From NCBI RefSeq assembly GCF_029360645.1, contig NZ_JARDUA010000001.1:1178001-1242000 (forward strand): 64,000 nt of DNA, in the 5' to 3' direction. A program made the translations under genes and the position numbers. Position 1 is the first letter of the stretch. Each line of letters opens with the position of its first letter. A model generated the notes under the pieces. The model was given only the letters and a program-made list of their open reading frames with translations. It had not been told where the DNA came from and did not search any database. Positions 1 to 64,000 of the stretch are shown piece after piece. The stretch is from Pontibacter litorisediminis (GTDB taxonomy: Bacteria; Bacteroidota; Bacteroidia; Cytophagales; Hymenobacteraceae).

Positions 1-1383
1 GTGGCCATTCTTACCGTGCTGCAGCAGTACGGCATACTTTCTATACCTGCTGAGGCCATGCTCGCAGCCCGTTGGGGCGTTATCGGGGTGTTGCTGATTT
101 ACGGCCTGCGCAAGCGCTCCCTCACCACCTGGATCCTGATCAGCATGGTAGTAGGGGCAACGATCGGCTATGACTTCCCGGAGTTCGCCGTTAACCTTAA
201 CGTTCTCAGCAAGGTTTTCCTGAAACTGATCAAAACAATTATCGCTCCCCTTATTTTTGCCACCCTGGTGGTAGGCATTGCCGGTCATGCCAACCTGAAA
301 CAGGTAGGGAGCATGGGATGGAAAGCAATCGTTTACTTTGAGATTGTAACTACCCTAGCCCTGTTCATTGGCCTGGCTGCCATCAACCTGAGCCAAGCCG
401 GCGAAGGCATAGACGCAAGCCTGGCGCAAAATCACGAGGAGATTCAGGCCGTGCCATCGCAGACAACTTCGGAGATCATACTTCATGTTTTCCCGGAAAA
501 TATCGCCAAGTCCATAGCCGAGGGACAGGTGCTGCAGATTGTGGTGTTTAGCGTGCTGTTTGCCATTGGCCTGGCCATGGTGAGCGAGAAAAAGCGAAAA
601 CCCATGCTGGACTTCTGCGAGAGCCTCTCCGAGACAATGTTCAAGTTCACCAACATCATCATGTATTTTGCTCCGGTGGGTGTGGGCGCAGCCATTGCCT
701 ATACGGTAGGCCACATGGGCTTTGGTATCCTGCTCAACCTGTTCCAGCTGTTGGTAACCTTGTATGTGGCCCTGCTGGCTTTTGCCTTGCTCGTGCTGCT
801 GCCTGTGGCCCTAATAGCCCGCGTGCCGGTCAGGCGTTTCTTACAGGCTATCTCCGGCCCTGTTTCCATAGCTTTTGCCACCACCAGTTCGGAGGCCGCT
901 CTTCCGCGTGCCATGGAAGAAATGGAGAAACTAGGCGTGCCGCGCCGCATCGTCGCCTTCGTGATGCCTACCGGTTATAGCTTTAATCTGGACGGCACGA
1001 CATTGTACCTGGCCCTGGCCTCTGTGTTCGTGGCCCAGGCCGCAGGCATCGACCTTACTTGGGAGCAGCAGTTGGTGATGGTGTTTACCCTGATGCTTAC
1101 TTCTAAAGGGGTGGCCGGCGTGCCACGCGCCTCTCTGGTGATACTGCTGGGAACCGTCGCCTCGTTCAACCTGCCTGTGTGGCCGGTATTTGCCATACTT
1201 GGCATCGATGAACTGATGGACATGGCCCGCACCTCCATAAACGTGACCGGCAACTGCCTCGCCACTGCCGTGGTGGCCAGATGGGAAGGCGAGTTCGACC
1301 CGCAGCCGGAGGTTGGCCTGGTGGAAACGACCCTTCCTGAACTACCGGCAGAAAGCACAGAACAGGAGAAAGTTACTGCGTAG
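1..1383 (+). CDS. Dicarboxylate/amino acid:cation symporter (DAACS/SDF family), possibly 5'-partial
   Basis: This is an inner-membrane secondary transporter of the sodium:dicarboxylate symporter family, which imports C4-dicarboxylates or acidic amino acids with Na+ or H+. The translation has many hydrophobic segments and the family's C-terminal hallmarks: a serine-rich loop (ATTSSEAALP), the PTGYSFNLDGTTLYL segment, SKGVAGVPRAS, and a final Asn-containing helix (SINVTGNCLATAV). The reading frame is open to the first base of the window. The GTG at position 1 may therefore not be the true start; an internal ATG at 58 would also give a complete-looking protein. At about 460 residues the length is normal for the family. 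It ends at a strong hairpin shared with the opposing GH92 gene. The substrate cannot be read from the sequence, and no glycan-related role is implied by its position. Confidence 0.85.
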   Translation: MAILTVLQQYGILSIPAEAMLAARWGVIGVLLIYGLRKRSLTTWILISMVVGATIGYDFPEFAVNLNVLSKVFLKLIKTIIAPLIFATLVVGIAGHANLKQVGSMGWKAIVYFEIVTTLALFIGLAAINLSQAGEGIDASLAQNHEEIQAVPSQTTSEIILHVFPENIAKSIAEGQVLQIVVFSVLFAIGLAMVSEKKRKPMLDFCESLSETMFKFTNIIMYFAPVGVGAAIAYTVGHMGFGILLNLFQLLVTLYVALLAFALLVLLPVALIARVPVRRFLQAISGPVSIAFATTSSEAALPRAMEEMEKLGVPRRIVAFVMPTGYSFNLDGTTLYLALASVFVAQAAGIDLTWEQQLVMVFTLMLTSKGVAGVPRASLVILLGTVASFNLPVWPVFAILGIDELMDMARTSINVTGNCLATAVVARWEGEFDPQPEVGLVETTLPELPAESTEQEKVTA

Positions 1384-1386
1384 AGA

Positions 1387-1446
1387 GTAGCCAAAAGAAA
1401 AAGGGCGCATACTTGATTTAGTATGCGCCCTTTTTCTTTTGGCTAC
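1387..1446. terminator. Very long bidirectional hairpin terminator
   Basis: A perfect 27-bp inverted repeat (1387-1413 and 1420-1446) surrounds a 6-nt loop. Each arm contains an A-rich or T-rich run next to a GC-rich core (GGGCGCAT), so either strand yields a hairpin followed by U-rich sequence. It sits between the convergent symporter and GH92 genes and can terminate both. Confidence 0.85.
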
Positions 1447-1532
1447 CAATGGGTGCAGCAAGCGCAAGCATTTAAGGCTTTTAGCGCACTGTGTTTAGTA
1501 AGGAGGGAAAGTATAAACGGCCCCTCCTCCGG

Positions 1533-3821
1533 TTATTTTTTCTCTCGCGATAAGGAGTAAGGGAAAGCACCCTCTTTGGTGCCGCGCTCCTTGTTCGGGG
1601 TAGCCGCCATCTCTACCTCTATCGTGGCGCCTTTCATCAGCTCAGAGTGGTTTAGCCAGTTTTTGTCATAGGACTTGCCATCAAACTGCATCCCCTGAAT
1701 GTAGCGGTTCTCGTCGCTGTTTTGGGGTGCGTTGATGACTACCTCATTTCCATTCTCCAGTTTCAGGGTTGCCTTTCTGAACAGCGGCGCACCCAGCACA
1801 TACTGATCCGTGGCTGGTGTTACCGGGTAAAAGCCCAGAGCCGAGAACACGTACCAGGCCGAAGTTTGGCCGTTGTCTTCGTCGCCGCAGTAGCCGTCCG
1901 GCGCCGAAGTATACATGCGGTTCATGGTTTCGCGCACCCAGTACTGTGCTTTCCATGGCTCACCGGCATAGTTGTAGAGGTAGATCATGTGCTGGATGGG
2001 CTGGTTGCCATGCGCGTACTGGCCCATGTTGGCGATCTGCATCTCCCGGATCTCGTGGATTACCTGACCATAGTAACTCTCGTCATAAACTGGCGGCAGG
2101 CTGAAAACAGAGTCCAGCTTTGCCGTGAAGTTGGTCTTGCCGCCCATCAGGTCAATCAGCCCCTGCACATCGTGGAACACTGACCAGCTGTAGTGCCAGC
2201 TGTTGCCCTCGGTGAAGGCGTCGCCCCACTTAAACGGGTTAAAAGGCGATTGAAACTTGCCGTCCTGGTTCTTGCCGCGCATCAGCCCAGTGGATGGGTC
2301 GTAGAGGTTGCGGTAGTTCAGCGCGCGCTTCGCATACAGGTTAATCTCTTTCTTAGGCCGCTTCAGGGCCTTCGCCAGTTGGTAGATGGCGAAGTCATCA
2401 TAGGCGTACTCCAGGGTGCGGGCAGCATTTTCGTTGATCTTCACATCGTATGGCACATAGCCCAGCTTGTTATAGTAGGAGGCTCCTGCACGTCCAACAG
2501 CTGTTAGTGGCCCCTCGTTGTTGGCCCCTTTCAGCAAGCCCTCGTACAGGGCCTGCATGTCTTGTCCGCGGATGCCTTTCAGGTAGGCATCTGCCACCAC
2601 AGAGGCTGAGTTGTTACCCACCATTACGTTGCGGTAGCCGGGGCTCGCCCACTCCGGCAGCCACCCACCCTCTTTGTAGGTGTTGGCCAAACCCTCCTGA
2701 ATCTCTGCGTTTATGGATGGGTACATCAGGTTCAGGAACGGGAACAGGGCTCGGAATGTATCCCAGAACCCCGTGTCGGTATACATGAAGCCCGGCAGCA
2801 CCTTGCCGTTGTAAGGGCTGTAGTGCACCACCTGCCCCTTGGCGTCAATCTCGTAAAACTTGCGCGGGAAGAGCAGCGTGCGGTACAGGTTAGAGTAAAA
2901 AGTGCGTACCTGCTCCGGGGTTCCCCCTTCCACAGCCACGCGGCTCAACTGCTTGTTCCAAGCGGCTTTGCCTTTTGCCTTCACCATTTCGAAGTCGTCG
3001 TTCCCAATCTCCTTCAGGTTCAGCTCGGCCTGTTCGGGGCTGATGAAGGAGGATGCCACGCGGGCATTTACATGCTCCCCTTTTTTGGTTTTAAAGCCTA
3101 CAATCGCTCCCACGTGGTTGGCCTGCAGTTCCTGCTTGGTACTCAGCAGGCTGTCGCTCCAGGTGTGGGTGTTGGCAAAGGGCTTATCGAAAACGATCAC
3201 AAAATAATTCTTAAAGTTCTCCGGCACACCGCCGCTGTTCTTGGTAGTGTAGCCGATGATCTTGTTCTCATTCGGGATCACCTTGATGTACGACCCTTTG
3301 TCAAACGCGTCGACAACCACATAGGCACTGTCTGTTTTGGGAAAGGTGAAACGGAAACTCGCTGCCCGCTCCGTAGGCGCGATCTCGGTCGTCACGTCGT
3401 GGTCGGCCAGGTAAACGCTGTAGTAGTAGGGCTTTGCCACCTCGGCCTTATGCGAAAACCAGCTGGCGCGGCTGTCCTGATCGAAGCGCCGCTTGCCCGT
3501 TACCGGCATGATGGCAAACTGGCCATAGTCGTTCATCCACGGAGATGGCTGGTGTGTTTGCTTAAATCCGCGGATCTTGTCGGCGCTGTACATATAGCCC
3601 CATCCGTCGCCCATTTTGCCCGTCTGCGGCATCCAGAAGTTCATGCCCCAAGGCAGGGCTATGGCCGGGTAGGTATTGCCGTTCGAGAGGCTATACTTGG
3701 AGTCGGTGCCTACCAGCGGGCTTACCCACTCTACCGGATCGGTTACCTTATTAACCAACACAATTTGGGCTGAGGCGGTAAGCGAGGCAAGGGTAAAGAA
3801 GAACAGGAATAGTCTTTTCAT
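1533..3821 (-). CDS. GH92 family exo-alpha-mannosidase, secreted
   Basis: This 762-residue protein matches glycoside hydrolase family 92, Ca2+-dependent exo-alpha-mannosidases that trim mannose from N-glycans. The N-terminus is a Sec signal peptide ending near SAQ (about residue 19). The N-terminal beta-sandwich begins at WVSPLVGTDS and is followed by the (alpha/alpha)6 barrel. Recognisable GH92 signatures include GFWDTFRALFP, a GNSWHYSWSVFHD segment, and the C-terminal GDEDNGQTSAWYVFSALGFYP block, which carries the acidic active-site residues. The canonical form of that block is G-N-(D/E)-D-x-G-Q; here Asn is replaced by Asp. Linkage specificity (alpha-1,2, -1,3, -1,4 or mannose-6-phosphate) cannot be read from the sequence. 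It is transcribed alone toward the shared terminator and is a distant paralogue of the GH92 at 47 kb. Confidence 0.92.
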   Translation of the reverse strand: MKRLFLFFFTLASLTASAQIVLVNKVTDPVEWVSPLVGTDSKYSLSNGNTYPAIALPWGMNFWMPQTGKMGDGWGYMYSADKIRGFKQTHQPSPWMNDYGQFAIMPVTGKRRFDQDSRASWFSHKAEVAKPYYYSVYLADHDVTTEIAPTERAASFRFTFPKTDSAYVVVDAFDKGSYIKVIPNENKIIGYTTKNSGGVPENFKNYFVIVFDKPFANTHTWSDSLLSTKQELQANHVGAIVGFKTKKGEHVNARVASSFISPEQAELNLKEIGNDDFEMVKAKGKAAWNKQLSRVAVEGGTPEQVRTFYSNLYRTLLFPRKFYEIDAKGQVVHYSPYNGKVLPGFMYTDTGFWDTFRALFPFLNLMYPSINAEIQEGLANTYKEGGWLPEWASPGYRNVMVGNNSASVVADAYLKGIRGQDMQALYEGLLKGANNEGPLTAVGRAGASYYNKLGYVPYDVKINENAARTLEYAYDDFAIYQLAKALKRPKKEINLYAKRALNYRNLYDPSTGLMRGKNQDGKFQSPFNPFKWGDAFTEGNSWHYSWSVFHDVQGLIDLMGGKTNFTAKLDSVFSLPPVYDESYYGQVIHEIREMQIANMGQYAHGNQPIQHMIYLYNYAGEPWKAQYWVRETMNRMYTSAPDGYCGDEDNGQTSAWYVFSALGFYPVTPATDQYVLGAPLFRKATLKLENGNEVVINAPQNSDENRYIQGMQFDGKSYDKNWLNHSELMKGATIEVEMAATPNKERGTKEGAFPYSLSREKK

Positions 3822-4102
3822 GATGTGGAGGAATCGGGATAGATTTTATACTTTCTTCGCTAAAGCGTTTATTCAATACTTCAAGTATACAACATTCCGA
3901 ATAAATAGCCGTGCTGAATTAGAACTTTGCGTCAATTCAACCTACCGGGCCACACTCAAACCTTGCTTACATGGGCAGGATGATCGGCTGCCTGCCAGGC
4001 AGCGCATCTGAAGAGGAAGGCTATTGTACTGGCAAAAAGCCCCGCAAGACAACCATTTCCTCTGCAATATTCTTAACTTACGCCTTACAAAACCCCTATA
4101 CT

Positions 4103-5251
4103 ATGAAGAGAACACTTTGGCTTAAGCTATTCCTCACCGTTTTTGCCGTTATAACTGTAGCTCTGGGCAGCCAAGGCCAGGCTAGCAAGGCAGAAGCCGA
4201 GATAGAGGACATTATGCGTCGGTACGATGTGGTGGGACTTTCGGTGGCTGTGGTAAAGAATGACGAGATCGTGTACTCCAAGGCCTTCGGGTTGAAAAAT
4301 GTAGCGACGAATACCCCTCTCAGGGAAAGCGACATTTTCCGGATAGCTTCCATTTCCAAATCGTTTACGGCCACCTCGCTGCTGCAACTCGTGGAAGTGG
4401 GGAAGTTATCGCTGGAGGAGGATGTGAGCAAGCTGGTAGGTTTTAAAGTGCGGAATCCCAGATATCCTGAAAAGGTGATTACACTCAAAATGATGTTGTC
4501 CCATACTTCCAGCATCAATGACAGCCAGGGCTACTTTACCCTCGATGCCATTAACCCTGCCAAGAACCCGGACTGGGCACAGTGCTACAACAGCTATGAG
4601 CCTGGCACAGACTATGAGTACTGCAACCTGGGCTTCAACATGGCGGGGACCATCCTTGAGAAATTATCGGGAGAGCGTTTCGATCAGTACGTGAAACACC
4701 ACATTCTGGACCCACTGGGGCTGTACGGAGGCTACAATGTTGATTCGCTGGACGCAAGCCGTTTCGTGACGTTGTATGCCTATAACCCGGACTCCGGCAG
4801 TTTCTCTCCATCGCCGTCGGCCTATGCCCCACGTCGGGAGGAAATAAGGAACTACCGCATGGGGTACAGCACCCCTATTTTCTCGCCCACCGGCGGCATG
4901 AAGATCTCCGCTACAGACCTTGCCAAGTACATGACCATGCACATGAACAAGGGCAAGTACAAAGGCACCAGGATCATATCTAAAAAAAGCGCAAAAAAGA
5001 TGCAGGCTGAGATCGCTGCGAATGGTTATGGCCTGGCACTTACCACGGCAGACGATCTGATCCCCGGAGAGGTGCTGAAAGGCCACACAGGTGTAGCTTA
5101 TGGGCTTTACAGCGCCATGTTCTTCCATCCAAAGGAAAAGTATGGTTTTGTGGTGATCACCAACGGGTGCAGCGCCCCGGAGGCTGATGAGTATAACAAG
5201 GCGTTGGCAGCCACTATCAACAGCCTTTACGAACACCTGATCAGGAAGTAG
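4103..5251 (+). CDS. Serine hydrolase, class C beta-lactamase/penicillin-binding-like family
   Basis: This 382-residue exported protein has the beta-lactamase/transpeptidase-like fold (Pfam Beta-lactamase). The start at 4103 places a clear signal peptide first (MKRTLWLKLFLTVFAVITVA); the upstream in-frame extension looks non-coding. The three family motifs are visible: SxxK as S83-I-S-K86, YxN as Y173-C-N175, and a C-terminal H-T-G (GHTGVAYG). Proteins of this type act as D-aminopeptidases, esterases or D,D-peptidases more often than as true beta-lactamases, and nothing here indicates drug resistance. It is divergent from the GH92 gene (about 280 bp between starts) and seems to be a single-gene unit. 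The true substrate is unknown. Confidence 0.85.
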   Translation: MKRTLWLKLFLTVFAVITVALGSQGQASKAEAEIEDIMRRYDVVGLSVAVVKNDEIVYSKAFGLKNVATNTPLRESDIFRIASISKSFTATSLLQLVEVGKLSLEEDVSKLVGFKVRNPRYPEKVITLKMMLSHTSSINDSQGYFTLDAINPAKNPDWAQCYNSYEPGTDYEYCNLGFNMAGTILEKLSGERFDQYVKHHILDPLGLYGGYNVDSLDASRFVTLYAYNPDSGSFSPSPSAYAPRREEIRNYRMGYSTPIFSPTGGMKISATDLAKYMTMHMNKGKYKGTRIISKKSAKKMQAEIAANGYGLALTTADDLIPGEVLKGHTGVAYGLYSAMFFHPKEKYGFVVITNGCSAPEADEYNKALAATINSLYEHLIRK

Positions 5252-5330
5252 ATATAGGTCCTTTCCCAGCGGCTCCGTACCCTGCGCCATACTTTGGGTG
5301 CGGCAGCGGGCCTTTGTGCCTGTTAGAAGC

Positions 5331-5360
5331 AAAACAGCCGCCCTGAAGTAGAGCGGCTGT
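5331..5360 (-). terminator. Hairpin terminator for the short leftward gene
   Basis: Read on the minus strand, ACAGCCGC pairs with GCGGCTGT across a short loop and is followed directly by TTTT. It lies 25 bp beyond the stop of the 51-codon ORF at 5386-5541, which supports that ORF being transcribed leftward. Confidence 0.55.
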
Positions 5361-5385
5361 AGCCTCAAAAGATCTATTGTTTATA

Positions 5386-5541
5386 TCAATCTCCGGTGGT
5401 GTGGGACTTAGGGTGCCGGGGCTTCGGGGGCAGTGGCACCTCCTCCATTTTACTGCCTCCGGCCTCTTTCTGCTTGGCGGCTTTCTCTCTGGCACTGGCC
5501 ACTAACTGCTCAAACCGCTCTTTGTCCGATGCTGTTTTCAT
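5386..5541 (-). CDS. Small hypothetical protein, 51 residues
   Basis: An ATG at 5541 opens a 51-residue frame ending in TGA at 5386. The product is hydrophilic and strongly charged: a Lys/Glu/Ala-rich helix-like N-terminal half (KERFEQLVASAREKAAK) and a Pro/His/Lys-rich tail (VPLPPKPRHPKS). I do not recognise the family. The support is the sensible composition, an AT-rich upstream region and a terminator-like hairpin just past the stop. It has no signal peptide or membrane segment, so it would be cytosolic. It could instead be a chance frame. Its only neighbours are the serine hydrolase (convergent) and a STAS-like gene (divergent), neither of which suggests a function. Confidence 0.5.
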   Translation of the reverse strand: MKTASDKERFEQLVASAREKAAKQKEAGGSKMEEVPLPPKPRHPKSHTTGD

Positions 5542-5792
5542 ACTACAAAATACTAAATTAATTAGACAAAGACTAACTAAAATAGCAATTACTAAAATTT
5601 ATTCCTCCGCCATAGCGCCAGTTAATCACACCTTAAACAGGCTTAAAACCCGGATGAGCGCCTAAAGGAAACTTCGTTAGGATCTGTGATGCCAAATGTT
5701 TGTAGCCTGCAAGGCCTGTGCTACCCGGCGGTTTCGGAGCTATGGGCAAACCTGTGTATATTTGCAGTGCCTTATACTTCTCTTCATACTAT

Positions 5793-6200
5793 ATGATACT
5801 TTACAACAACAACCTGATTACCCTCGATTATGACCCTGCCACGGACATCGTGCATGTTGGCTATCCTGACCTGCATGGTTACCTGCTTTCTGAGGTAAAG
5901 CACAGCATTGATATTATCGTGGACACTGTCAGGAGCTATGATATCAAGCGCCTTTTCCTCGACTCCACTAAAACCGTCATCTCTGTCAGCGAGGAGGAAA
6001 GCCGCGAAATCTCTATCTATCTAGCTAAAGGGCTTGCCACTACCCGCCTGCAAAAGTTGGCAAGGCTGCAAACCTCCAACACTGTCCTGGAAGAGCGGTC
6101 CCAGAACACTATCCGGGTGATCAACTCCACCATGTCTATCCCGTTCCTGATAAAGAACTTTTCTGATAAGACTGAAGCGGCAGCATGGCTGATAACCTAA
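5793..6200 (+). CDS. STAS/SpoIIAA-like small protein, paralogue 1
   Basis: This 135-residue cytosolic protein has no signal peptide. The start at 5793 (MILYNNNLITLDYD) is chosen because the paralogue at 6610-7038 begins at the same place in the fold; the 25 residues upstream look non-coding. It opens with a beta-rich segment (DIVHVGYPDLHGY), then SEVKHSIDIIVDTV and IKRLFLDSTKTVISV, and ends with FSDKTEAAAWL. That layout fits STAS/SEC14-like proteins of Bacteroidota: a conserved Asp after a hydrophobic strand (FLDST) and an F(S/T)(D/N)xxxAxxWL tail. STAS domains commonly serve as phospho-switch or lipid-binding modules, but no phosphorylatable Ser is certain here. It points away from the histidine kinase cluster and may belong with it. 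Confidence 0.7.
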   Translation: MILYNNNLITLDYDPATDIVHVGYPDLHGYLLSEVKHSIDIIVDTVRSYDIKRLFLDSTKTVISVSEEESREISIYLAKGLATTRLQKLARLQTSNTVLEERSQNTIRVINSTMSIPFLIKNFSDKTEAAAWLIT

Positions 6201-6609
6201 CTCTCATGTTAACCTAGCTAACCGGGCCGCCCTTTACCGTAGTTACTCAACAGCAATTAACTTTTCCGAAATGCCTCTTGACCAGCGCAGATACGCAGCA
6301 GCCGACGCTATGTACTATAGGTCGCCCGAAGGCTCTCCTACTGTCAGCATCACATGGCAAAGAGTTGTACTTTTAATTGTGCGGGGCCAATCCGTGGCCC
6401 CGGAGCCAACACTTATTACAGGCAGGAAAATGGCAGAAGTATTCCTCTAAGAGCATAGGGGGGAATGGTTTTGCAGCATCTGTCACCACATAGCTTGCTT
6501 AGCAGCACGCGGTAACGCTAAGGAAATGTATTCAGAAGAAACGCCTGTTCTACTGCAGAGAAAGCTCCGGAAATGGCCCGGTACAGGGGCAATTTGTTGT
6601 GCACTAAGG
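6201..6609. other. Intergenic region between two convergent STAS-like genes
   Basis: These 409 bp show no convincing gene, RNA or repeat. A 59-codon frame at 6271-6450 exists but has no supporting features. No strong terminator hairpin is visible, although both flanking genes end here. Confidence 0.5.
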
Positions 6610-7038
6610 CTACAGAGTAGGGGTAACAGACTTTCCAGACAGCCATGTGAATGCATTTTCGCTGTTGGAGAAGTTTTGGATCTGGTAAACCGGCGCCTCG
6701 CTTTCTAAAACCTCGCCCTGCACCATCACAGCCCTCTCCTCCAGAGCCGAAGAGTCACTGACAACCCGCGCTACCCGTTGCAGGCAAGTGTCTTTCAACT
6801 GCATGGATACCTCGTAAATCAGCTCATGGTACAGTTCATTTTCTACTTCTACCACAGCCTGGCTGGAATCGAGCAGGATATTGCGGATGTGGTAGTTTTT
6901 CACACTGTTCACCATTATATCAAAGCAATACTTAGCCTCACTTAACCCTGCGGTACGCATGTCGGGCAATCGCACAAACAGTACATCCGAGGATGCATCG
7001 TAGGTTAGCCGGAAATAACTTGTCCTGAATATCTCCAT
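6610..7038 (-). CDS. STAS/SpoIIAA-like small protein, paralogue 2
   Basis: This 142-residue protein aligns by eye with the product of 5793-6200. Both share D-(I/V)-x-x-V-x-x-x-x-PD, SE(A/V)K, DI-x-V, a (L/F)LDS segment, LEER in the middle and an NFS(N/D)-x(3)-A-x-x-WL tail. It has no signal peptide or transmembrane helix. It lies 213 bp downstream of the hybrid histidine kinase on the same strand, so it may be the last gene of the oxoamine synthase-kinase operon, where a STAS-like protein could be an output partner. That role is inferred from position only. Sequence identity to paralogue 1 is low, so the duplication is old. Confidence 0.7.
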   Translation of the reverse strand: MEIFRTSYFRLTYDASSDVLFVRLPDMRTAGLSEAKYCFDIMVNSVKNYHIRNILLDSSQAVVEVENELYHELIYEVSMQLKDTCLQRVARVVSDSSALEERAVMVQGEVLESEAPVYQIQNFSNSENAFTWLSGKSVTPTL

Positions 7039-7251
7039 AGGAAGGTGGTTTTGAATGAAAAACGCAGGCGGTACGCAATAAATGTAGGCATATTGTGCTT
7101 ATTCCCCGGGGCCACAATCATATTTAACGGAATGATAACACCTAAGAATAGTGGTTTTGCTCTACCGCATGACTGTCTCCCAACCCTTAGTAAAGGCTAG
7201 TTATCCTGCAGCAGCCATACACAGCAAAACGGCCAGCACCCCTCCTGCTTG

Positions 7252-8937
7252 CTAGGCCCATTTCTTCAGTATGGCAACCAGTTCCCGGCTCGTAAAGGGT
7301 TTGCACAAATGGTCATCCATACCGGCCTGTAAACTTTTGGCAATATCATCTTTGTAAGCATTGGCTGAGAAGGCAATGATGGGGCTGGTAATTTGGGCCT
7401 GCCTGAGCCTGCCAGCCGCCTCCAGCCCATCCATCTCCGGCATCTGGATGTCCATGAAGATCAGGTCAAAGGGGTGCGCGAGCGCGAGCTTAACCGCTTC
7501 TTCCCCACTTTCGGCTGTCGTTACCTGTGCTCCGTAACTCTCCAACACTTCCTGCATCAGCAGCACATTTATCGGGTTGTCATCCACTACCAGCACCTGG
7601 GCGGCATGGCTGAAAGCAAAGGTTGCCTCATCGTCGTCTTCTTCTGGCGAGGCGGCTTCATCTTTTGGCAAGCCCAGCTTAAGCGTAAACCACACGACTG
7701 CCCCGCTCCCGGCCCCAGTTGGAGTGGAGTCGATGCCCATAGTACCCTGCATCAGGTTCACCAGCTTTTTGCAGATGGCAAGGCCCAGGCCAAAACCGCC
7801 ATACCTGCGCGATGTGGACTGGTCGGATTGCGTGAAAGACTCGAAGATCACCTCCTGCTTGTCGGGTGGGATGCCTATGCCTGTATCTGTCACCGTAAAC
7901 CTTGCTGTCACAGACGCTTCACCTACCATGTCCAGGGTACAATGCATGGCCACACTCCCTGCTTCCGTGAACTTGATGGCGTTGCTGACCAGGTTGATCA
8001 ACACTTGCGTCGTGCGCGTGGGATCGCCTACCACCATGCGGGGAAGCGCCTGGTCAAAGGTATAGGTAAAGGCCAGCCCCTTGTTTTTTGCCAGGTGCTT
8101 GTACGGCTCCAGGTGCGAGGAAACCGTCTCCCGCAGATCAAACGGGATAGCCTCGATGGAGATCTTATCTTGCTCGATCCGGTGCAGGTCCAGAATGTCG
8201 TTGAGAAGTTTTGAAAGGTTACCTCCCGAAGTTTTGATCAAACGCACGTACTGCTTCTGGGCTTCGCTCAGAGGAGTACCCATGAGCAGGTTGGTGAACC
8301 CCATGATTCCGTTCAGGGGCGTACGTATTTCATGGCTCATGCTGGAGAGGAAATTGCTCTTTGCCTCGTTGGCAGCTTCGGCTTTCTCCTTCGCTTCCTG
8401 CAGCTCACGCTCCTTTTGCTTCAGTTCGGTGATATCCTTTGCAACGATCAGGACCCCGTCCTGCTCTTTCCGGCTGTTCTGCAGGTAAGAGAACGAACAG
8501 GAAACAGGAATAGTCTCTCCTCCGGCTGCGCCAAAACACAGCTCTACATTCAGGCACTTGCCCCTCTCTTTCAGCTTGCCAAGCACCTCCGTTAGCCTTT
8601 GGGCATCTTTTTGCCCGAAGAGCACAGAGACAGGCTGGCCGATAAGGTCTGCCTCCTGCAAGCCAGATATTTCCTCAAAGGCTTCGTTTACGTTGCGGAT
8701 GGTGAAGTCGCGATTAAGCACCAGCAGCATGTCGACCACGCCCTGGTAAATACTCTGCATAAAGTCCCTGGACACTGTGGAATTTTGAAGCTCCTGCCCG
8801 AGCATGTTGATTCCGGATATGACAGCGTCCAGTTCATCACCCGTTTCCGATACATCAAGCTGATAGCCGAAGTTACCATTGGCAACTTCGGCTATCAGGG
8901 TCATTATTTCCTCTATTCTTTCCTTAAGAACTTTCAC
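7252..8937 (-). CDS. Soluble PAS-domain hybrid histidine kinase/response regulator
   Basis: This 561-residue protein contains a HAMP-like helical stretch (about 1-55), a PAS domain (about 60-175), HisKA with the phospho-acceptor in MSHEIRTPLNG (H202), a HATPase_c domain (N-box Asn319, G1 DTGIGI at 351-356, G2 GFGLGL near 381), and a C-terminal receiver (acidic pair D452-D453, phospho-acceptor D496 in FMDIQMP). There is no transmembrane segment, so the signal is probably sensed in the cytoplasm through the PAS domain. There is no output domain; phosphate probably goes to an HPt protein elsewhere. Its start lies 45 bp after the stop of the oxoamine synthase fusion, so the two are probably co-transcribed. 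That pairing recalls autoinducer synthase-sensor pairs, but the link here is untested. Confidence 0.93.
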   Translation of the reverse strand: MKVLKERIEEIMTLIAEVANGNFGYQLDVSETGDELDAVISGINMLGQELQNSTVSRDFMQSIYQGVVDMLLVLNRDFTIRNVNEAFEEISGLQEADLIGQPVSVLFGQKDAQRLTEVLGKLKERGKCLNVELCFGAAGGETIPVSCSFSYLQNSRKEQDGVLIVAKDITELKQKERELQEAKEKAEAANEAKSNFLSSMSHEIRTPLNGIMGFTNLLMGTPLSEAQKQYVRLIKTSGGNLSKLLNDILDLHRIEQDKISIEAIPFDLRETVSSHLEPYKHLAKNKGLAFTYTFDQALPRMVVGDPTRTTQVLINLVSNAIKFTEAGSVAMHCTLDMVGEASVTARFTVTDTGIGIPPDKQEVIFESFTQSDQSTSRRYGGFGLGLAICKKLVNLMQGTMGIDSTPTGAGSGAVVWFTLKLGLPKDEAASPEEDDDEATFAFSHAAQVLVVDDNPINVLLMQEVLESYGAQVTTAESGEEAVKLALAHPFDLIFMDIQMPEMDGLEAAGRLRQAQITSPIIAFSANAYKDDIAKSLQAGMDDHLCKPFTSRELVAILKKWA

Positions 8938-8982
8938 TGGCTTCTTTTAGCTGTGTGGGTTGGCAGAAGCGCGCCCTGCTTC

Positions 8983-11421
8983 TTACTCCTTTTCAACGGC
9001 AAAGGTAGCCCCAATCATCTCCATGGCAAAATTGTCTTTTGCCTGGTAATACCCCACCTTCGGATAGGGTGTCGCTCCTACTTTTTTCTTCTCCATAGTA
9101 GCCGATATCCCGAAGTTCACCTTTTTACAGCCCAGCGCATTGGCTCTCTTGATCACCTGGTAGAGCGTTTGCCTGTATACATTATACTCCAGCAGGTAAT
9201 CGTAATCCATGCCTACCAGCATGAAGCTATACACGGTAGCGGCATTCTTATGGCAAAAGGCAACCGAGACCGGCTTGGGGTTGAGCGCGTATGCCTCATC
9301 GATATAAAGCAGTACAAACTCCCATGATTCGTTTTTGTTTAGAAGGTGAAAGAGCTTCTCCGGGAACAGGAAATTGTTGATTGCATAATTGTTGCTCTTC
9401 ACGTTTCTGAACAGTGCCATGGCATGCTCCAGCTCCTCGTCTGACAAACAACTTTTCACCTGTACCTTAAAGCAGCGCTCGTACCTTTTGATCTTCTGCA
9501 CAAAGTTTTCGCGTCCCTTCTTGGAGAGGGTTCTGCGAAACTCCTCCTCTGTCGACCATCCCAGGTTTTCGACTACGCAAGACTCCGGCAAGTCCAGTTT
9601 CACGAAGTCATGCTCCACCATGAACTCATCCATTTCCGGGTCGTGGGCGTCCAGGTCCCGCAGCAGGATGCTGCCTGCTCCCTCCTGCTCCTGCTCTTTG
9701 GCGAGCTCTGCCAACAGGGCCTTCAGGGCCTGTTTCCAGTATGGGCTCTCCCTGTCCAGGAACAAATGGTTTCCCTCTGTGAACAGGCTCCCTAACACGA
9801 TCCCTGTTGAGGTAAGGTAGTAGGGGTTTGCCTCCCGCTCCTTCTCTATAGCTCTGGAGATGGATGCCTGGGAAAACATATCCTCCTTTACCAAGCCGCT
9901 CATGGCAAAAGTCATCAGCACGGTTTGGCCCTGCGGGTCTTCCACGGCATAGTACCTGAAGCCCCAGTTGCTTTCCCGCTCAGCGTTGCCCCTGAAGGAC
10001 TCTTCCAGAAACCTCATCCCATTCCAGTCGAACATGCCTCTGTTTCCGAGGCACCTGTTCCACTCAGCTGCGTCCACCTCCTCGATGGTGGCAGCGCGCC
10101 TTACCGCCAACGCCGTGTTTGCTACAGGCACTGGGGCTGCAGGCAACACGGAAAGTGCCGGTATTCTGAACGCTTTCCGGATGTTGTGCTGTGTTTGGCT
10201 TGTTGCGGTCAGCGCCCCATCAAAGTGTATTTTTAACTTGTGCACCAGCTCCTCTATGTCCTCATAGGTGTTGTTCAGAGAGATGGTGATCCGGACGCCG
10301 ATGTTCTTGGCCGGTACCGCGGGGAAGGTGGCCAGGTTTACGTAGATCCCATCGTTGAGCAGCGCTTGCACCAGGTGGTTGCCCATGTCCATGGTGCCCG
10401 TTCCGATGAAGAAAATCGGGCTCTCGCACTCGTGCACCAGCGGCAGGTCGGTTTGCCGGAGCAGTTGGTTGAAGTAAGCGATTCTTTTCTGCAGCTCCTC
10501 CTGGTATGCGTAGATCTCGCCGCTGAGGTGTATTTTGGCAGAGGCAATGGCAGCTCCCAGCGTGGCAGGCTCAATCTGCACGGAGAAAGTGAGCGGCCCG
10601 CCAAAGTTGTTCACTTTGTCATACCATGCCTGGTTGGGGAACAGCGACAAACCGCCACAGGCCCCAAAGGCTTTGCCCAGGTTTGCCGTCAGAATCATCT
10701 TGCGGTACAGCCCCTCCGGCATTTGGCTCATGGCATAACCGGCGCCGTTCTTCCCTGCCCAGCTCATGCCATGGGCATCGTCCACGTACAGGTACAGCTG
10801 CTCATACTTCTCGGCCAGGGCGATCATCTCCTTGATAGGGGCAAAGTCACCGTACATGGAGTACACGCTGTCGGCCATATACCAGATGCGCTCATACTTG
10901 CCTCTTTGCTTCTGGATGCGATCCTCCAGCATCTCCAGGTTGTTGTGCCGGATCATCTCCACAGTAACGCCCTGGCTCAACAGCTTTTTCACCGCCTCCT
11001 GCACGCTTGCGTGTACCTGATGGTCAAGTATAACCAGGTCAGACTGGCGGATGATGCTCGGAATGGTGGTCAGGTGGGAGAGGGTGCAGTTTTTGGAGAT
11101 AACGGCCGGCACCTGGTACATCTGCTGTATCAGGTCCTCCAGCTCACGGTAGAGCGGGTTGGAGACGTAAGTGCGGGACATCGGGAATTGAGTGCCAAAC
11201 CGCTCGATGGCCTCGATGGCGCCTCGCTTTACTGCTGGGTGGTGCTCCAGCCCCAGGTAGCCGCAGGTGCCAAAATGCAGGACCTTCTTGCTGTTTAGTG
11301 TCAGGTGCTGTCCGGTAAGCGCCTGGTCTTCTGCGTGCAGGTGGATGATCCCTTTCTTTTTAGAAACAGAGAGTACGGAGTCTACCGTATCTAGAATGTT
11401 GTTGTGCCTTATTTTTGCCAC
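8983..11421 (-). CDS. Alpha-oxoamine synthase fused to a GNAT-type acyltransferase
   Basis: The first ~400 residues of this 812-residue protein are a PLP-dependent alpha-oxoamine synthase, the family of BioF, KBL, serine palmitoyltransferase, ALA synthase and the CqsA/LqsA autoinducer synthases. The Schiff-base lysine is K250 in NLGKAFGACGG, and YVDDAHG supplies D214 and H217. The glycine-rich loop usual before the SR motif is replaced by QFPMSRTYVS (about 78-87). A linker rich in Ala, Pro and Val (about 410-440) leads to a C-terminal half of roughly 360 residues resembling FemAB/GNAT N-acyltransferases (GRENFVQKIKRYER, then VSVAFCHKN). Such a fusion could condense an acyl thioester with an amino acid and then N-acylate the product, as in sphingolipid, sulfonolipid or signal-molecule synthesis. 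Substrates are unknown. It is co-directional with the hybrid kinase and divergent from a STAS-like gene. Confidence 0.85.
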   Translation of the reverse strand: MAKIRHNNILDTVDSVLSVSKKKGIIHLHAEDQALTGQHLTLNSKKVLHFGTCGYLGLEHHPAVKRGAIEAIERFGTQFPMSRTYVSNPLYRELEDLIQQMYQVPAVISKNCTLSHLTTIPSIIRQSDLVILDHQVHASVQEAVKKLLSQGVTVEMIRHNNLEMLEDRIQKQRGKYERIWYMADSVYSMYGDFAPIKEMIALAEKYEQLYLYVDDAHGMSWAGKNGAGYAMSQMPEGLYRKMILTANLGKAFGACGGLSLFPNQAWYDKVNNFGGPLTFSVQIEPATLGAAIASAKIHLSGEIYAYQEELQKRIAYFNQLLRQTDLPLVHECESPIFFIGTGTMDMGNHLVQALLNDGIYVNLATFPAVPAKNIGVRITISLNNTYEDIEELVHKLKIHFDGALTATSQTQHNIRKAFRIPALSVLPAAPVPVANTALAVRRAATIEEVDAAEWNRCLGNRGMFDWNGMRFLEESFRGNAERESNWGFRYYAVEDPQGQTVLMTFAMSGLVKEDMFSQASISRAIEKEREANPYYLTSTGIVLGSLFTEGNHLFLDRESPYWKQALKALLAELAKEQEQEGAGSILLRDLDAHDPEMDEFMVEHDFVKLDLPESCVVENLGWSTEEEFRRTLSKKGRENFVQKIKRYERCFKVQVKSCLSDEELEHAMALFRNVKSNNYAINNFLFPEKLFHLLNKNESWEFVLLYIDEAYALNPKPVSVAFCHKNAATVYSFMLVGMDYDYLLEYNVYRQTLYQVIKRANALGCKKVNFGISATMEKKKVGATPYPKVGYYQAKDNFAMEMIGATFAVEKE

Positions 11422-11487
11422 GTAAATTAAGTATTATTGCACGTTGAGGGTTACTTCACAAGCAACCTGTTTAAAAATTCAATCTGA

Positions 11488-11883
11488 ATGGCAAATTTCG
11501 AAAAAGATCCTAACATCAGATCGACGGAGCACCTGTATTTATTTGTGGAGGAAGGGATCTTACACTGCGTCTATAAAGATGTAGCCTTGGTAGACCTCGA
11601 GATTGCCAAAGCCTGTGTACAGGAACGCTTAGCCTTTATCGGCAGGACAGTATACCCAAGCCTGTTTGATATCACCAGAATCAAGCAATCTACCAAGGAG
11701 GCACGGGATTTCATGGCAAACGAGGGCAACGAACAGGTTTCCGCCAGTGCCATTCTGATCAGCTCCCCTATGTTAAAAATGACCGCGAACTTCTACATCA
11801 AGGTAAACAAGCCCCGGAATCCGACGCGTATGTTTACCGACGAACCAAGCGCCCTTGAGTGGCTGTCAAGGTATAGGGCCTAG
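11488..11883 (+). CDS. STAS/SpoIIAA-like small protein, paralogue 3
   Basis: This 131-residue soluble protein diverges from the oxoamine synthase fusion, with only 66 bp between the starts, so the two promoters must lie in the same short stretch. A beta-strand-rich N-terminus (LYLFVEEGILHCVY) is followed by a helix, the segment YPSLFDITRIKQ, and the tail MFTDEPSALEWL. The tail resembles the F-x-(D/N)-x(3)-A-x-x-WL ending of the two paralogues to the left, which places it in the same loose family. No enzyme motif is present. The Asp in LFDIT occupies the position of the LDS segment in the others. I infer a regulatory role from the neighbouring kinase, but have no direct evidence for it. Confidence 0.72.
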   Translation: MANFEKDPNIRSTEHLYLFVEEGILHCVYKDVALVDLEIAKACVQERLAFIGRTVYPSLFDITRIKQSTKEARDFMANEGNEQVSASAILISSPMLKMTANFYIKVNKPRNPTRMFTDEPSALEWLSRYRA

Positions 11884-11981
11884 CTGCGCCTCATCATGGT
11901 GACGGCGCCAATACCTGAGACTTTTATTCGTTTCACGGGTTCAGCCTTCGCAAAAAGTTACCCTCAAAACCGGCTTTAGGA

Positions 11982-14372
11982 CTACTCTGCTTTGTTAAAG
12001 GTGCTCATACTTAGCTCCCGCTTTTCTCCTTTAGCAAAAGTAAGCAAGAGCTGTTTGCCCTCGTAGCCAACCGTACAGGCACCTGCTTTATCAGCCCTGA
12101 TACGAACCCTGTCCAGCTTACCGGCTTTCCACTGGATGTCAACCGTATACCCCCCTCTGGCTCGCAGGCCTGTTACTTCCCCGCTTTGCCAGTTGGCAGG
12201 CAGTGCAGGCAGCAACTCAATAGCCTTGGCGTGCGACTGCAGCAGCATTTCGGCGACACCGGCGGTGGCGCCCATGTTGCCGTCGAGTTGGAAGGGCGGG
12301 TGGGCATCCAAAAGGTTGGCGTAGGAACCCGATCCGCTGGTAAAAGACTCTGCGTTTGATTTTCCGCCTGCCGGTTTAATCACCAATTTATACAGCTCGT
12401 GCGCCCGGTCTCCGTCACGCAAACGCGCCCAGAAGTTGATCTTCCAGGCCAGCGACCAGCCGGTGCCCTCGTCGCCCCTGGCCTCCAGGCTCACCTGCGC
12501 CGCTTTGGCCAGTTCCGGTGTCTCCAGCGGGGAGATCTGCCGGCCTGGGTGCAGGGCGAATAGGTGCGAAACGTGGCGGTGCTTGTTGCCCGGGTCGTCC
12601 ACGTCTTCTTTCCACTCCTGCAGCTGGCCCCAGCGCCCAACCTGCGGCGGAAGTATTTTATCCCGCACCTGCTGGGCCTGCTGAGCGAACTCCTGATCGG
12701 TTCCTAAGGCATTTGCCGCCTGGATGCAGTTATTGAGCACATCCCAGGCGATCTGGTGGTCCATGGAGGCGCCGCCCGAAATGCCGCCATGCTCCGGCGA
12801 GTAGGAAGGCGAGGACACCAGGTAGCCGCTGCTGTCAGGGGTAAGGTAATCTACCCAGAACAGCGCCGCCTCCTTCATCACCGGGTAGGCCTGCTGCTTC
12901 AGATACTTCTCATCCTGGGTATACTCGTAGTGCTCCCACAGGTGCTGCGCCAGCCAGGCCGCCCCTCCCGGGAAAAAGCCCCAGGGCACCTCCCACCCCG
13001 GCGCAGTATAGCCGTAGGCGTTGTTCATGGTGTTCACAATCCAGCCCCGCGTGTTGAAAAAGGCTTTGGCGCTCTGCCTGCCGGGCGCCACCAGCGCTTC
13101 GGTGTAGTCCAGCAAGGGCACATGGCACTCCGGCAGGTTCGTTACCTCGGCCGGCCAGTACAGCATCTGCAGGTTAATGTTGGTGTGGTAGTCGGCTGCC
13201 CAGGGCGGGCTGGTGCTGTTGTTCCACTTGCCCTGCAGGTGCATGGGCAGGGTGCCGGGTCGCGAAGCCGAGATCATCAGGTAGCGGCCGTACTGGAAAT
13301 AGAGCATTTCCAATCCGCGGTCTTGTGCCCCCTCGAAGTAGTTTTTTTGGCGAACATCGGTAGGGACCCCGTTATACTTGTTTCCCTCTAGGTTGAGCGT
13401 CACGCGGTTGAAAAGAGAAGTATAATCCCGGGTGTGCACTTTCAACAGGGCATCCACACTCTGCTTCTCAACAGCATCAAGCCGGTTCGCCACGATGCTT
13501 TTATAGTCGGTGCCTTTGTAGGTGGGGTACTGCAAGCGGTAGTCGGTGGCGGCAGTATGAATGAGCTGCATATACCTGGCTTCACTAACTTCTACAGTGC
13601 CGTTTTCATACTTGATCTTACCGTCCGTAACGATCCGATAGGCCGTTTCAAACTCCTGCCCGTTGTCGCTCACATGCCCTCTGAAAGTATAAATGCCGTT
13701 CTCGAAGCGCTCCTCATCTTTCGGGTGCGGCGTTTTATAGGAGATACTGTACTTTTCGGGACGGCTGGAGATGAAGTGGTACACCATCACGCCCTTGGGA
13801 TAGTTGCCAAAGTATAAACGCTTATACTTTGTCTTACCAACTTGGTAGCTCACGCTGCCGGTGGCGTTGCTCAGGTCCAGTTCGCGGCGGTAGTTTTGCG
13901 GACTTGCCTCCCCGTGGCCAAGCTTCACATACAGGTCGCCCATGGTTTGCTGCGCCCCGTAATCGCCCCAGTCGGTGCTGCCTTCCAGTTTGGCCGGCGC
14001 GGTTCCCGTCAGGTGCTGCTGCACGAGCCGGTCTGCCTCTCTCAGCTTGCCCTCGCCAATCAGCTGCCGCACCTGCTGCAGGTACCGCCAGGCCTCCGGT
14101 TTGTTGCCGTAGCTATACTTCGGGTTCGAGTTCGGGCCGCCTGACCACAGGGAGCCTTCCGAGAACTGCAGCTGCTCCTCCCCCACGCCTCCAAAGAACA
14201 TCACCCCCATATAGCCGTTGCCGATCGGCAGGGCTTCCCGCATCCAATCGGTGGCAGGTTTATCATACCACAGTTTCAGCGCTTTGTCCTGTGCCAGGGC
14301 CGGCAGGAGCAACAACAGAAAGTATGGCAGGCATAGAAGTGTTCTTTTCAGTGATGTCATGGGAGGTATCAT
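11982..14372 (-). CDS. GH95 family alpha-L-fucosidase (or alpha-L-galactosidase), secreted
   Basis: This ~796-residue protein matches glycoside hydrolase family 95, inverting enzymes that release terminal alpha-1,2-linked L-fucose. A Sec signal peptide spans roughly residues 1-28; translation could start at 14372 or four codons later at MTSLKR. The N-terminal domain begins with LWYDKPATDWMREALPIGNGYMGVMFFGG, here only cited for its P-I-G-N-G core. The (alpha/alpha)6 barrel contains ADYHTNINLQM with the catalytic-region Asn pair, SPSYSPEHG with the probable acid Glu, and DGNMGATAGVAEMLLQS near the C-terminus. It lies 175 bp downstream of the sulfatase on the same strand, suggesting joint action on sulfated, fucosylated chains. 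Some GH95 members prefer L-galactose, and this cannot be excluded. The fucose catabolic genes at 37-44 kb fit a fucosidase role. Confidence 0.92.
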   Translation of the reverse strand: MIPPMTSLKRTLLCLPYFLLLLLPALAQDKALKLWYDKPATDWMREALPIGNGYMGVMFFGGVGEEQLQFSEGSLWSGGPNSNPKYSYGNKPEAWRYLQQVRQLIGEGKLREADRLVQQHLTGTAPAKLEGSTDWGDYGAQQTMGDLYVKLGHGEASPQNYRRELDLSNATGSVSYQVGKTKYKRLYFGNYPKGVMVYHFISSRPEKYSISYKTPHPKDEERFENGIYTFRGHVSDNGQEFETAYRIVTDGKIKYENGTVEVSEARYMQLIHTAATDYRLQYPTYKGTDYKSIVANRLDAVEKQSVDALLKVHTRDYTSLFNRVTLNLEGNKYNGVPTDVRQKNYFEGAQDRGLEMLYFQYGRYLMISASRPGTLPMHLQGKWNNSTSPPWAADYHTNINLQMLYWPAEVTNLPECHVPLLDYTEALVAPGRQSAKAFFNTRGWIVNTMNNAYGYTAPGWEVPWGFFPGGAAWLAQHLWEHYEYTQDEKYLKQQAYPVMKEAALFWVDYLTPDSSGYLVSSPSYSPEHGGISGGASMDHQIAWDVLNNCIQAANALGTDQEFAQQAQQVRDKILPPQVGRWGQLQEWKEDVDDPGNKHRHVSHLFALHPGRQISPLETPELAKAAQVSLEARGDEGTGWSLAWKINFWARLRDGDRAHELYKLVIKPAGGKSNAESFTSGSGSYANLLDAHPPFQLDGNMGATAGVAEMLLQSHAKAIELLPALPANWQSGEVTGLRARGGYTVDIQWKAGKLDRVRIRADKAGACTVGYEGKQLLLTFAKGEKRELSMSTFNKAE

Positions 14373-14419
14373 CTACAGGCGCGTGGTTACTGTGGGTTTA
14401 TTGGATAAGGGTAAGCTAG

Positions 14420-14509
14420 CTGTCATTCCAAAAGTATCTTGTTTAAAGAGAGCCCTGCAAGCCGCATGAGCTGAACATCCCTTCTGCCGGGATTCTTCCC
14501 GAATGACAG
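14420..14509. repeat. Inverted-repeat element, TGTCATTC type
   Basis: The ends CTGTCATTC and GAATGACAG form an inverted repeat around an ~70-bp core. Its left part (AAAAGTATCTTG) resembles the two elements at 55259-55335 and 60041-60137, so the three look like members of one dispersed family. It lies between the sulfatase and GH95 genes. Confidence 0.55.
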
Positions 14510-14547
14510 TCAGCTGTGGTAGCTCTTTTTATACTTCAAGTAAAGGA

Positions 14548-15969
14548 TTATTTGATCTGAAACAGCGGGTTTTGGGCCGGCGTGCGCATTTGCTCCATGA
14601 GCTGCTCCAGTTCCTTCGCCTTCTCCGGGTTAACGGCAGCCAGGTTGTTCTTTTCTCCAGCGTCGTTGCGCAGGTTGTAGAGCTCGATGTGCTCCGGCTG
14701 CCCCTTTTTATAGAAGCGTATGGCTTTCCAATCGCCTTGGCGCACGGCTTGCTTAAAGCCGCCCTCGCCAAACTCCCAGTACAGCGCCTGGTGCTGTGGC
14801 TGCCTGCCCTTCCCCAAAAGATCCGGCACCAGAGAGATACCGTCTGTACTTGCAGGAGCGGTGAAGCCGGCCAATTGCGCAAAAGTGGGCAGGATGTCCC
14901 AGAAGGCGCCGATGTGGTGGCTGGTGGTGTTGGGCGCTATCTTTCCGTCCCAATAAGCTATAAACGGCACCCGGATTCCCCCCTCGTAGAGGTCACGCTT
15001 CACGCCGCGCAGCGGACCGCTGCTTTTATGTACTTCCAGGGCATCGGCCAGGGAACGCCCGCCTTCTATGTGCGTGCCGTTGTCGCTGGCAAAGATGACA
15101 AGGGTGTTGTCCGCCATCCCCTGCTCCCTGAGCTTTTGCATGATCTGGCCCACATAGTTGTCCACGGCCGTTACCATAGCGGCATAGGCAGCTTTCGGGT
15201 ATTTCTGCGGCCCGTACCAGTTACCCGTAGGATGCTCTTTCTCCGGGGCAAAAACGCTCTCGCCATCCGCGGTTAGGTAAGGCTGCATGTACTTGTCCTG
15301 CACCTTCAGCTCGGCGTGGGGCAAGGTATACGATACGTATAAAAAGAACGGATTCTGCTTTTGGTTCTCGATAAAGGCCAGCGCATCCCCGGTGAAGAGA
15401 TCATTTACAAAGCTACCTGCCGGCACCGGCACCTTGGTGCTCTTGCCGTTGGCCAGCCGCCACAGCGAATCGGCCTGCTGCTTGTGCCCCTCCAGGTGGT
15501 GCAGGTGGCCGGTAAAGAAGTCCCAGCCCTGCGCTTCCGGAACGCCGGTGGTGCCTTCCAGCCCCAGCCCCCATTTGCCTACCATGCCGGTCGTATAGCC
15601 GGCTTCCTGCAGCAGTTTCGTGAGCGAGGTATCAGTGGCGCGCAGGGGCACCTCCCCGTTGCCCCGGATGTAGGAGTGGCCGGTGTGCTGCCCGGTCATG
15701 AGCGCTGCCCTGGAGGGAGCACAGACCGTGGAGCCAGCGTAGAACTGGGTGTAACGCCGGCCTTCCTTTGCCATCTTGTCCAGGTTTGGGGTCTGTATGC
15801 TGGTTTGCCCGTAGGGGCCGATATCACCGTAACCCAGGTCATCGGCCAGTATGAACACGATGTTCGGTTGGGAAGTCGCGCGCTCTTTCACCTCCTCCTG
15901 CACAACAGTACGGCACGAGGACAGGAACAACACGAAAAGGAAGCAGAGGCTGCTGGCGGAAAATCTCAT
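14548..15969 (-). CDS. Family S1 sulfatase, lipoprotein
   Basis: This 473-residue type I sulfatase removes sulfate esters from glycans. The start at 15969 gives a short lipoprotein signal with a lipobox ending LSSC (Cys19), so the mature protein is probably tethered to the outer membrane. The metal-binding Asp pair is in FILADDLGYGD. The formylglycine signature is C83-A-P-S-R, followed by AALMTGQHTG, so it belongs to the Cys-type class. FASDNGTHIEGG supplies the second metal site and KRDLYEGGIRVP the family's later motif. Length is normal for an arylsulfatase A-like enzyme. The in-window formylglycine-generating enzyme (26173-27318) is a likely maturase. The gene precedes GH95 in the same direction and diverges from GH2, so the three probably act on one sulfated glycan. 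Sulfate position specificity is unknown. Confidence 0.93.
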   Translation of the reverse strand: MRFSASSLCFLFVLFLSSCRTVVQEEVKERATSQPNIVFILADDLGYGDIGPYGQTSIQTPNLDKMAKEGRRYTQFYAGSTVCAPSRAALMTGQHTGHSYIRGNGEVPLRATDTSLTKLLQEAGYTTGMVGKWGLGLEGTTGVPEAQGWDFFTGHLHHLEGHKQQADSLWRLANGKSTKVPVPAGSFVNDLFTGDALAFIENQKQNPFFLYVSYTLPHAELKVQDKYMQPYLTADGESVFAPEKEHPTGNWYGPQKYPKAAYAAMVTAVDNYVGQIMQKLREQGMADNTLVIFASDNGTHIEGGRSLADALEVHKSSGPLRGVKRDLYEGGIRVPFIAYWDGKIAPNTTSHHIGAFWDILPTFAQLAGFTAPASTDGISLVPDLLGKGRQPQHQALYWEFGEGGFKQAVRQGDWKAIRFYKKGQPEHIELYNLRNDAGEKNNLAAVNPEKAKELEQLMEQMRTPAQNPLFQIK

Positions 15970-16147
15970 CAGGTAAGGGTTCAAACAAAGTATAATCAAG
16001 GCTCATGCAACAAGGAACAGCCACTAGCGGCTTATGTCCTGTAGCTCAGTCCTGAATGTAGCCAATCCCACAGAAAGATTAAAACCAGGGAGCAACACAA
16101 ACGATTGCGTAACATTAGTCGCAGCCGCTCTGCCTCGATTTTCTTAA

Positions 16148-19414
<3,267 letters not shown>

Positions 19415-19432
19415 CCCAAACTGGCAAGTATA

Positions 19433-19468
19433 ACAAAGGCCGAAGTAGAGCTCTACTTCGGCCTTTGT
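19433..19468. terminator. Perfect 36-bp palindrome, bidirectional terminator
   Basis: An 18-bp arm (ACAAAGGCCGAAGTAGAG) is followed directly by its exact reverse complement. T-rich sequence follows on the plus strand (GTGTTTTAA). It separates the convergent GH2 and DUF3472 genes. Confidence 0.75.
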
Positions 19469-19497
19469 GTTTTAACTTAGTTTATACTACTTTCCGG

Positions 19498-20838
19498 CTA
19501 CAGACTCTCCAGATTGATCTCCGGTGCCTTACCGGTAGCAGGTCGCTCGTACCAGCTGCGCATCGGCGTGTAGTCGCTGAAGAAGCCGCAGTTGCGCAGG
19601 TAAAAATCCTTACCCGACTGCCCGCCACCATAATCCATCCGGTACCCAACGCGGGCGGTATTGTCCGCCGTGAACTGCGCCTTACGGAGCTCGATCCAGT
19701 TGCCGTTCACGTCGCGCGCCCACTGGTTCGAGAAGAGCACTTTCCGCTCCACATCGCCGTACTCCGGGATAAAGTTCTCCAGGAAAGAATGCGTGCGTTT
19801 GAGGTAGGTGTTGGTTTTGGGGCGCCGGAAACTGGCAATCAATCGCCACTCATTTTTTTCGGGTGCAAAGAAATAGGCGGTATAGGTGCTATAGTCGTTT
19901 CCACTCGGCTTGCCCTGCAAAAGGAATTTATAGGTGGCGCCAGCTTTCCAGTTATACTTCAGGTAGCTCTGCCCGCCTGAGCCTTCGTTGCCAAACTCGC
20001 CGGTGTATACCCCATCTCCTTTTTTCAGGAGTTGTATCTTCTGGTCATCTGGTATGCTGCTTGGATCGTCGGTATGAAAAGGGCTCCAGACGGAGAACAG
20101 GATGCGCCGCTCTGTTTCAGAGTTCACCTGCATGCCGAAGTAGCCTTCCGCAAAGCCGTTGGCCATAAAGTAAGAGCCGATCACGTCGTTGCCCTCCGGC
20201 ACCGTTACCTCGTTGTAAAACAACTCCACCTCCGTATTTTCCGGCAGCGGGTAATTGAGGTGCACTGACGGTCCGCGGCGGCCCCAGTAAAAGAAGTTGC
20301 CATCGTTGTTTTTCACATAGGCTGTTTGCGCATCTATCGCCTCGCCGGCCAGTTTTAAAGTGGTCACGTCGGCAAAGGTGCTCCCCTTTTTGGAGATCCC
20401 TTTGATGTTGAAGGCCACGTAGCCCGTATCGGCTACCTGCCACTCCCCTACGTAATGGTCCTGCAGCGTTCTGCCCTGCACAGTGATGGTTTTAGCCTTC
20501 CCCAGCGCCTCTACCTGTAGCTTGGTTTTGCCTTCGGGCACCCGCAGGTTCAGCCATACCTTTATGGAGCCTGGCTTTGCTATCCGGGCGTAAGCGGTAA
20601 AGTACACCTGCGGATCAGACCAATCGGCAATGCCCTCATCGCCTACCCTTCCACCTGCTTCTCCTTTGGTAGACTTCCAGGTATTCCCAGCCAGCGGCAC
20701 GACAACCGCGTTAGCTGAAGCGGCAGCCGTATCCATTGGGGAGGATGGGTTGGATAAAGGAGCGTCATTTGCCTTGCAGGCCAGCAGCAGAAAGCTAATA
20801 CAGGCCAGGCTGATTTTGTACATTGTATTGGGGTGCAT
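19498..20838 (-). CDS. DUF3472-family surface lipoprotein
   Basis: This 446-residue protein carries a lipoprotein signal (MHPNTMYKISLACISFLLLAC, cited only for its LLLAC lipobox); a start at 20823 is also possible. After a Ser/Ala-rich linker, residues ~50-185 form a beta-sandwich resembling the DUF5077 module. The rest matches the DUF3472 domain: FYWGRRGPSVHLNY, FNEGSGGQSY-like repeats and a WIELRKAQFTADNTAR segment near the end. The function is not established. Members are common in Bacteroidota glycan loci and may bind or cleave carbohydrate. It is the third gene of the SusC-SusD operon, 103 bp after SusD, the slot where surface glycan-binding proteins or enzymes usually sit. Confidence 0.75.
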   Translation of the reverse strand: MHPNTMYKISLACISFLLLACKANDAPLSNPSSPMDTAAASANAVVVPLAGNTWKSTKGEAGGRVGDEGIADWSDPQVYFTAYARIAKPGSIKVWLNLRVPEGKTKLQVEALGKAKTITVQGRTLQDHYVGEWQVADTGYVAFNIKGISKKGSTFADVTTLKLAGEAIDAQTAYVKNNDGNFFYWGRRGPSVHLNYPLPENTEVELFYNEVTVPEGNDVIGSYFMANGFAEGYFGMQVNSETERRILFSVWSPFHTDDPSSIPDDQKIQLLKKGDGVYTGEFGNEGSGGQSYLKYNWKAGATYKFLLQGKPSGNDYSTYTAYFFAPEKNEWRLIASFRRPKTNTYLKRTHSFLENFIPEYGDVERKVLFSNQWARDVNGNWIELRKAQFTADNTARVGYRMDYGGGQSGKDFYLRNCGFFSDYTPMRSWYERPATGKAPEINLESL

Positions 20839-20941
20839 ACTTATACTTTGGCTAAAAATGATTCTTATAAAACAGGTGGACAAGCTCCCTTATACTTTGG
20901 GACCTCATCCACCTGCAGCATGTTCGTTATACTTGGGTCAA

Positions 20942-22435
20942 TTACGGGTTCTGCTCCAGTTTCGGGTTCAGGATGATTTCCTGCTCGGGAATGAAGTACA
21001 CCACCCGTGGGTGCGTGTAAGGAATCTCCTGCGTGTTAGAACCTGAAGGCAGGTGGGTGCCCGGGTAGTTACGCACCATGGTGCGCTTGTTGCGGAACAC
21101 ATCATACTTGCGCTGCGCCTCCCAGGCCAGCTCCAGGCGGCGCTCATCCAGCACCACATCCAGCACCGAGGTATAGCCCATCATGTTGGAAGCCGAGAAC
21201 AGCGCGTCACCCGACAAGCCGGCCCTTCTGCGGATCAGGTTCACGTCCTCCAGCGCCGCCTCCTCGTTACCCAGCTTGGCGTTGGCCTCGGCCCGGTTGA
21301 GGTACATCTCGGCCAGGCGCAGGTACACCGGCGAGCTCAGCGTCACCACCCCCTCCTGGTAAGAATACTTGGTGACGTAGTATTTCTGATACCCGTTCCG
21401 GGTGGCCAGCACTGGCTTGCCATCCGGCCCCATTTTAACGGAGCCATCCGCATTCTTCTCATACACCGGCACAATAAACTCCCGCCGCTTGTCCTCCTCA
21501 AACTGATCAATCAGGTTGCGGTAGCTCTCGGAGGCATACATCTCACCATAGCCCATGCCATCGTTCAGGTACATGGAGCCAAGCGAGCCCCAGGTACGGT
21601 CGTCCTGCAGCGTGTGCTTGATGGCAAAAATGGTTTCCTTGTTGGTCTCGTTGGCGTACGTAAAGTAGTTCGGCAAATCAGCAGTGGGTAGCAAAGTATA
21701 GCGGCCGGAGTTGATTACCTTATCAGCATACTCTATGGCCTTCTCATTGTTCTCCATGTACAAGTATACCCTGGACAAAAGCGCCTGGGCTACCTCTTTG
21801 GAGGCAAAGCTGCTGCTCTTGGTGCTGCCCATCAGGCTGGCCGCCTTCTCCAGGTCTTTCACAACGAACTCGTACACTTCCTTCACGGTGCTGCGCGGCG
21901 GCAGGTCGTTGATGTCGGTGTTGTTGCGGATCATTATCCCCGGCGAGGCTCCTCCATCCTGCGCGTAGGGCCGGCCAAAGATGTTCACCAGATCGAAGTG
22001 CACCATGGCCCGCAAGAAGTAGTTTTCGCCCAGCACCTGGTCCAGCTCTTCCGACTGCCCCTCCTGCAGCTTTTCGATCACGACGTTGGTCCCGTAAATG
22101 GCCTGGTAGGCTTTGCGGAAGAAGTTGTCCGTGATGCTCATGGAGGTGAGGTGCTGGTAATTATAGGCGTAGAACAGCGGGTCGGTAGTGGTGCCGCTCA
22201 AGGCCACATTGTCGCTGGGGTACTCCACCAGCATATGGAAGTTGCGGGTATAGTAGGAGTCTTTGATGTAATTATAGTTCCCTATGGTAGCGGCTTTCAG
22301 CCCCTCCGGTGTATTGGTCGTCTGATCAATGGTGAGACCATCATATGGTTTAACGTCCAGGTCGTCGGAGCAACCTGCTAGTACGGCAGCACTAAGTATG
22401 GCTGGGTATAGGTATTTTCTGAATCTAAAGTTCAT
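20942..22435 (-). CDS. SusD/RagB-family outer-membrane glycan-binding lipoprotein
   Basis: This 497-residue protein is the surface lid of a SusC/D importer. It has a lipoprotein signal with lipobox LAGC (Cys22). The SusD N-terminal TPR-like region contains AIYGTNVVIEKL and ENYFLRAMVHFDLVNIFGRPY, a very typical SusD segment. The C-terminal half includes YLRLAEMYLNRAEANAKLG and VLDVVLDERRLELAWEAQRKYDVFR, typical of the family's end. It begins 17 bp after the SusC stop, so the pair is co-transcribed. Substrate cannot be predicted from sequence; neighbouring enzymes point to sulfated, fucosylated animal- or algal-type glycans. Confidence 0.95.
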   Translation of the reverse strand: MNFRFRKYLYPAILSAAVLAGCSDDLDVKPYDGLTIDQTTNTPEGLKAATIGNYNYIKDSYYTRNFHMLVEYPSDNVALSGTTTDPLFYAYNYQHLTSMSITDNFFRKAYQAIYGTNVVIEKLQEGQSEELDQVLGENYFLRAMVHFDLVNIFGRPYAQDGGASPGIMIRNNTDINDLPPRSTVKEVYEFVVKDLEKAASLMGSTKSSSFASKEVAQALLSRVYLYMENNEKAIEYADKVINSGRYTLLPTADLPNYFTYANETNKETIFAIKHTLQDDRTWGSLGSMYLNDGMGYGEMYASESYRNLIDQFEEDKRREFIVPVYEKNADGSVKMGPDGKPVLATRNGYQKYYVTKYSYQEGVVTLSSPVYLRLAEMYLNRAEANAKLGNEEAALEDVNLIRRRAGLSGDALFSASNMMGYTSVLDVVLDERRLELAWEAQRKYDVFRNKRTMVRNYPGTHLPSGSNTQEIPYTHPRVVYFIPEQEIILNPKLEQNP

Positions 22436-22452
22436 GGCTCAGTGGTTTTGGG

Positions 22453-25400
22453 TTAAAAGTCGAGGTTAACGCCGAACATAAGTTTCTTGCTGCCTGGGTA
22501 GCGGGTGGTAGAGTAACCGGAGGTCAGGTCTACTTCAGGGTCCATGCCGGAGAAGTCTGTCCAGGTCCAGAGGTTGTCGCCACTTACAAAGATGCGGATG
22601 TTCTCCGTCTTAAGCCGGCTGGTTACAGCTTCCGGCAGGTTGTAGGACAGCGTGACGTTGCGCAGGCGCAGGTAGCTGCCGTCTTCCAGGTAGCGTGACG
22701 AGGTTTTGTTCGAAGCTCTGTTACCGTTTAGCACCGCCCTTGGGTGAGTCGCCACATCGCCCTCCTTCTCCCATCGGCTCCAGCCGTCCTGCAGCACCAT
22801 GCTGTTATAGGTGGGGTAAGCCCCATCGGCATCAAAAAGCTCGCGGTTGTAATTGTACACTTTGTTGCCGTACACAAAGTTCACAAAAGCGGATAGCGTA
22901 AAGTTTTTGTAGCCAAAGGTGTTGCGCATGCCGCCCGCAAACTTGGGCGTGGTGGTGCCGGTGTATACCCGGGTGGCGCTGTTGTAAGAGTTGGTTACCG
23001 TATCCTGCACAAAATTGCCGTCGGCGTCATACTCCTTCCGGAGCCAGAGCGGATCACCGGTGGCCGGGTCCACACCTTTCCACTCCCGCATAAACCAGGA
23101 GCCGATCGGCCTGCCCTCCTCAATGCGCTGGCTGCCCTGGTCAATGGGCTGCCCGTCATATAGCTCCAGTACCTCGTTGCGGTTAAAGGAGATGTTAAAG
23201 TCGGTTTCCCACACCAGGGCCCCTTGGAGGTTTTTGGTGCTCAGCTCTACATCAAGCCCTTGGTTCCTGACAGAGCCGATGTTCTGGGTTTGCCAGTAAA
23301 AACCGGTGGCCGAGGAAAGCGGCACCTGCTGCAGGATCCCTTTGTTGGTTCTGTTATAGAAATCCAGCGCCAGGTTTACCCTGTCAAACAGGCCAACCTC
23401 CAATCCAATATCAAACGTATGAGCTTTCTCCCAGGTCAGGTCCGGGTTCACGAGGCGGCGCGGGAATCCGCCCGGCTGATCGGCGTACTGCACGTTAAAC
23501 TGGTACAGGTCCAGCGCCTCAAAATCACCAATATTGGCGTTACCGGTGGTACCGTAGCTGCTCCTTAGTTTCAGGAGGTTTACAGTAGACGTCAGCCCCT
23601 GAAAAAAGTCCTCGCCGGAAATGGCCCAGGCAGCACCCACAGAGTAGAAATCACCAAAGCGCTTGTCACGCCCAAAGCGCGAGGAGCCGTCACGCCGGTA
23701 GGAAACAGTGGCAAAGTAACGGCTATCAAAGTCGTAGTCCACATTCAGGAACCCTGACATGAACTTGCTTTCGGATTTATACCCGCCAATGTTCACCGGT
23801 TTGGCAATCGCATCGAGTACTTCCAGCCCCGGGAAGATGCCTTGCCCGGAGGCGCTCATGCCATCGTTGAAGTTTCGTTGATACTCAGCGCCTAAAATAC
23901 CGCGCAGGTTATGGGAGCCGAACTGCCGGTTGGCCGTGAGCAGGTTGGATGTCAGAAAACTGTTACTATAGCCGTACGAGTTACTCAAGGAGCCGTTCGA
24001 CGCCTTTCCGCCTGGGGTGCGCGAGTCGTTATTGGATTCTGCGCGAGAGTTGCTGGTACTGTAGCGGTTGGTGGTGGAGAAGGCGAGCCAGTCAGTCATT
24101 CTATACTCAAGTTTCAGGTCGCCGTCCAGCATTTGCCCTCTGCTCCGGTTGTAGTTGTATTGGCTGGTAAAAAGGAAATTGCTCCTGTCGCGGCCATACC
24201 ATCCTACCGTGTTGGCATCCACGTACCTGATCGTTCCGTCCTCGTTATAGGGATTATCCCAGGGCATGTTGATAAAGGACTGGTAAATGGCACCCGAAGG
24301 ATCGTTTTCGCGGTTGTTGAACTGTGCGTTTACACGCGCGGTAATAGTAAACCTGTCGTTGATGTCGTGGTCTATGTTGGCTCTGAAGTTGGTCTGCTCA
24401 AAGTTCGTGTTTACCACCGTTCCCTCCTCCTGAAAGTAGTTGCCGCTGATATAGAACCTTGTTTTCTCAGATCCCCCGGAAACAGACAACTGATGGTTGT
24501 TTGTGATGCCTGTACGGAAGGCTTCCTCCAGCCAGTCCGTATTTCCTGGCTGGCCGGGCAGCACACCGCTTGCGTAATCAGAGTATGTCAGCGGAAAGTT
24601 CTTGGAGGCCAGGTACGCGTTGATCTCTGCCTCAGATGGGTTGGGGTTTGTTCGGTTTAAAGTGGCGATGTGGCTGTTGCGCTTGCCGGTGTAGTCGTTC
24701 TGGTACATTCTGCTCGTATAGTCGAAAAGCTGCTGACCGTTCATTACCTCAAAATTACCGGTCGTGCGTCTGCTCACCCCTGTGGTACCGTTGTAGGATA
24801 CCCGGGTCTTCCCTGCCTTGCCGCGCTTGGTCGTGATCACAATCACACCGTTAGCCGCCCGGGAGCCATACAGGCCCGTAGCAGCTGCGTCTTTCAACAC
24901 CGTTATACTTTCAATGTCAGTTGGGTTAGCCGTGCCGCCAATCACCCCGTCTACTACATACAAGGGGTCGGCGCTGGCCGAGATAGAGCCTGTGCCCCGG
25001 ATGCGGACTCTGGGAGCCTCTCCCGGTTGTCCGCTGCCACTGGACACGGTTACACCAGAGGCTTTCCCCTGCAACATCGTGGCGGTGTTGTTGGTAGTCA
25101 CGTCGCGCAGCTCGTTGCCGCTCACCACCGATACAGAACTCACCAGCTCCGACTGCGATTTGCTCGAGTACCCTACCACCACTACCTCTTCCAGGCTTTT
25201 GGCATCTGTTTTCATGGTCAGGTTGATGGCAGTCTGGCTACCGACCTTTATTTCTTGCGGCTCATACCCAATGTAGGAGAACACCAGCACATCAGTGGGG
25301 GCGGCAGCTATCGTGTAGGAGCCATCTGCACCGGTAGCGGTACCGCTGGTGCTGTTCTTCACCACCACCGTCACTCCTATAAGTGGCTGGCTCTTCTCAT

Positions 25401-25578
25401 CCACTACCCTACCGCGCACTTCGCTGCGGCTTTGGCCATAGCCAACACTGACAGCAAGAAGAAAATACAGGATGCCTGTAAAAAGAGGCAGCATCTGCAT
25501 AGGCTTTGTGTGCTTCTTCTTCAGTAGAAGGAGCACAGCATCAGGGTTAGCTCCTCCCGTTCTGTAATCTTTTTTCAT
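22453..25578 (-). CDS. SusC/RagA-family TonB-linked outer-membrane transporter
   Basis: This 1041-residue protein imports oligosaccharides across the outer membrane with SusD, powered by TonB. After a signal region (about residues 25-50, ending GYGQ) comes the carboxypeptidase-regulatory-like domain (about 53-135, with GVTVVVKNSTSGTATGADG cited for its DGSYTI end). The TonB box region EEVVVVGYSS follows, then the plug (VRIRGTGSISASADPLYVVDG; DIESITVLKDAAATGLYGSRAANGV) and a ~800-residue barrel ending in an aromatic strand (LMFGVNLDF). No secretin/STN domain precedes the regulatory domain, so there is no sign of direct anti-sigma signalling. It is first in the SusC-SusD-DUF3472 operon and diverges from the formylglycine-generating enzyme gene. 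Confidence 0.95.
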   Translation of the reverse strand: MKKDYRTGGANPDAVLLLLKKKHTKPMQMLPLFTGILYFLLAVSVGYGQSRSEVRGRVVDEKSQPLIGVTVVVKNSTSGTATGADGSYTIAAAPTDVLVFSYIGYEPQEIKVGSQTAINLTMKTDAKSLEEVVVVGYSSKSQSELVSSVSVVSGNELRDVTTNNTATMLQGKASGVTVSSGSGQPGEAPRVRIRGTGSISASADPLYVVDGVIGGTANPTDIESITVLKDAAATGLYGSRAANGVIVITTKRGKAGKTRVSYNGTTGVSRRTTGNFEVMNGQQLFDYTSRMYQNDYTGKRNSHIATLNRTNPNPSEAEINAYLASKNFPLTYSDYASGVLPGQPGNTDWLEEAFRTGITNNHQLSVSGGSEKTRFYISGNYFQEEGTVVNTNFEQTNFRANIDHDINDRFTITARVNAQFNNRENDPSGAIYQSFINMPWDNPYNEDGTIRYVDANTVGWYGRDRSNFLFTSQYNYNRSRGQMLDGDLKLEYRMTDWLAFSTTNRYSTSNSRAESNNDSRTPGGKASNGSLSNSYGYSNSFLTSNLLTANRQFGSHNLRGILGAEYQRNFNDGMSASGQGIFPGLEVLDAIAKPVNIGGYKSESKFMSGFLNVDYDFDSRYFATVSYRRDGSSRFGRDKRFGDFYSVGAAWAISGEDFFQGLTSTVNLLKLRSSYGTTGNANIGDFEALDLYQFNVQYADQPGGFPRRLVNPDLTWEKAHTFDIGLEVGLFDRVNLALDFYNRTNKGILQQVPLSSATGFYWQTQNIGSVRNQGLDVELSTKNLQGALVWETDFNISFNRNEVLELYDGQPIDQGSQRIEEGRPIGSWFMREWKGVDPATGDPLWLRKEYDADGNFVQDTVTNSYNSATRVYTGTTTPKFAGGMRNTFGYKNFTLSAFVNFVYGNKVYNYNRELFDADGAYPTYNSMVLQDGWSRWEKEGDVATHPRAVLNGNRASNKTSSRYLEDGSYLRLRNVTLSYNLPEAVTSRLKTENIRIFVSGDNLWTWTDFSGMDPEVDLTSGYSTTRYPGSKKLMFGVNLDF

Positions 25579-26172
25579 ACTTATTTTCGTTTAGTTGAGA
25601 ATAAAAGTCTAGGCAAAGTGTAAGGTGTGCTCGAGTACTCACTCATTAAGGTAAGATAAATCCTAAATTCCGCCATAGGAAAATGCCCTAAAATAGAACA
25701 CAAACGTTTGCCTTACCCTTGATTTCAGCTTCCCGTAAGTTTAATGTGTGAACATCGCAGACACTGGTTGCCCCAGGCTTGGGAGTGCGGACGGTTCGAC
25801 AGGGGTTTCTCCGCCCGGAGGCGCCCCTTGGGAAGAGCAAAAGGCGGAAAAGCCTATGCATGAGAGGAGAATCTGGACAACAAGACCAATTACGCCCGGC
25901 TTCAAGGGCTATTTGCATCCAATTGGCTTCACCCAATACAGCAGTCCAGCCTTTAGCAGCACAAAGGCTTCTATTTTATACCCTCGATGGAGCCGGTTAG
26001 CAGGAGCCGCAGGCAAACGGTTGCGATGAGAAATCCGCGCTATGCCTATAGGCTGCTGATCTGAACTACAGACAGCACAGAACCTTTTAAAGGGGCAAAT
26101 TCTATTATTCCGCTAAGCGTGTTCGATTACTTTATACTTGCTTGGCCCATGAGGCTTTCGTACCTTACTCAC
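25579..26172. other. 594-bp divergent promoter region between SusC and FGE genes
   Basis: No convincing gene is present; the short frames here have no recognisable content. The left 180 bp is AT-rich and should hold the SusC promoter. One 10-bp perfect palindrome, CAAACGTTTG, lies at 25701-25710 (listed separately). The central part (25750-26050) is GC-richer and I see nothing in it. Confidence 0.5.
25701..25710. promoter_or_regulatory. Candidate LacI-family operator, CAAACGTTTG
   Basis: This perfect 10-bp dyad has the central CG and A/T flanks typical of LacI/GalR operators. It lies 123 bp upstream of the susC start. Two LacI-family regulators are encoded nearby (27517-28545 and 33386-34450). 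It is a single site found by eye, so chance is possible. Confidence 0.35.
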
Positions 26173-27318
26173 ATGAAATACCCCCATTACATTAGGCTGC
26201 TTGCCACAGGCGTCCTGCTCTCCTCTTGCACACAGCAAGCGGATGAGCCACGGACTACAGCTGCGGCCAGCTCTGCCGCCACGGATTCAATCCCCTCCTG
26301 CTGCGTAGCTACTGTCCCCTCCCGCTTCGCTGCTGCCCCAGATACAACGGAGGCCGCAGCACGACCAGCAGAAGGGCGGCAGCACGAGGGAATGGTGTGG
26401 GTAGAGGGCGGCACGTTCCTAATGGGCGCTGACAATGACCAGGCCCGCCCGGATGAGTACCCCAAGCACAAAGTCTCCGTGGATGGCTTTTGGATGGATG
26501 CCGCCGAAGTAACGAATGCGGCATTTGCCCGCTTTGTGGAGGCCACAGGTTATGTAACCGTTGCGGAGCGGAAACCTGATTGGGAAGAGCTGAAAAAGCA
26601 GCTGCCGCCAGGCACGCCCAAACCAGACGAAAGCCTGCTTGTGCCGGCATCGCTGGTGTTTGTGCCACCCCAGGGGCAGGTAGACCTAAACAACTTCGCC
26701 AGCTGGTGGACCTGGAAAGAGGGTGCCAACTGGAGGCAGCCCCATGGCCCCGGCAGTAGTATAAAAGGGCGCGTGGATCATCCCGTCGTGCATATATCGT
26801 GGCATGATGCGCAGGCTTATGCCAAGTGGGCGGGCAAACGGCTCCCCACGGAGGCTGAGTGGGAATGGGCCGCGCGCGGAGGCAAGCAAGGGAACATTTA
26901 TCCCTGGGGCAACGAGCCCATCAACTCCGGCAAGCCAAAGGCCAATACCTGGAACGGCAGCTTCCCCACAAATAACACGCGGCAGGACGGCTATTACCAC
27001 ACAGCCCCTGTTAAAGCCTTTGCGCCAAATGGCTACGGCCTGTACGGCATGGCGGGCAACGTGTGGGAGTGGTGCGCAGATTATTACCACAGCAACTACT
27101 ACAGCACTGTGCACACGGCAGAAGGGGTGCGTAACCCATCCGGCCCGGCAGACAGCCATGACCCGGACGAGCCTTATGCCAAGAAACGGGTGATCAGGGG
27201 CGGGTCATTTCTGTGCAACGACAGCTATTGCTCCGGCTTTCGGGTGGCGGCCCGCATGAAGAGCACCGAGGACAGCGGCATGGAGCACGTCGGGTTCCGT
27301 TGCGTGCAGGACAGGTAA
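26173..27318 (+). CDS. Formylglycine-generating enzyme (FGE/SUMF1 family), lipoprotein
   Basis: This 381-residue protein oxidises the Cys of a C-x-P-S-R motif in sulfatases to formylglycine. The start at 26173 gives a lipoprotein signal with lipobox LLSSC. The FGE-sulfatase domain runs from about residue 75 (GMVWVEGGTFLMGAD) to the end, with RLPTEAEWEWAARGG, GLYGMAGNVWEWCADYY and the C-terminal GFRC. Both copper-site cysteines of true FGEs are present as C348-N-D-S-Y-C353, the same spacing as in human SUMF1, which separates it from non-catalytic relatives. Between the lipobox and the domain is an unusual C43-C44 and T47-V-P-S-R51 sequence resembling a sulfatase target with Thr for Cys. A monocistronic unit ends at the hairpin at 27324. 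The lipoprotein sulfatase at 14548-15969 is the obvious client. Confidence 0.9.
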   Translation: MKYPHYIRLLATGVLLSSCTQQADEPRTTAAASSAATDSIPSCCVATVPSRFAAAPDTTEAAARPAEGRQHEGMVWVEGGTFLMGADNDQARPDEYPKHKVSVDGFWMDAAEVTNAAFARFVEATGYVTVAERKPDWEELKKQLPPGTPKPDESLLVPASLVFVPPQGQVDLNNFASWWTWKEGANWRQPHGPGSSIKGRVDHPVVHISWHDAQAYAKWAGKRLPTEAEWEWAARGGKQGNIYPWGNEPINSGKPKANTWNGSFPTNNTRQDGYYHTAPVKAFAPNGYGLYGMAGNVWEWCADYYHSNYYSTVHTAEGVRNPSGPADSHDPDEPYAKKRVIRGGSFLCNDSYCSGFRVAARMKSTEDSGMEHVGFRCVQDR

Positions 27319-27323
27319 GCGAA

Positions 27324-27349
27324 AAGGCCCCTGCTGTTGCAGGGGCCTT
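27324..27349 (+). terminator. Hairpin terminator after FGE gene
   Basis: AAGGCCCCTGC pairs with GCAGGGGCCTT around a TGTT loop, 6 bp after the stop codon. The following T-run is short (TTCATTC). Confidence 0.7.
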
Positions 27350-27516
27350 CATTCACCTAATTAACCTATCAATAAATTACTCTTCTTTACTATACAAAGA
27401 TAGAATATGTTAACGAACACACAAATATTAAACGATATTTATTCTTAGTGGAAGCCTGCCTTTGGCTTCAAACTTTTTTTCAGTATTACCTTTAGTGCCA
27501 CCCATACGTTAGCCTC

Positions 27517-28545
27517 ATGTCCGGAAAACCAGTTACGATCAAGGAAATCGCCAAGATACTTCATGTGTCCACCTCCACTGTGTCCAGGGCCCTGCATGAC
27601 CACCCCAGCATAGGGGCAGCCACCAGCCTGAGGATAAAACAGTTGGCCAAAGAGCTTAACTATGAACGTAACCAGACGGCCGTGCACTTCCAGCAAGGAA
27701 AAACCTACACCCTTGGGGTTATCCTGCCGGAGTTATCAGAAGCCTTCTTCTCCTCTGCCATCAGCGCCATAGAGGATACCGCCTACAAGCGTAATTACAC
27801 TGTGCTGCTCGCTCAGTCGCATGACGACGCAGAGAAAGAGAAACGGTTGGTAGAAAAGATGAAGAGCCATCGGGTTGACGGCTTGCTCGTTTCGGTTGCC
27901 AAAACCACCTCTTCCTTCGAGCACTTCAGCAGCCTGAGCCAGTACAACATTCCTGTTGTATTCTTCGATCGCATTCCGCCCTTAAATGGCATACACTCTG
28001 TAGCCTGCAACATGATCACCGGAACAGTAGAGGCTGTCACCTACCTCTTAAAGAAGGGGCACCGCGCCATCGGCATGATCAACGGGCCCGATACCCTTTA
28101 TGCCAGCACTGAGAGGCGGGAAGGCTACATTCAGGCCATGCAAAAGAACCGGCTCAAGTTCGACCCCTCCCTGATTGTGGGCTGCGACCTAACCGAGGAA
28201 GGAGCAACAGCTGCCTTTGAGAAGCTTTTGGCCAACAAGCGGAAGATAACCGCGGTGGTTACCTTTAACGATTACGTGTGGCTTCATGCGCAGAAACACG
28301 CCCGGACACTGGGCCTGCAGGTAAACGAAGACCTGGAGTTCGTGAGTTATGCCAACCTCCCCATGATCGCCTACATGAACCACGCCCCCCTTGCCTCTGT
28401 AGAGCAGTTCCCATACCAGCAGGGCCAGAAAGCCACTGAAATTCTGCTGGACCTCCTCTGCTCTAAAGAAGAGCCGCAACACCGGCAACAGGCGTTTTAC
28501 AAAGTAACAGTAGAGTCTCAGCTCGTAGAGAGCCACAAACTGTAG
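27517..28545 (+). CDS. LacI-family transcriptional regulator
   Basis: This 342-residue repressor/activator has an N-terminal LacI helix-turn-helix (VTIKEIAKILHVSTSTVSRALHDHP, cited for its TSTVSRALH core) with the hinge helix following at about 50-60. A periplasmic-binding-protein-like sensor domain covers about 62-340 (YTLGVILPELSEAFFSSAI; VVFFDRIPPL; GHRAIGMINGP). The ligand is unknown. It sits 322 bp upstream of the GalNAc-type operon (28868-33096) in the same direction and downstream of FGE. Control of that operon, or of the susC operator candidate at 25701, is a reasonable guess. Start and length are normal for the family. Confidence 0.93.
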   Translation: MSGKPVTIKEIAKILHVSTSTVSRALHDHPSIGAATSLRIKQLAKELNYERNQTAVHFQQGKTYTLGVILPELSEAFFSSAISAIEDTAYKRNYTVLLAQSHDDAEKEKRLVEKMKSHRVDGLLVSVAKTTSSFEHFSSLSQYNIPVVFFDRIPPLNGIHSVACNMITGTVEAVTYLLKKGHRAIGMINGPDTLYASTERREGYIQAMQKNRLKFDPSLIVGCDLTEEGATAAFEKLLANKRKITAVVTFNDYVWLHAQKHARTLGLQVNEDLEFVSYANLPMIAYMNHAPLASVEQFPYQQGQKATEILLDLLCSKEEPQHRQQAFYKVTVESQLVESHKL

Positions 28546-28867
28546 GAGGCCTGAGCACGCTCCTTCCAAAGCCCAATTCTGCCTATACTCGCTGCGTGTT
28601 CGTATACATAATACACATTTTTCTTGTTTTGTAGGAGTTGGCTCTTTACATTTATACGCTGCGTCTCTCTTCTGGCCAGTTGTGAGGCCTGCCACCACAC
28701 TTCTATATAAGGAGAGCGCCGGAGCGGGCTTGCTGGAGAAACCCGGTGAGCGCTACCTGCAGCCTTTAGATCAGGGTGCACCAATTACTACAAGCAGCCC
28801 CGAGGCTGCTTCACTGATGTCATTACGGGAGCTCCCCATAGATTAACATTGACCTAACCTTTACCAC
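28546..28867. other. Leader/promoter region before the HexNAc operon
   Basis: This 322-bp gap has an AT-rich centre (28600-28660) suited to a promoter for the gene at 28868. I see no gene, clear operator or terminator in it. Confidence 0.4.
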
Positions 28868-30946
28868 ATGCATAAAAGCCCAACTTTACTCATTCTGGCA
28901 GCGGGTATGGCAACACGGTATGGCAGCCTGAAGCAGTTAGATGCCTTCGGCCCTAACGGCGAGACCATCATCGACTACTCCATTCACGATGCGGTGAGAG
29001 CAGGATTCGGCAAAGTTGTATTCGTTCTCCGAAAGTCCATTGAAGAGGAGTTCAAGGCTGTGATGCAGCACAGGCTGCCGGCACAGGTGACAGCGGAATA
29101 CGTGACGCAGGAACTAGACATGCTGCCAACGGGCTACCAGGTACCTTCAGGCCGCACCAAGCCCTGGGGAACGGGGCATGCCGTGTGGGTGGCATCAGCC
29201 AAGCTTCAGGAGCCCTTTGCGGTTATAAACGCTGACGACTTTTACGGATACGAATCTTTTAAACTGGCGGCAGACTTCCTGAACAACAGCAAAGATGAAA
29301 TGGAGTATGGCCTCATCGGCTTTAAGCTCGCCAACACTTTGTCAGACCACGGCAGCGTGTCGCGGGGAGTTTGCACTTTTGGCCCGGATCATACTTTATC
29401 CGCGCTTACAGAGCTCACCAAGATCATCCGCACAGACAACGGTCGTATACTGGTGCAGGACGAGGACGCCGCGCAGAACGAGTTGAAGGGAGACGAGATC
29501 GTTTCGATGAACCTGATGGCATTCAAGCCCTCTGTCTTCCCCCACTTTGAAAAGTACCTGAAAGTTTTCCTCGAGGAAAAGGGAAATGAGCCGAAAGCAG
29601 AGTTTTACCTTCCCTCAGTGGTAAACGCCATGCTGGCCACCGGAGCCGCGCGGGTGCAGGTTATCGCTACCCCAGAGAAATGGTTTGGCGTAACCTACCC
29701 TGAGGACAAACACAGCACCACACAGCAGTTACTCGCCCTCTTGGAGGCAGGCATATACCCAAACAGCCTGTGGGAGGAGCTCGGCCGCTCAACGCCCAAT
29801 AACACAGACGCTCAGGCAGAAGCCCGGCTGCGGGAGGTACTGGCGCAATTTGACTTGAAGGGAAGTATAGCCAGCGTACAGCCGTATGGCTCCGGCCACA
29901 TACACGACACCTACGCCGTTAAGAACGGGGATGACAGCTGCCCCGACTACCTGCTGCAGCGCATTAACCACAACGTTTTTAAGAACGTGCCGCTGCTGAT
30001 GGAGAACATTGACCTGGTGACGCAGCACCTGCGCCAGAAGCTACAGCACATACCCGGTGCCCGACCTGACGAGGAAGTGCTTACCCTGGTGCCCACCCAA
30101 AGCAAGCAAAGCTATCACCAGGACCAGGATGGCAATTACTGGCGGGTATACTTGTTGTTGGACGGCACCCGCAGCTACGATATTGTGGAGACCCCGCAGC
30201 AGGCATTCGAGGGAGGCAAGGCCTTCGGTAAGTTTATGTCCCTGCTGGCAGACCTGGACACCAACCAACTGCACGAGTCTATCCCTGATTTCCATAACAT
30301 AGAAAACCGCCTGCGACTGCTGGCCGAGGCTGTAAGCCGAAACCCTTTGGATAGGGTGGCACAGGTGCGAGAAGAGTTGGATTTCGTGCACAAGCGGGCC
30401 CAGGACATGAGCACCATCTGCCAGTTGGGCCGCAAGGGCAAGCTACCACTCCGCACGACCCACAACGACACCAAGTTCAACAACGTGCTGCTGGATAAGG
30501 ATGACAAGGCCCTCTGTGTGATTGATCTGGACACGGTGATGCCGGGCTACGTGGCTTACGACTTTGGCGATGCCATCCGCACCACTGTGAACAAGGCCGC
30601 CGAGGATGAGCCGGACCTTAGCAAGATCAACGCTGACCTGGACCTGTTCAGGGCCTTTACCGAAGGCTTCCTGCAGGAAACCAGTGCTTTCCTTACCGAG
30701 GAGGAAGTAAACTCTCTGGAGCCTGGGGCAAGGCTCCTCCCTTACATTATGGGCGTGCGCTTCCTCACAGATTATATTGATGGCGACCACTACTATAAGA
30801 TCCACTTCCCGGAGCACAACCTGCAACGGGCACGCGCTCAGTTCCGGCTGGTAGAAGTACTGGAGGAGAAGACACCGCTGCTGCAACGCATGATACAGGA
30901 AATGGCACTGGCCTTTAAAGCTGCCGCAACAGTGCCACACAAATAG
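28868..30946 (+). CDS. Fused sugar-1-phosphate nucleotidyltransferase and N-acetylhexosamine 1-kinase-like protein
   Basis: This 692-residue cytosolic protein joins two enzymes. Residues ~1-300 are a nucleotidyltransferase (LILAAGMATRYGSLKQLD, with FAVINADDFYG carrying the metal-binding Asp). Residues ~320-692 resemble NahK, an aminoglycoside-phosphotransferase-fold kinase that phosphorylates GlcNAc or GalNAc at C1. The kinase catalytic loop is H532-N-D534-T-K-F-N-N, with the metal-binding Asp553 in VIDLDTVMPGY and the typical YDFGDAIR after it. Together the halves could turn free HexNAc into UDP-HexNAc via the 1-phosphate, bypassing GlcNAc-6-phosphate. It heads an operon with a CBM9-like protein (6 bp away) and GH109 (47 bp further), which favours GalNAc as substrate. 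The sugar and nucleotide are inferred. Confidence 0.85.
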   Translation: MHKSPTLLILAAGMATRYGSLKQLDAFGPNGETIIDYSIHDAVRAGFGKVVFVLRKSIEEEFKAVMQHRLPAQVTAEYVTQELDMLPTGYQVPSGRTKPWGTGHAVWVASAKLQEPFAVINADDFYGYESFKLAADFLNNSKDEMEYGLIGFKLANTLSDHGSVSRGVCTFGPDHTLSALTELTKIIRTDNGRILVQDEDAAQNELKGDEIVSMNLMAFKPSVFPHFEKYLKVFLEEKGNEPKAEFYLPSVVNAMLATGAARVQVIATPEKWFGVTYPEDKHSTTQQLLALLEAGIYPNSLWEELGRSTPNNTDAQAEARLREVLAQFDLKGSIASVQPYGSGHIHDTYAVKNGDDSCPDYLLQRINHNVFKNVPLLMENIDLVTQHLRQKLQHIPGARPDEEVLTLVPTQSKQSYHQDQDGNYWRVYLLLDGTRSYDIVETPQQAFEGGKAFGKFMSLLADLDTNQLHESIPDFHNIENRLRLLAEAVSRNPLDRVAQVREELDFVHKRAQDMSTICQLGRKGKLPLRTTHNDTKFNNVLLDKDDKALCVIDLDTVMPGYVAYDFGDAIRTTVNKAAEDEPDLSKINADLDLFRAFTEGFLQETSAFLTEEEVNSLEPGARLLPYIMGVRFLTDYIDGDHYYKIHFPEHNLQRARAQFRLVEVLEEKTPLLQRMIQEMALAFKAAATVPHK

Positions 30947-30952
30947 AGAAAA

Positions 30953-31597
30953 ATGAAGCAACTGACAGTTCCGCACCTGCCCGAGCTGCACCGGGAAAGC
31001 CCGCTTTCCTTCGTTTCAGAGAGGCTTGACCAGCTCCCGGCACAGCGAATTGATGTGGCCCCATGGGCAGATGGCGGCAAGCCCGCTGAGGCAACCTTTA
31101 CCATTGCCCACCATGCAGACTGCCTCTACCTGAAGTATAAAGTGGCGGAAGAAACTGTGCTGGCAAGGTACCGAAGTATAAACGACCCGGTTTACAGGGA
31201 CAGCTGCGTGGAGTTCTTCGTCTGCTTCGCCAATGACAGCGCCTACTATAACATTGAGGCAAACTGCCTGGGCACCTGCCTGGTGGGCTATGGCCCGGAC
31301 AGGCATAACAGGAAACAGCTTCCGGCCGCCCTGATCTCCGGCATCGAGCATCACGCTCACCTGAGGGTATTGAACAACGGGCACACCGGAAAGAGCTGGG
31401 AGCTGACGCTAAGGATCCCGGCCGCCCTGTTCGAGGCGCAGAGTTTTGCATCGTTTGAGGGGCTACAGGCCCGGGGCAACTTTTATAAGTGTGGCGATGA
31501 CCTACCGGAGCCACACTACCTGGCCTGGAACCCGATAGAGGCGCCGGAACCGGATTTTCATAGGCCGGAGCACTTTGGCAGTATTGTATTTGCTTAA
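30953..31597 (+). CDS. CBM9-like carbohydrate-binding-domain protein without export signal
   Basis: This 214-residue protein resembles the CBM9-like beta-sandwich domain: EATFTIAHHADCLYLKYKV, then YRDSCVEFFVCFAND and YYNIEANCLGTCLVGYG, with a final WNPIEAPEPDFHRPEHFG. It has no signal peptide, which is unusual for a glycan-binding module, so it would be cytosolic if the start is right. Its start lies 6 bp after the kinase fusion stop, indicating translational coupling, and GH109 follows. Free-standing proteins of this type occur in many Bacteroidota sugar operons, but their function is not established. It could bind an intracellular sugar or act as an uncharacterised enzyme. Confidence 0.75.
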   Translation: MKQLTVPHLPELHRESPLSFVSERLDQLPAQRIDVAPWADGGKPAEATFTIAHHADCLYLKYKVAEETVLARYRSINDPVYRDSCVEFFVCFANDSAYYNIEANCLGTCLVGYGPDRHNRKQLPAALISGIEHHAHLRVLNNGHTGKSWELTLRIPAALFEAQSFASFEGLQARGNFYKCGDDLPEPHYLAWNPIEAPEPDFHRPEHFGSIVFA

Positions 31598-31644
31598 GCA
31601 TCACTTTATAAAAAACATCAGCTAAACATCTAACCTTTATCACC

Positions 31645-33096
31645 ATGAGTAGCAACCGTAGAGAATTCCTGAAGCTTTCCGGACTGGCTGGCATCAGTAT
31701 AGCCGGCACTGGCTTGCTGGGGGGCTGTGCCGCTGGCGCCGCTGAAGAGCAGTCGCAGTCTAACCTGGCGCAGATAGCGCAGCAGGCGAAGCGCAAGCAC
31801 ACCCAACACTTTAACATGAGCGGCTACAGTGCTCCCAAGCTCGACAAGGTGCGCATCGGCTTTGTGGGCCTGGGCATGAGAGGGCCGGGTGCCGTTTACC
31901 GCATGAGCAACATAGAGGGCGTTGAAATCAAGGCACTCTGCGACCTGCTGCCGGAGCGGGCAGAGAAAGTGAAGCAACAGCTGCAGGAAAGAACAGGATC
32001 GGCACATAACCCTACCCTGTACTCTGGCAAAGAGGACTCCTGGAAACAGATGATGGAAAGAGATGACTTAGACCTGATTTACATTACCACCCCCTGGCAC
32101 CTGCATACCCCACAGGCAGTTTATGCCATGGAGCACGGCAAGCACGCCGCCGTAGAGGTGCCTGCCGCCACCACCATGGAGGAGTGCTGGCAACTTGTGG
32201 AGACATCGGAGCGCACCAAAAAGCACTGCATGATGCTGGAGAACTGTTGCTACGATTTCTTCGAAATCCTGACGCTGAACATGGCCCGCCAAGGCTTCTT
32301 CGGGGAGATCATACACGGGGAGGGCGCCTATATCCATCAGCTGCTGGACCTCAATTTCGACAAAGAAGGCTATCAGGGCATGTGGCGCCTGAAGGAGAAC
32401 ATGACCCGCAACGGCAGCCTCTATCCTACCCACGGCCTGGGCCCGATTTGCCAGGTGATGAACATCAACCGCGGCGACGTGATGGACTACCTGACGTCTG
32501 TGTCGAGCGACGACTTTATGATGTATGAAGAGGCCCAGAAACGTGCCGAAGGTGATGGTTTCTATAAAGAGTTTGTGCAGGATACTTACCGTGGTAACAT
32601 GAACACCACCACGATCCGCACCAAGAAGGGCCGCACCATCATGATCCAGCACGACGTAACCTCGCCCCGCCCCTACTCCAGAATCCACCTGGTAAGCGGC
32701 ACCAAGGGCATTGCCCGTAAGTGGCCGGAGCAGAAAATCGCCACAGGCCACAGCTGGCTAAAACCTGAGGAGGTGAAGGCGCTCGAGGAGCAGTATACTC
32801 CTGAGATTGTTCGGAGAATCGGGGAGATGGCCAAGAAGATTGGCGGCCACGGCGGCATGGACTTTATGATGGACTGGCGCCTGATTGACTGCCTGCGCAA
32901 CGGCCTGCCGCTAGACCAGGATGTGTACGACGCAGCCTCCTGGACGTCTGTGGGCCTGCTGAGCGAGTGGTCGGTGGCTAACCGCTCCAACTCAATCGAC
33001 GTGCCCGACTTCACGGGTGGAGCCTGGAAAAACAACGCCCCGGTTGACCTTTCACTTGCCGGCGGCGGTACCACCAACGTGATCGTTAAATCCTGA
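31645..33096 (+). CDS. GH109 alpha-N-acetylgalactosaminidase (Gfo/Idh/MocA fold), exported
   Basis: This 483-residue protein has a twin-arginine signal (SSNRREFLKLSG) ending in a lipobox-like LGGC, so it is probably a Tat-exported lipoprotein with NAD+ bound before export. The Rossmann motif is VRIGFVGLGMRGPG, followed by YITTPWHLHTPQAV and the dehydrogenase EVPAA segment. The C-terminal half has the segments I associate with GH109 rather than generic Gfo/Idh proteins: NGSLYPTHGLGPICQ, GGHGGMDFMMDWR and a final DASSW-like DAASWTSVGLLSEWS. GH109 enzymes release terminal alpha-GalNAc by an NAD+-dependent redox mechanism. It is the last gene of the operon with the HexNAc kinase fusion, giving a coherent release-and-activation pathway for GalNAc. 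A related GH-Gfo activity cannot be excluded. Confidence 0.88.
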   Translation: MSSNRREFLKLSGLAGISIAGTGLLGGCAAGAAEEQSQSNLAQIAQQAKRKHTQHFNMSGYSAPKLDKVRIGFVGLGMRGPGAVYRMSNIEGVEIKALCDLLPERAEKVKQQLQERTGSAHNPTLYSGKEDSWKQMMERDDLDLIYITTPWHLHTPQAVYAMEHGKHAAVEVPAATTMEECWQLVETSERTKKHCMMLENCCYDFFEILTLNMARQGFFGEIIHGEGAYIHQLLDLNFDKEGYQGMWRLKENMTRNGSLYPTHGLGPICQVMNINRGDVMDYLTSVSSDDFMMYEEAQKRAEGDGFYKEFVQDTYRGNMNTTTIRTKKGRTIMIQHDVTSPRPYSRIHLVSGTKGIARKWPEQKIATGHSWLKPEEVKALEEQYTPEIVRRIGEMAKKIGGHGGMDFMMDWRLIDCLRNGLPLDQDVYDAASWTSVGLLSEWSVANRSNSIDVPDFTGGAWKNNAPVDLSLAGGGTTNVIVKS

Positions 33097-33119
33097 CAGG
33101 AACAGCCTTTGCTTTAGCC

Positions 33120-33152
33120 ATACCCCGGTCCGTAAGGCCGGGGTATTTTTTT
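33120..33152 (+). terminator. Intrinsic terminator after GH109 gene
   Basis: ATACCCCGG pairs with CCGGGGTAT and is followed by seven T residues, 24 bp past the stop codon. Confidence 0.85.
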
Positions 33153-33385
33153 GATAACCAGGCACATGCCGCGCCTCATACTTCGGAACCACACTTTTTA
33201 CCGGCCACGTTGTCACTTAAACCGAACATTCTTGTAACTTTATATGTGCCTAGAGGGTGCTGCAGAAGGTTTTGCAGCCTACGGAAAGCCCCTGCCGAGA
33301 GGCAATACCTTGCACCAGAGATCCGGCTGGGGTATCCCACAGTCTGTCCGCAAGAGTATTTCACACGTTAAACGCTAATCAAAAC

Positions 33386-34450
33386 TTGAACAAGGTTGTT
33401 AGGATAAAGGATATCGCCGAGAAGGCAAACGTATCGACGGGAACAGTGGACCGTGTGCTTCATAACCGCGGAAGGGTGGCTGAAGAAGTGCGCCAGCGGG
33501 TGCTTCAAATAGCCGAGGAACTTAACTATAAGCCCAACTTTCTGGCCCGTGCCCTGGTTACCAACAAAACTTACCAGATAGCCGCCCTGATACCCGATCC
33601 TGCTTACGACCGGTATTGGCTGGCCCCTAAAGCCGGGATTGAAAAAGCGGAAGAGGAACTGCAGCAGTATGGCCTGCGGGTAACGCAATACTGCTTCGAT
33701 CCCTTTAAGGCAGAGTCTTTTGTAAAGGAAGCCGACAAGATAGCCTCCAAGCCTTTTGATGGCATACTGGTGGCCCCGGTGTTTTACCGCCAGTCCCTCT
33801 CCTACTTCAGCAAGTGGAAGCGCCAGGGTATTCCGTTTGTGCTTTTCAACACGCACATCCCGAACTACGAGCCGCTCATGTACATCGGGCAAGACTCTTA
33901 CCAGAGTGGCTTTCTGGCGGCCAAGCTGCTACACTATGGCAATAAGGAGAAGGGCACTTTTGTAGTGGCGCACATTGAGGAAGACGTGGCCAACTCCTCC
34001 CACCTGATCAGCAAAGAACAAGGCTTTGTGGATTACTTTGTGACGCAGGGGCTGGAGGAGATGTACAAGGTCGTGCAGATAGACGTGCAGGGCGGGGGCA
34101 AGCAAAGCGTGGCACAGCAGTTAGACAAGCTTTTCAAAGATAACCGCGACACCCGAGGGGTGTTCGTAACAAACTCCAAGGCCTACGTTATGGCTGACTA
34201 CCTGACCCAGAGAAAGCTGCATCAGGTGCACCTGGTTGGCTACGACCTGATCGAGGAGAACCTGGCCCACCTGAACACCAACCAAGTCAATTTCCTGATC
34301 AACCAGAACCCGAAAGGTCAGGGATATTGGGGAATTCAGGGCCTAGCCGACCACCTGATCTTCAAGAAGAAGAACAACCCCATCAAATACCTCCCACTGG
34401 ACATCATCACGAAAGAGAACCTGCATTACTACATAGAGGCAGATCTCTAA
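33386..34450 (+). CDS. LacI-family transcriptional regulator, probable TTG start
   Basis: This ~354-residue regulator begins with a LacI helix-turn-helix (VRIKDIAEKANVSTGTVDRVLHNRG, cited for its GTVDRVLHN core). The sensor domain starts near YQIAALIPDPAYDRYW. An ATG at 33257 would add 43 residues that look non-coding and come before the normal start of the family. The TTG at 33386 is in frame five codons before the conserved VRIKDIAE and is my preferred start. The sensor resembles the type fused to sugar-binding folds, with LVGYDLIEENL near the C-terminus. The ligand is unknown. It lies between the GalNAc operon and, convergently, the GMC oxidoreductase, so it could control either operon. 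Confidence 0.88.
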   Translation: MNKVVRIKDIAEKANVSTGTVDRVLHNRGRVAEEVRQRVLQIAEELNYKPNFLARALVTNKTYQIAALIPDPAYDRYWLAPKAGIEKAEEELQQYGLRVTQYCFDPFKAESFVKEADKIASKPFDGILVAPVFYRQSLSYFSKWKRQGIPFVLFNTHIPNYEPLMYIGQDSYQSGFLAAKLLHYGNKEKGTFVVAHIEEDVANSSHLISKEQGFVDYFVTQGLEEMYKVVQIDVQGGGKQSVAQQLDKLFKDNRDTRGVFVTNSKAYVMADYLTQRKLHQVHLVGYDLIEENLAHLNTNQVNFLINQNPKGQGYWGIQGLADHLIFKKKNNPIKYLPLDIITKENLHYYIEADL

Positions 34451-34518
34451 GGAAGTTGTTTATTCAGGTAGCACCCTGTGCTCCACAGCACCATTCTAGG
34501 GGTTATTGGCCAGTTATT

Positions 34519-34568
34519 GACAGAGGCCTGCGTAGGAACGTGCTCCCACGCAGGCCTCTGTCTTTTTT
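34519..34568. terminator. Strong terminator between LacI and GMC genes
   Basis: A 15-bp perfect stem (GACAGAGGCCTGCGT with ACGCAGGCCTCTGTC) is followed by a T-run on the plus strand. It separates convergent genes, with the LacI side clearly served; the opposite strand has fewer T residues. Confidence 0.85.
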
Positions 34569-34574
34569 AGTTCC

Positions 34575-36290
34575 TTACAGATTCCCCTTGTTCATCTCGC
34601 GCACGGCGTGGTCTACGGCGCGGGCCGTCAGGGCCATGTAGGTGAGCGATGGGTTCTGGGTAGAGGTAGAGGTCATGCAGGCCCCGTCGGTGACGAACAC
34701 GTTCTGGCAGGCGTGCAGCTGGTTATACTTGTTCAGCAGCGAGGTCTTCGGGTCGTGCCCCATGCGCACGCCGCCCATCTCGTGTATGTCGAGCCCCGGC
34801 GCTTGCTTTGAGTCGACGGTACGGATGTTGGTGAAACCAGCCTTGGTGAACATCTCCTCCATCTGCGCAAGGTAATCCTTGATCATCTTCTCGTCGTTAT
34901 CGTCGTAGCCAATGTTGATGCTGAGCAGCGGCATGCCCCAAGCGTCCTTCTGGTCCTTGCTCAGGCTCACGTAGTTCTCCTCCTTCGGAATCGTCTCCCC
35001 CATCATGTGCGAGCCTACTTTCCAGTTGCCCCACTCGGGATTCAGTAGTTGCTGCTTCAGGTCCTCCCCGAAGCCGGAGCGGTCCTCTGTCTGGTAGCGG
35101 CGCGCCCCGAAGCCGGCGGCATACCCCCGGAGGAAATCCGTCTCCTGCTTGTGCAGGTTTCTGAAGCGCGGGATGTAGCCGCCATCGGACGGGTTGCGCC
35201 CTGCTGTGGCATACTGCAGCAGCCCATCGTACTCGGCCGTTACCCTGGCCCGGTAGTTATGGAAGGCCACGTACTTGCCCAGCAGCCCGCTGTCGTTGCC
35301 CAGCCCGTTGGGGAAGCGCGCGGAAGTGGAGTTGAGCAGGATGTGGTTGGTGTGCAGCGCCGAGGCGTTCACGAAGATGATGCGGGCATAGTACTCGGTC
35401 ACCTCCTTGGTGTTGGCGTCCACCACGCGCACGCCGGTGGCCTTGCCGGCCTTTTCGTCATAGATTACCGACTCTACCACCGAGAAAGGCCTGAGCGTGA
35501 GGTTGCCCGTGCGCTCGGCCCAGGGTAAAGTGGAGGAGTTACTGCTAAAGTAGCCGCCGAAAGGGCAGCCGCGCTGGCAGAGGGTGCGGTTCTGGCACTG
35601 CGCCCGGCCCTGGTCGAAGTGAATTTGGTTCGGCTTGGACAGGTGCGCGCAGCGGGCGCTGATCACGTGGCGGTTGCCGTAGTGGCTTTTGAGCTGCTGG
35701 CGGAAGTAGTCTTCTACGCTGTTGAGCGGGTAAGGGGGCAGGAATTCGCCATCCGGCAGCTCGGCCAGGCCATCGCGGTTGCCCGAGATGCCGGCGAACT
35801 TCTCCACGTGGCTGTACCAGTGCGCCAGGTCCTTGTAACGGATGGGCCAGTCCACGGCAAAGCCATCGCGCGCGGGGCCCTCGAAGTCCAGGTCGCTCCA
35901 GCGCTGGGTCTGCCTTGCCCACAAAAGCGACTTGCCACCCACCTGGTAGCCGCGGATCCAGTCAAAGGGCTTTTCCTGCACGTAGGGGTGCTCGGAGTCC
36001 TTGACAAAGAAGTGCATGGCGTCCTCGCGGAAAGCGTAGCAGCGGCTCACCACCGGCTCCTTCTCTTGTATCTCACGGGGCACCTGCCCGCGGTGCTCGA
36101 ACTCGTAAGGCATCTTGTTGGTGGTGGGGTAGTCGCGGTTGTGCTTCACGTCGCGGCCCCGCTCCAGCACCAAGGTCTTCAGGCCTTTTTCGGTCAGTTC
36201 CTTGGCTGCCCAGCCCCCGCTTATGCCCGAGCCGATCACAATTGCGTCGAAGGTGCGCTGCTTGGCGCTGTCTATGTTGAGGTTTGCCAT
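34575..36290 (-). CDS. GMC-family FAD oxidoreductase, probable sugar dehydrogenase large subunit
   Basis: This 571-residue protein has the FAD-binding motif AIVIGSGISGGWAAKELTEKG near the N-terminus, cited for its GSGISGG core. A cysteine-containing segment (CQNRTLCQRGCPFGGYF) lies near 240. The C-terminal GMC region has HEMGGVRMG and FVTDGACMTSTSTQNPSLT, supplying the active-site His/Asn area. It lacks a signal peptide. The upstream gene overlaps it by one base (TAATG) and encodes a Tat-bearing partner, so the pair is probably exported together, as in glucoside 3-dehydrogenase and gluconate 2-dehydrogenase systems. Those normally also use a cytochrome c, and none is encoded here. Substrate unknown; sugars in this locus such as fucose or glycosides are candidates. 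Confidence 0.88.
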   Translation of the reverse strand: MANLNIDSAKQRTFDAIVIGSGISGGWAAKELTEKGLKTLVLERGRDVKHNRDYPTTNKMPYEFEHRGQVPREIQEKEPVVSRCYAFREDAMHFFVKDSEHPYVQEKPFDWIRGYQVGGKSLLWARQTQRWSDLDFEGPARDGFAVDWPIRYKDLAHWYSHVEKFAGISGNRDGLAELPDGEFLPPYPLNSVEDYFRQQLKSHYGNRHVISARCAHLSKPNQIHFDQGRAQCQNRTLCQRGCPFGGYFSSNSSTLPWAERTGNLTLRPFSVVESVIYDEKAGKATGVRVVDANTKEVTEYYARIIFVNASALHTNHILLNSTSARFPNGLGNDSGLLGKYVAFHNYRARVTAEYDGLLQYATAGRNPSDGGYIPRFRNLHKQETDFLRGYAAGFGARRYQTEDRSGFGEDLKQQLLNPEWGNWKVGSHMMGETIPKEENYVSLSKDQKDAWGMPLLSINIGYDDNDEKMIKDYLAQMEEMFTKAGFTNIRTVDSKQAPGLDIHEMGGVRMGHDPKTSLLNKYNQLHACQNVFVTDGACMTSTSTQNPSLTYMALTARAVDHAVREMNKGNL

Positions 36291-36829
36291 TAGCTTATTT
36301 GTGCTTCTGCTGTTACAGGATAGTAGGCCTCATAGCGGCCCGGCACCAGTTCGTACACCCGCAGGGTAGTCATCACCAGTTGGGAGTTCAGGTAGCCCTT
36401 GATGGTCTCGTTCTTAAGGATGCGGTAGAAGGTGAGCACCTCCTCCGGCGCCTCCCCGCCGTTAATGGTCGCGATCACCGCTCGCCGTTGCTCGGGGCTG
36501 CATTTGGTAAACCGCTTTCCCGCCTGCGCCTTGGTCAGCTCCGCGAAGGCGTCCATGCCGGCCATAAAAGCCTGCTGCTCCTCAGCCCCGTAGCAGTCGT
36601 CAAGCATCTTGAGCGTGAACAGGTGCAAGCCCATGTCCTTGGCCCCAGGGGTGTCAGTGGCCGGGAGGATCGTCTCGACCACCTCGGCCAAAAGCTCCTC
36701 CTGCCCGGCCGACACATCCAGGTGCCGCAGGGGGATAGAAGCTTTGCCCTCCTCCAAAACGCAGGAGGGCAGCACCGCCGCGCCCCCCGCAAAAATCAGC
36801 AAGCCCTTTACTACAGATCGCCTGTCCAT
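36290..36829 (-). CDS. Gluconate 2-dehydrogenase subunit 3-family protein, Tat signal
   Basis: This 179-residue small subunit begins with a twin-arginine signal (MDRRSVVKGLLIFAGGAAVLPSC, cited for RRSVVKG) with a lipobox-like PSC end, so it may be a Tat lipoprotein. The body matches the gluconate 2-dehydrogenase subunit 3 family: VVETILPATDTPGAKD and FYRILKNETIKGYLNS. In this family the small subunit carries the catalytic GMC subunit across the inner membrane as a hitchhiker. Its stop codon overlaps the GMC start by one base, which indicates coupled translation. It lies 160 bp downstream of the fucose dehydrogenase gene on the same strand, so it may belong to that transcript. Confidence 0.88.
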   Translation of the reverse strand: MDRRSVVKGLLIFAGGAAVLPSCVLEEGKASIPLRHLDVSAGQEELLAEVVETILPATDTPGAKDMGLHLFTLKMLDDCYGAEEQQAFMAGMDAFAELTKAQAGKRFTKCSPEQRRAVIATINGGEAPEEVLTFYRILKNETIKGYLNSQLVMTTLRVYELVPGRYEAYYPVTAEAQIS

Positions 36830-36990
36830 ACTTTCCAGCTCTTAGTTATAGTTTCGTGTTACCTTAGGATACTATCGGAAACAATCCTCGACGCTCTTTT
36901 GTCCCGGATGTTGTGGCCCACGTCCATCTTTTCATTCAAGTATACAAATACTCAGTAATAACTACAACTCTTGGATACAACTACCTTATG

Positions 36991-37770
36991 CTACAGCGCC
37001 CTATCCAAATGTACATAGCCGCCATCTACGTGGATCAGCTGACCGGTGGTATGGCTGGATTTTGGGGAGAGCAGAAAGGCCACAGTATTCGCGATCTCGG
37101 TAGTAGTGGTCATGCGCTGCTCCAGCGGGATCTTCTGTGTGATAGATTTCAGCTTCTCTTCCGGCTTGTCAAACGTGCTGATCCAGGAGGCATAGAGCGG
37201 GGTCCAGGCCTCAGCCACGATCACGGCGTTCACCCTTATGCTGTAAGGCAGGAGCTCCACCGCCCACTCACGGGTAAGGGCATTGCGCCCGCCGTTGGAG
37301 GCGGCGTAGGCTGAGGTGCCCCCCTGGCCTGTTTCGGCGGTTTTGGAACCGATGTTTACGATCGCACCTTTCGATTCTTTCAGCGCCGGCAGGGCGTGAT
37401 GCGCCATCAGGTAGTAGTGCACCACGTTCTTGTGGAGCGAAGCCATAAAAGCTTCGTAGCTGCCCTTCTCCAGCCCTACCCCATCGTTTACGCCAGCATT
37501 GTTCACCAGTCCATCAATGCGGCCATACTTTTGCAGCACGGCCTGCACGGCCTGCGCACAGGCCTCGGGTTCTGTCAACTCGGCCACCACCTCAAAGGCA
37601 CGTCCTCCAGCGGCCTCTACCTCTGCCACCGTTTTCCGGTTATCTTCCTGGCTTCTGCCAACAATAACCGGAATTGCCCCTTCACCGGCCAGCACTTTTA
37701 CAATGCCCTCGCCAATGCCTTTGGCTCCGCCTGTTACGATGATAACTTTATCTTTGAGTTCTAAATCCAT
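36991..37770 (-). CDS. SDR-family dehydrogenase, probable L-fucose dehydrogenase
   Basis: This 259-residue short-chain dehydrogenase has the cofactor motif TGGAKGIGEG, the NNAGVND segment, and a catalytic region with Ser in NIGSKTAETG and Tyr/Ser in SAYAASNGGRNAL. The usual YxxxK is atypical: Y-A-A-S-N has Asn where Lys is expected, so catalysis may differ or the Lys may be supplied otherwise. The start at 37770 is the family's natural start; the longer upstream frame looks non-coding. The gene begins 2 bp after the lactonase stop. In the non-phosphorylating fucose route an SDR oxidises L-fucose to fuconolactone, and position makes this the best candidate. The odd catalytic position makes me only moderately sure. 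Confidence 0.78.
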   Translation of the reverse strand: MDLELKDKVIIVTGGAKGIGEGIVKVLAGEGAIPVIVGRSQEDNRKTVAEVEAAGGRAFEVVAELTEPEACAQAVQAVLQKYGRIDGLVNNAGVNDGVGLEKGSYEAFMASLHKNVVHYYLMAHHALPALKESKGAIVNIGSKTAETGQGGTSAYAASNGGRNALTREWAVELLPYSIRVNAVIVAEAWTPLYASWISTFDKPEEKLKSITQKIPLEQRMTTTTEIANTVAFLLSPKSSHTTGQLIHVDGGYVHLDRAL

Positions 37771-37772
37771 AC

Positions 37773-38606
37773 TTAGCTTAGGTTGTAAAACGTAGTGGCG
37801 TTGCCGCCGAAAATGGCCGACTGCTCCTCTTTGGAGAAAGTCGAGAAGTACTCCTCCACAATGCCCAGCGTGTCCGCATAGCTTGCTGCCACCAGGCACA
37901 CCGGCCAGTCGGAGCCGAAGAGCAGGCGGCTCGTGCCGAAGGTCTCTACAATGGTGTCGAGGTATGGGCGGAAATCTTCCTTTTTCCAGTGCTGCCAATC
38001 AGCCTCGGTCACCATACCCGATACTTTGCAGCACACGTTTTCATACTTGGCAAAAGCCTTCATACTTTGCCGCCACGCATCTATACTTTGGTTTCGGATG
38101 TCGGGCTTGGCCAGGTGATCGATCACAAAAGGTTGATTGGGGAAGGCAGCTACGAACTCTCTGCTGTAATCAAGCTGGTTGGGGTAAATGAGCACGTCGT
38201 ACGTATAGCCATGCTTTGCCAGCTTGCCCACGCCGCGCAGGAACTCCGGCCGCAGCATAATGGCCGGGTCCGGGTTGCCCTGCAGCACGTAGCGGAAGCC
38301 TTTCAGCTTCTCGAACTGCTTATAGTACGCCAGCTTCTCCTCCACGTCTTCGGCCAGGAAATCCACCCAACCGACAACGCCTTTCACAAAATCATACTTG
38401 GCAGCCTGCTCCAGCAGAAATACGTTCTCCTCCTCGGGCTGCGAAGACTGCACCAGCACACAGCCGTCGAAGCCATGCTGGTGCAGCAAGGGCTGCAAAT
38501 CCTCTGGCATGAAGTCGCGCTGAATCACCGCCATCTCGTCGGTTATCCAGCTCTCGCGCCAGGGGTTATACTTCCAGAAGTGCTGGTGCGCGTCTATTTT
38601 AAGCAT
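37773..38606 (-). CDS. Amidohydrolase-family lactonase, probable L-fuconolactonase
   Basis: This 277-residue protein belongs to the COG3618/amidohydrolase-2 group. The metal-binding H-x-H of the family appears as IDAHQHFW at residues 5-12. Later landmarks are GVVGWVDFLAED, FVIDHLAKPDI with another His, and LLFGSDWPVCL carrying the catalytic Asp. Members open L-fucono-1,5-lactone to L-fuconate. It overlaps the FAH-family gene by 8 bp and is followed 2 bp later by the putative fucose dehydrogenase, so the three are tightly coupled. Length is normal. Related members hydrolyse rhamnono- or galactarolactones; the FucP neighbour favours fucose. Confidence 0.88.
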   Translation of the reverse strand: MLKIDAHQHFWKYNPWRESWITDEMAVIQRDFMPEDLQPLLHQHGFDGCVLVQSSQPEEENVFLLEQAAKYDFVKGVVGWVDFLAEDVEEKLAYYKQFEKLKGFRYVLQGNPDPAIMLRPEFLRGVGKLAKHGYTYDVLIYPNQLDYSREFVAAFPNQPFVIDHLAKPDIRNQSIDAWRQSMKAFAKYENVCCKVSGMVTEADWQHWKKEDFRPYLDTIVETFGTSRLLFGSDWPVCLVAASYADTLGIVEEYFSTFSKEEQSAIFGGNATTFYNLS

Positions 38607-39450
38607 AGGCGCTCACAGTTTGCTTCGAGGAACCCAACCCGTCGATGCCCAGCTCTACCACGTCGCCCGCCTTCAGGTATACCTGCGGGTTCATGCCCAG
38701 GCCCACACCGGCTGGCGTGCCTGTGGTGATCATATCGCCTGGCAGCAGGGTCATGAACTGGCTCAGGTAAGAAACCAGGAAAGGAATCTTGAAGATAAGG
38801 TTGGCTGTGGTGCCGTCTTGCATCGTTTCGCCATTCACGGTCAGCCACAGGCGCAGGTTATTTATATCCTCCAGCTCATCCGGCGTGGCCAGGAACGGAC
38901 CTACCGGCGCAAAGGTGTCGTTGCTTTTGCCTTTTACCCATTGCCCGCCGCGTTCCAGCTGGAAAGCACGCTCGCTGTAGTCGTTGTGCAGCGCGTAACC
39001 CGCCACATAGTCCAGCGCCTCTTCTTCCGACACATAGCTTGCTTTCTTGCCAATAATCACGGCCAGCTCCACTTCCCAGTCCAGCTTCTCGGAATTCCGA
39101 GGGATGATGACATTATCATTCGGGCCGCAAAGCGCAGAAGTCGCCTTAAAGAACACGATCGGCTCCTGCGGAATGGCAGCACCTGTTTCCTTGGCGTGGT
39201 CGGCGTAGTTCAACCCGATGCAGACGATCTTGGACGGACGGGCAATCGGCGAGCCCAGACGAACATCATCCGCCACTTGTGGCAGCTTTCCTTCGTTCTG
39301 CTGCACGTAGGCCTGCAGGCGCTCCAGCCCGTTGCGCTGGAAGAACTGCTCGTTGTAATCCTCGCCGAAGGCAGATACGTCGCACTTTACATCGTTTAGA
39401 ATCACGCCGGCTTTCTCCTGGCCCGGCTCACCAAATCGGATTAATTTCAT
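38599..39450 (-). CDS. FAH-family hydrolase, probable 2,4-diketo-3-deoxy-L-fuconate hydrolase
   Basis: This 283-residue protein is a fumarylacetoacetase-family enzyme. The start at 39450 (MKLIRFGEPGQEKAG) matches the family; the earlier in-frame start does not. The metal-site segments are VCIGLNYADHAKETG, LDWEVELAVIIG (Glu ligands) and YALHNDYSER, with TGTPAGVGLGMNP near the end. In the Xanthomonas-type fucose route such an enzyme splits 2,4-diketo-3-deoxy-L-fuconate to pyruvate and L-lactate. It lies after the second SDR (164 bp, with a repeat between) and overlaps the lactonase gene by 8 bp. A general acylpyruvase is the alternative, but the context favours fucose. Confidence 0.85.
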   Translation of the reverse strand: MKLIRFGEPGQEKAGVILNDVKCDVSAFGEDYNEQFFQRNGLERLQAYVQQNEGKLPQVADDVRLGSPIARPSKIVCIGLNYADHAKETGAAIPQEPIVFFKATSALCGPNDNVIIPRNSEKLDWEVELAVIIGKKASYVSEEEALDYVAGYALHNDYSERAFQLERGGQWVKGKSNDTFAPVGPFLATPDELEDINNLRLWLTVNGETMQDGTTANLIFKIPFLVSYLSQFMTLLPGDMITTGTPAGVGLGMNPQVYLKAGDVVELGIDGLGSSKQTVSAYA

Positions 39451-39521
39451 GGTAATCTTTTGTAAGTATACTTTGGCTCTCAGCTTGTACTGGAGCGGTT
39501 TATTTAGAATGTGATAATGGG

Positions 39522-39599
39522 AACCCACCCCTGCCCCTCCCAGGAGGGGAATTACCTACTCTTGCAAAACTCCCCTCTTGGGAGGGATTGGGGTGGGTT
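39522..39599. repeat. C/G-rich inverted repeat (CCCCTCCC type)
   Basis: Arms at 39522-39550 and 39571-39599 are near-perfect inverted repeats (about 25 of 29 positions by eye) with the cores CCCCTCCCAGGAGGGG and CCCCTCTTGGGAGGG. A related short form lies at 42732-42755 and a looser one at 50098-50162. It sits between two fucose-pathway genes and may stabilise or attenuate the transcript. Confidence 0.7.
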
Positions 39600-39614
39600 T
39601 TCGTTCTTGCAGAT

Positions 39615-40379
39615 TTAATTATTCAGCCTGATAAAGCCACCGTCGATCGGGTAGTCGCAGCCGGTGATGAAGCTCGCCTCTTCGGAGCACAGGTAGAGGG
39701 CCAGTGCAGCTACTTCCTCCGGTTTGGCCATACGCCCGATAGGCTGCGTTTTGGAGAGTTTCTCGAACATCTCTTCTTCCTGCCCCGGGTAGTTCTTCGA
39801 GATAAAACCGTCTACGAAAGGCGTGTGCACGCGCGCCGGCGAAATGCTGTTGCAGCGGATGCCGGCACCTAAATAATCTTTGGCCACCGACATGGTCATG
39901 GCATGAATGGCGCCTTTGCTCATGGTATAGGCAAAGCGGTCAGGTATACCCACATGCGAGGCAATGGACGCCAGGTTCAGTATGGCTCCGCCACCGTTTG
40001 GCTTCATACTTTCCACAGCCGCCTGCAGGCAGTTATAGGCCCCTTTCACGTTTACTCGGTAAATGCGGTCGAGGTCTTCTTCAGTGGTGTTCTCCAGGTT
40101 GCCCACATGCGCGATACCCGCATTGTTGACCAGGATGTCCGCCCGGCCTATACTTTGGAAAACCGCTTTTACCTGGCTCTGATTGCTCACATCACACGTA
40201 TGGCTGAAGGCTTTGCCGCCGTTGGCTTCAATTTCAGAGAGTGTTTGTGCAGCCGCTTCATGGCTTAACTCTATCACATGCACCTCAGCGCCCTGGCGGG
40301 CAAAAACAATGGAAATAGCCTTGCCGATGCCGCTTCCGCCACCAGTTACCACGGCTTTCTTTCCTGTTAACTCAAACAT
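39615..40379 (-). CDS. SDR-family dehydrogenase, probable 2-keto-3-deoxy-L-fuconate dehydrogenase
   Basis: This 254-residue classical SDR has TGGGSGIGKA (cofactor loop), NNAGIAH, catalytic Ser in NLASIASHVG and Tyr/Lys in YTMSKGAI, all standard. The segment VIELSHEAA after strand 2 has an acidic residue in the place typical of NAD(H) preference. In the non-phosphorylating fucose pathway such an enzyme oxidises 2-keto-3-deoxy-L-fuconate at C4, supplying the FAH-family hydrolase next downstream. It follows the UxaA-type dehydratase by 103 bp. Whether this or the other SDR acts on fucose itself cannot be settled from sequence; the order with the lactonase decides my assignment. Confidence 0.82.
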   Translation of the reverse strand: MFELTGKKAVVTGGGSGIGKAISIVFARQGAEVHVIELSHEAAAQTLSEIEANGGKAFSHTCDVSNQSQVKAVFQSIGRADILVNNAGIAHVGNLENTTEEDLDRIYRVNVKGAYNCLQAAVESMKPNGGGAILNLASIASHVGIPDRFAYTMSKGAIHAMTMSVAKDYLGAGIRCNSISPARVHTPFVDGFISKNYPGQEEEMFEKLSKTQPIGRMAKPEEVAALALYLCSEEASFITGCDYPIDGGFIRLNN

Positions 40380-40482
40380 GGTTATTCGTTGTTAGTTGTT
40401 CGTTGTTGGTTGATAGTTATTGGATCTGGGGTGATGATTTATACTTAGCCCTAAGTGTCATTTAACTTTGAGAAAGTCAGCA

Positions 40483-42138
40483 TTAAAGGGATACGCCACG
40501 CTTCCAAAAGATAAAGTCGTCCTGGCCCAGCTCCATGGCTTTAGTATCGTACGCACCGCTGGCCAGGCCGATGATGTACTCCAGCATTTCCTCCCCTAGT
40601 TGCTCAATCGTCTTCTCCCCGCTGATAACGGGGCCGGCATCAAGGTCGATGATGTCGGGCAGGCGGGTGGCGAGGCTGGTATTGCTGGATATCTTTACAA
40701 CCGGAGAAACGGGATTGCCCGTAGGCGTGCCCAGGCCGGTCGTGAAAAGTTGGATATTACAGCCCGAGCCAGCCATAGCCGTGGTGCTTTCCACGTCGTT
40801 GCCCGGCGTACAAAGCAAGGTAAGGCCGCTGCGTCGCACGTACTGCCCATAGCCCAGCACATCGGCTACCGGAGAGGTACCGCCTTTCTTAGCCGCCCCC
40901 GCTGATTTAATGGCATCGGTGATCAGGCCGTCGCGGATATTGCCCGGCGAAGGATTCATATCGAAACCAGAGCCTACGGCCTCGGCACGGGCAGCATAGT
41001 CGCGCATGAGCTTCACAAAACGGTCAGCGGTTTCCTCGTTAGCACAGCGATTTATCAGCTCCTGCTCCACGCCACATAACTCCGGGAATTCACTCAGCAC
41101 CACCTTTCCGCCCAACGCCGCTATCAGATCAGCCGCATAGCCTACGGCCGGATTGGCTGAAATGCCCGAAAAGCCGTCAGAGCCGCCGCACTCCACGCCC
41201 ACCACCAGCTTATCCAGCGAGGCTGGCTGGCGCTCGATACTGTTGGCCCCCGCTATACCTATAAATGTCTGCAAAATAGCTTCCGACAGCATGGTCGATT
41301 CGGAGGCGGCTTTCTGCTGTTCAAAGATCAGAAGCGGCTTCGAGAAGTTTGGATCACGCTCCTTGATCTTTTCCTGCAGGATGCTTACCTGCGCATGCTG
41401 ACAACCCAGGCTCAGCACGGTAACGCCGGCCACGTTCGGGTTCACGCAGTAGCCGGCCAGCAAGGCGCACAGGTTGTCGGCATCCTCGCGGGTGCCGCCG
41501 CAGCCCCCGTCGTGCACGATAAACTTCACTCCGTCCACGTTCGGGAAAAGCCGCTGCTGCGAAGTATAAACCGGAGCTTCCGCTAGTTTATACTCCCGCA
41601 AGTCTTTGCCTTGCCTGTACAGGTCGGCCAACTCCCGCACCTGCGCCTCATACTTGTTGGTGGACGTGTAGCCCAACTCCTTAAGGAAGGCATGCTTAAG
41701 TGTTTCGATGTTACGGTTCTCGCAGAAGACCAGCGGCAGCACCAGCCAATAGTTGCGTGTGCCCACCTGCCCGTCGGCGCGGAGGAAGCCCATGAAAGTG
41801 CGGCCTTGCCATTTGCTTACGTCCGGCGCCTGCCACACATAGTCTCCGGCTTTCTGAGAAAAGCTCTCCGCCGCGTGTTTCAGGTTATCGGTGGTCAGCA
41901 GGCTACCGGCTGGCAGGGCGCAGGTGGTTTTGCCTACCAGCACGCCGTACATGTATACTTCAGAGCCGGCCGCCATATCGGCTACCGTGAACTTATGCTT
42001 GGCCGCCACGGTGTCTTTTAAAGTGAACTCCTGTCCGCCAAAGTGGACCTGGCTACCAGCTTCCTGGTCCTGCAGGGCCACCAGCACGTTGTCTTTGGGG
42101 TGGATCTGGAGGTATGTTTGTTTGGTTTCTGATATCAT
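40483..42138 (-). CDS. UxaA-family dehydratase, probable L-fuconate dehydratase
   Basis: This 551-residue protein matches altronate/galactarate dehydratases. Residues ~10-100 form a SAF domain (VLVALQDQEAGSQV; KHKFTVADMAAGSEV). The rest is the UxaA catalytic region: RNYWLVLPLVFCENRN, FIVHDGGCGGTREDADN-like segment with a conserved Cys, VLSLGCQHAQ, VGVECGGSDGFSG and PTGNPVSPVVKI near the end. Typical UxaA enzymes are Fe2+-dependent. In Campylobacter fucose loci a UxaA-type protein takes the place of the enolase-superfamily fuconate dehydratase of Xanthomonas. This gene would make 2-keto-3-deoxy-L-fuconate for the two downstream genes. Altronate itself is the alternative, but no uronate genes are nearby. 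Confidence 0.82.
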   Translation of the reverse strand: MISETKQTYLQIHPKDNVLVALQDQEAGSQVHFGGQEFTLKDTVAAKHKFTVADMAAGSEVYMYGVLVGKTTCALPAGSLLTTDNLKHAAESFSQKAGDYVWQAPDVSKWQGRTFMGFLRADGQVGTRNYWLVLPLVFCENRNIETLKHAFLKELGYTSTNKYEAQVRELADLYRQGKDLREYKLAEAPVYTSQQRLFPNVDGVKFIVHDGGCGGTREDADNLCALLAGYCVNPNVAGVTVLSLGCQHAQVSILQEKIKERDPNFSKPLLIFEQQKAASESTMLSEAILQTFIGIAGANSIERQPASLDKLVVGVECGGSDGFSGISANPAVGYAADLIAALGGKVVLSEFPELCGVEQELINRCANEETADRFVKLMRDYAARAEAVGSGFDMNPSPGNIRDGLITDAIKSAGAAKKGGTSPVADVLGYGQYVRRSGLTLLCTPGNDVESTTAMAGSGCNIQLFTTGLGTPTGNPVSPVVKISSNTSLATRLPDIIDLDAGPVISGEKTIEQLGEEMLEYIIGLASGAYDTKAMELGQDDFIFWKRGVSL

Positions 42139-42202
42139 TTGGGTACTCGGTTATACTTTCTAATAGCGCAAGCTTTATGACTTGTATCTTGCTTGGGTAA
42201 TC

Positions 42203-42228
42203 GCTGGCGCGAGTTTGTAACTCGTGCC
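42203..42228. repeat. Short dyad, GAGTTTGTAACTC type
   Basis: The sequence has GGCGCGAGTTTGTAACTCGTGCC, with short arms CGAGTT/AACTCG around TGT-like centre. It is one member of a family of dyads with the same centre and different arms (see 52779-52880 and 57412-57870). Confidence 0.6.
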
Positions 42229-42410
42229 TTTATATCTTCTCTGATTTGCAATCCGAGTGGCTCGTAGAGTCATATTTATCTTCGGCTAAACTTTTATACT
42301 TTGCTACACCGCTGTTCCGGACATCCTTGTTCGGAACCAAAGCTGCTGCGGATTTCCTAATCCGCGTAAGTCATACTTTATACTACAATTTATACTTTCC
42401 ATAGCCCCTG

Positions 42411-42620
42411 CTTCCTTCTACTGGACACAAGCTATCCTTGCTAGCTGCCGTTCATCCTCTAGTTCCCACACACCTAAAGTTGCATCTCATACTTTGGAGC
42501 TCTCAAGCCCGAGAGGGCTCGTTTTCCTACTCGGCGCTGGGAGCTTTTCCTGCCCTCGTACCTCGGGCTGCCTGCGGCACCGGAAAAACTCGCATAGGCG
42601 CCTCACAGAAAAACTGGGTA
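42411..42620. repeat. Dispersed ~210-bp repeat, copy A
   Basis: Shares blocks with copies at 49841-50060 and 57889-58100, in the same order: CTTCCT, AGCTATCCTT, GCTCTCAAGCCCGAGAGGG, GCTGGGAGCTTTTCCTGCC, and (with copy B) GGAAAAACTCGCATAGGCG. No protein signature is present on either strand. It lies in the gap between UxaA and the mutarotase gene. Confidence 0.75.
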
Positions 42621-42641
42621 TTATTTTAGTAGCCCCTTTCT

Positions 42642-42710
42642 TTCATCTCGAACATAGTGAGAGATCTCTTTAGAATCCTTTTTAGATTTCTCGCGCTGCT
42701 CGAGATGACA
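42642..42710. repeat. Inverted repeat, TCATCTCGA type
   Basis: A left arm TCATCTCGAACATAGTGAGAG and an opposing right arm ending CTCGAGATGACA form an imperfect long hairpin. The sequence resembles the very common Bacteroidota intergenic repeat type TGTCAT(T/C)TCGA...GAGA. A related element follows the third copy of the ~210-bp repeat at 58121. Confidence 0.6.
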
Positions 42711-42731
42711 GCAGTTATGGCAAGTAAAACT

Positions 42732-42755
42732 CCCTCCCCTGTACTTAGGGGAGGG
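42732..42755 (-). terminator. Probable terminator of the fucP-mutarotase pair
   Basis: CCCTCCCCT and AGGGGAGGG form a perfect 9-bp stem around GTACTT. On the minus strand the hairpin is followed by AGTTTTA, 16 bp past the mutarotase stop. Confidence 0.55.
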
Positions 42756-42770
42756 TTGGGGAGGGGTAAC

Positions 42771-43100
42771 TCATAACACAAAAATCTGCTCCATCAGCTG
42801 CCACTTCTCTCCTGCTGCCACACCCGGAAGCGCCTGCTGGTACTGCCACATCAGCTCTTCCCACTCCTGCACTTTCGGGTTAGCAGCATCTTGGGCAGCT
42901 TTCTTCTCAAAGCTGAAACTCTCATCCACCTCCATGAGCATAAACAGCCGGTTGCCCCACCTGTAAATCTCCATGTGGCGTATGCCTGCTTCTTTTATAC
43001 TTGCCTGAATCTCCGGCCATACCTGCCGGTGATGCGCTTCATACTCCGCGATGAGGCTTGGGTCGTCCTTTAGATCGAGTGTTAAACTGTATCGTTTCAT
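42771..43100 (-). CDS. L-rhamnose/L-fucose mutarotase-type protein (RhaM family)
   Basis: This 109-residue protein is of the RhaM-like mutarotase fold, which interconverts alpha and beta anomers. It has YSLTLDLKDDP, the EYEAHHRQVWPEI segment with a conserved His, IRHMEIYRWGNRLFM with a further conserved region, and a C-terminal WQYQQALPG. Its start is 1 bp after the fucP stop, so it is translationally coupled to the permease, which supports fucose as the sugar. RhaM-family members act on rhamnose as well as fucose, so sequence alone cannot choose. It is followed by a hairpin that probably ends the transcript. Confidence 0.85.
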   Translation of the reverse strand: MKRYSLTLDLKDDPSLIAEYEAHHRQVWPEIQASIKEAGIRHMEIYRWGNRLFMLMEVDESFSFEKKAAQDAANPKVQEWEELMWQYQQALPGVAAGEKWQLMEQIFVL

Positions 43101-43101
43101 G

Positions 43102-44391
43102 TTAATGCACTAAAGCTACCTCCTGCTGCTTCACAGCCATATTGCGGAAGGCAAAGTATAAAACAAACAAAAAGCACACGGCCGGCACCAGGTAAGCCAC
43201 CCGGATATTATAGCTATCGGACACGCCACCCATGATTACCGGCAGAATCGCGCCTCCCACAATCGACATGATCAGCAGCGATGAGGCCTGCTTGGTTTTG
43301 GCGCCCAGCCCTTGTATGCTCAGCGAGAAAATAGTCGGGAACATGATAGACATGAAGAACTCCACCCCCATCAGGGCATAGATAGACACGTAGCCGCTGG
43401 CTGCCACGGCTACCACCGTAAGCAGGAAGCATAGCACAGCGTAAATCGCCAATAGCCGGGCCGGAAGTATAAACCGCATCAGGAAGGTACCTACAAAGCG
43501 CCCGATCATAAAGCCGAAAAGCGCCACGGCCAGCAGCATGGCAGCTGTTTTCTCGCCCACCCCGGCGGCACTGCCCGAAAAGCGGATAAAGAAACTGGCA
43601 ATACACACCTGCGCCCCCACATAGAAAAATTGGGTCAACACGCCCAGCATCAGGTTACGCTTCTTGAGGATACTTTCCCCGTTATCTGTTGCTGCTACCT
43701 CTTCCTCTTCTTTAATCTCCGGCAGCGGCACCCGCCACAGCACCAGCGCCACCGCCAGCACCACCAGCCCGATTACCAGGTAAGGCACCTGCACGCTGGA
43801 GGCCTCCAAGTCGAGGCAGGCAGTTACCTGACTGGCCGGCATGGCCGCCAGTTCTTCGTCGGTATAAGAGGTACCGGAAAGTATAAAGATGCCCCCCATC
43901 AACGGGGCCAGCGTAGCGGCAAGTCCGTTAAACGATTGGGAGAAGTTAAGGCGTTGGGTGGCGGTTTCCGCAGAGCCGAGCACTGTTACATAAGGGTTAG
44001 CTGCCGTCTCCAGAAACGTGAGTCCGCTGGCGATCACAAACAAGGCACCCAGGAAAAAGCCGAACATCCTCAGTTCCGCGGCCGGGTAGAACAGGAACGC
44101 GCCCACCGCAAACAGCACCAGCCCCAGCACAATGCCACTCTTGTACCCAAACCGCTTCATAAAGTAGCCCGCCGGCAGCGCCATCAGAAAATAGGCGATA
44201 AAGAAGGCAGAGTCAATGAAAGCCGACTGCACATCCGTTAGCTGGCAAGCCTTTTTCAGGTGCGGGATTAGGATAGGGTTCAGGTTATGGGCAAAGCCCC
44301 AGAGAAAGAACAAAGAGGTAATGAGGATAAAAGGCAGGAAGTACCTGTTCTTTTGAGCTGCTTGCATAGGCTGTAAAGTTTGTTTAGTCAT
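43102..44391 (-). CDS. fucP: L-fucose:H+ symporter
   Basis: This 429-residue MFS permease imports L-fucose. The start at 44391 (MTKQTLQPMQAAQ) precedes the first helix; the longer frame adds a non-coding-looking 18 residues. About twelve transmembrane helices are visible, starting with FILITSLFFLWGFAHNLNPILIP, cited for the FFLWGFAHNLN core, and FFIAYFLMALPAGYFMKRFGY, cited for its MALPAG core. These segments are typical of FucP, including the Asn in the first helix and FLETAANPYVTVLG. The mutarotase gene is 1 bp downstream. A related sugar such as D-arabinose could also be carried. Confidence 0.92.
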   Translation of the reverse strand: MTKQTLQPMQAAQKNRYFLPFILITSLFFLWGFAHNLNPILIPHLKKACQLTDVQSAFIDSAFFIAYFLMALPAGYFMKRFGYKSGIVLGLVLFAVGAFLFYPAAELRMFGFFLGALFVIASGLTFLETAANPYVTVLGSAETATQRLNFSQSFNGLAATLAPLMGGIFILSGTSYTDEELAAMPASQVTACLDLEASSVQVPYLVIGLVVLAVALVLWRVPLPEIKEEEEVAATDNGESILKKRNLMLGVLTQFFYVGAQVCIASFFIRFSGSAAGVGEKTAAMLLAVALFGFMIGRFVGTFLMRFILPARLLAIYAVLCFLLTVVAVAASGYVSIYALMGVEFFMSIMFPTIFSLSIQGLGAKTKQASSLLIMSIVGGAILPVIMGGVSDSYNIRVAYLVPAVCFLFVLYFAFRNMAVKQQEVALVH

Positions 44392-44680
44392 CGAAACTAG
44401 TACTGGTAATTCCTGCCCGTGGCGCACCCTATCTGCCCTTTTCATCTGCTGTCGCGCTTTAGCTATTCATGGTATGAAAACCTTCTTTGGGATTTTAGGA
44501 GATTAATTCATTAATTTAAGTATTACATAATCCCAAGCAAACAAAAGCAGCATATATTTGAAAAAAAATGCTATATTTAAGCTGCTTTAGATACTTTGTG
44601 TTCGATAACATAGTTTTACATCAGAAGCATAACACCATCTTAAAACGGAACGATACACCCATCTGATAACCCTTTATAGT

Positions 44681-47032
44681 ATGCATTTTAAGAATACGAT
44701 TGCAGCCATTACAACCTCTGCTTGCGTCATGTCGGGGCTGCTGTTCAGCCCGGCGCCTGCCTTTGCCCAGGCTACCACCGCGCAGCAGCAAGCTGTCTCC
44801 ATCATCCCGCAGCCCGTTAAGCTGACCCAGCAGAGCGGCAGCTTCGCCCTCGGCAAGGACACTAAGATTTTTGTGGACCCGAAAAACGACGAGCTTCGCA
44901 AAATAGGTGAGTACCTGGCCCAAAACATCAAGGAGATGACCGGCGTGCAGCCGAAAGTGGAGCAGACCCCCCCCGCCAAGAACAGCAGCAACTACCTGCA
45001 CCTCACGCTCACTACGCCAGTGGACACGCTGGGTGCCGAAGGGTATACTTTAAAGGTGACATCAGACAACATCACACTGGCCGCCAAGGAGCCACACGGA
45101 CTTTTCCTGGGTACGCAAACGGTTCGCCAGCTTTTGCCGGCAGAGCCTACCACGGCGCCAGTGAGCATCCCTGCCCTGGAGGTGGTGGACAAGCCACGTT
45201 ACCAGTGGCGCGGCATGCACCTGGATGTGGCCCGCCACTTTATGCCGGTGGAGTTTGTGAAGGAGTACATCGACTACCTGGCCATGCATAAGATGAACAC
45301 CTTCCACTGGCACCTGACCGAGGACCAGGGCTGGCGCATTGAGATCAAGAAATACCCGGAGCTGACAAAAGTAGGTGCCTGGCGCGACGGCACCCTGATC
45401 GGCCACTACAGCGATCAGCCACACAAGTTCAGCAACGAGCGCCATGGTGGTTTCTATACCCAGGAGCAGATCAAAGACGTGGTGAAGTATGCGCAGGAGC
45501 GTTACATCACCGTAGTGCCGGAAATCGAGATGCCGGGCCACGCAGTAGCCGCGCTTACCACTTACCCGCACCTTTCCTGCACCGGCGGCCCGTTTGAGGT
45601 AGAAAAGAAATGGGGCGTGTTTGACGACATCTTCTGCGCTGGCAACGAAGAGACTTTCACCTTCCTGGAGGATGTGATGACGGAGGTGCTGGCCCTGTTC
45701 CCGAGCAAGATCGTGCACATTGGCGGCGATGAGGCCCCAAAAACCCGCTGGAAGGAATGCCCTAAGTGCCAGAAGCGCATCGCTGACGAAGGCCTGAAAG
45801 ACGAGCACGAGCTGCAGAGCTACTTTATCCAGCGCATGGAGAAATTCCTCAACGCCAAGGGCCGCACCATCATCGGCTGGGATGAGATCCTGGAGGGTGG
45901 TCTGGCGCCGAACGCCTACGTGATGTCGTGGAGAGGCACCGAAGGCGGTATCACCGCAGCCAAGCAGCACCATTACGTAGTGATGACGCCGGGGTCGCAT
46001 GTATACTTCGACCACTACCAGGGCGAACCTAGCCTGGAGCCAACGGCCATCGGCGGCCTGACGACGCTGGAGAAAGTATACTCCTTTGAGCCAACGCCAG
46101 CCGAGCTATCCGCAGAAGAGAAAAAGTACATCCTGGGGGCACAGGCCAACGTCTGGACCGAGTATATCCCAAGCACAGACCATGTGGAGTACATGGTTTT
46201 CCCACGTATTTCGGCCCTGTCGGAAGTGCTTTGGACACCGGCCGCCAAGAAAAACTGGGACGACTTCCAGACCCGCATGCAGCAGCAGTACAAGCGCTAT
46301 GACCACCTGGGCGTGAACTACGCGCGCAGCACCTTCAACGTGAAGCAAAACGTTACTGTAGACCCGACACAGAGCGTAGCCACCGTTGCGCTGGCGACAG
46401 ACGCCAAAGGCCCGAAGATCTACTATACCCTGGATGGCTCTGAGCCGACCACATCCTCGCAGGCCTATACCGCGCCTTTCCAGCTAACCAAAACAGCTAC
46501 TATAAAAGCGGCTTCTTTTGATGAGAAGGGCAAGCAGTTGGGCAAAGTGAGCAGCCGCGACGTGAACCAGCACCAGGCCTTTGCCCATACTGTCGAGCTG
46601 AAGAACGCGCCGCACCGCAACTATACGGCCGCTGGCGGATTGACGCTGGTAGACGGTCAGTTGGCCACGAATAGCTTTACCAATGGGCAGTGGCTGGGTT
46701 TCCTGGGCGATGATTTTGAGGCCGTGATCGACCTGAAGGAGAAAAAACCGGTGAGCCGCATCAGCAGCTCTTACCTGCAAACCAAGAACGATGGCATTCA
46801 GCTGCCGGCACAGGTAGAGTTTGCGGTTTCCAAGAACGGCAAGAAGTACAAGACGGTGAAAGTGGTGACCGAGCTAAGCGACAAGCCAGGTGTGTTTAAG
46901 GAAGTAGTGACGGCTGAAGTACCCGCCAAGAAGATTCGCTACATTAAGGTTACGGCCAAAAACCCGATGCCAGGTACTGGCGAGAACAAGCGAAAGGCCT
47001 GGCTCTTCACCGATGAAATTATAGTAGAGTAG
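44681..47032 (+). CDS. GH20 beta-N-acetylhexosaminidase (1), secreted
   Basis: This 783-residue enzyme releases terminal beta-GlcNAc or GalNAc by substrate-assisted catalysis. It has a signal peptide ending at AFAQ (residue 30). The N-terminal domain 2 (about 38-170) is followed by the GH20 barrel (about 175-515) with FHWHLTEDQGWR and the Asp/Glu catalytic pair D350-E351 in HIGGDEAPKTRW. A chitobiase-type C-terminal domain (IYYTLDGSEPTT, about 590-650) and an F5/8-type-like domain (about 660-783) complete it. It diverges from fucP with 289 bp between and ends at a clear terminator, followed by a GH92, so it fits an N-glycan antenna-trimming role. Confidence 0.94.
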   Translation: MHFKNTIAAITTSACVMSGLLFSPAPAFAQATTAQQQAVSIIPQPVKLTQQSGSFALGKDTKIFVDPKNDELRKIGEYLAQNIKEMTGVQPKVEQTPPAKNSSNYLHLTLTTPVDTLGAEGYTLKVTSDNITLAAKEPHGLFLGTQTVRQLLPAEPTTAPVSIPALEVVDKPRYQWRGMHLDVARHFMPVEFVKEYIDYLAMHKMNTFHWHLTEDQGWRIEIKKYPELTKVGAWRDGTLIGHYSDQPHKFSNERHGGFYTQEQIKDVVKYAQERYITVVPEIEMPGHAVAALTTYPHLSCTGGPFEVEKKWGVFDDIFCAGNEETFTFLEDVMTEVLALFPSKIVHIGGDEAPKTRWKECPKCQKRIADEGLKDEHELQSYFIQRMEKFLNAKGRTIIGWDEILEGGLAPNAYVMSWRGTEGGITAAKQHHYVVMTPGSHVYFDHYQGEPSLEPTAIGGLTTLEKVYSFEPTPAELSAEEKKYILGAQANVWTEYIPSTDHVEYMVFPRISALSEVLWTPAAKKNWDDFQTRMQQQYKRYDHLGVNYARSTFNVKQNVTVDPTQSVATVALATDAKGPKIYYTLDGSEPTTSSQAYTAPFQLTKTATIKAASFDEKGKQLGKVSSRDVNQHQAFAHTVELKNAPHRNYTAAGGLTLVDGQLATNSFTNGQWLGFLGDDFEAVIDLKEKKPVSRISSSYLQTKNDGIQLPAQVEFAVSKNGKKYKTVKVVTELSDKPGVFKEVVTAEVPAKKIRYIKVTAKNPMPGTGENKRKAWLFTDEIIVE

Positions 47033-47056
47033 CAGAGAATTAAGGTTAAAACTAGT

Positions 47057-47094
47057 GCAGGCCTCATTTGATAGAAGTGAGGCCTGCCTTTTTT
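47057..47094 (+). terminator. Intrinsic terminator after GH20 (1)
   Basis: GCAGGCCTCA pairs with TGAGGCCTGC, followed by CTTTTTTC, 25 bp past the stop. It separates GH20 from the GH92 gene in the same direction. Confidence 0.85.
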
Positions 47095-47201
47095 CTGCCA
47101 TTTCCACTCCCCTATCAGATTTATACTTAATTTTAACCAGCAGGTCCGGCAAGTATGGCTTGCGGCCGCTGCAACCTTCTTCAAACTATACCGCAACATT
47201 C

Positions 47202-49502
47202 ATGTACCTGAAAGCTTTACAAAGGCTCAAAGCTCCTCTGGTGGTGTTGGCGTGCATCGCCGCCTCCTGCACCACCTCTAACCAACAAGACAGCAGCCCC
47301 GGCACCCGTTCACTCACCCAGTATGTTGATCCCTACATCGGCTCCAGCTACCACGGCCACGTGTTCGTGGGCGCTAACGTGCCCTTCGGGGCCGTGCAAC
47401 TGGGCCCCACCAACATTACCCAGGGCTGGGACTGGTGCTCCGGCTACCACTACTCCGACTCCACCATCGTCGGCTTTGCCCACACCCACCTGAGCGGCAC
47501 CGGCATCGGCGATTTGGGCGACATCTCGGTGATGCCCGTCACGGGCAAAGTGCAGCTGGTGAAGGGCAGCGTCAAAGACCCCAGCAGCGGCTATTACTCC
47601 CTCTTCTCGCACGAAGACGAAAAGGTGAAACCGGGCTACTACGCCGTAAAGCTGAAGCGCTACGACATCGGGGCCGAGCTAACGGCCACCGAGCGCGTGG
47701 GCTTCCACCAGTACACGTTCCCCAAGTCTGAGGAGGCCAGCATCATCATCGACCTGAAGGAGGGCATCGGCTGGGACTCCCCCACCGAGACTTTTATCGA
47801 GCAGCTCAACGACAGCACCCTGGCCGGCTACCGTTTCTCCAAAGGCTGGGCCAACGACCAGCGCGTGTATTTCACGGCCGTGTTCTCCAAGCCGATCGAG
47901 AAGTTCGAGAGCTTTCAGGTAGTCGATACGGCCGCCGCTTCGCCGGTTCCGGCCTCCAAAGGCCGCATGATTAAAGGCGTGGCGCGCTTCAAGACGCAGG
48001 CAGGCGAAAAGATAAAGCTGAAAGTGGGCATCTCGCCGGTGAGCGCGGAGAACGCGCTGGCCAATATCCGGGCCGAGGTGCCGCACTGGGATTTTGAGAA
48101 AGTTGTGGCCGATGCCGACGCTGCCTGGAACCGCGAGCTGCAGAAAGTGCAGATAGAGGCGCTGGACTCAGCACAGCTGCGCACCTTCTACACCGCCCTC
48201 TACCATACCATGATCGCCCCATCCATCTTTAACGACCACAACGGCGACTACCGCGGCACCGACAAGAAAGTGTACGAGCAGGCGGACTTCACGAACCTCA
48301 CGACCTTCTCCCTCTGGGACACCTACCGCGCGGCGCACCCGCTGTTCACCATCCTGCAGGCTGAGCGCGTGAACGACATGATCAGCTCCATGCTGGCCAT
48401 CTACCAGCAGCAGGGCAAGTTGCCTGTGTGGCACCTGATGGGCAACGAGACGAACACCATGGTAGGCTACGGAAGCGTACCGGTAGTGGCCGACGCCATC
48501 CTGAAGGGCTTTGACGGGTTTGACCACGAACTGGCTTACGAAGCCATGAAAGCCACCGCCATGGGCGATGAATTTGGCTTGCCATACGTGAAGAAGCAGG
48601 GTTTTATTCCTGCCGATGAGGAAGGGGAAAGCGTGGCCAAAGGCCTGGAGTACGCCATCGCCGACTGGAGCATTGCGCAGGTGGCCAAGAAAATGGGCAA
48701 GCAGGAGGATTACGAGTACTTCAGCAAGCGCGGCCGCTACTACGAGAACTACTTCGACAAGCAGACCCGCTTTATGCGCGGCCGCATCTCGCAGAACGAA
48801 TGGCGCACGCCGTTCGACCCCTTCAAATCCGAGCACCGCAAGGATGATTACGCCGAGGGTAACTCCTGGCAATACACCTGGCTGGTGCCGCAGGACGTGG
48901 AAGGGTTGATCAGCCTGATGGGCGGCGAGGAAGCCTTTGCGCAGAAACTCGACTCGCTGTTTGTGGCGGAAGGCCATATGGGCGAAGAGGCCTCTAACGA
49001 CATCACCGGCCTGATCGGGCAGTATGCCCACGGCAACGAGCCAAGCCACCACATCACCTACATGTACGCCTACGTGGGCCAGCCCTGGAAAACGGCCGAG
49101 AAAGTCCGCTTTATTGTGGACAACATGTATACCGACAAACCGGACGGCTTAATTGGGAACGAGGACGTGGGGCAGATGTCCTCCTGGTACATCCTCTCCA
49201 CCCTGGGCTTTTACCCGCAGAACCCGGCCAACGGCGCCTACGTGTTCGGCAGCCCGGCCGTAAAGCAGGCCACGCTCTCCCTGCCGAACGGAAACGTGCT
49301 GGAGGTGGTGGCCAACAACAACAGCAAGGCGAACAAGTACATCCAACGCGTGACGCTGAACGGGGAGCCCTACACCAAGTCCTACATCCTGCACCGGGAC
49401 CTGATGAAAGGTGGAAAACTGGTGTTCGAGATGGGCAGCACGCCAAGCGCCACCTGGGGCGTGGCCAAGGCTGACCGCCCGAGATCCCTGCCTGTGGAGT
49501 AG
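47202..49502 (+). CDS. GH92 family exo-alpha-mannosidase (2), lipoprotein
   Basis: This 766-residue protein is a second GH92 enzyme, distinct from the one at 1.5 kb and with the canonical active-site block. The start at 47202 gives a lipoprotein signal (lipobox near LACIAASC). The N-terminal sandwich begins at YVDPYIGSSYHGHVFVGANVPFGAVQLGP, cited for its VPFGAVQLGP core. Barrel landmarks are FSLWDTYRAAHPL, GNSWQYTWLVPQD and QYAHGNEPSHH, and the C-terminal GNEDVGQMSSWYILSTLGFYPQ carries E654 and D655. The canonical N-E-D here contrasts with D-E-D in the first GH92, so the two may differ in linkage. It is in the same direction as GH20 but separated by a terminator. Confidence 0.94.
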   Translation: MYLKALQRLKAPLVVLACIAASCTTSNQQDSSPGTRSLTQYVDPYIGSSYHGHVFVGANVPFGAVQLGPTNITQGWDWCSGYHYSDSTIVGFAHTHLSGTGIGDLGDISVMPVTGKVQLVKGSVKDPSSGYYSLFSHEDEKVKPGYYAVKLKRYDIGAELTATERVGFHQYTFPKSEEASIIIDLKEGIGWDSPTETFIEQLNDSTLAGYRFSKGWANDQRVYFTAVFSKPIEKFESFQVVDTAAASPVPASKGRMIKGVARFKTQAGEKIKLKVGISPVSAENALANIRAEVPHWDFEKVVADADAAWNRELQKVQIEALDSAQLRTFYTALYHTMIAPSIFNDHNGDYRGTDKKVYEQADFTNLTTFSLWDTYRAAHPLFTILQAERVNDMISSMLAIYQQQGKLPVWHLMGNETNTMVGYGSVPVVADAILKGFDGFDHELAYEAMKATAMGDEFGLPYVKKQGFIPADEEGESVAKGLEYAIADWSIAQVAKKMGKQEDYEYFSKRGRYYENYFDKQTRFMRGRISQNEWRTPFDPFKSEHRKDDYAEGNSWQYTWLVPQDVEGLISLMGGEEAFAQKLDSLFVAEGHMGEEASNDITGLIGQYAHGNEPSHHITYMYAYVGQPWKTAEKVRFIVDNMYTDKPDGLIGNEDVGQMSSWYILSTLGFYPQNPANGAYVFGSPAVKQATLSLPNGNVLEVVANNNSKANKYIQRVTLNGEPYTKSYILHRDLMKGGKLVFEMGSTPSATWGVAKADRPRSLPVE

Positions 49503-49523
49503 CATGATCTGCTCTTAAAGCAC

Positions 49524-49566
49524 AAAGCCCTCTGTAGCAGTAGCTGCAGAGGGCTTTCTTTTTGTT
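49524..49566 (+). terminator. Intrinsic terminator after GH92 (2)
   Basis: AAAGCCCTCTG pairs with CAGAGGGCTTT, followed by CTTTTTGTT, 22 bp past the stop. Confidence 0.8.
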
Positions 49567-49693
49567 CTTAGGCTGAGATGCACTCCTGTTAGCAAGTGGA
49601 AAACCACTTTTGAACTTCTTGAAGGCTGGAGTTACTTAGGGTCTATACTTGCAAAAGCAATTTTTACCTTAGCTATACTTTTAATAAATGGCT

Positions 49694-49717
49694 GTTCTGG
49701 ACATCCTCGTCCGGAAC
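49694..49717. repeat. TTC(C/T)GGACATCC hairpin, copy 2
   Basis: GTTCTGGACATCCTCGTCCGGAAC is a near-copy of the hairpin at 42314-42337 (GTTCCGGACATCC...GGAAC). Differences in the arms mostly keep pairing. Both copies lie shortly before a copy of the ~210-bp repeat. Confidence 0.6.
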
Positions 49718-49840
49718 CTAAAAGAGGCCTCTATCCCCATCTGCTGTGGATCTCCATATTAGCGAAAGCCATTCTTCACACTTCGGCCATACTTTATACT
49801 TCTCTGGCGCAAGCATCCGCTTGTGCCTCTCTTAGCCTCG

Positions 49841-50060
49841 GCTTCCTGCAACTGGAGCTAAGTTATCCTTTCTAGCTGACGCTGATCCACGGCTTTACAA
49901 CCTTGATTGTTTCACCTCTGGCTTTGGTGCTCTCTAGCCCGAGAGGGCTCGTCTTCAGGCATCGCGCTGGGAGCTTTTCCTGCCCTCGTGCCTCGGGCTG
50001 CCTCGCTCGCGCTCGGCACCGGAAAAACTCGCATAGGCGCTCAACCCAAAGACTGGGAAA
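49841..50060. repeat. Dispersed ~210-bp repeat, copy B
   Basis: Contains the shared blocks AGCCCGAGAGGGCTCGT, GCTGGGAGCTTTTCCTGCC and GGAAAAACTCGCATAGGCG with copy A, and GGCTTTACAACC, CTCTGGCTTTGGTGCTCT with copy C. An 11-bp CGCTCGCGCTCG insertion distinguishes it from copy A. Confidence 0.75.
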
Positions 50061-50397
50061 CATCCCGATAGCTAAGGCAGACGGAGCTTGAACCGAACTC
50101 CCCCTGCTGTTATTAGACAATGGTTGGAGCGTGGTTGTCCTCTTGGAAGGGGGCAGGGGGATGTGAATCGGCTGCAGAGGACTCCCCTCCTGGGGGTAGG
50201 GCCCCTCAAAAAACCTAAAGAAAGGCAGGGATGGTTGGGCTTGGTATTGCAATCCTGTCAATCCAAAAATCCCGTAAATCCTGATTCAGACAAGTATAAA
50301 GTATGACTCTTGGAGCCAGTCAAGTTACAAACTCGCCCTCATGACAAGACACGAGTCTAAAGACTTGGGCCAGAAAAGGGTAATATCACCTGAAACA

Positions 50398-50424
50398 AGT
50401 AGAGCTGCCATTGGCAGCTCTACT
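50398..50424 (-). terminator. Palindromic terminator of the family-10-like gene
   Basis: AGTAGAGCTGCCA pairs perfectly with TGGCAGCTCTACT around one base, 25 bp beyond the stop at 50450. The T-run on the minus strand is short (TTGTTTC). Confidence 0.6.
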
Positions 50425-50449
50425 TTATACTTTCCTACAACATGCTTTC

Positions 50450-51544
50450 CTACGACTTTACAGAAGCCGAGGCGCGTTCCAGCGCCTGCAGCACCTGCTC
50501 GTTCACATCGCCGAAGATCGAAACGCCTTTGGCTCCGTTTGCCAGGGCGAGTTCTATACCTTGCTGCAGTTCTTCGTTGCTTTTGAAGTCTGGCAAGTAT
50601 AAACCGGCGTAGAGCGGGAACTTCCCCTTCAGAAAGTGTACGCCTTCTGTCACGGCATCACCGATCCAACGCACATCCTCTTTGTAAAAGCCGTGATAGA
50701 TCATCGGGTACACGGCGTTCAGGTTCCAGTTGGTCCAGTCCTGGCGCACGATGCGGCGGGCCACTTCCGGCGTGGGGAATACGGCGGCGGTAATCGGTTT
50801 TTTATTTTCCTTGGCGATCTCGGCCAAGTGGTTCACGATGGTATTAACGGCGTTGTAGCGGTACAGCCGCCACGACAGGCTGGCTTCCGGATACTCCAAC
50901 TCCTCAATCGCCTTGCCGCGCCAGGCTTTGAATTTGGTGCGGCACACCTCGCAGTAGCAATAATCGTACTCCGGCAGTTCCTTGGTCTGCTCAATGTTGT
51001 AGTTTTCCCACAGGTTCACCGGCAGGATCACATCGCAAAAGCGCACGTAGTCCAAGTGGATGCCGTCGATATAATCTTTGCTGAGGATGTTCCGCACGTC
51101 ATCGGCCAGGTACTGCTTTACCTCCTCCCGAGAAGGACACAGCCAGCGGTAGTACCCCACGTACGGCGGCTTATCGGCACACGACTCACCTTTACGGTTT
51201 TGGGCGTACCACTCCGGGTGCTTCTGCAGCAACTCCTTTTCGCCCCGGTTCATGGTCCACATCCAGCGGTGGGCCTCTAGTTTATTAGCTTTGGCCGCGC
51301 GGAAATGCTTCTCGCTGTCGGCTTCAAAGAAGACTCCCCGGATGCCTGCTTCGTAGAAGCGTTTGTACTGCCGCTGCAGATCGGCTTCTTTATCGGCTTT
51401 GTTAGGCCTCACCCATACCCAGTGCCTGGGCCGGTCCTTTTTAGCCCCTGGTGCTGCGGTGAGTTCGGCAAGAGCGGGCGCAGGTATGCTTGCTGCCAGG
51501 CCGGCCAGCGCCCCGGCCTTCAGGAAGGATCTTCTTGTTTTCAT
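50450..51544 (-). CDS. Family-10-like glycoside hydrolase domain protein, Tat-exported
   Basis: This 364-residue protein has a twin-arginine signal (KTRRSFLKAG). The start at 51544 is chosen because it overlaps the upstream stop as ATGA. The body resembles the GHL10/DUF187-like TIM barrels: RHWVWVRPNK, a DGIHLDYVRFCDVILP segment with conserved Asp, and YDYCYCEVCRTKFKAW with a Cys cluster that may bind metal. IYHGFYKEDVRW and GLYLPDF follow. Activity is not established; related proteins cleave peptidoglycan-type or other glycosides. It is coupled to the CBM9-type gene by the 4-bp overlap, which suggests a shared carbohydrate substrate. The specific linkage is unknown. Confidence 0.75.
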   Translation of the reverse strand: MKTRRSFLKAGALAGLAASIPAPALAELTAAPGAKKDRPRHWVWVRPNKADKEADLQRQYKRFYEAGIRGVFFEADSEKHFRAAKANKLEAHRWMWTMNRGEKELLQKHPEWYAQNRKGESCADKPPYVGYYRWLCPSREEVKQYLADDVRNILSKDYIDGIHLDYVRFCDVILPVNLWENYNIEQTKELPEYDYCYCEVCRTKFKAWRGKAIEELEYPEASLSWRLYRYNAVNTIVNHLAEIAKENKKPITAAVFPTPEVARRIVRQDWTNWNLNAVYPMIYHGFYKEDVRWIGDAVTEGVHFLKGKFPLYAGLYLPDFKSNEELQQGIELALANGAKGVSIFGDVNEQVLQALERASASVKS

Positions 51545-52692
51545 TGTAAGCCTTTTATCGTGTGTACAAATCCGTTTTCGTTGATGCTCCACACCTTGCC
51601 GTTTGGCCCGTGTATGGCGGCCATAAACTGCAGCGTGCCTGCCTCCAGTTTCAATTGGTTCTCCTGCCCTTCCACTTCCACCTTGCCTTTCTTCAGGCCC
51701 AGCTCTTTTAATGATTTACTGTAGCGGCCGTGCTTCCCAAAATACGCTTTCTGCCGGTAATACACCAGCCAAAGGTACTTCTTTTGCTTTTCGGCATAGG
51801 GCATGGTGAATTCTATACTTTGCTCATGTGCAGGCTGCCGGCTGAAGTACAAATATCCCCAGCGCTCCGGCAGGTGCATGTTGATCACCCCTTGCGGCGA
51901 CCACACCCAATTATACTCCGGCAGCGGTTTACCGTCCTCACCTTTGCGCTTCACGTACTTGCCGTCTACCACATCTACATCCCACTGTACCCGCGAGAAA
52001 TTGATGCGCCACAGGGTGCCTTCGTCCGGAACACGCGTGACATTACCGACCGTAACAGATCGAAAAGGAATGGCCATCTCCACCGTCCAACCCTCGTCTG
52101 TATCGGTCGGATCATTCAGAGTACCCTGCACCTGTACCGCCGACTTGAGCCCGTGCAGGTTCCAGGCAATCAGGGCGCCGTTGTTGTTGCGGTAAGGCTT
52201 GGAGAGGAACAGGTCGAAGATGGTGTTGAGCGCGTTCACCTCCACCTCAAAGTATTGGTGCGTGTCGTTGTCAGGGTCGATGAATACCTCGAAGTCATTG
52301 TCGTAGTACACCACCTCATCGTGCTGCGTCAGGTTTGCCCACACATGCGGCTCTTTCATATCGGCGGCAATGTATAAATACTCGTTATCCCAGGCCATTT
52401 TCACGCGGGTCTCATAGGTTGGCGCCGGTTTTAAGTCACCCTCTATGTCAGTGAACAAGTCCGTCCAGGTAGCGTGTTGCCATACCTCCTCGTTCAGGTG
52501 ACCGTCTATACTGGGGGCCTTGCTGGTGAAGTGGGTAACGTAATGTTTCGGTTCTGTAAACAGGTGCTCCAGCCCGGCAAACGGAGATGCCGTTTTAGCC
52601 TTTCGCTTCGCTTTCACGAAAGGGTTATCTTCTGCCTGTGCAGCCAGTACAGCCAAAAGCAGCAGGCACAGGGTGAGGTAATGCTTGATCAT
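51541..52692 (-). CDS. CBM9-like carbohydrate-binding protein, secreted
   Basis: This 383-residue protein has a signal peptide (to about AAQA, residue 20) and an N-terminal CBM9-like domain (about 45-250): APSIDGHLNEEVWQHATW, RVKMAWDNEYLYIAADMKEP, YYDNDFEVFIDPDND and EVNALNTIFDLFL are typical of that fold. The remaining ~130 residues have a WVWSPQGVINMHLPERWGYLYF segment common in such proteins. It probably binds sugar ends in the periplasm or on the surface. It is translationally coupled to the family-10-like hydrolase downstream by an ATGA overlap. A stable hairpin precedes it at 52707-52745. Confidence 0.82.
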   Translation of the reverse strand: MIKHYLTLCLLLLAVLAAQAEDNPFVKAKRKAKTASPFAGLEHLFTEPKHYVTHFTSKAPSIDGHLNEEVWQHATWTDLFTDIEGDLKPAPTYETRVKMAWDNEYLYIAADMKEPHVWANLTQHDEVVYYDNDFEVFIDPDNDTHQYFEVEVNALNTIFDLFLSKPYRNNNGALIAWNLHGLKSAVQVQGTLNDPTDTDEGWTVEMAIPFRSVTVGNVTRVPDEGTLWRINFSRVQWDVDVVDGKYVKRKGEDGKPLPEYNWVWSPQGVINMHLPERWGYLYFSRQPAHEQSIEFTMPYAEKQKKYLWLVYYRQKAYFGKHGRYSKSLKELGLKKGKVEVEGQENQLKLEAGTLQFMAAIHGPNGKVWSINENGFVHTIKGLQ

Positions 52693-52706
52693 AAGAAAGG
52701 TATAAA

Positions 52707-52745
52707 AGCGTCTCCCCTACCTATTAAAAGTCTAGGGGAGACGCT
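52707..52745 (-). terminator. Hairpin before the CBM9 gene, terminator-like
   Basis: AGCGTCTCCCCTA pairs perfectly with TAGGGGAGACGCT (13 bp). On the minus strand it is followed by TTTTATACC, so it can end the transcript of the upstream GH20 or act in the CBM9 leader, 14 bp before that start codon. Confidence 0.6.
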
Positions 52746-52778
52746 AAAGCAGAATTTATACTTGAGTTTTTAGAATGC

Positions 52779-52880
52779 TGTTCCGGATTTGTAATCCGCA
52801 TGCCAGCCAGTAGCTATAGCTTTTGCTCTTGCGGATTACAAATCCGCAGCTATTATACTTTCTGATTGCAAATCCGAAAG
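52779..52880. repeat. Cluster of GGATTTGNAATCC dyads
   Basis: Three short dyads occur in about 100 bp: CGGATTTGTAATCCG, GCGGATTACAAATCCGC and GATTGCAAATCCGA. The same type occurs near 42243, 57418 and 57454. They lie between the CBM9 hairpin and the GH20 stop. Confidence 0.65.
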
Positions 52881-52904
52881 AGCTAAAATGGGATTTAAAA
52901 GCAG

Positions 52905-55217
52905 CTACTGCACAGTCGGCTCATACTTGAACCAGCTGGCCGGTACCGGCTGCGGCTCTCCCCCGTCTTTGCTGTAGAGCAGCTTTAAGGTATAGCCGCC
53001 GCCACCTTCAATAAAATCCAGCGCAAAAGGCTGCAGGCCTTTCTCCAGCGCCACCTGTCCGGTCTTTTCCTGCGGTGGGTGCAGCCCGTCGTTATCCACC
53101 ACCAGGCGGTCGGCAATGCGCAGCACGCCACCGTCGTCGCAGGTAAAGTGGAAAGTATAGATACCTGTTTCCGGTACTTCCAGATAGCTTCTGAACTGCA
53201 CACCAAAGCTCGGTGCTTCCGCCTCTTTTGGCACCTGCAGTTGCGCTACCTCTGCCACACCTGTTGGCGTGGCCTTGGCCATCCCTGCCGTGCTTTTGAA
53301 GGAGGCTTTGTAGTACGTCGCCTGCAACCCTTGCTTTATGTTTTTAGCCGCTGCAGCTTTGGCATAGGTCTGCTTCTGGTACGTGGTGGTATAGGTATCC
53401 CCTTTCAAGCCTTCCGGTGTGAAGGCAGCAATCTTGAACGTGGTGGTTTCAGTGATCGTCAGCGGCTTGTCCAGCACCCTGGAGGAAGTGGTGGGTTGGC
53501 TGCCGTCGGTGGTGTAGCGAATGATCAGGTTGTCGAGTGGTTTTGGAATGTCCAGCGTGGCTTTGTCGGTGAACACGTTCACGTCCAGGAAGCCTTCCAG
53601 ATCGGGCAGGCGGTAATTTACGTCCAGTGCATCGAGGCGTTTGTAGTGCTTTTGCAGGCGCTGCAGGTAGGAATCGTAATCCTGCTTGCCAGTCCACACC
53701 ACTTCGGCCAGTGCCGTCATGCGGGGCATGTACATGTACTCGGTCCGGTTTTCGGAAGGGATGTACTCGGTCCAGATGTTGGCCTGCGCACCAAGTATGG
53801 CCTTAGCTTCCTCAGCGTTCAGTCCCTTCGGCACCACGTTGAAATGGTACACGTTGTATACCGACTTCTTATCGGGTAGCCCGTCAAAGTATAGCGGACT
53901 GTTTGGCGTCATGATCACCTTATTGCCGTTTTGGGCAGCGTGCAGCGGGGCGTTGGGCGCCCAGGTGCGCCAGAACATCACCACCGCATCGGAGTTAATG
54001 CCGCCTTCCAGCATCTCATCCCAGCCAATCAGCGTCTTGCCCTTGGAGTGGAAGAACTTTTGCATGCGGTGGATGAAGTAGCTCTGCAGCTCCTCCACGC
54101 TCTTCAGCCCTTCGCGCTTCATCAGTTCCTGGCAACCGGCGGAGTTGGCCCAGGTGGTTTTCTCTACCTCATCGGCGCCCAGGTGGATGTACTGGCTCGG
54201 GAACAGCGCGATAATTTCGTTGAACACGTTCTCTGCAAATTCATAGGTGCTCTCCTTGCACGGGCAAATCGGCACGGAGAACGTCTCGCCCCAACCCGCT
54301 TCGCCGCAGGTCAGGAACGGATAGGCATCGATGGCGGCCTTCATGTGGCCGGGCATGTCGATTTCAGGGATGATCTCGATGTGGCGGGCGGCGGCGTAAG
54401 CGATGATGTCCTTCATCTCCTCCTGGGTGTAGAAGCCGCCATACATCGTCTGGCCGTTTTTCTGCACGATGTGGCGCTCGTCCAGCGCAAAGTCCGGGTT
54501 CTCCTTGGAGCGGGCAATTACGTCTCTATCGTGGTTGTTGAAGGTACGCCAGGCGCCTTCCTCGGTCAGTCTCGGGTACTTTTTGATCTCGATGCGCCAG
54601 CCCTGGTCGTCGGTCAGGTGCAAATGCAGCTTGTTGAACTTATAAAGCGCCATCAGGTCGATGAACTTCTTCAGGTAATCGGTGGTGAAGAAGTGCCGGC
54701 TCACGTCCAGGTGCATGCCGCGCCAGGTATAAGCCGGCTCATCCTGGATCTGCAGGGCAGGCAGCACAAGCTGAGCCTGTGCTGTTCCCTGCTCTATACT
54801 TGCGGGCAGCAGTTGGCGCAGCGTCTGCACGGCCCGAAACATACCCGCCGGCTCTTTCGCCGCCAGCGTTACCTGCTTCGGCGTGATGCTCAGGCGGTAA
54901 CCTTCCGGGGCATTTATACTTTGGTCGTACTGGAAAACAATGGTATTAGCGGATGCTTTCTTTGCCTGCTTCAGCGATTTGCCCAGGCTGCCGGACAGCA
55001 GGTACTGCAGCTGCTCGGCCTCGTTTTTAAAGATGCTCTCCCTGGGCAGTACCAGCTTGGTTTTGGAGTTAATGGTGAAGCTTCCCTCCTGCGGCGTCAG
55101 GGAGCTTGGGTACGGAATCAGGGGGTACTCCGGGTCAAGGGTTTGCGCCGTTGACAAGGTTTGTACCCCAAGAAAAATAACTGTGAAAAGTAACGTGTAG
55201 AGGTAGTGTTTGAACAT
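52905..55217 (-). CDS. GH20 beta-N-acetylhexosaminidase (2) with PA14 domain, secreted
   Basis: This 770-residue enzyme has a signal peptide to about residue 24. The GH20 N-terminal domain (about 30-160) precedes the barrel (about 165-510) with LHLHLTDDQGWR and the catalytic pair D349-E350 in HLGADEVEKTTW. The usual HxGGDE is HLGADE here, with Ala for the second Gly. A chitobiase C-terminal domain (RYTTDGSQPTTSS, about 540-600) is followed by a PA14-type domain (about 635-765; FTCDDGGVLRIADRLVVDN, cited for DDGGVLRI), probably a sugar-binding module. It stands alone on its strand between two intergenic regions with repeats. The PA14 domain is absent from the other two GH20s here. Confidence 0.93.
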   Translation of the reverse strand: MFKHYLYTLLFTVIFLGVQTLSTAQTLDPEYPLIPYPSSLTPQEGSFTINSKTKLVLPRESIFKNEAEQLQYLLSGSLGKSLKQAKKASANTIVFQYDQSINAPEGYRLSITPKQVTLAAKEPAGMFRAVQTLRQLLPASIEQGTAQAQLVLPALQIQDEPAYTWRGMHLDVSRHFFTTDYLKKFIDLMALYKFNKLHLHLTDDQGWRIEIKKYPRLTEEGAWRTFNNHDRDVIARSKENPDFALDERHIVQKNGQTMYGGFYTQEEMKDIIAYAAARHIEIIPEIDMPGHMKAAIDAYPFLTCGEAGWGETFSVPICPCKESTYEFAENVFNEIIALFPSQYIHLGADEVEKTTWANSAGCQELMKREGLKSVEELQSYFIHRMQKFFHSKGKTLIGWDEMLEGGINSDAVVMFWRTWAPNAPLHAAQNGNKVIMTPNSPLYFDGLPDKKSVYNVYHFNVVPKGLNAEEAKAILGAQANIWTEYIPSENRTEYMYMPRMTALAEVVWTGKQDYDSYLQRLQKHYKRLDALDVNYRLPDLEGFLDVNVFTDKATLDIPKPLDNLIIRYTTDGSQPTTSSRVLDKPLTITETTTFKIAAFTPEGLKGDTYTTTYQKQTYAKAAAAKNIKQGLQATYYKASFKSTAGMAKATPTGVAEVAQLQVPKEAEAPSFGVQFRSYLEVPETGIYTFHFTCDDGGVLRIADRLVVDNDGLHPPQEKTGQVALEKGLQPFALDFIEGGGGYTLKLLYSKDGGEPQPVPASWFKYEPTVQ

Positions 55218-55258
55218 GATATGTAAGTGTAAAAGCGTAGTCTCTGTTGTCTCTTTTT

Positions 55259-55335
55259 TGTCATCCTGAAAGGATTTTGGTAGCGAGTAGCATTGGCTTC
55301 ACCTCTCTTCCACCAGGTTTTTTAACAGGATGACA
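55259..55335. repeat. Inverted-repeat element, TGTCATCCTG type
   Basis: Begins TGTCATCCTGAAAGGATTT and ends CAGGATGACA, an inverted repeat at its ends. GGTAGCGAGTAG lies inside. The element at 60041-60137 shares the first ~33 bases with two differences. Confidence 0.7.
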
Positions 55336-55378
55336 GTTGCTTTCTCAGCGCTTGCCACCTCTTCAAAAGAGCTTTTTA

Positions 55379-55419
55379 CTCCTGTGTACTTCAAGTTTTC
55401 TACTTGGAGTACACAGGAG
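55379..55419 (-). terminator. Stable 17-bp hairpin downstream of GH29
   Basis: CTCCTGTGTACTTCAAG pairs with CTTGGAGTACACAGGAG with one mismatch, around a 7-nt loop. It lies ~110 bp after the GH29 stop, with a second stem (55484-55510) between. No clear T-run follows, so it may stabilise the 3' end rather than terminate. Confidence 0.4.
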
Positions 55420-55527
55420 GCCATTTTGAAACTGCCCGAGTCGTACAGTATGGCTTGCGCCAGTTGCAAACTAACTCTAGATGAAGCTTCAAGTAACAGA
55501 CTTGAAGCTTGTGCCTGAGGTGAATTA

Positions 55528-57378
55528 CTAATTACTTTCGATCGGCTTTATTTCCTCCCGATGTAACTCCACCGGACCGTCCAGCAAGATGGCGATCACC
55601 GTCAGGTCCTCGTCCAGCAGGTCGTGCGGCACGTCGATATAGGCGATGCCGGGGATGTGGCTCCAGTACTGTTTGTTAAAGATCTCGTGGCCCAGCAAAG
55701 TGCCGTTGCCCACCACGCGGATGCGGTGCAGCTTGTTTTTAAGCCCTTTGATAGCGATTGGCCCGGTTGGCTTGCCCTCTACAAACAAGTATAGCGTCTG
55801 CTTATCTTCAGAAAGTGAAGAATTTCCCTCGTAATGCCCCTCCGGCAGGCCTGGGTTGGCGTTGTACAATGTTTCGGCATGCTTTTTCACCCAGCGCTCT
55901 ACGCCCGCATCGGCCAGCTTTAGCTGCTTTACCTCAGTACCGTCAGGCTGCAAGGCCGTGCTCTGGAAGGGGTTATTTCCTGCCTGCAGGTTATCGGCTA
56001 CCCGGCGGATCGTGCGGTTACGCTGCGTCGCATCCAGTTTGCCTGTCTTCTGTAGCCCTGCCAAGGCCAGTTTCGCTGGCGCTGGAGAAGACAGTTTCAG
56101 CGGCTCGTCAAACGACAAAGCCAGCACGGTCAGTTGCGCATCGTAGGCATTGGCAGGCACCTGGATGTAGGTGGTGTTGCCTTGCTTCTCATACTTGGCA
56201 GAAGCCTTGCTGCCCACTACTTTTACACTTTTAATTGGCGTGGCCAGCCCCTGCACGCGCACCGACTCGGCTCCCTGGTTCTCTACAAACAAGTATAAAG
56301 TTTTACCGTCCTTCGCCAACGTAGAGTGGCCGTAGAAGTGCTCCTGCGGAATGCCTGCCACGGTGCCGAAGATAGCTTCTTCGTGCTTGTTCGTCCAGCG
56401 GCCCAGTTCTTTCAGTATCGCTACCTGCTCCTGGGGTATGGTGCCGTCCGGCTTCGGGCCGATGTCGAGCAGCAGGTTGCCGCCGTTGCTGATGCAGTCG
56501 GCGAAGGTGCGGATAACCTGGTTCGGGCTCTTGTAGTGGTGGTCGTGCGGCGAGTGGCCCCAGGAGTCGTTCATGGTCAGGCACAGCTCCCAGTACTTAT
56601 CCTGTGGCTTTACCACTGGCACGCCCTGCTCCGGGGTGGCATAGTCGCCGTAGTCGTTGAGGCGCGAGTTGATGATGACGTTTTTATTGTAGCCCAGCAA
56701 CATCTCCCGTACCTTATCCGATTGCCACTCCTCGGCACTGTGCTCCCAATCGCCGTCAAACCAATAAAGGTCCGGGTTGTAGTTTTTGGAAAGCTCGCGG
56801 AGTTGGCCCTGATAAAAGCCCAGAAATTTCTTCCAGCGGCGTGGCTCCTCTTTTAGCGAGTAGCGTTTTTTAGCCCGTGTGAACACGTCATAGTCAGCAT
56901 AGCTCCAGTCGGGCAGCGAGTAGTAAAAACCTACCTTCAGGTTTTCCTTGCGAAGCGCGTCCACAAAAGGCGTGAGCACATCGCGTTTGGCCGGTGTATG
57001 CTTTTTGGTGTTGATGCCGCCCATTTTGCTATCCCACAAGGCTACGCCGTCATGGTGTTTGGTGGTGATGACTGAATAGCGCGCGCCGGACTCTTTGATC
57101 AGCCTGGACCATTCCTCCGGCTTGTACTTGTCTGCCGTGAAGCCGTCGAGCTGCTTCATGTAGTCTTCGTGGCTAATGTAGTTGTTGAAGAAGGACCACG
57201 ATTCCGGAATGCCGTTCACGCCGTAGATGCCCCAGTGGATGAAGATGCCGAGTTTGGCGTCGCCGAACCACTGCATTTTGGTGCTGTCCTGCGGGGCGGC
57301 TTTTTTGGCCTGCGCGGAGGCGAAGTTGCCGCTTAGCACAAAGAGACAGATGAGTAATAGTTTGTACTTGTTTATCAT
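55528..57378 (-). CDS. GH29 alpha-L-fucosidase with tandem C-terminal modules, secreted
   Basis: This 616-residue enzyme removes alpha-linked fucose by a retaining mechanism. The start at 57378 gives a signal peptide ending FASAQ; the longer frame is unlikely. The GH29 barrel (about 30-340) has GIFIHWGIYGV, TTKHHDGVALWDS and the nucleophile Asp in YWFDGDWE. Two similar C-terminal beta-modules follow: EAIFGTVAGIPQEHFYG...KTLYLFVENQG (about 340-450) and AETLYNANPGLPEGHYEG...QTLYLFVEGKP (about 505-610), joined by a linker. That duplication is unusual. It probably acts on core or antenna fucose of N-glycans given the neighbours. The fucose pathway at 37-44 kb can use the product. Its mature location is probably periplasmic. 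Confidence 0.92.
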   Translation of the reverse strand: MINKYKLLLICLFVLSGNFASAQAKKAAPQDSTKMQWFGDAKLGIFIHWGIYGVNGIPESWSFFNNYISHEDYMKQLDGFTADKYKPEEWSRLIKESGARYSVITTKHHDGVALWDSKMGGINTKKHTPAKRDVLTPFVDALRKENLKVGFYYSLPDWSYADYDVFTRAKKRYSLKEEPRRWKKFLGFYQGQLRELSKNYNPDLYWFDGDWEHSAEEWQSDKVREMLLGYNKNVIINSRLNDYGDYATPEQGVPVVKPQDKYWELCLTMNDSWGHSPHDHHYKSPNQVIRTFADCISNGGNLLLDIGPKPDGTIPQEQVAILKELGRWTNKHEEAIFGTVAGIPQEHFYGHSTLAKDGKTLYLFVENQGAESVRVQGLATPIKSVKVVGSKASAKYEKQGNTTYIQVPANAYDAQLTVLALSFDEPLKLSSPAPAKLALAGLQKTGKLDATQRNRTIRRVADNLQAGNNPFQSTALQPDGTEVKQLKLADAGVERWVKKHAETLYNANPGLPEGHYEGNSSLSEDKQTLYLFVEGKPTGPIAIKGLKNKLHRIRVVGNGTLLGHEIFNKQYWSHIPGIAYIDVPHDLLDEDLTVIAILLDGPVELHREEIKPIESN

Positions 57379-57411
57379 TATACTTGAGCTATACTTATTA
57401 TATCCCGCTCT

Positions 57412-57870
57412 TCCGGATTTGTAATCCGAAAGTATAGAACGGCTGATTACAAATCCGCACAAGCCATGTTCGTACTTTGGCTACACTTTTATACTTCCCT
57501 GGCGCAAGCGTCCGCTTGTGCCTTCATCGCTTAGCTATTGCAGTTCCTCCGCTGGCGCGAGTTTGCAACTCGTGTCCTGCTATGGTGTTGGGTTTGCAAC
57601 CCGACTGGCTCAAAGAGCCATACTTGAACCAAGCTATCCTTTTTAGCCTCCGTTCATCCTCCAGACTTACAAACCTATCGTTGCATCTCTGGCTTTGGCA
57701 CCCTCAAGGCCGGGAGGCCCCTGCTGGCGCGGGTTTGCAACCCGTGCCTTCCCACCGCCTCGGATTTGAAATCCGAGTGGCTTGGAAAGTCATATTTTAT
57801 ACTTGGGCTGTGATGCTATACCTTAGCTATACTATTTCATAGTCCCCGCTAGCGCAAGTTTGTAGCTCGT
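57412..57870. repeat. Array of covarying short dyads
   Basis: Members include CGGATTTGTAATCCG (57415), GATTACAAATCCGC (57445), GGCGCAAGCGTCCGCTTGTGCC (57500), GGCGCGAGTTTGCAACTCGTG (57553), GGGTTTGCAACCCG (57590), GGCGCGGGTTTGCAACCCGTG (57725), CGGATTTGAAATCCG (57760) and AGCGCAAGTTTGTAGCTCGTGC (57850). The centre TTTGNAA is kept and the arms change in pairs. Confidence 0.7.
57631..57720. repeat. Dispersed repeat, partial copy D
   Basis: Contains AAGCTATCCTTTTTAGCC, CGTTCATCC, TTGCATCTCTGGCTTTGGC and CTCAAGGCCGGGAGGCC, matching the left half of the other copies. The right half is missing and replaced by a GGGTTTGCAACCC dyad. Confidence 0.65.
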
Positions 57871-57888
57871 GCTTTCCCTGATGCTACC

Positions 57889-58100
57889 GCTTCCTTCAAC
57901 TTGACATAAGCTATCCTTTCTAGCCACTGTTCATCCACGGCTTTACAACCTGCATTGTTTTATCTCTGGCTTTGGTGCTCTCAAGCCCGAGAGGGCTCGT
58001 CCTCGGGCATCGCGCTGCTTTCGCTTCCTTTGCTCCTTACGTCGCAATGCCCTCCGGGCACCGGAACCTCTCGAGGCGCTCAACCCAAGGACTGGTATCA
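57889..58100. repeat. Dispersed ~210-bp repeat, copy C
   Basis: Shares GCTTCCTTCAAC, AAGCTATCCTTTCTAGC, GGCTTTACAACC, CTCTGGCTTTGGTGCTCTCA, GCCCGAGAGGGCTCGTC and the end (GGCGCTCAACCCAA) with copies A and B. Its centre differs (GCTTTCGCTTCCTTTGCTCC instead of GGGAGCTTTTCCTGCC). Confidence 0.7.
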
Positions 58101-58120
58101 GTTCGATAGCTGCGGCTTTC

Positions 58121-58190
58121 TGTCATCTCGAGCAGCGCGAGAGATTTATTCAGAATTCTCGAGAGATCCCTCCTCTTGTTGGGAGGACAG
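58121..58190. repeat. Inverted repeat, TGTCATCTCGA type
   Basis: CTGTCATCTCGAGCAGCGCGAGAGAT starts the element (first 20 bases cited only in part: TGTCATCTCGAGCAGCGCGA) and GGGAGGACAG ends it. It follows copy C of the ~210-bp repeat as the related element follows copy A. Confidence 0.55.
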
Positions 58191-58234
58191 GGAGAGCGGC
58201 TTAATCAATTAATGCAACAACTAAAAACCAACAC

Positions 58235-58987
58235 CTACCAACTAGCACCTAACGCCCTAACCTGCTCCACATCAGCCACCAGTTGCTCAAACTCGGAGAG
58301 TACCCGGTTGCTGGACATGGGCGGGTAATCTTTTCGGAAGTCCATGCCACTATCCACTGATTTACGCACCGAAGCATGTACCTCGCTTACGCCGGTTCTG
58401 GAGACTAACTCCTGCACGTTGGCCGGTGTTACACCGCCGCCGGGCAGGATGATGAGTTTGCCAGCCGCTCTTTCATGTAGCTCCCGGATAAGGTCGGCAC
58501 CCTGCAGCGCCGTTTCCTGATGCCCTGATGTAAGCAGGCGGTGTACTTGCAGTTGCAGCAAATCATCCAACGCCTTGTAAGGATCGGCCACCAGGTCGAA
58601 GGCACGGTGAAAGGTGATGCTCATACCTTCCGCCGCTTCTATCAGCGCCTGCGTACCGGCCACGTCTATACTTCCATCCCTTGTCAAGGCACCGATCACC
58701 ACGCCGTTTACCCCTAACCGGCGGCAAAGCTGTATGTCGCGCTTCATCACCGCAAACTCGGCAGGGGAGTATAAAAAGTCGCCACGGCGCGGGCGGATAA
58801 GCACGTGCAGACCAATACGTATACTTTGGCGCACCACCTCAATCATACCCGAGCTGGGTGTGGTGCCGCCGCCAGCCAGGTAGTCGCACAGCTCCACGCG
58901 CTGCGCGCCTCCCTGCTCGGCGGCCACGGCCGAGGCCACCGAGTCGATACAAATCTCCAGCAGCGGCTTAGAACTTGCTCTTTCCAT
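58235..58987 (-). CDS. cutC: CutC family protein
   Basis: This 250-residue protein is a CutC-family TIM barrel: LEICIDSVASAVAAEQGGAQRVELC near the N-terminus (cited for GGAQRVELC), GVTPANVQELV, GLHVLIRPRRGDFLY and FHRAFDL. CutC was named for copper homeostasis, but that role is disputed, and some Bacteroidota copies lie in glycan loci. Here it overlaps the glycosylasparaginase gene by 20 bp, in the same direction, so it is translationally coupled to an N-glycan enzyme. This suggests a carbohydrate-related role rather than copper. It is soluble and has no export signal. Length is normal. Confidence 0.88.
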   Translation of the reverse strand: MERASSKPLLEICIDSVASAVAAEQGGAQRVELCDYLAGGGTTPSSGMIEVVRQSIRIGLHVLIRPRRGDFLYSPAEFAVMKRDIQLCRRLGVNGVVIGALTRDGSIDVAGTQALIEAAEGMSITFHRAFDLVADPYKALDDLLQLQVHRLLTSGHQETALQGADLIRELHERAAGKLIILPGGGVTPANVQELVSRTGVSEVHASVRKSVDSGMDFRKDYPPMSSNRVLSEFEQLVADVEQVRALGASW

Positions 58988-59945
58988 CCAGCAGCTTTAC
59001 TCCCGATTTATCCTGCACGGCATAGTTAAAGCCCTTGTGGATGCAGTACCCGCCGTACTCGCCGTTCTTGTTGAGGGCGATAAAGCCCACCTGCAGGTCC
59101 TTCACATCCTTGTGCTTGGCGATGATGCGCTCCACGGCCAGGCGGCAGGCCTCCTCCGGTGAGTTGCCCTGGCGCATGAGCTCCACCACCAGGTGGCTGC
59201 CCACCATGCGGATCACAGCCTCGCCCAGGCCCGTGGCCGTGGCGGCCCCCACCTCGTTATCCACAAACAAACCCGCCCCGATGATCGGGGAGTCGCCCAC
59301 GCGCCCGTGCATCTTGTAGGCGGCACCGCTGGTGGTACAGGCCCCGGCCAAATCGCCGTTCGCGTCCAGGGCCAGCAGCCCGATCGTGTCGTGGTTCTCG
59401 ATGTTGATCACCGGCTTGTACTTCGACTCCCTCAGCCAGTTTTTCCAGTCTTTCTCGGATTCCGGCGTCAGGAGGTTCTCTTTCTGAAAGCCTTTCTCCA
59501 GGGCAAACTGCAGGGCGCCCTCCCCTACCAGCATCACGTGCGGGGTGTCCTCCATCACCTTGCGGGCCACCGAAATCGGGTGCTTGATGTGCTCCAGGAA
59601 GGCCACTGCGCCGCAGTTGCTGTCCTTGTCCATGATGCAGGCGTCCAAGGTCACATGGCCCTCCCGGTCGGGATAGCCGCCGTAGCCCACCGTGCGCACC
59701 TCCGGGTCGGCCTCGGGCACGCGCACGCCCGCCTCCACGGCATCCAGCGCCGTGCCTTTTTGGCTAAGAATCTCCCAGGCCGCCGCGTTGGCCGGTATGC
59801 CGTGGTTCCAGGTGGAGATCACGACAGGCTTGTTCTTTTTGGCCGCTCCCAGCGAGCCGGCAAAGGCGCTGGCCTGCTGGAAGCCGCTGCCCAGCAGGCC
59901 AGCGCCCAGGGCGGATAGTTTGATGAATTTTCGTCTGGTGCTCAT
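58968..59945 (-). CDS. Glycosylasparaginase (N4-(beta-N-acetylglucosaminyl)-L-asparaginase), Tat-exported
   Basis: This 325-residue Ntn-hydrolase cleaves the GlcNAc-Asn bond of N-glycans after the peptide is removed. A twin-arginine signal (MSTRRKFIKLS) directs export. The autocatalytic nucleophile is T187 in ENHDTIGLLALD, the exact HDT(I)G context of family members; cleavage before it gives alpha and beta chains. GAAYKMHGRVGDSPIIGAG (cited for GRVGDSPIIGAG) lines the substrate site in the beta chain. It overlaps cutC by 20 bp and lies downstream of GH125 on the same strand. With GH92, GH125 and GH20, it would complete N-glycan breakdown to free Asn and GlcNAc. A plain isoaspartyl-peptidase is less likely. 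Confidence 0.92.
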   Translation of the reverse strand: MSTRRKFIKLSALGAGLLGSGFQQASAFAGSLGAAKKNKPVVISTWNHGIPANAAAWEILSQKGTALDAVEAGVRVPEADPEVRTVGYGGYPDREGHVTLDACIMDKDSNCGAVAFLEHIKHPISVARKVMEDTPHVMLVGEGALQFALEKGFQKENLLTPESEKDWKNWLRESKYKPVINIENHDTIGLLALDANGDLAGACTTSGAAYKMHGRVGDSPIIGAGLFVDNEVGAATATGLGEAVIRMVGSHLVVELMRQGNSPEEACRLAVERIIAKHKDVKDLQVGFIALNKNGEYGGYCIHKGFNYAVQDKSGVKLLDGKSKF

Positions 59946-60040
59946 GTTACAGGTTGATGTTGCAGGTTAGGGCTGCAGTATGTTTGACTTCTAACGTATA
60001 TCCCTCTCCTCTCAGAACAAGGTCGATTCTTTCTATTTTT

Positions 60041-60137
60041 TGTCATCCTGAAAGGATCTTGGTAGCGAGTAGTATAGCTTAACCTCCCGGAAGAAGGAGC
60101 CTCTTTCTACTACCACCAAGTCTCTTCCAGAATGACA
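60041..60137. repeat. Inverted-repeat element, TGTCATCCTG type, copy 2
   Basis: Shares TGTCATCCTGAAAGGAT and CTTGGTAGCGAGTAG with the element at 55259-55335 and ends in GAATGACA. The intervening centre differs. It lies between GH125 and the glycosylasparaginase gene. Confidence 0.65.
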
Positions 60138-60231
60138 GAGGACTTTTGTACTTATATTCTCAAAATAAATCAGCCCTTCCCTTGAAAGGGACAGCGGATT
60201 ATACTTCAGCCTTAAGCCTAGGACTTGTACT

Positions 60232-61668
60232 TTATACTTGCGCTTTTAGCAGGTGCGGACGCTCGGCGTGCACTTTCAGGATCAGCTCCCCGAACAGCGT
60301 GTTCACCCAGGCAAACCATTTTCTGGTGAAGTTTGTCGGGTCGTCCTTGTGGAAAGACTCGTGCATGAAGCCGGTGCCGGCGTGCGTGTTCTTGAGCTGG
60401 TGCAGGCATTCCTTTATCTCCTCATCCGACTGGCTCGTCAGGGCCTGCATGATGATGCTCATCGGCCAGATCATGTCCACCCCGGTGTGCGGGCCGCCAA
60501 TGCCATGTCCGGCCTTGCCTACAAAGTACCAGGGGTTGTCCTGGCCAAGTATGAACTTGCGGGTGTTCTGGTAGATCGGGTCTTCCACCGGGCAGCAGCC
60601 CAGGTACGGCATGGCCAGCAGGCTCGGCACGTTGGCATCGTCCATGAACAGCTCGTTGCCGAAGCCGTCCACCTCGAACGGGTGCACCTTGCCGTAGTTC
60701 AGGTGCTCCGCCACCGCATATTCCTGCAGGGCCTTCTCTACCTCGTCGGCCAGGGCCGTGCACTCGGCGGCGAAGGTTTTGTCTTTCCTGAGCTTCTCGC
60801 TCATCTCGGCCAGCTGGCGCAGCGAGGTGACGGCAAAGTAGTTGGACGGCACCAGGAACAGGTAGATCGTGGCGTCGTCGGACGGGCGGAAGGTGGAGCA
60901 GATCAGCCCTACCGGCTTGATCGGGTTACCGTAGCCGGAGCCTGCCACCGTGTCGGTTTGCCAGCCGGTCACGCGCTGGAACTTGTAGGGCCCTTTGTCC
61001 TCCTTGCGCTGCTGCTCCTTGAAGGTCTTCACCACCAGGCGCATAGCTTTCTCCCATTCCGCATCAAACGGGTTTGTATCGCCGGAGGCTTTCCAGTAGT
61101 GGTAGCCCAAGCGGATCGGGTAGCACAGCGAGTCGATCTCCCACTTGCGCTCGTGGATGCCGGGCTGCATCTTGGTCAGGTCCTTGGCCCACTCCCCTTC
61201 CTTGGTCGCATCGTCGTAGAAGGCGTTGGCGTAGGGGTCTTTGAGGATGTAGCTGGTCTGGCGGTTGATCACGCCGGCGATCAGTTTCTGCAGCGGCTTG
61301 TCCTTGTCCATCAGCGCCAGGTAAGGCCACACCTGCGCCGAGCTGTCGCGCAGCCACATGGCGTCGATGTCCCCGGTGATCACGTAGGTATCCGGGCGGC
61401 CGTTCTTCTCCTGGTAGTTAACGGTGGTGTCCAGGGTGCTGGGAAGGCAGTTCTCGAACATCCAGGCCAGCTCTTTGTCGGCGATGCTCTTCTTCACCTC
61501 CTTGATCGCTTTCTCCACCGCCTTGCTCGTGAAGTGGCGCTCCGAGAGGGCGGGGCGCTGGCTCTCGAACTTCTGCTTCTGGGCAAACGACATGAACGAA
61601 AAGCCGGAGGCGGCGATGCCGGCTGTCGCGATCGCGCCGGTCTTAACAAAATCTCTTCTTGTAGGCAT
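60232..61668 (-). CDS. GH125 exo-alpha-1,6-mannosidase, Tat-exported
   Basis: This 478-residue enzyme matches GH125, metal-independent exo-alpha-1,6-mannosidases that act on the N-glycan core and high-mannose branches. It has a twin-arginine signal (MPTRRDFVKTG). Typical segments are MFENCLPSTLDTTVNY, YVITGDIDAMWLRDSSAQVWPY (cited for DIDAMWLRDSSAQ, containing the catalytic-region Asp), DDANVPSLLAMPYLG and HESFHKDDP with another acidic residue. It lies upstream of the glycosylasparaginase on the same strand (286 bp with a repeat between). With the two GH92 enzymes, it would clear the alpha-mannose of N-glycans. Start and length are normal. Confidence 0.94.
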   Translation of the reverse strand: MPTRRDFVKTGAIATAGIAASGFSFMSFAQKQKFESQRPALSERHFTSKAVEKAIKEVKKSIADKELAWMFENCLPSTLDTTVNYQEKNGRPDTYVITGDIDAMWLRDSSAQVWPYLALMDKDKPLQKLIAGVINRQTSYILKDPYANAFYDDATKEGEWAKDLTKMQPGIHERKWEIDSLCYPIRLGYHYWKASGDTNPFDAEWEKAMRLVVKTFKEQQRKEDKGPYKFQRVTGWQTDTVAGSGYGNPIKPVGLICSTFRPSDDATIYLFLVPSNYFAVTSLRQLAEMSEKLRKDKTFAAECTALADEVEKALQEYAVAEHLNYGKVHPFEVDGFGNELFMDDANVPSLLAMPYLGCCPVEDPIYQNTRKFILGQDNPWYFVGKAGHGIGGPHTGVDMIWPMSIIMQALTSQSDEEIKECLHQLKNTHAGTGFMHESFHKDDPTNFTRKWFAWVNTLFGELILKVHAERPHLLKAQV

Positions 61669-61820
61669 GGGTGTGTTAGGGGTCTTTTTGATCAGGGTAT
61701 GACCAGTAAATTTTCTGCTCTTAAATATAGTGATTATAGGGCTAAAACCTGCTCAACTCCTGATATAAGTACGACTTCTCGCCATATGGCTTGCACTACA
61801 TTGGTGTCTTATCCTGCTTG
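61669..61820. other. Short intergenic region before GH125
   Basis: This 152-bp gap between GH125 and the third GH20 contains AT-rich sequence suited to a promoter or leader. I see no clear terminator. Confidence 0.35.
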
Positions 61821-64000
61821 TTACCGCACCACAATCTCATCGGCAAAAAGCCATGCGGGTTGGCCGGCACCGTTATGGCCTTCCGGCAGTTCGGTCAGGT
61901 GGTAAGCGGTAACACGCACATACCTTGCCTTTTGCTCCGGGAACTGGGCCTTGAAATCGTGCATGGTAGCCTCCTGCTCATTTTGCGACACGGGGTTCTT
62001 CACCGTCCTTACTTCCTTAAAATTCTTGCCGTCGGTGGAAACCTCGAACTTCACAGCTGTCGGCATCATAATCCAGTCGCGGTAATGCTGCAGGCTGCCC
62101 AGGGTGATATTGGAGATTGATTTGGCCTCCCCTAAGTCCAGGGTCGCTACCATATCCCTGCCGCTGAACCCGTGCCAGTATTTGCCCACCGCGTGCCGCC
62201 CGCGCACCCCATCGGTCAGCGAGTTAGGGCCGTCAGCCATATAATGTTTGCTCACCGGGTTTTCATACTTTACCTCGCGGCCTACGGCCTTGTGCATGCT
62301 AAACGACTGCTCCGCCGACTTCAGGCCCATCACCTTGCCATTCATCACCGTCACGGCCTTCAGCACCACCGACGAATCGATCTGGATTGGTTGCTTGTAC
62401 TTTATACTTTGCGCCGTTGGCTCCGAGCCATCCAGGGTGTAGTATACTTCCCCGTTCATGGCCTCGGTAAAGAGCGTTACCAGCAGCTTGCCGCCTTCTG
62501 AGCTGGGCTTGATGTCCACGGTGAAATTGCCTTTGGAGTAATGCAGCGCTTTCTGGTCGAAGGCTTTGAACTGGGGCTGCAGGCGCTGGTTAAAGCTTAC
62601 CCAGTCGCGGCTCTCTTTCGGCGACCACACGACCTCAGCCAGGGCCAGCATGCGCGGCAGCACCATGTACTCCAGTTGCGAGGCGGAGGTAATATACTCG
62701 GTCCAGACGTTGGCCTGTGCGCCCAGCACGTGCCTGGCTTCTTCCGCTGTCAGTTCTTGCGGGATAGGCTCGTAGTCGTATACTTTTTTGAGCGTGTTAA
62801 AGCCGCCAATGGCCAACGGCTCTCCCTCCGGACCTGCCTGGTAATGGTCGAAGTAAACCGGGGAGCCAGGCGTCATGATCACGTCATGGCCCATTTTGGC
62901 AGCCTCGATGCCGCCGCTCTCGCCGCGCCAGCTCATTACCGTGGCCTGGGGTGCCAGCCCGCCCTCCAGAATCTCGTCCCAGCCAATGATGCGGCGGTTC
63001 TTGGTGAGCAGGTAGTTCTCCATGCGCTTGATGAAGTAGCTCTGTAGCTCCTCCACGTTCTTCAGGCCTTCATCGGCCATGCGCTTCTGGCAACTGGGGC
63101 ATTTTTTCCAGCCCGATTTGTCTACTTCATCGCCGCCAATGTGTACGTACTGCCCGGGAAACAGCGCCACCACCTCATCCAGCACGTCCTCCAGGAAGGT
63201 GAACACTTCCTCGTTGCCGGGGCAGTAGTTAGACGACATGTTGGTATAGTCTCCGCCCGTAAGCGGTAACTGCGCCTTGCCGCTGCAGCTCAGGTGCGGG
63301 TAAGCGGCAATGGCAGAGGCCACGTGTCCAGGCATCTCTATTTCCGGCACGATCGTGACGTTGCGCTGGGCAGCGTAGGCCACGATGTCTTTGATCTGCT
63401 CCTGGGTATAGTAGCCTCCGTAGGTGGGCTCCTCGCCTGGTTTGGCTTGTGGCCTGGCATCCCAGGGCTTGTCGGTCTGGTCCACGCGCCAGGCTGCCAC
63501 ATCCGTCAGTTTTGGGTACTTCTTGATCTCGATGCGCCAGCCCGGGTCGTCCACCAGGTGCCAGTGAAACTTGTTCATCTTGTAAGTAGCCATCAGGTCG
63601 ATGTACTGCTTCACGGCGTCAGGCGAGAAGAAATGGCGGCTCACGTCCAGGTGCATGCCGCGCCAGGTAAAGCGTGGGTAGTCCGTAATGATCATGGCCG
63701 GGACCTGCAGTGCCGCGTTGGTGCGCACGGCGGGCAGCGTTTGCAGCACCGACTGGATGCCGTACACGATACCTGCTTTGGAGTTGGCTTTTATGCTTAT
63801 CTCCGACGGCGTTACCTGTAGCTGGTAGCCCTCTTCGCCCAGGCTATTTATACTTTCAATGGCTAGTCTAATGGCTTTGCCTTTGCGTTTTTTGATCGGC
63901 AGCTCCAAACCGGAAACTTCTTTGATGCGCGCGGCCAGAAAATCAGCGGCAGGCTTGAGTTCTTTTTTCCCGTTTTCCAGGTGGATAGAAGTATGGCCGT
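61821..64000 (-). CDS. GH20 beta-N-acetylhexosaminidase (3), 5'-partial
   Basis: This gene runs off the right edge: the frame stays open from 61821 to 64000 on the minus strand, so its N-terminus is missing. The visible ~726 residues include the GH20 barrel with FHWHLVDDPGWR and the Asp/Glu pair in HIGGDEVDKSGW, both standard. A chitobiase C-terminal domain (VYYTLDGSEPTAQS) and an F5/8-type-like domain (WHGFSGRDMVATLDLGEAKS, cited for DMVATLDLGEA) follow. It resembles the first GH20 (44.7 kb) in domain order. It precedes GH125 and the glycosylasparaginase on the same strand, so the three may form one N-glycan transcript. An internal TTG at 63908 is not the real start. Confidence 0.92.
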   Translation of the reverse strand, partial: GHTSIHLENGKKELKPAADFLAARIKEVSGLELPIKKRKGKAIRLAIESINSLGEEGYQLQVTPSEISIKANSKAGIVYGIQSVLQTLPAVRTNAALQVPAMIITDYPRFTWRGMHLDVSRHFFSPDAVKQYIDLMATYKMNKFHWHLVDDPGWRIEIKKYPKLTDVAAWRVDQTDKPWDARPQAKPGEEPTYGGYYTQEQIKDIVAYAAQRNVTIVPEIEMPGHVASAIAAYPHLSCSGKAQLPLTGGDYTNMSSNYCPGNEEVFTFLEDVLDEVVALFPGQYVHIGGDEVDKSGWKKCPSCQKRMADEGLKNVEELQSYFIKRMENYLLTKNRRIIGWDEILEGGLAPQATVMSWRGESGGIEAAKMGHDVIMTPGSPVYFDHYQAGPEGEPLAIGGFNTLKKVYDYEPIPQELTAEEARHVLGAQANVWTEYITSASQLEYMVLPRMLALAEVVWSPKESRDWVSFNQRLQPQFKAFDQKALHYSKGNFTVDIKPSSEGGKLLVTLFTEAMNGEVYYTLDGSEPTAQSIKYKQPIQIDSSVVLKAVTVMNGKVMGLKSAEQSFSMHKAVGREVKYENPVSKHYMADGPNSLTDGVRGRHAVGKYWHGFSGRDMVATLDLGEAKSISNITLGSLQHYRDWIMMPTAVKFEVSTDGKNFKEVRTVKNPVSQNEQEATMHDFKAQFPEQKARYVRVTAYHLTELPEGHNGAGQPAWLFADEIVVR

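Follow-up and report, generated by a model that had tools for sequence, protein, structure and literature searches.

In Pontibacter litorisediminis, a fused alpha-oxoamine synthase (AOS)-tandem GNAT protein, a soluble sensor histidine kinase and a DUF7793 protein of predicted STAS fold are encoded side by side, and this set resembles a hitherto undescribed circuit for producing and sensing a small molecule, a signalling role that we infer from gene content and conservation. The locus lies in a 64,000-nucleotide stretch of contig NZ_JARDUA010000001.1, hereafter the window. Its open reading frames match the description in the initial annotation, and profile matches agree with the oxoamine synthase-GNAT fusion of 812 residues reported there, followed after 45 bp by a PAS hybrid kinase. 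The same annotation had read the locus as a possible signal-synthesis system, an interpretation that the present results partly support. The features are as follows.

6610..7038, minus strand: small gene termed STAS-like in the initial annotation; not conserved as a module component
7252..8937, minus strand: soluble sensor hybrid histidine kinase, 561 aa (HAMP-like N module, PAS, HisKA, HATPase, receiver)
8752..8937, minus strand: sensor N module, aa 1-62, common to AraC-type and HisKA_3-type sensors elsewhere
8983..11421, minus strand: AOS-tandem GNAT fusion, 812 aa, GTG start; proposed signal synthase
8983..10194, minus strand: C half of the fusion, aa 410-812; tandem GNAT, FemX-like by model; invariant K778
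10207..11421, minus strand: AOS half of the fusion, about aa 1-405; PLP lysine K250, with H137, D214, H217 and R377 conserved
11422..11487, no strand: divergent intergenic region between the synthase and DUF7793 genes, 66 bp
11488..11883, plus strand: DUF7793 (PF25056) protein, 131 aa, modelled as a STAS fold; transcribed divergently from the fusion

No RNA element reached its gathering score between 5 and 13 kb of the window.

Conservation of the synthase, sensor and DUF7793 genes

The fusion occurs in 21 of 37 Pontibacter genomes, always accompanied by the kinase gene and by a DUF7793 gene in divergent orientation. Strong matches to DUF7793 (E<1e-37) and to the sensor N module (E<1e-20) fall in the same 23 of the 37 genomes, and the fusion is present in 21 of these 23 and in none of the remaining 14. 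All 20 congener loci that were fetched show the kinase gene behind the fusion and the DUF7793 gene transcribed divergently from it. Two genomes (G011 and G012) have lost the synthase and kept the sensor and DUF7793, G012 retaining terminal remnants of the fusion; such synthase-minus, sensor-plus genomes are listener-like.

Across the class sample, all 34 genomes in which the fusion was matched (E<1e-60) also carry DUF7793, compared with 143 of the 361 others. At the 80 top-scoring loci of a species-wide genome scan, which were ranked by similarity to the window's protein and so favour close relatives, DUF7793 was found in 79 and the sensor N module in 76, the nearest DUF7793 being upstream and divergent in 76. 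Among 41 loci outside the genus, DUF7793 is present in 36 and the N module in 27; where the latter matched at E<1e-9, it lies on the same strand as DUF7793 and no more than 200 bp away (23/23). In another set, of 62 loci, the N module is held by 48; 8 of the 62 had seeded the N-module and DUF7793 profiles used for this and the two preceding sets. Of the 14 loci without the N module at E<=1e-3, nine encode a different protein of the kinase cluster, and some lie on contigs that break off early. DUF7793 is missing from 5 of the 62 fusion loci; the DUF7793 gene of L050 came to light in a family search of the whole genome and in a six-frame search with a profile. The compared genomes are related, so that all these counts are of non-independent events.

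Exceptions go both ways: genome G051 holds two divergent fusions lacking both DUF7793 and the N module, and DUF7793 together with the N module occurs without the fusion at L153, L154, L155, L158 and L165, of which L153 and L165 are short contigs. As a control, neither DUF7793 nor the N module was found at any of 31 loci of AOS paralogues or stand-alone C halves, 11 of these having flanks of 1.5 kb only. In a sample of 395 phylum genomes, whose share from outside the class Bacteroidia is not given, the nine fusion matches at E 1e-100 all came from the own genome or the same class, with none outside Bacteroidia, and no match at E 1e-60 was obtained in 72,556 plasmid records. The synthase-sensor pairing proposed initially is thus real and conserved. 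Orthologues routinely lacking the kinase and accompanied by sphingolipid genes only had been named as the finding that would speak against it; this is not what was observed, the sensor module being present at 76/80 and 48/62 loci. The gene-order comparison suggested for other Bacteroidota likewise shows synthase, sensor and DUF7793 travelling together across families, and because it is so conserved, the arrangement exceeds chance.

DUF7793 is the third constant part of the module. The 131-aa protein matches PF25056 at E 2.5e-40, and its model adopts the STAS/SpoIIAA fold (pLDDT 88; best match 4xs5, Z 13.2, rmsd 2.3 over 110). Beyond the module, DUF7793 is a multigene family, with matches in 177 of 395 class genomes and at least 11 in some. 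A STAS-like gene had been described on each side of the synthase and kinase genes; this holds, by model, for DUF7793, but the gene at 6610-7038 stands outside the module. For the latter, a Pfam search gave nothing above cut-off, and a four-sequence profile aligned with DUF7793 over 24 C-terminal columns only (hhalign 68%). It was rejected as a module part: among the 20 congener loci fetched, L037 and L044 alone hold relatives of its family, and at other positions.

The two halves of the fusion

The AOS half is a fold-type I PLP domain with the lysine, aspartate, histidine and carboxylate arginine of the alpha-oxoamine synthase superfamily. In an alignment with the Kbl, BioF-like and SPT-like proteins encoded in the same genome, H137, D214, H217, K250 and R377 coincide with identical residues, in agreement with the earlier assignment of K250, D214 and H217. 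The best NCBIfam match is NF005697/PRK07505, at 290 bits and below the cut-off of that family (342). Membership in the CqsA/LqsA family (NF005526/PRK07179) was rejected at 88.5 bits versus a curated cut-off of 428; the AOS half is of another subfamily, and the parallel drawn initially with CqsA and LqsA does not extend to family membership. Membership in the Bacteroidota serine palmitoyltransferase (SPT) family (NF047600) was rejected as well, at 149 bits versus 640.

In the C half, PF13480 (Acetyltransf_6) matches residues 635-777 at E 2.8e-9, and the whole half is modelled as a tandem GNAT (pLDDT 88), the double fold of FemABX proteins. The closest PDB match of the model is 6snr (FemX; Z 22.1, rmsd 4.8 over 308); it also aligns with 1ne9 (Z 20.8) and with N-myristoyltransferases (Z about 17). 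The invariant K369 of the C half (K778 of the fusion) lies no more than two residues from the ungapped expectation for FemX K305, as judged from the aligned ends. Searching the PDB with a sequence profile of the C half returned no FemX chain at E up to 10 (three spurious rows). The gene of 373-376 aa that adjoins the SPT-type gene in congeners was considered as a free-standing equivalent of the C half; this found no support, the best score among a few genes from L029-L034 being 1.9 bits (E 0.064). Judged from the model, the likeness of the C half to FemX-type aminoacyl transferases is no weaker than that to acyl-CoA transferases, and "acyltransferase" may here mean aminoacyl transfer. The initial view that the synthase carries its own acyltransferase, to be abandoned if the C half proved to be none, is borne out as to the modelled GNAT/N-acyltransferase fold but has to be widened as to the group transferred, which is perhaps aminoacyl.

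Could the fusion make a ceramide- or capnine-like membrane lipid, the sensor tuning its expression to the envelope or metabolic state with no signal involved? We regard this as unlikely. The chemistry of the AOS half is that of SPT and cysteate acyltransferase, the N-myristoyltransferases with which the C-half model aligns are users of long acyl-CoA, and Bacteroidetes are described in PMC9304779 as making sulfonolipids by a pathway whose first enzyme has been identified. However, the AOS half scores 149 bits in the SPT family, whereas congener G033 has a separate true SPT (NF047600, 719 bits) followed by a different gene, without a match to the C half (0.9 bits). The synthase is moreover patchy in the genus (21/37) and tied to the sensor input module, and no lipid gene was found among the annotated neighbour clusters, which cover a minority of the neighbours.

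Sensor outputs, promoter repeat and neighbouring genes

The kinase contains PAS, HisKA, HATPase and receiver domains, its N-terminal HAMP match being below threshold. With a 19-residue mean hydropathy of at most 1.07, it lacks any strongly hydrophobic segment, which bears out the cytosolic location proposed at first. Across loci the input half of the sensor is constant, consisting of a HAMP-like module and usually a PAS domain, while the output is swapped between lineages for a hybrid kinase, a kinase with a LuxR-type regulator or an AraC factor. Calling the sensor a kinase is accordingly right in the window's genus, but elsewhere a kinase is one of several outputs.

Where the sensor is short and of AraC type, the promoter of the synthase carries a direct repeat with 21-bp spacing. 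The repeat, sought in short-sensor loci, came from an alignment consensus that was then submitted to a shuffle test. Of 54 intergenic regions, which are related, 30.8 (with ties shared) had their best self-match at an offset of 21 bp, versus a mean of 2.6 and a maximum of 4.8 in 20 dinucleotide shuffles. A regular expression for the half-site matched just 34 of the 54, as half-sites drift between genera, and k-mer counting in the promoters yielded no information, mostly A/T-rich words. Of the 35 strong repeats, that of L202 is rich in A/T and belongs to a different motif. Further copies were counted, without shuffle control, in 7 of the 35 loci, and in 6 of these 7 they lie 15-56 bp upstream of a MauE-type gene. 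Downstream of the fusion, an RteC-type gene (conjugative-element regulator) is found at 46 of 70 loci. L194, a locus of F. johnsoniae CI04, combines RteC (E 4.8e-72) with a topoisomerase and L215 has a TraG P-loop; RteC, TopB and TraG-type genes adjoin flavobacterial loci, as in Bacteroides-type conjugative elements.

These neighbours, together with the retention of the sensor in synthase-minus genomes, are also what might be expected if the fusion made a toxin or antibiotic that the sensor and DUF7793 detect, whether for control or to protect the cell itself, with fusion-less strains keeping the sensor as protection. FemX-fold aminoacyl transferases are indeed reported from antibiotic pathways in PMC12945691. 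Yet one enzyme of two domains makes for a small pathway, the few annotated neighbour clusters include neither a resistance nor an export gene, and the promoter repeat suggests a sensor that acts on the synthase itself, in a feedback-like manner; we consider this reading improbable. It is hardly credible that the kinase and DUF7793, members of families abundant in Bacteroidia, adjoin the fusion by chance, given the 79/80 and 76/80 scan loci, the identical sets of 23 genomes in the genus and the 0/31 controls.

Proposed circuit and comparison with known systems

Our preferred reading, which we hold to be just about probable, is that the locus is a small self-contained sense-and-make circuit with a dedicated small-molecule synthase, a cytosolic receptor and feedback. 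Synthase and sensor genes are genetically linked, as in quorum sensing. Judging by family chemistry and the intact catalytic residues, the AOS half would convert an amino acid and an acyl thioester into an alpha-aminoketone, and the FemX-like tandem GNAT half, considering its fold and its fusion, would acylate or aminoacylate the new amine. The product or a derivative may then be read in the cell by the HAMP-like/PAS input half and DUF7793, as suggested by their co-occurrence and adjacency. The output would differ by lineage: a phosphorelay in the window's genus, a kinase and LuxR-type regulator elsewhere, and AraC DNA binding in flavobacteria, where the AraC-type sensor probably binds the observed 21-bp repeat and controls its own synthase.

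A more specific version, quite unlikely when taken whole, is that the fusion makes N-aminoacyl- or N-acyl-alpha-aminoketones able to cyclise to pyrazinone-type autoinducers, read by a new STAS and HAMP-like/PAS cytosolic receptor with plug-in outputs, and that on flavobacterial conjugative elements the synthase and RteC share one promoter, so that the signal would time excision and transfer. If the sense-and-make circuit is right, a small-molecule communication circuit with a defined enzyme and receptor, and with a candidate operator in one lineage, would be widespread in Bacteroidia, including the cultured genera Pontibacter, Flavobacterium, Arenibacter, Salegentibacter and Gramella. DUF7793 would gain a function, one input module would have been refitted with kinase, response-regulator or AraC outputs, and the signal might be tied to conjugative-element control.

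Among the papers listed in our search of the open-access literature, none describes a sensor-linked AOS-GNAT fusion or mentions DUF7793. In the alpha-hydroxyketone quorum-sensing systems CqsA-CqsS and LqsA-LqsS the synthase and sensor genes are linked, and, as here, a PLP-dependent AOS-fold synthase gene stands beside a sensor histidine kinase gene. The present AOS half, however, is of another subfamily and fused to a tandem GNAT, and the sensor is soluble, with PAS input and swappable output, and accompanied by a third protein of predicted STAS fold; CqsS is described as membrane-bound in PMC3285556. SPT with ceramide synthase likewise combines an AOS step with subsequent N-acylation, but the AOS half here falls short of the SPT cut-off (149 versus 640 bits) and is linked to a sensor. 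The double GNAT fold is shared with the FemABX aminoacyl-tRNA transferases, whereas the present C half is fused to an AOS domain and its sequence profile finds no FemX chain. DUF7793 resembles RsbS, RsbV and SpoIIAA in its modelled STAS fold; its neighbouring partner gene, however, encodes a HAMP-like/PAS sensor rather than an anti-sigma kinase, and the position of the phosphorylatable serine of the STAS motif is, as we take it from the motif offset, occupied by the nearly invariant lysine K70.

VqmA is a cytosolic PAS protein with a LuxR-type DNA-binding domain, in contrast to the AraC or kinase sensors found here. According to PMC12930378, N-alanyl-aminoacetone cyclises in Vibrio to DPO, which the transcription factor VqmA reads, and DPO is proposed there to arise apparently without a dedicated synthase. 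The present system would be like DPO-VqmA pyrazinone quorum sensing if the product of the fusion is an N-aminoacyl aminoketone, and would differ from it, as that source presents it, in that the fused AOS-transferase would be the dedicated synthase.

The synthase fusion and its neighbours

The module consists of a fusion of an alpha-oxoamine synthase (AOS) half and a tandem GNAT C half (the synthase), a sensor gene paired with it, and a DUF7793 protein, one of two genes called STAS-like in the initial annotation. An ORF check of the window bore out the positions proposed there.

8983-11421, minus strand: fusion of AOS and tandem GNAT halves, 812 aa
aa 410-812 of the fusion: C half, PF13480 match in its second part (Pfam)
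7252-8937, 45 bp downstream of the fusion: soluble hybrid kinase (Pfam)
11488-11883, divergent from the fusion: DUF7793 (PF25056, Pfam)

The top curated match of the AOS half is PRK07505, an uncharacterised subfamily, with 290 bits, below the cut-off of 342; BioF (178 bits), Bacteroidota SPT (149) and alpha-hydroxyketone synthases (88) score lower. In an alignment with Kbl, a BioF-like and an SPT-like protein of the same genome, residues H137, D214, H217, K250 and R377 fall on their catalytic residues. The kinase contains a HAMP-like N-terminus (PF00672, below cut-off) with PAS, HisKA, HATPase and receiver domains (Pfam), and a strongly hydrophobic segment is absent from its hydropathy profile, in agreement with the soluble protein first described. 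The 796-aa protein at 11982-14372 presumably resembles GH95-type glycoside hydrolases, judged by eye.

DUF7793 models as a STAS fold (44 sequences, pLDDT 88; 4xs5, Z 13.2, rmsd 2.3 over 110). The family is large and has further contexts besides this module: the genome G051 has 18 DUF7793 matches, and its two divergent fusions (L056, L057) lack an adjoining DUF7793, so that the family must have other roles. Searches confined to the open-access literature retrieved neither the term DUF7793 nor a description of the module.

Co-inheritance and loss of the synthase

The full fusion is present in 21 of 37 Pontibacter genomes. In all 20 congener neighbourhoods examined, the fusion has a divergent DUF7793 gene on one side (once detected by six-frame search only) and, as the next gene after it, a kinase 59-71% identical to that of the window, while the outer genes differ between species groups. 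Strong matches to DUF7793 (E<1e-37) and to the N module, the HAMP-like first 62 residues of the sensor (E<1e-20), fall in the identical 23 of the 37 genomes; weaker matches are a second DUF7793 in G018 and G031 and an N module in G019, G032 and G033. Four congener loci (L029-L032) carry an SPT-type gene with an adjacent gene of 373-376 aa. In L029, the one scanned, the SPT-type gene scores 719 bits and its neighbour, on the same strand and overlapping its end, has no NCBIfam match; such a neighbour is possibly the partner for N-acylation in sphingolipid synthesis.

At the level of the class, the C-half profile (E<1e-60) matches in 34 of 395 genomes, in ORFs of 632 to 862 aa except for a split one in G251, and DUF7793 is found in 34/34 of these genomes versus 143/361 of the others. 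Among 41 fusion loci outside the genus, 36 have DUF7793 and 27 the N module; nine of the 14 without the latter have another kinase-cluster member nearby, and several of these contigs end early. The initial annotation proposed to look for the same gene order in other Bacteroidota; in a scan of genomes from 84,980 species, the best 80 matches to the window's protein, which lean to close relatives and beyond which more exist, include DUF7793 in 79 loci and the N module in 76, as counted, like the 41 loci above, with profiles seeded from 8 loci of a set of 62 fusion loci. They come from Pontibacter, Fulvivirga, other Cytophagales, Imperialibacter, Lutibacter, Arenibacter, Flavobacterium, Salegentibacter, Gramella, Zunongwangia and several metagenome-assembled genomes. 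The sole locus lacking DUF7793 (L183) is on a contig cut within the fusion start; of the four lacking the N module, two are short stretches (L219, L234) and two hold a different gene of the kinase cluster (L193, L197). The control set comprised 31 loci centred on other AOS genes or on stand-alone relatives of the C half; none holds DUF7793 or the N module, and the flanks cover only 1.5 kb in 11 of them.

G011 and G012 have no fusion, yet their sensor and DUF7793 are full, adjacent ORFs. The G012 gap between them is similar to fusion residues 2-60 and 763-811, remnants of both ends that indicate an internal deletion in the synthase; no clear fusion remnant was found in G011. At a second locus (L152) of the class genome G278, a fragment of the fusion, within an ORF of 169 aa, lies beside full DUF7793 and sensor genes. 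In G251, where both partners are also present, the fusion is two overlapping ORFs (637 and 187 aa), which may be due to a sequencing error. From their sequences, these four could be listener-like genotypes or loci being lost.

Duplication was also observed: L186 (Imperialibacter sp.) is a duplicated circuit, in which a facing pair of complete fusions encloses two hybrid kinases and each fusion has a DUF7793 gene on its outer side. Salinimicrobium marinum (L201) has a second DUF7793-sensor pair near the first, and one Zunongwangia pacifica genome contains two separate fusion loci (L226, L237); parallel circuits in one cell are possible in both.

Sensor outputs, promoter repeat and mobile context

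The N module (consensus GNF.Y......DELDAII.GINMLGEEL..STVSRDY) is the constant part across sensors. The 13 sensors scanned with Pfam, all but L095 and L126 with a PAS match, have as output a hybrid kinase (window, L055, L181), a HisKA_3 kinase (L092, L123, L126), a HisKA_3 kinase then a LuxR-type response regulator (L105, L106), a HisKA kinase (L093, L180, and L107 with a receiver protein) or an AraC-type HTH (L095, L194). A constant input with exchanged outputs is expected if the synthase and DUF7793 act on the input. The 76 scan loci with an N module divide into 58 sensors below 360 aa, three of them cut or fragments (L182, L190, L203), and 18 of at least 466 aa; among short sensors, L194 and, from another set, L095 were typed by Pfam, both as AraC-type, and the remainder from length and cluster membership. 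Outside the genus, the N module (E<1e-9) is on the same strand as DUF7793 and less than 200 bp from it in 23/23 loci, unlike in Pontibacter, where the fusion separates the kinase gene from DUF7793. At L158:6971-8206, the N module occupies a 62-aa ORF after DUF7793, and a kinase fragment of 193 aa forms an ORF of its own; this sensor gene is probably broken.

For the promoter analysis, the intergenic DNA that separates the divergent DUF7793 and synthase genes was taken from the 54 of the best 80 loci with a sensor below 360 aa and a gap above 120 bp. The best 16-bp self-match lies at a 21-bp offset in 30.8 of these 54 mutually related regions (ties shared), versus 2.6 on average and at most 4.8 across 20 dinucleotide-preserving shuffles. 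The repeat is at least 12/16 identical in 35/54 regions, and by eye its half-sites differ between genera, both drifting together. A further copy occurs elsewhere in 7 of the 35 loci, in six of them 15-56 bp upstream of a MauE-type gene, counted without a shuffle control. AraC-family operators usually consist of a pair of directly repeated half-sites spaced by two helical turns, and the AraC-type sensor would be predicted to bind the 21-bp-spaced repeat.

Among the 70 scan loci L180-L249, two of which are from Pontibacter, 46 have a member of one gene cluster downstream of the fusion and in the same orientation, at a distance of no more than 150 bp in 44 of them. Its L194 member matches RteC (E 4.8e-72), and conjugation-type genes lie nearby (a topoisomerase in L194, a TraG-type ATPase in L215). 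RteC regulates genes for the excision and transfer of CTnDOT, a Bacteroides element (PMC1976400). On the opposite side of flavobacterial loci, beside the short sensor, is a recurrent set of MauE/DoxX-type membrane genes, DUF6520-type proteins of about 91 aa, S9 or M16 peptidases and SusD-like genes (for example L194:690-5324 and L215:516-5225), identified from one scanned member each and, for SusD, by inspection only; some carry their own promoter-repeat copy.

Proposed mechanism and fold of the C half

Co-inheritance, gene order, intact AOS residues and the promoter repeat are established by observation, and the folds by modelling. We propose that the AOS half would make an alpha-aminoketone whose amine the C half would acylate, that the HAMP-like/PAS module would sense the product with DUF7793 as partner, and that the sensor output would feed back on the synthase. 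Two explanations compete with such a signal, namely regulated lipid synthesis, and a bioactive compound made by the fusion and sensed by the producer itself.

The C half, which had been described as GNAT-like and whose structure prediction had been suggested, does adopt a GNAT-type transferase fold, a tandem GNAT, in an AlphaFold2 model (38 aligned sequences, mean pLDDT 88). Structure comparison places it nearest FemX (6snr, Z 22.1, rmsd 4.8 over 308; 1ne9, Z 20.8) and the peptide synthases that depend on aminoacyl-tRNA (9wqw, Z 21.7); MprF, other tandem GNATs and N-myristoyltransferases come next (Z about 17-18). K778 is invariant and, by ungapped spacing from the aligned ends (within 2 residues), may lie at about the position of the FemX catalytic lysine K305. 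Because of this resemblance to FemX, an aminoacyl-tRNA donor is a possible alternative to acyl-CoA, the likeness to this aminoacyl-transferase being one of modelled fold.
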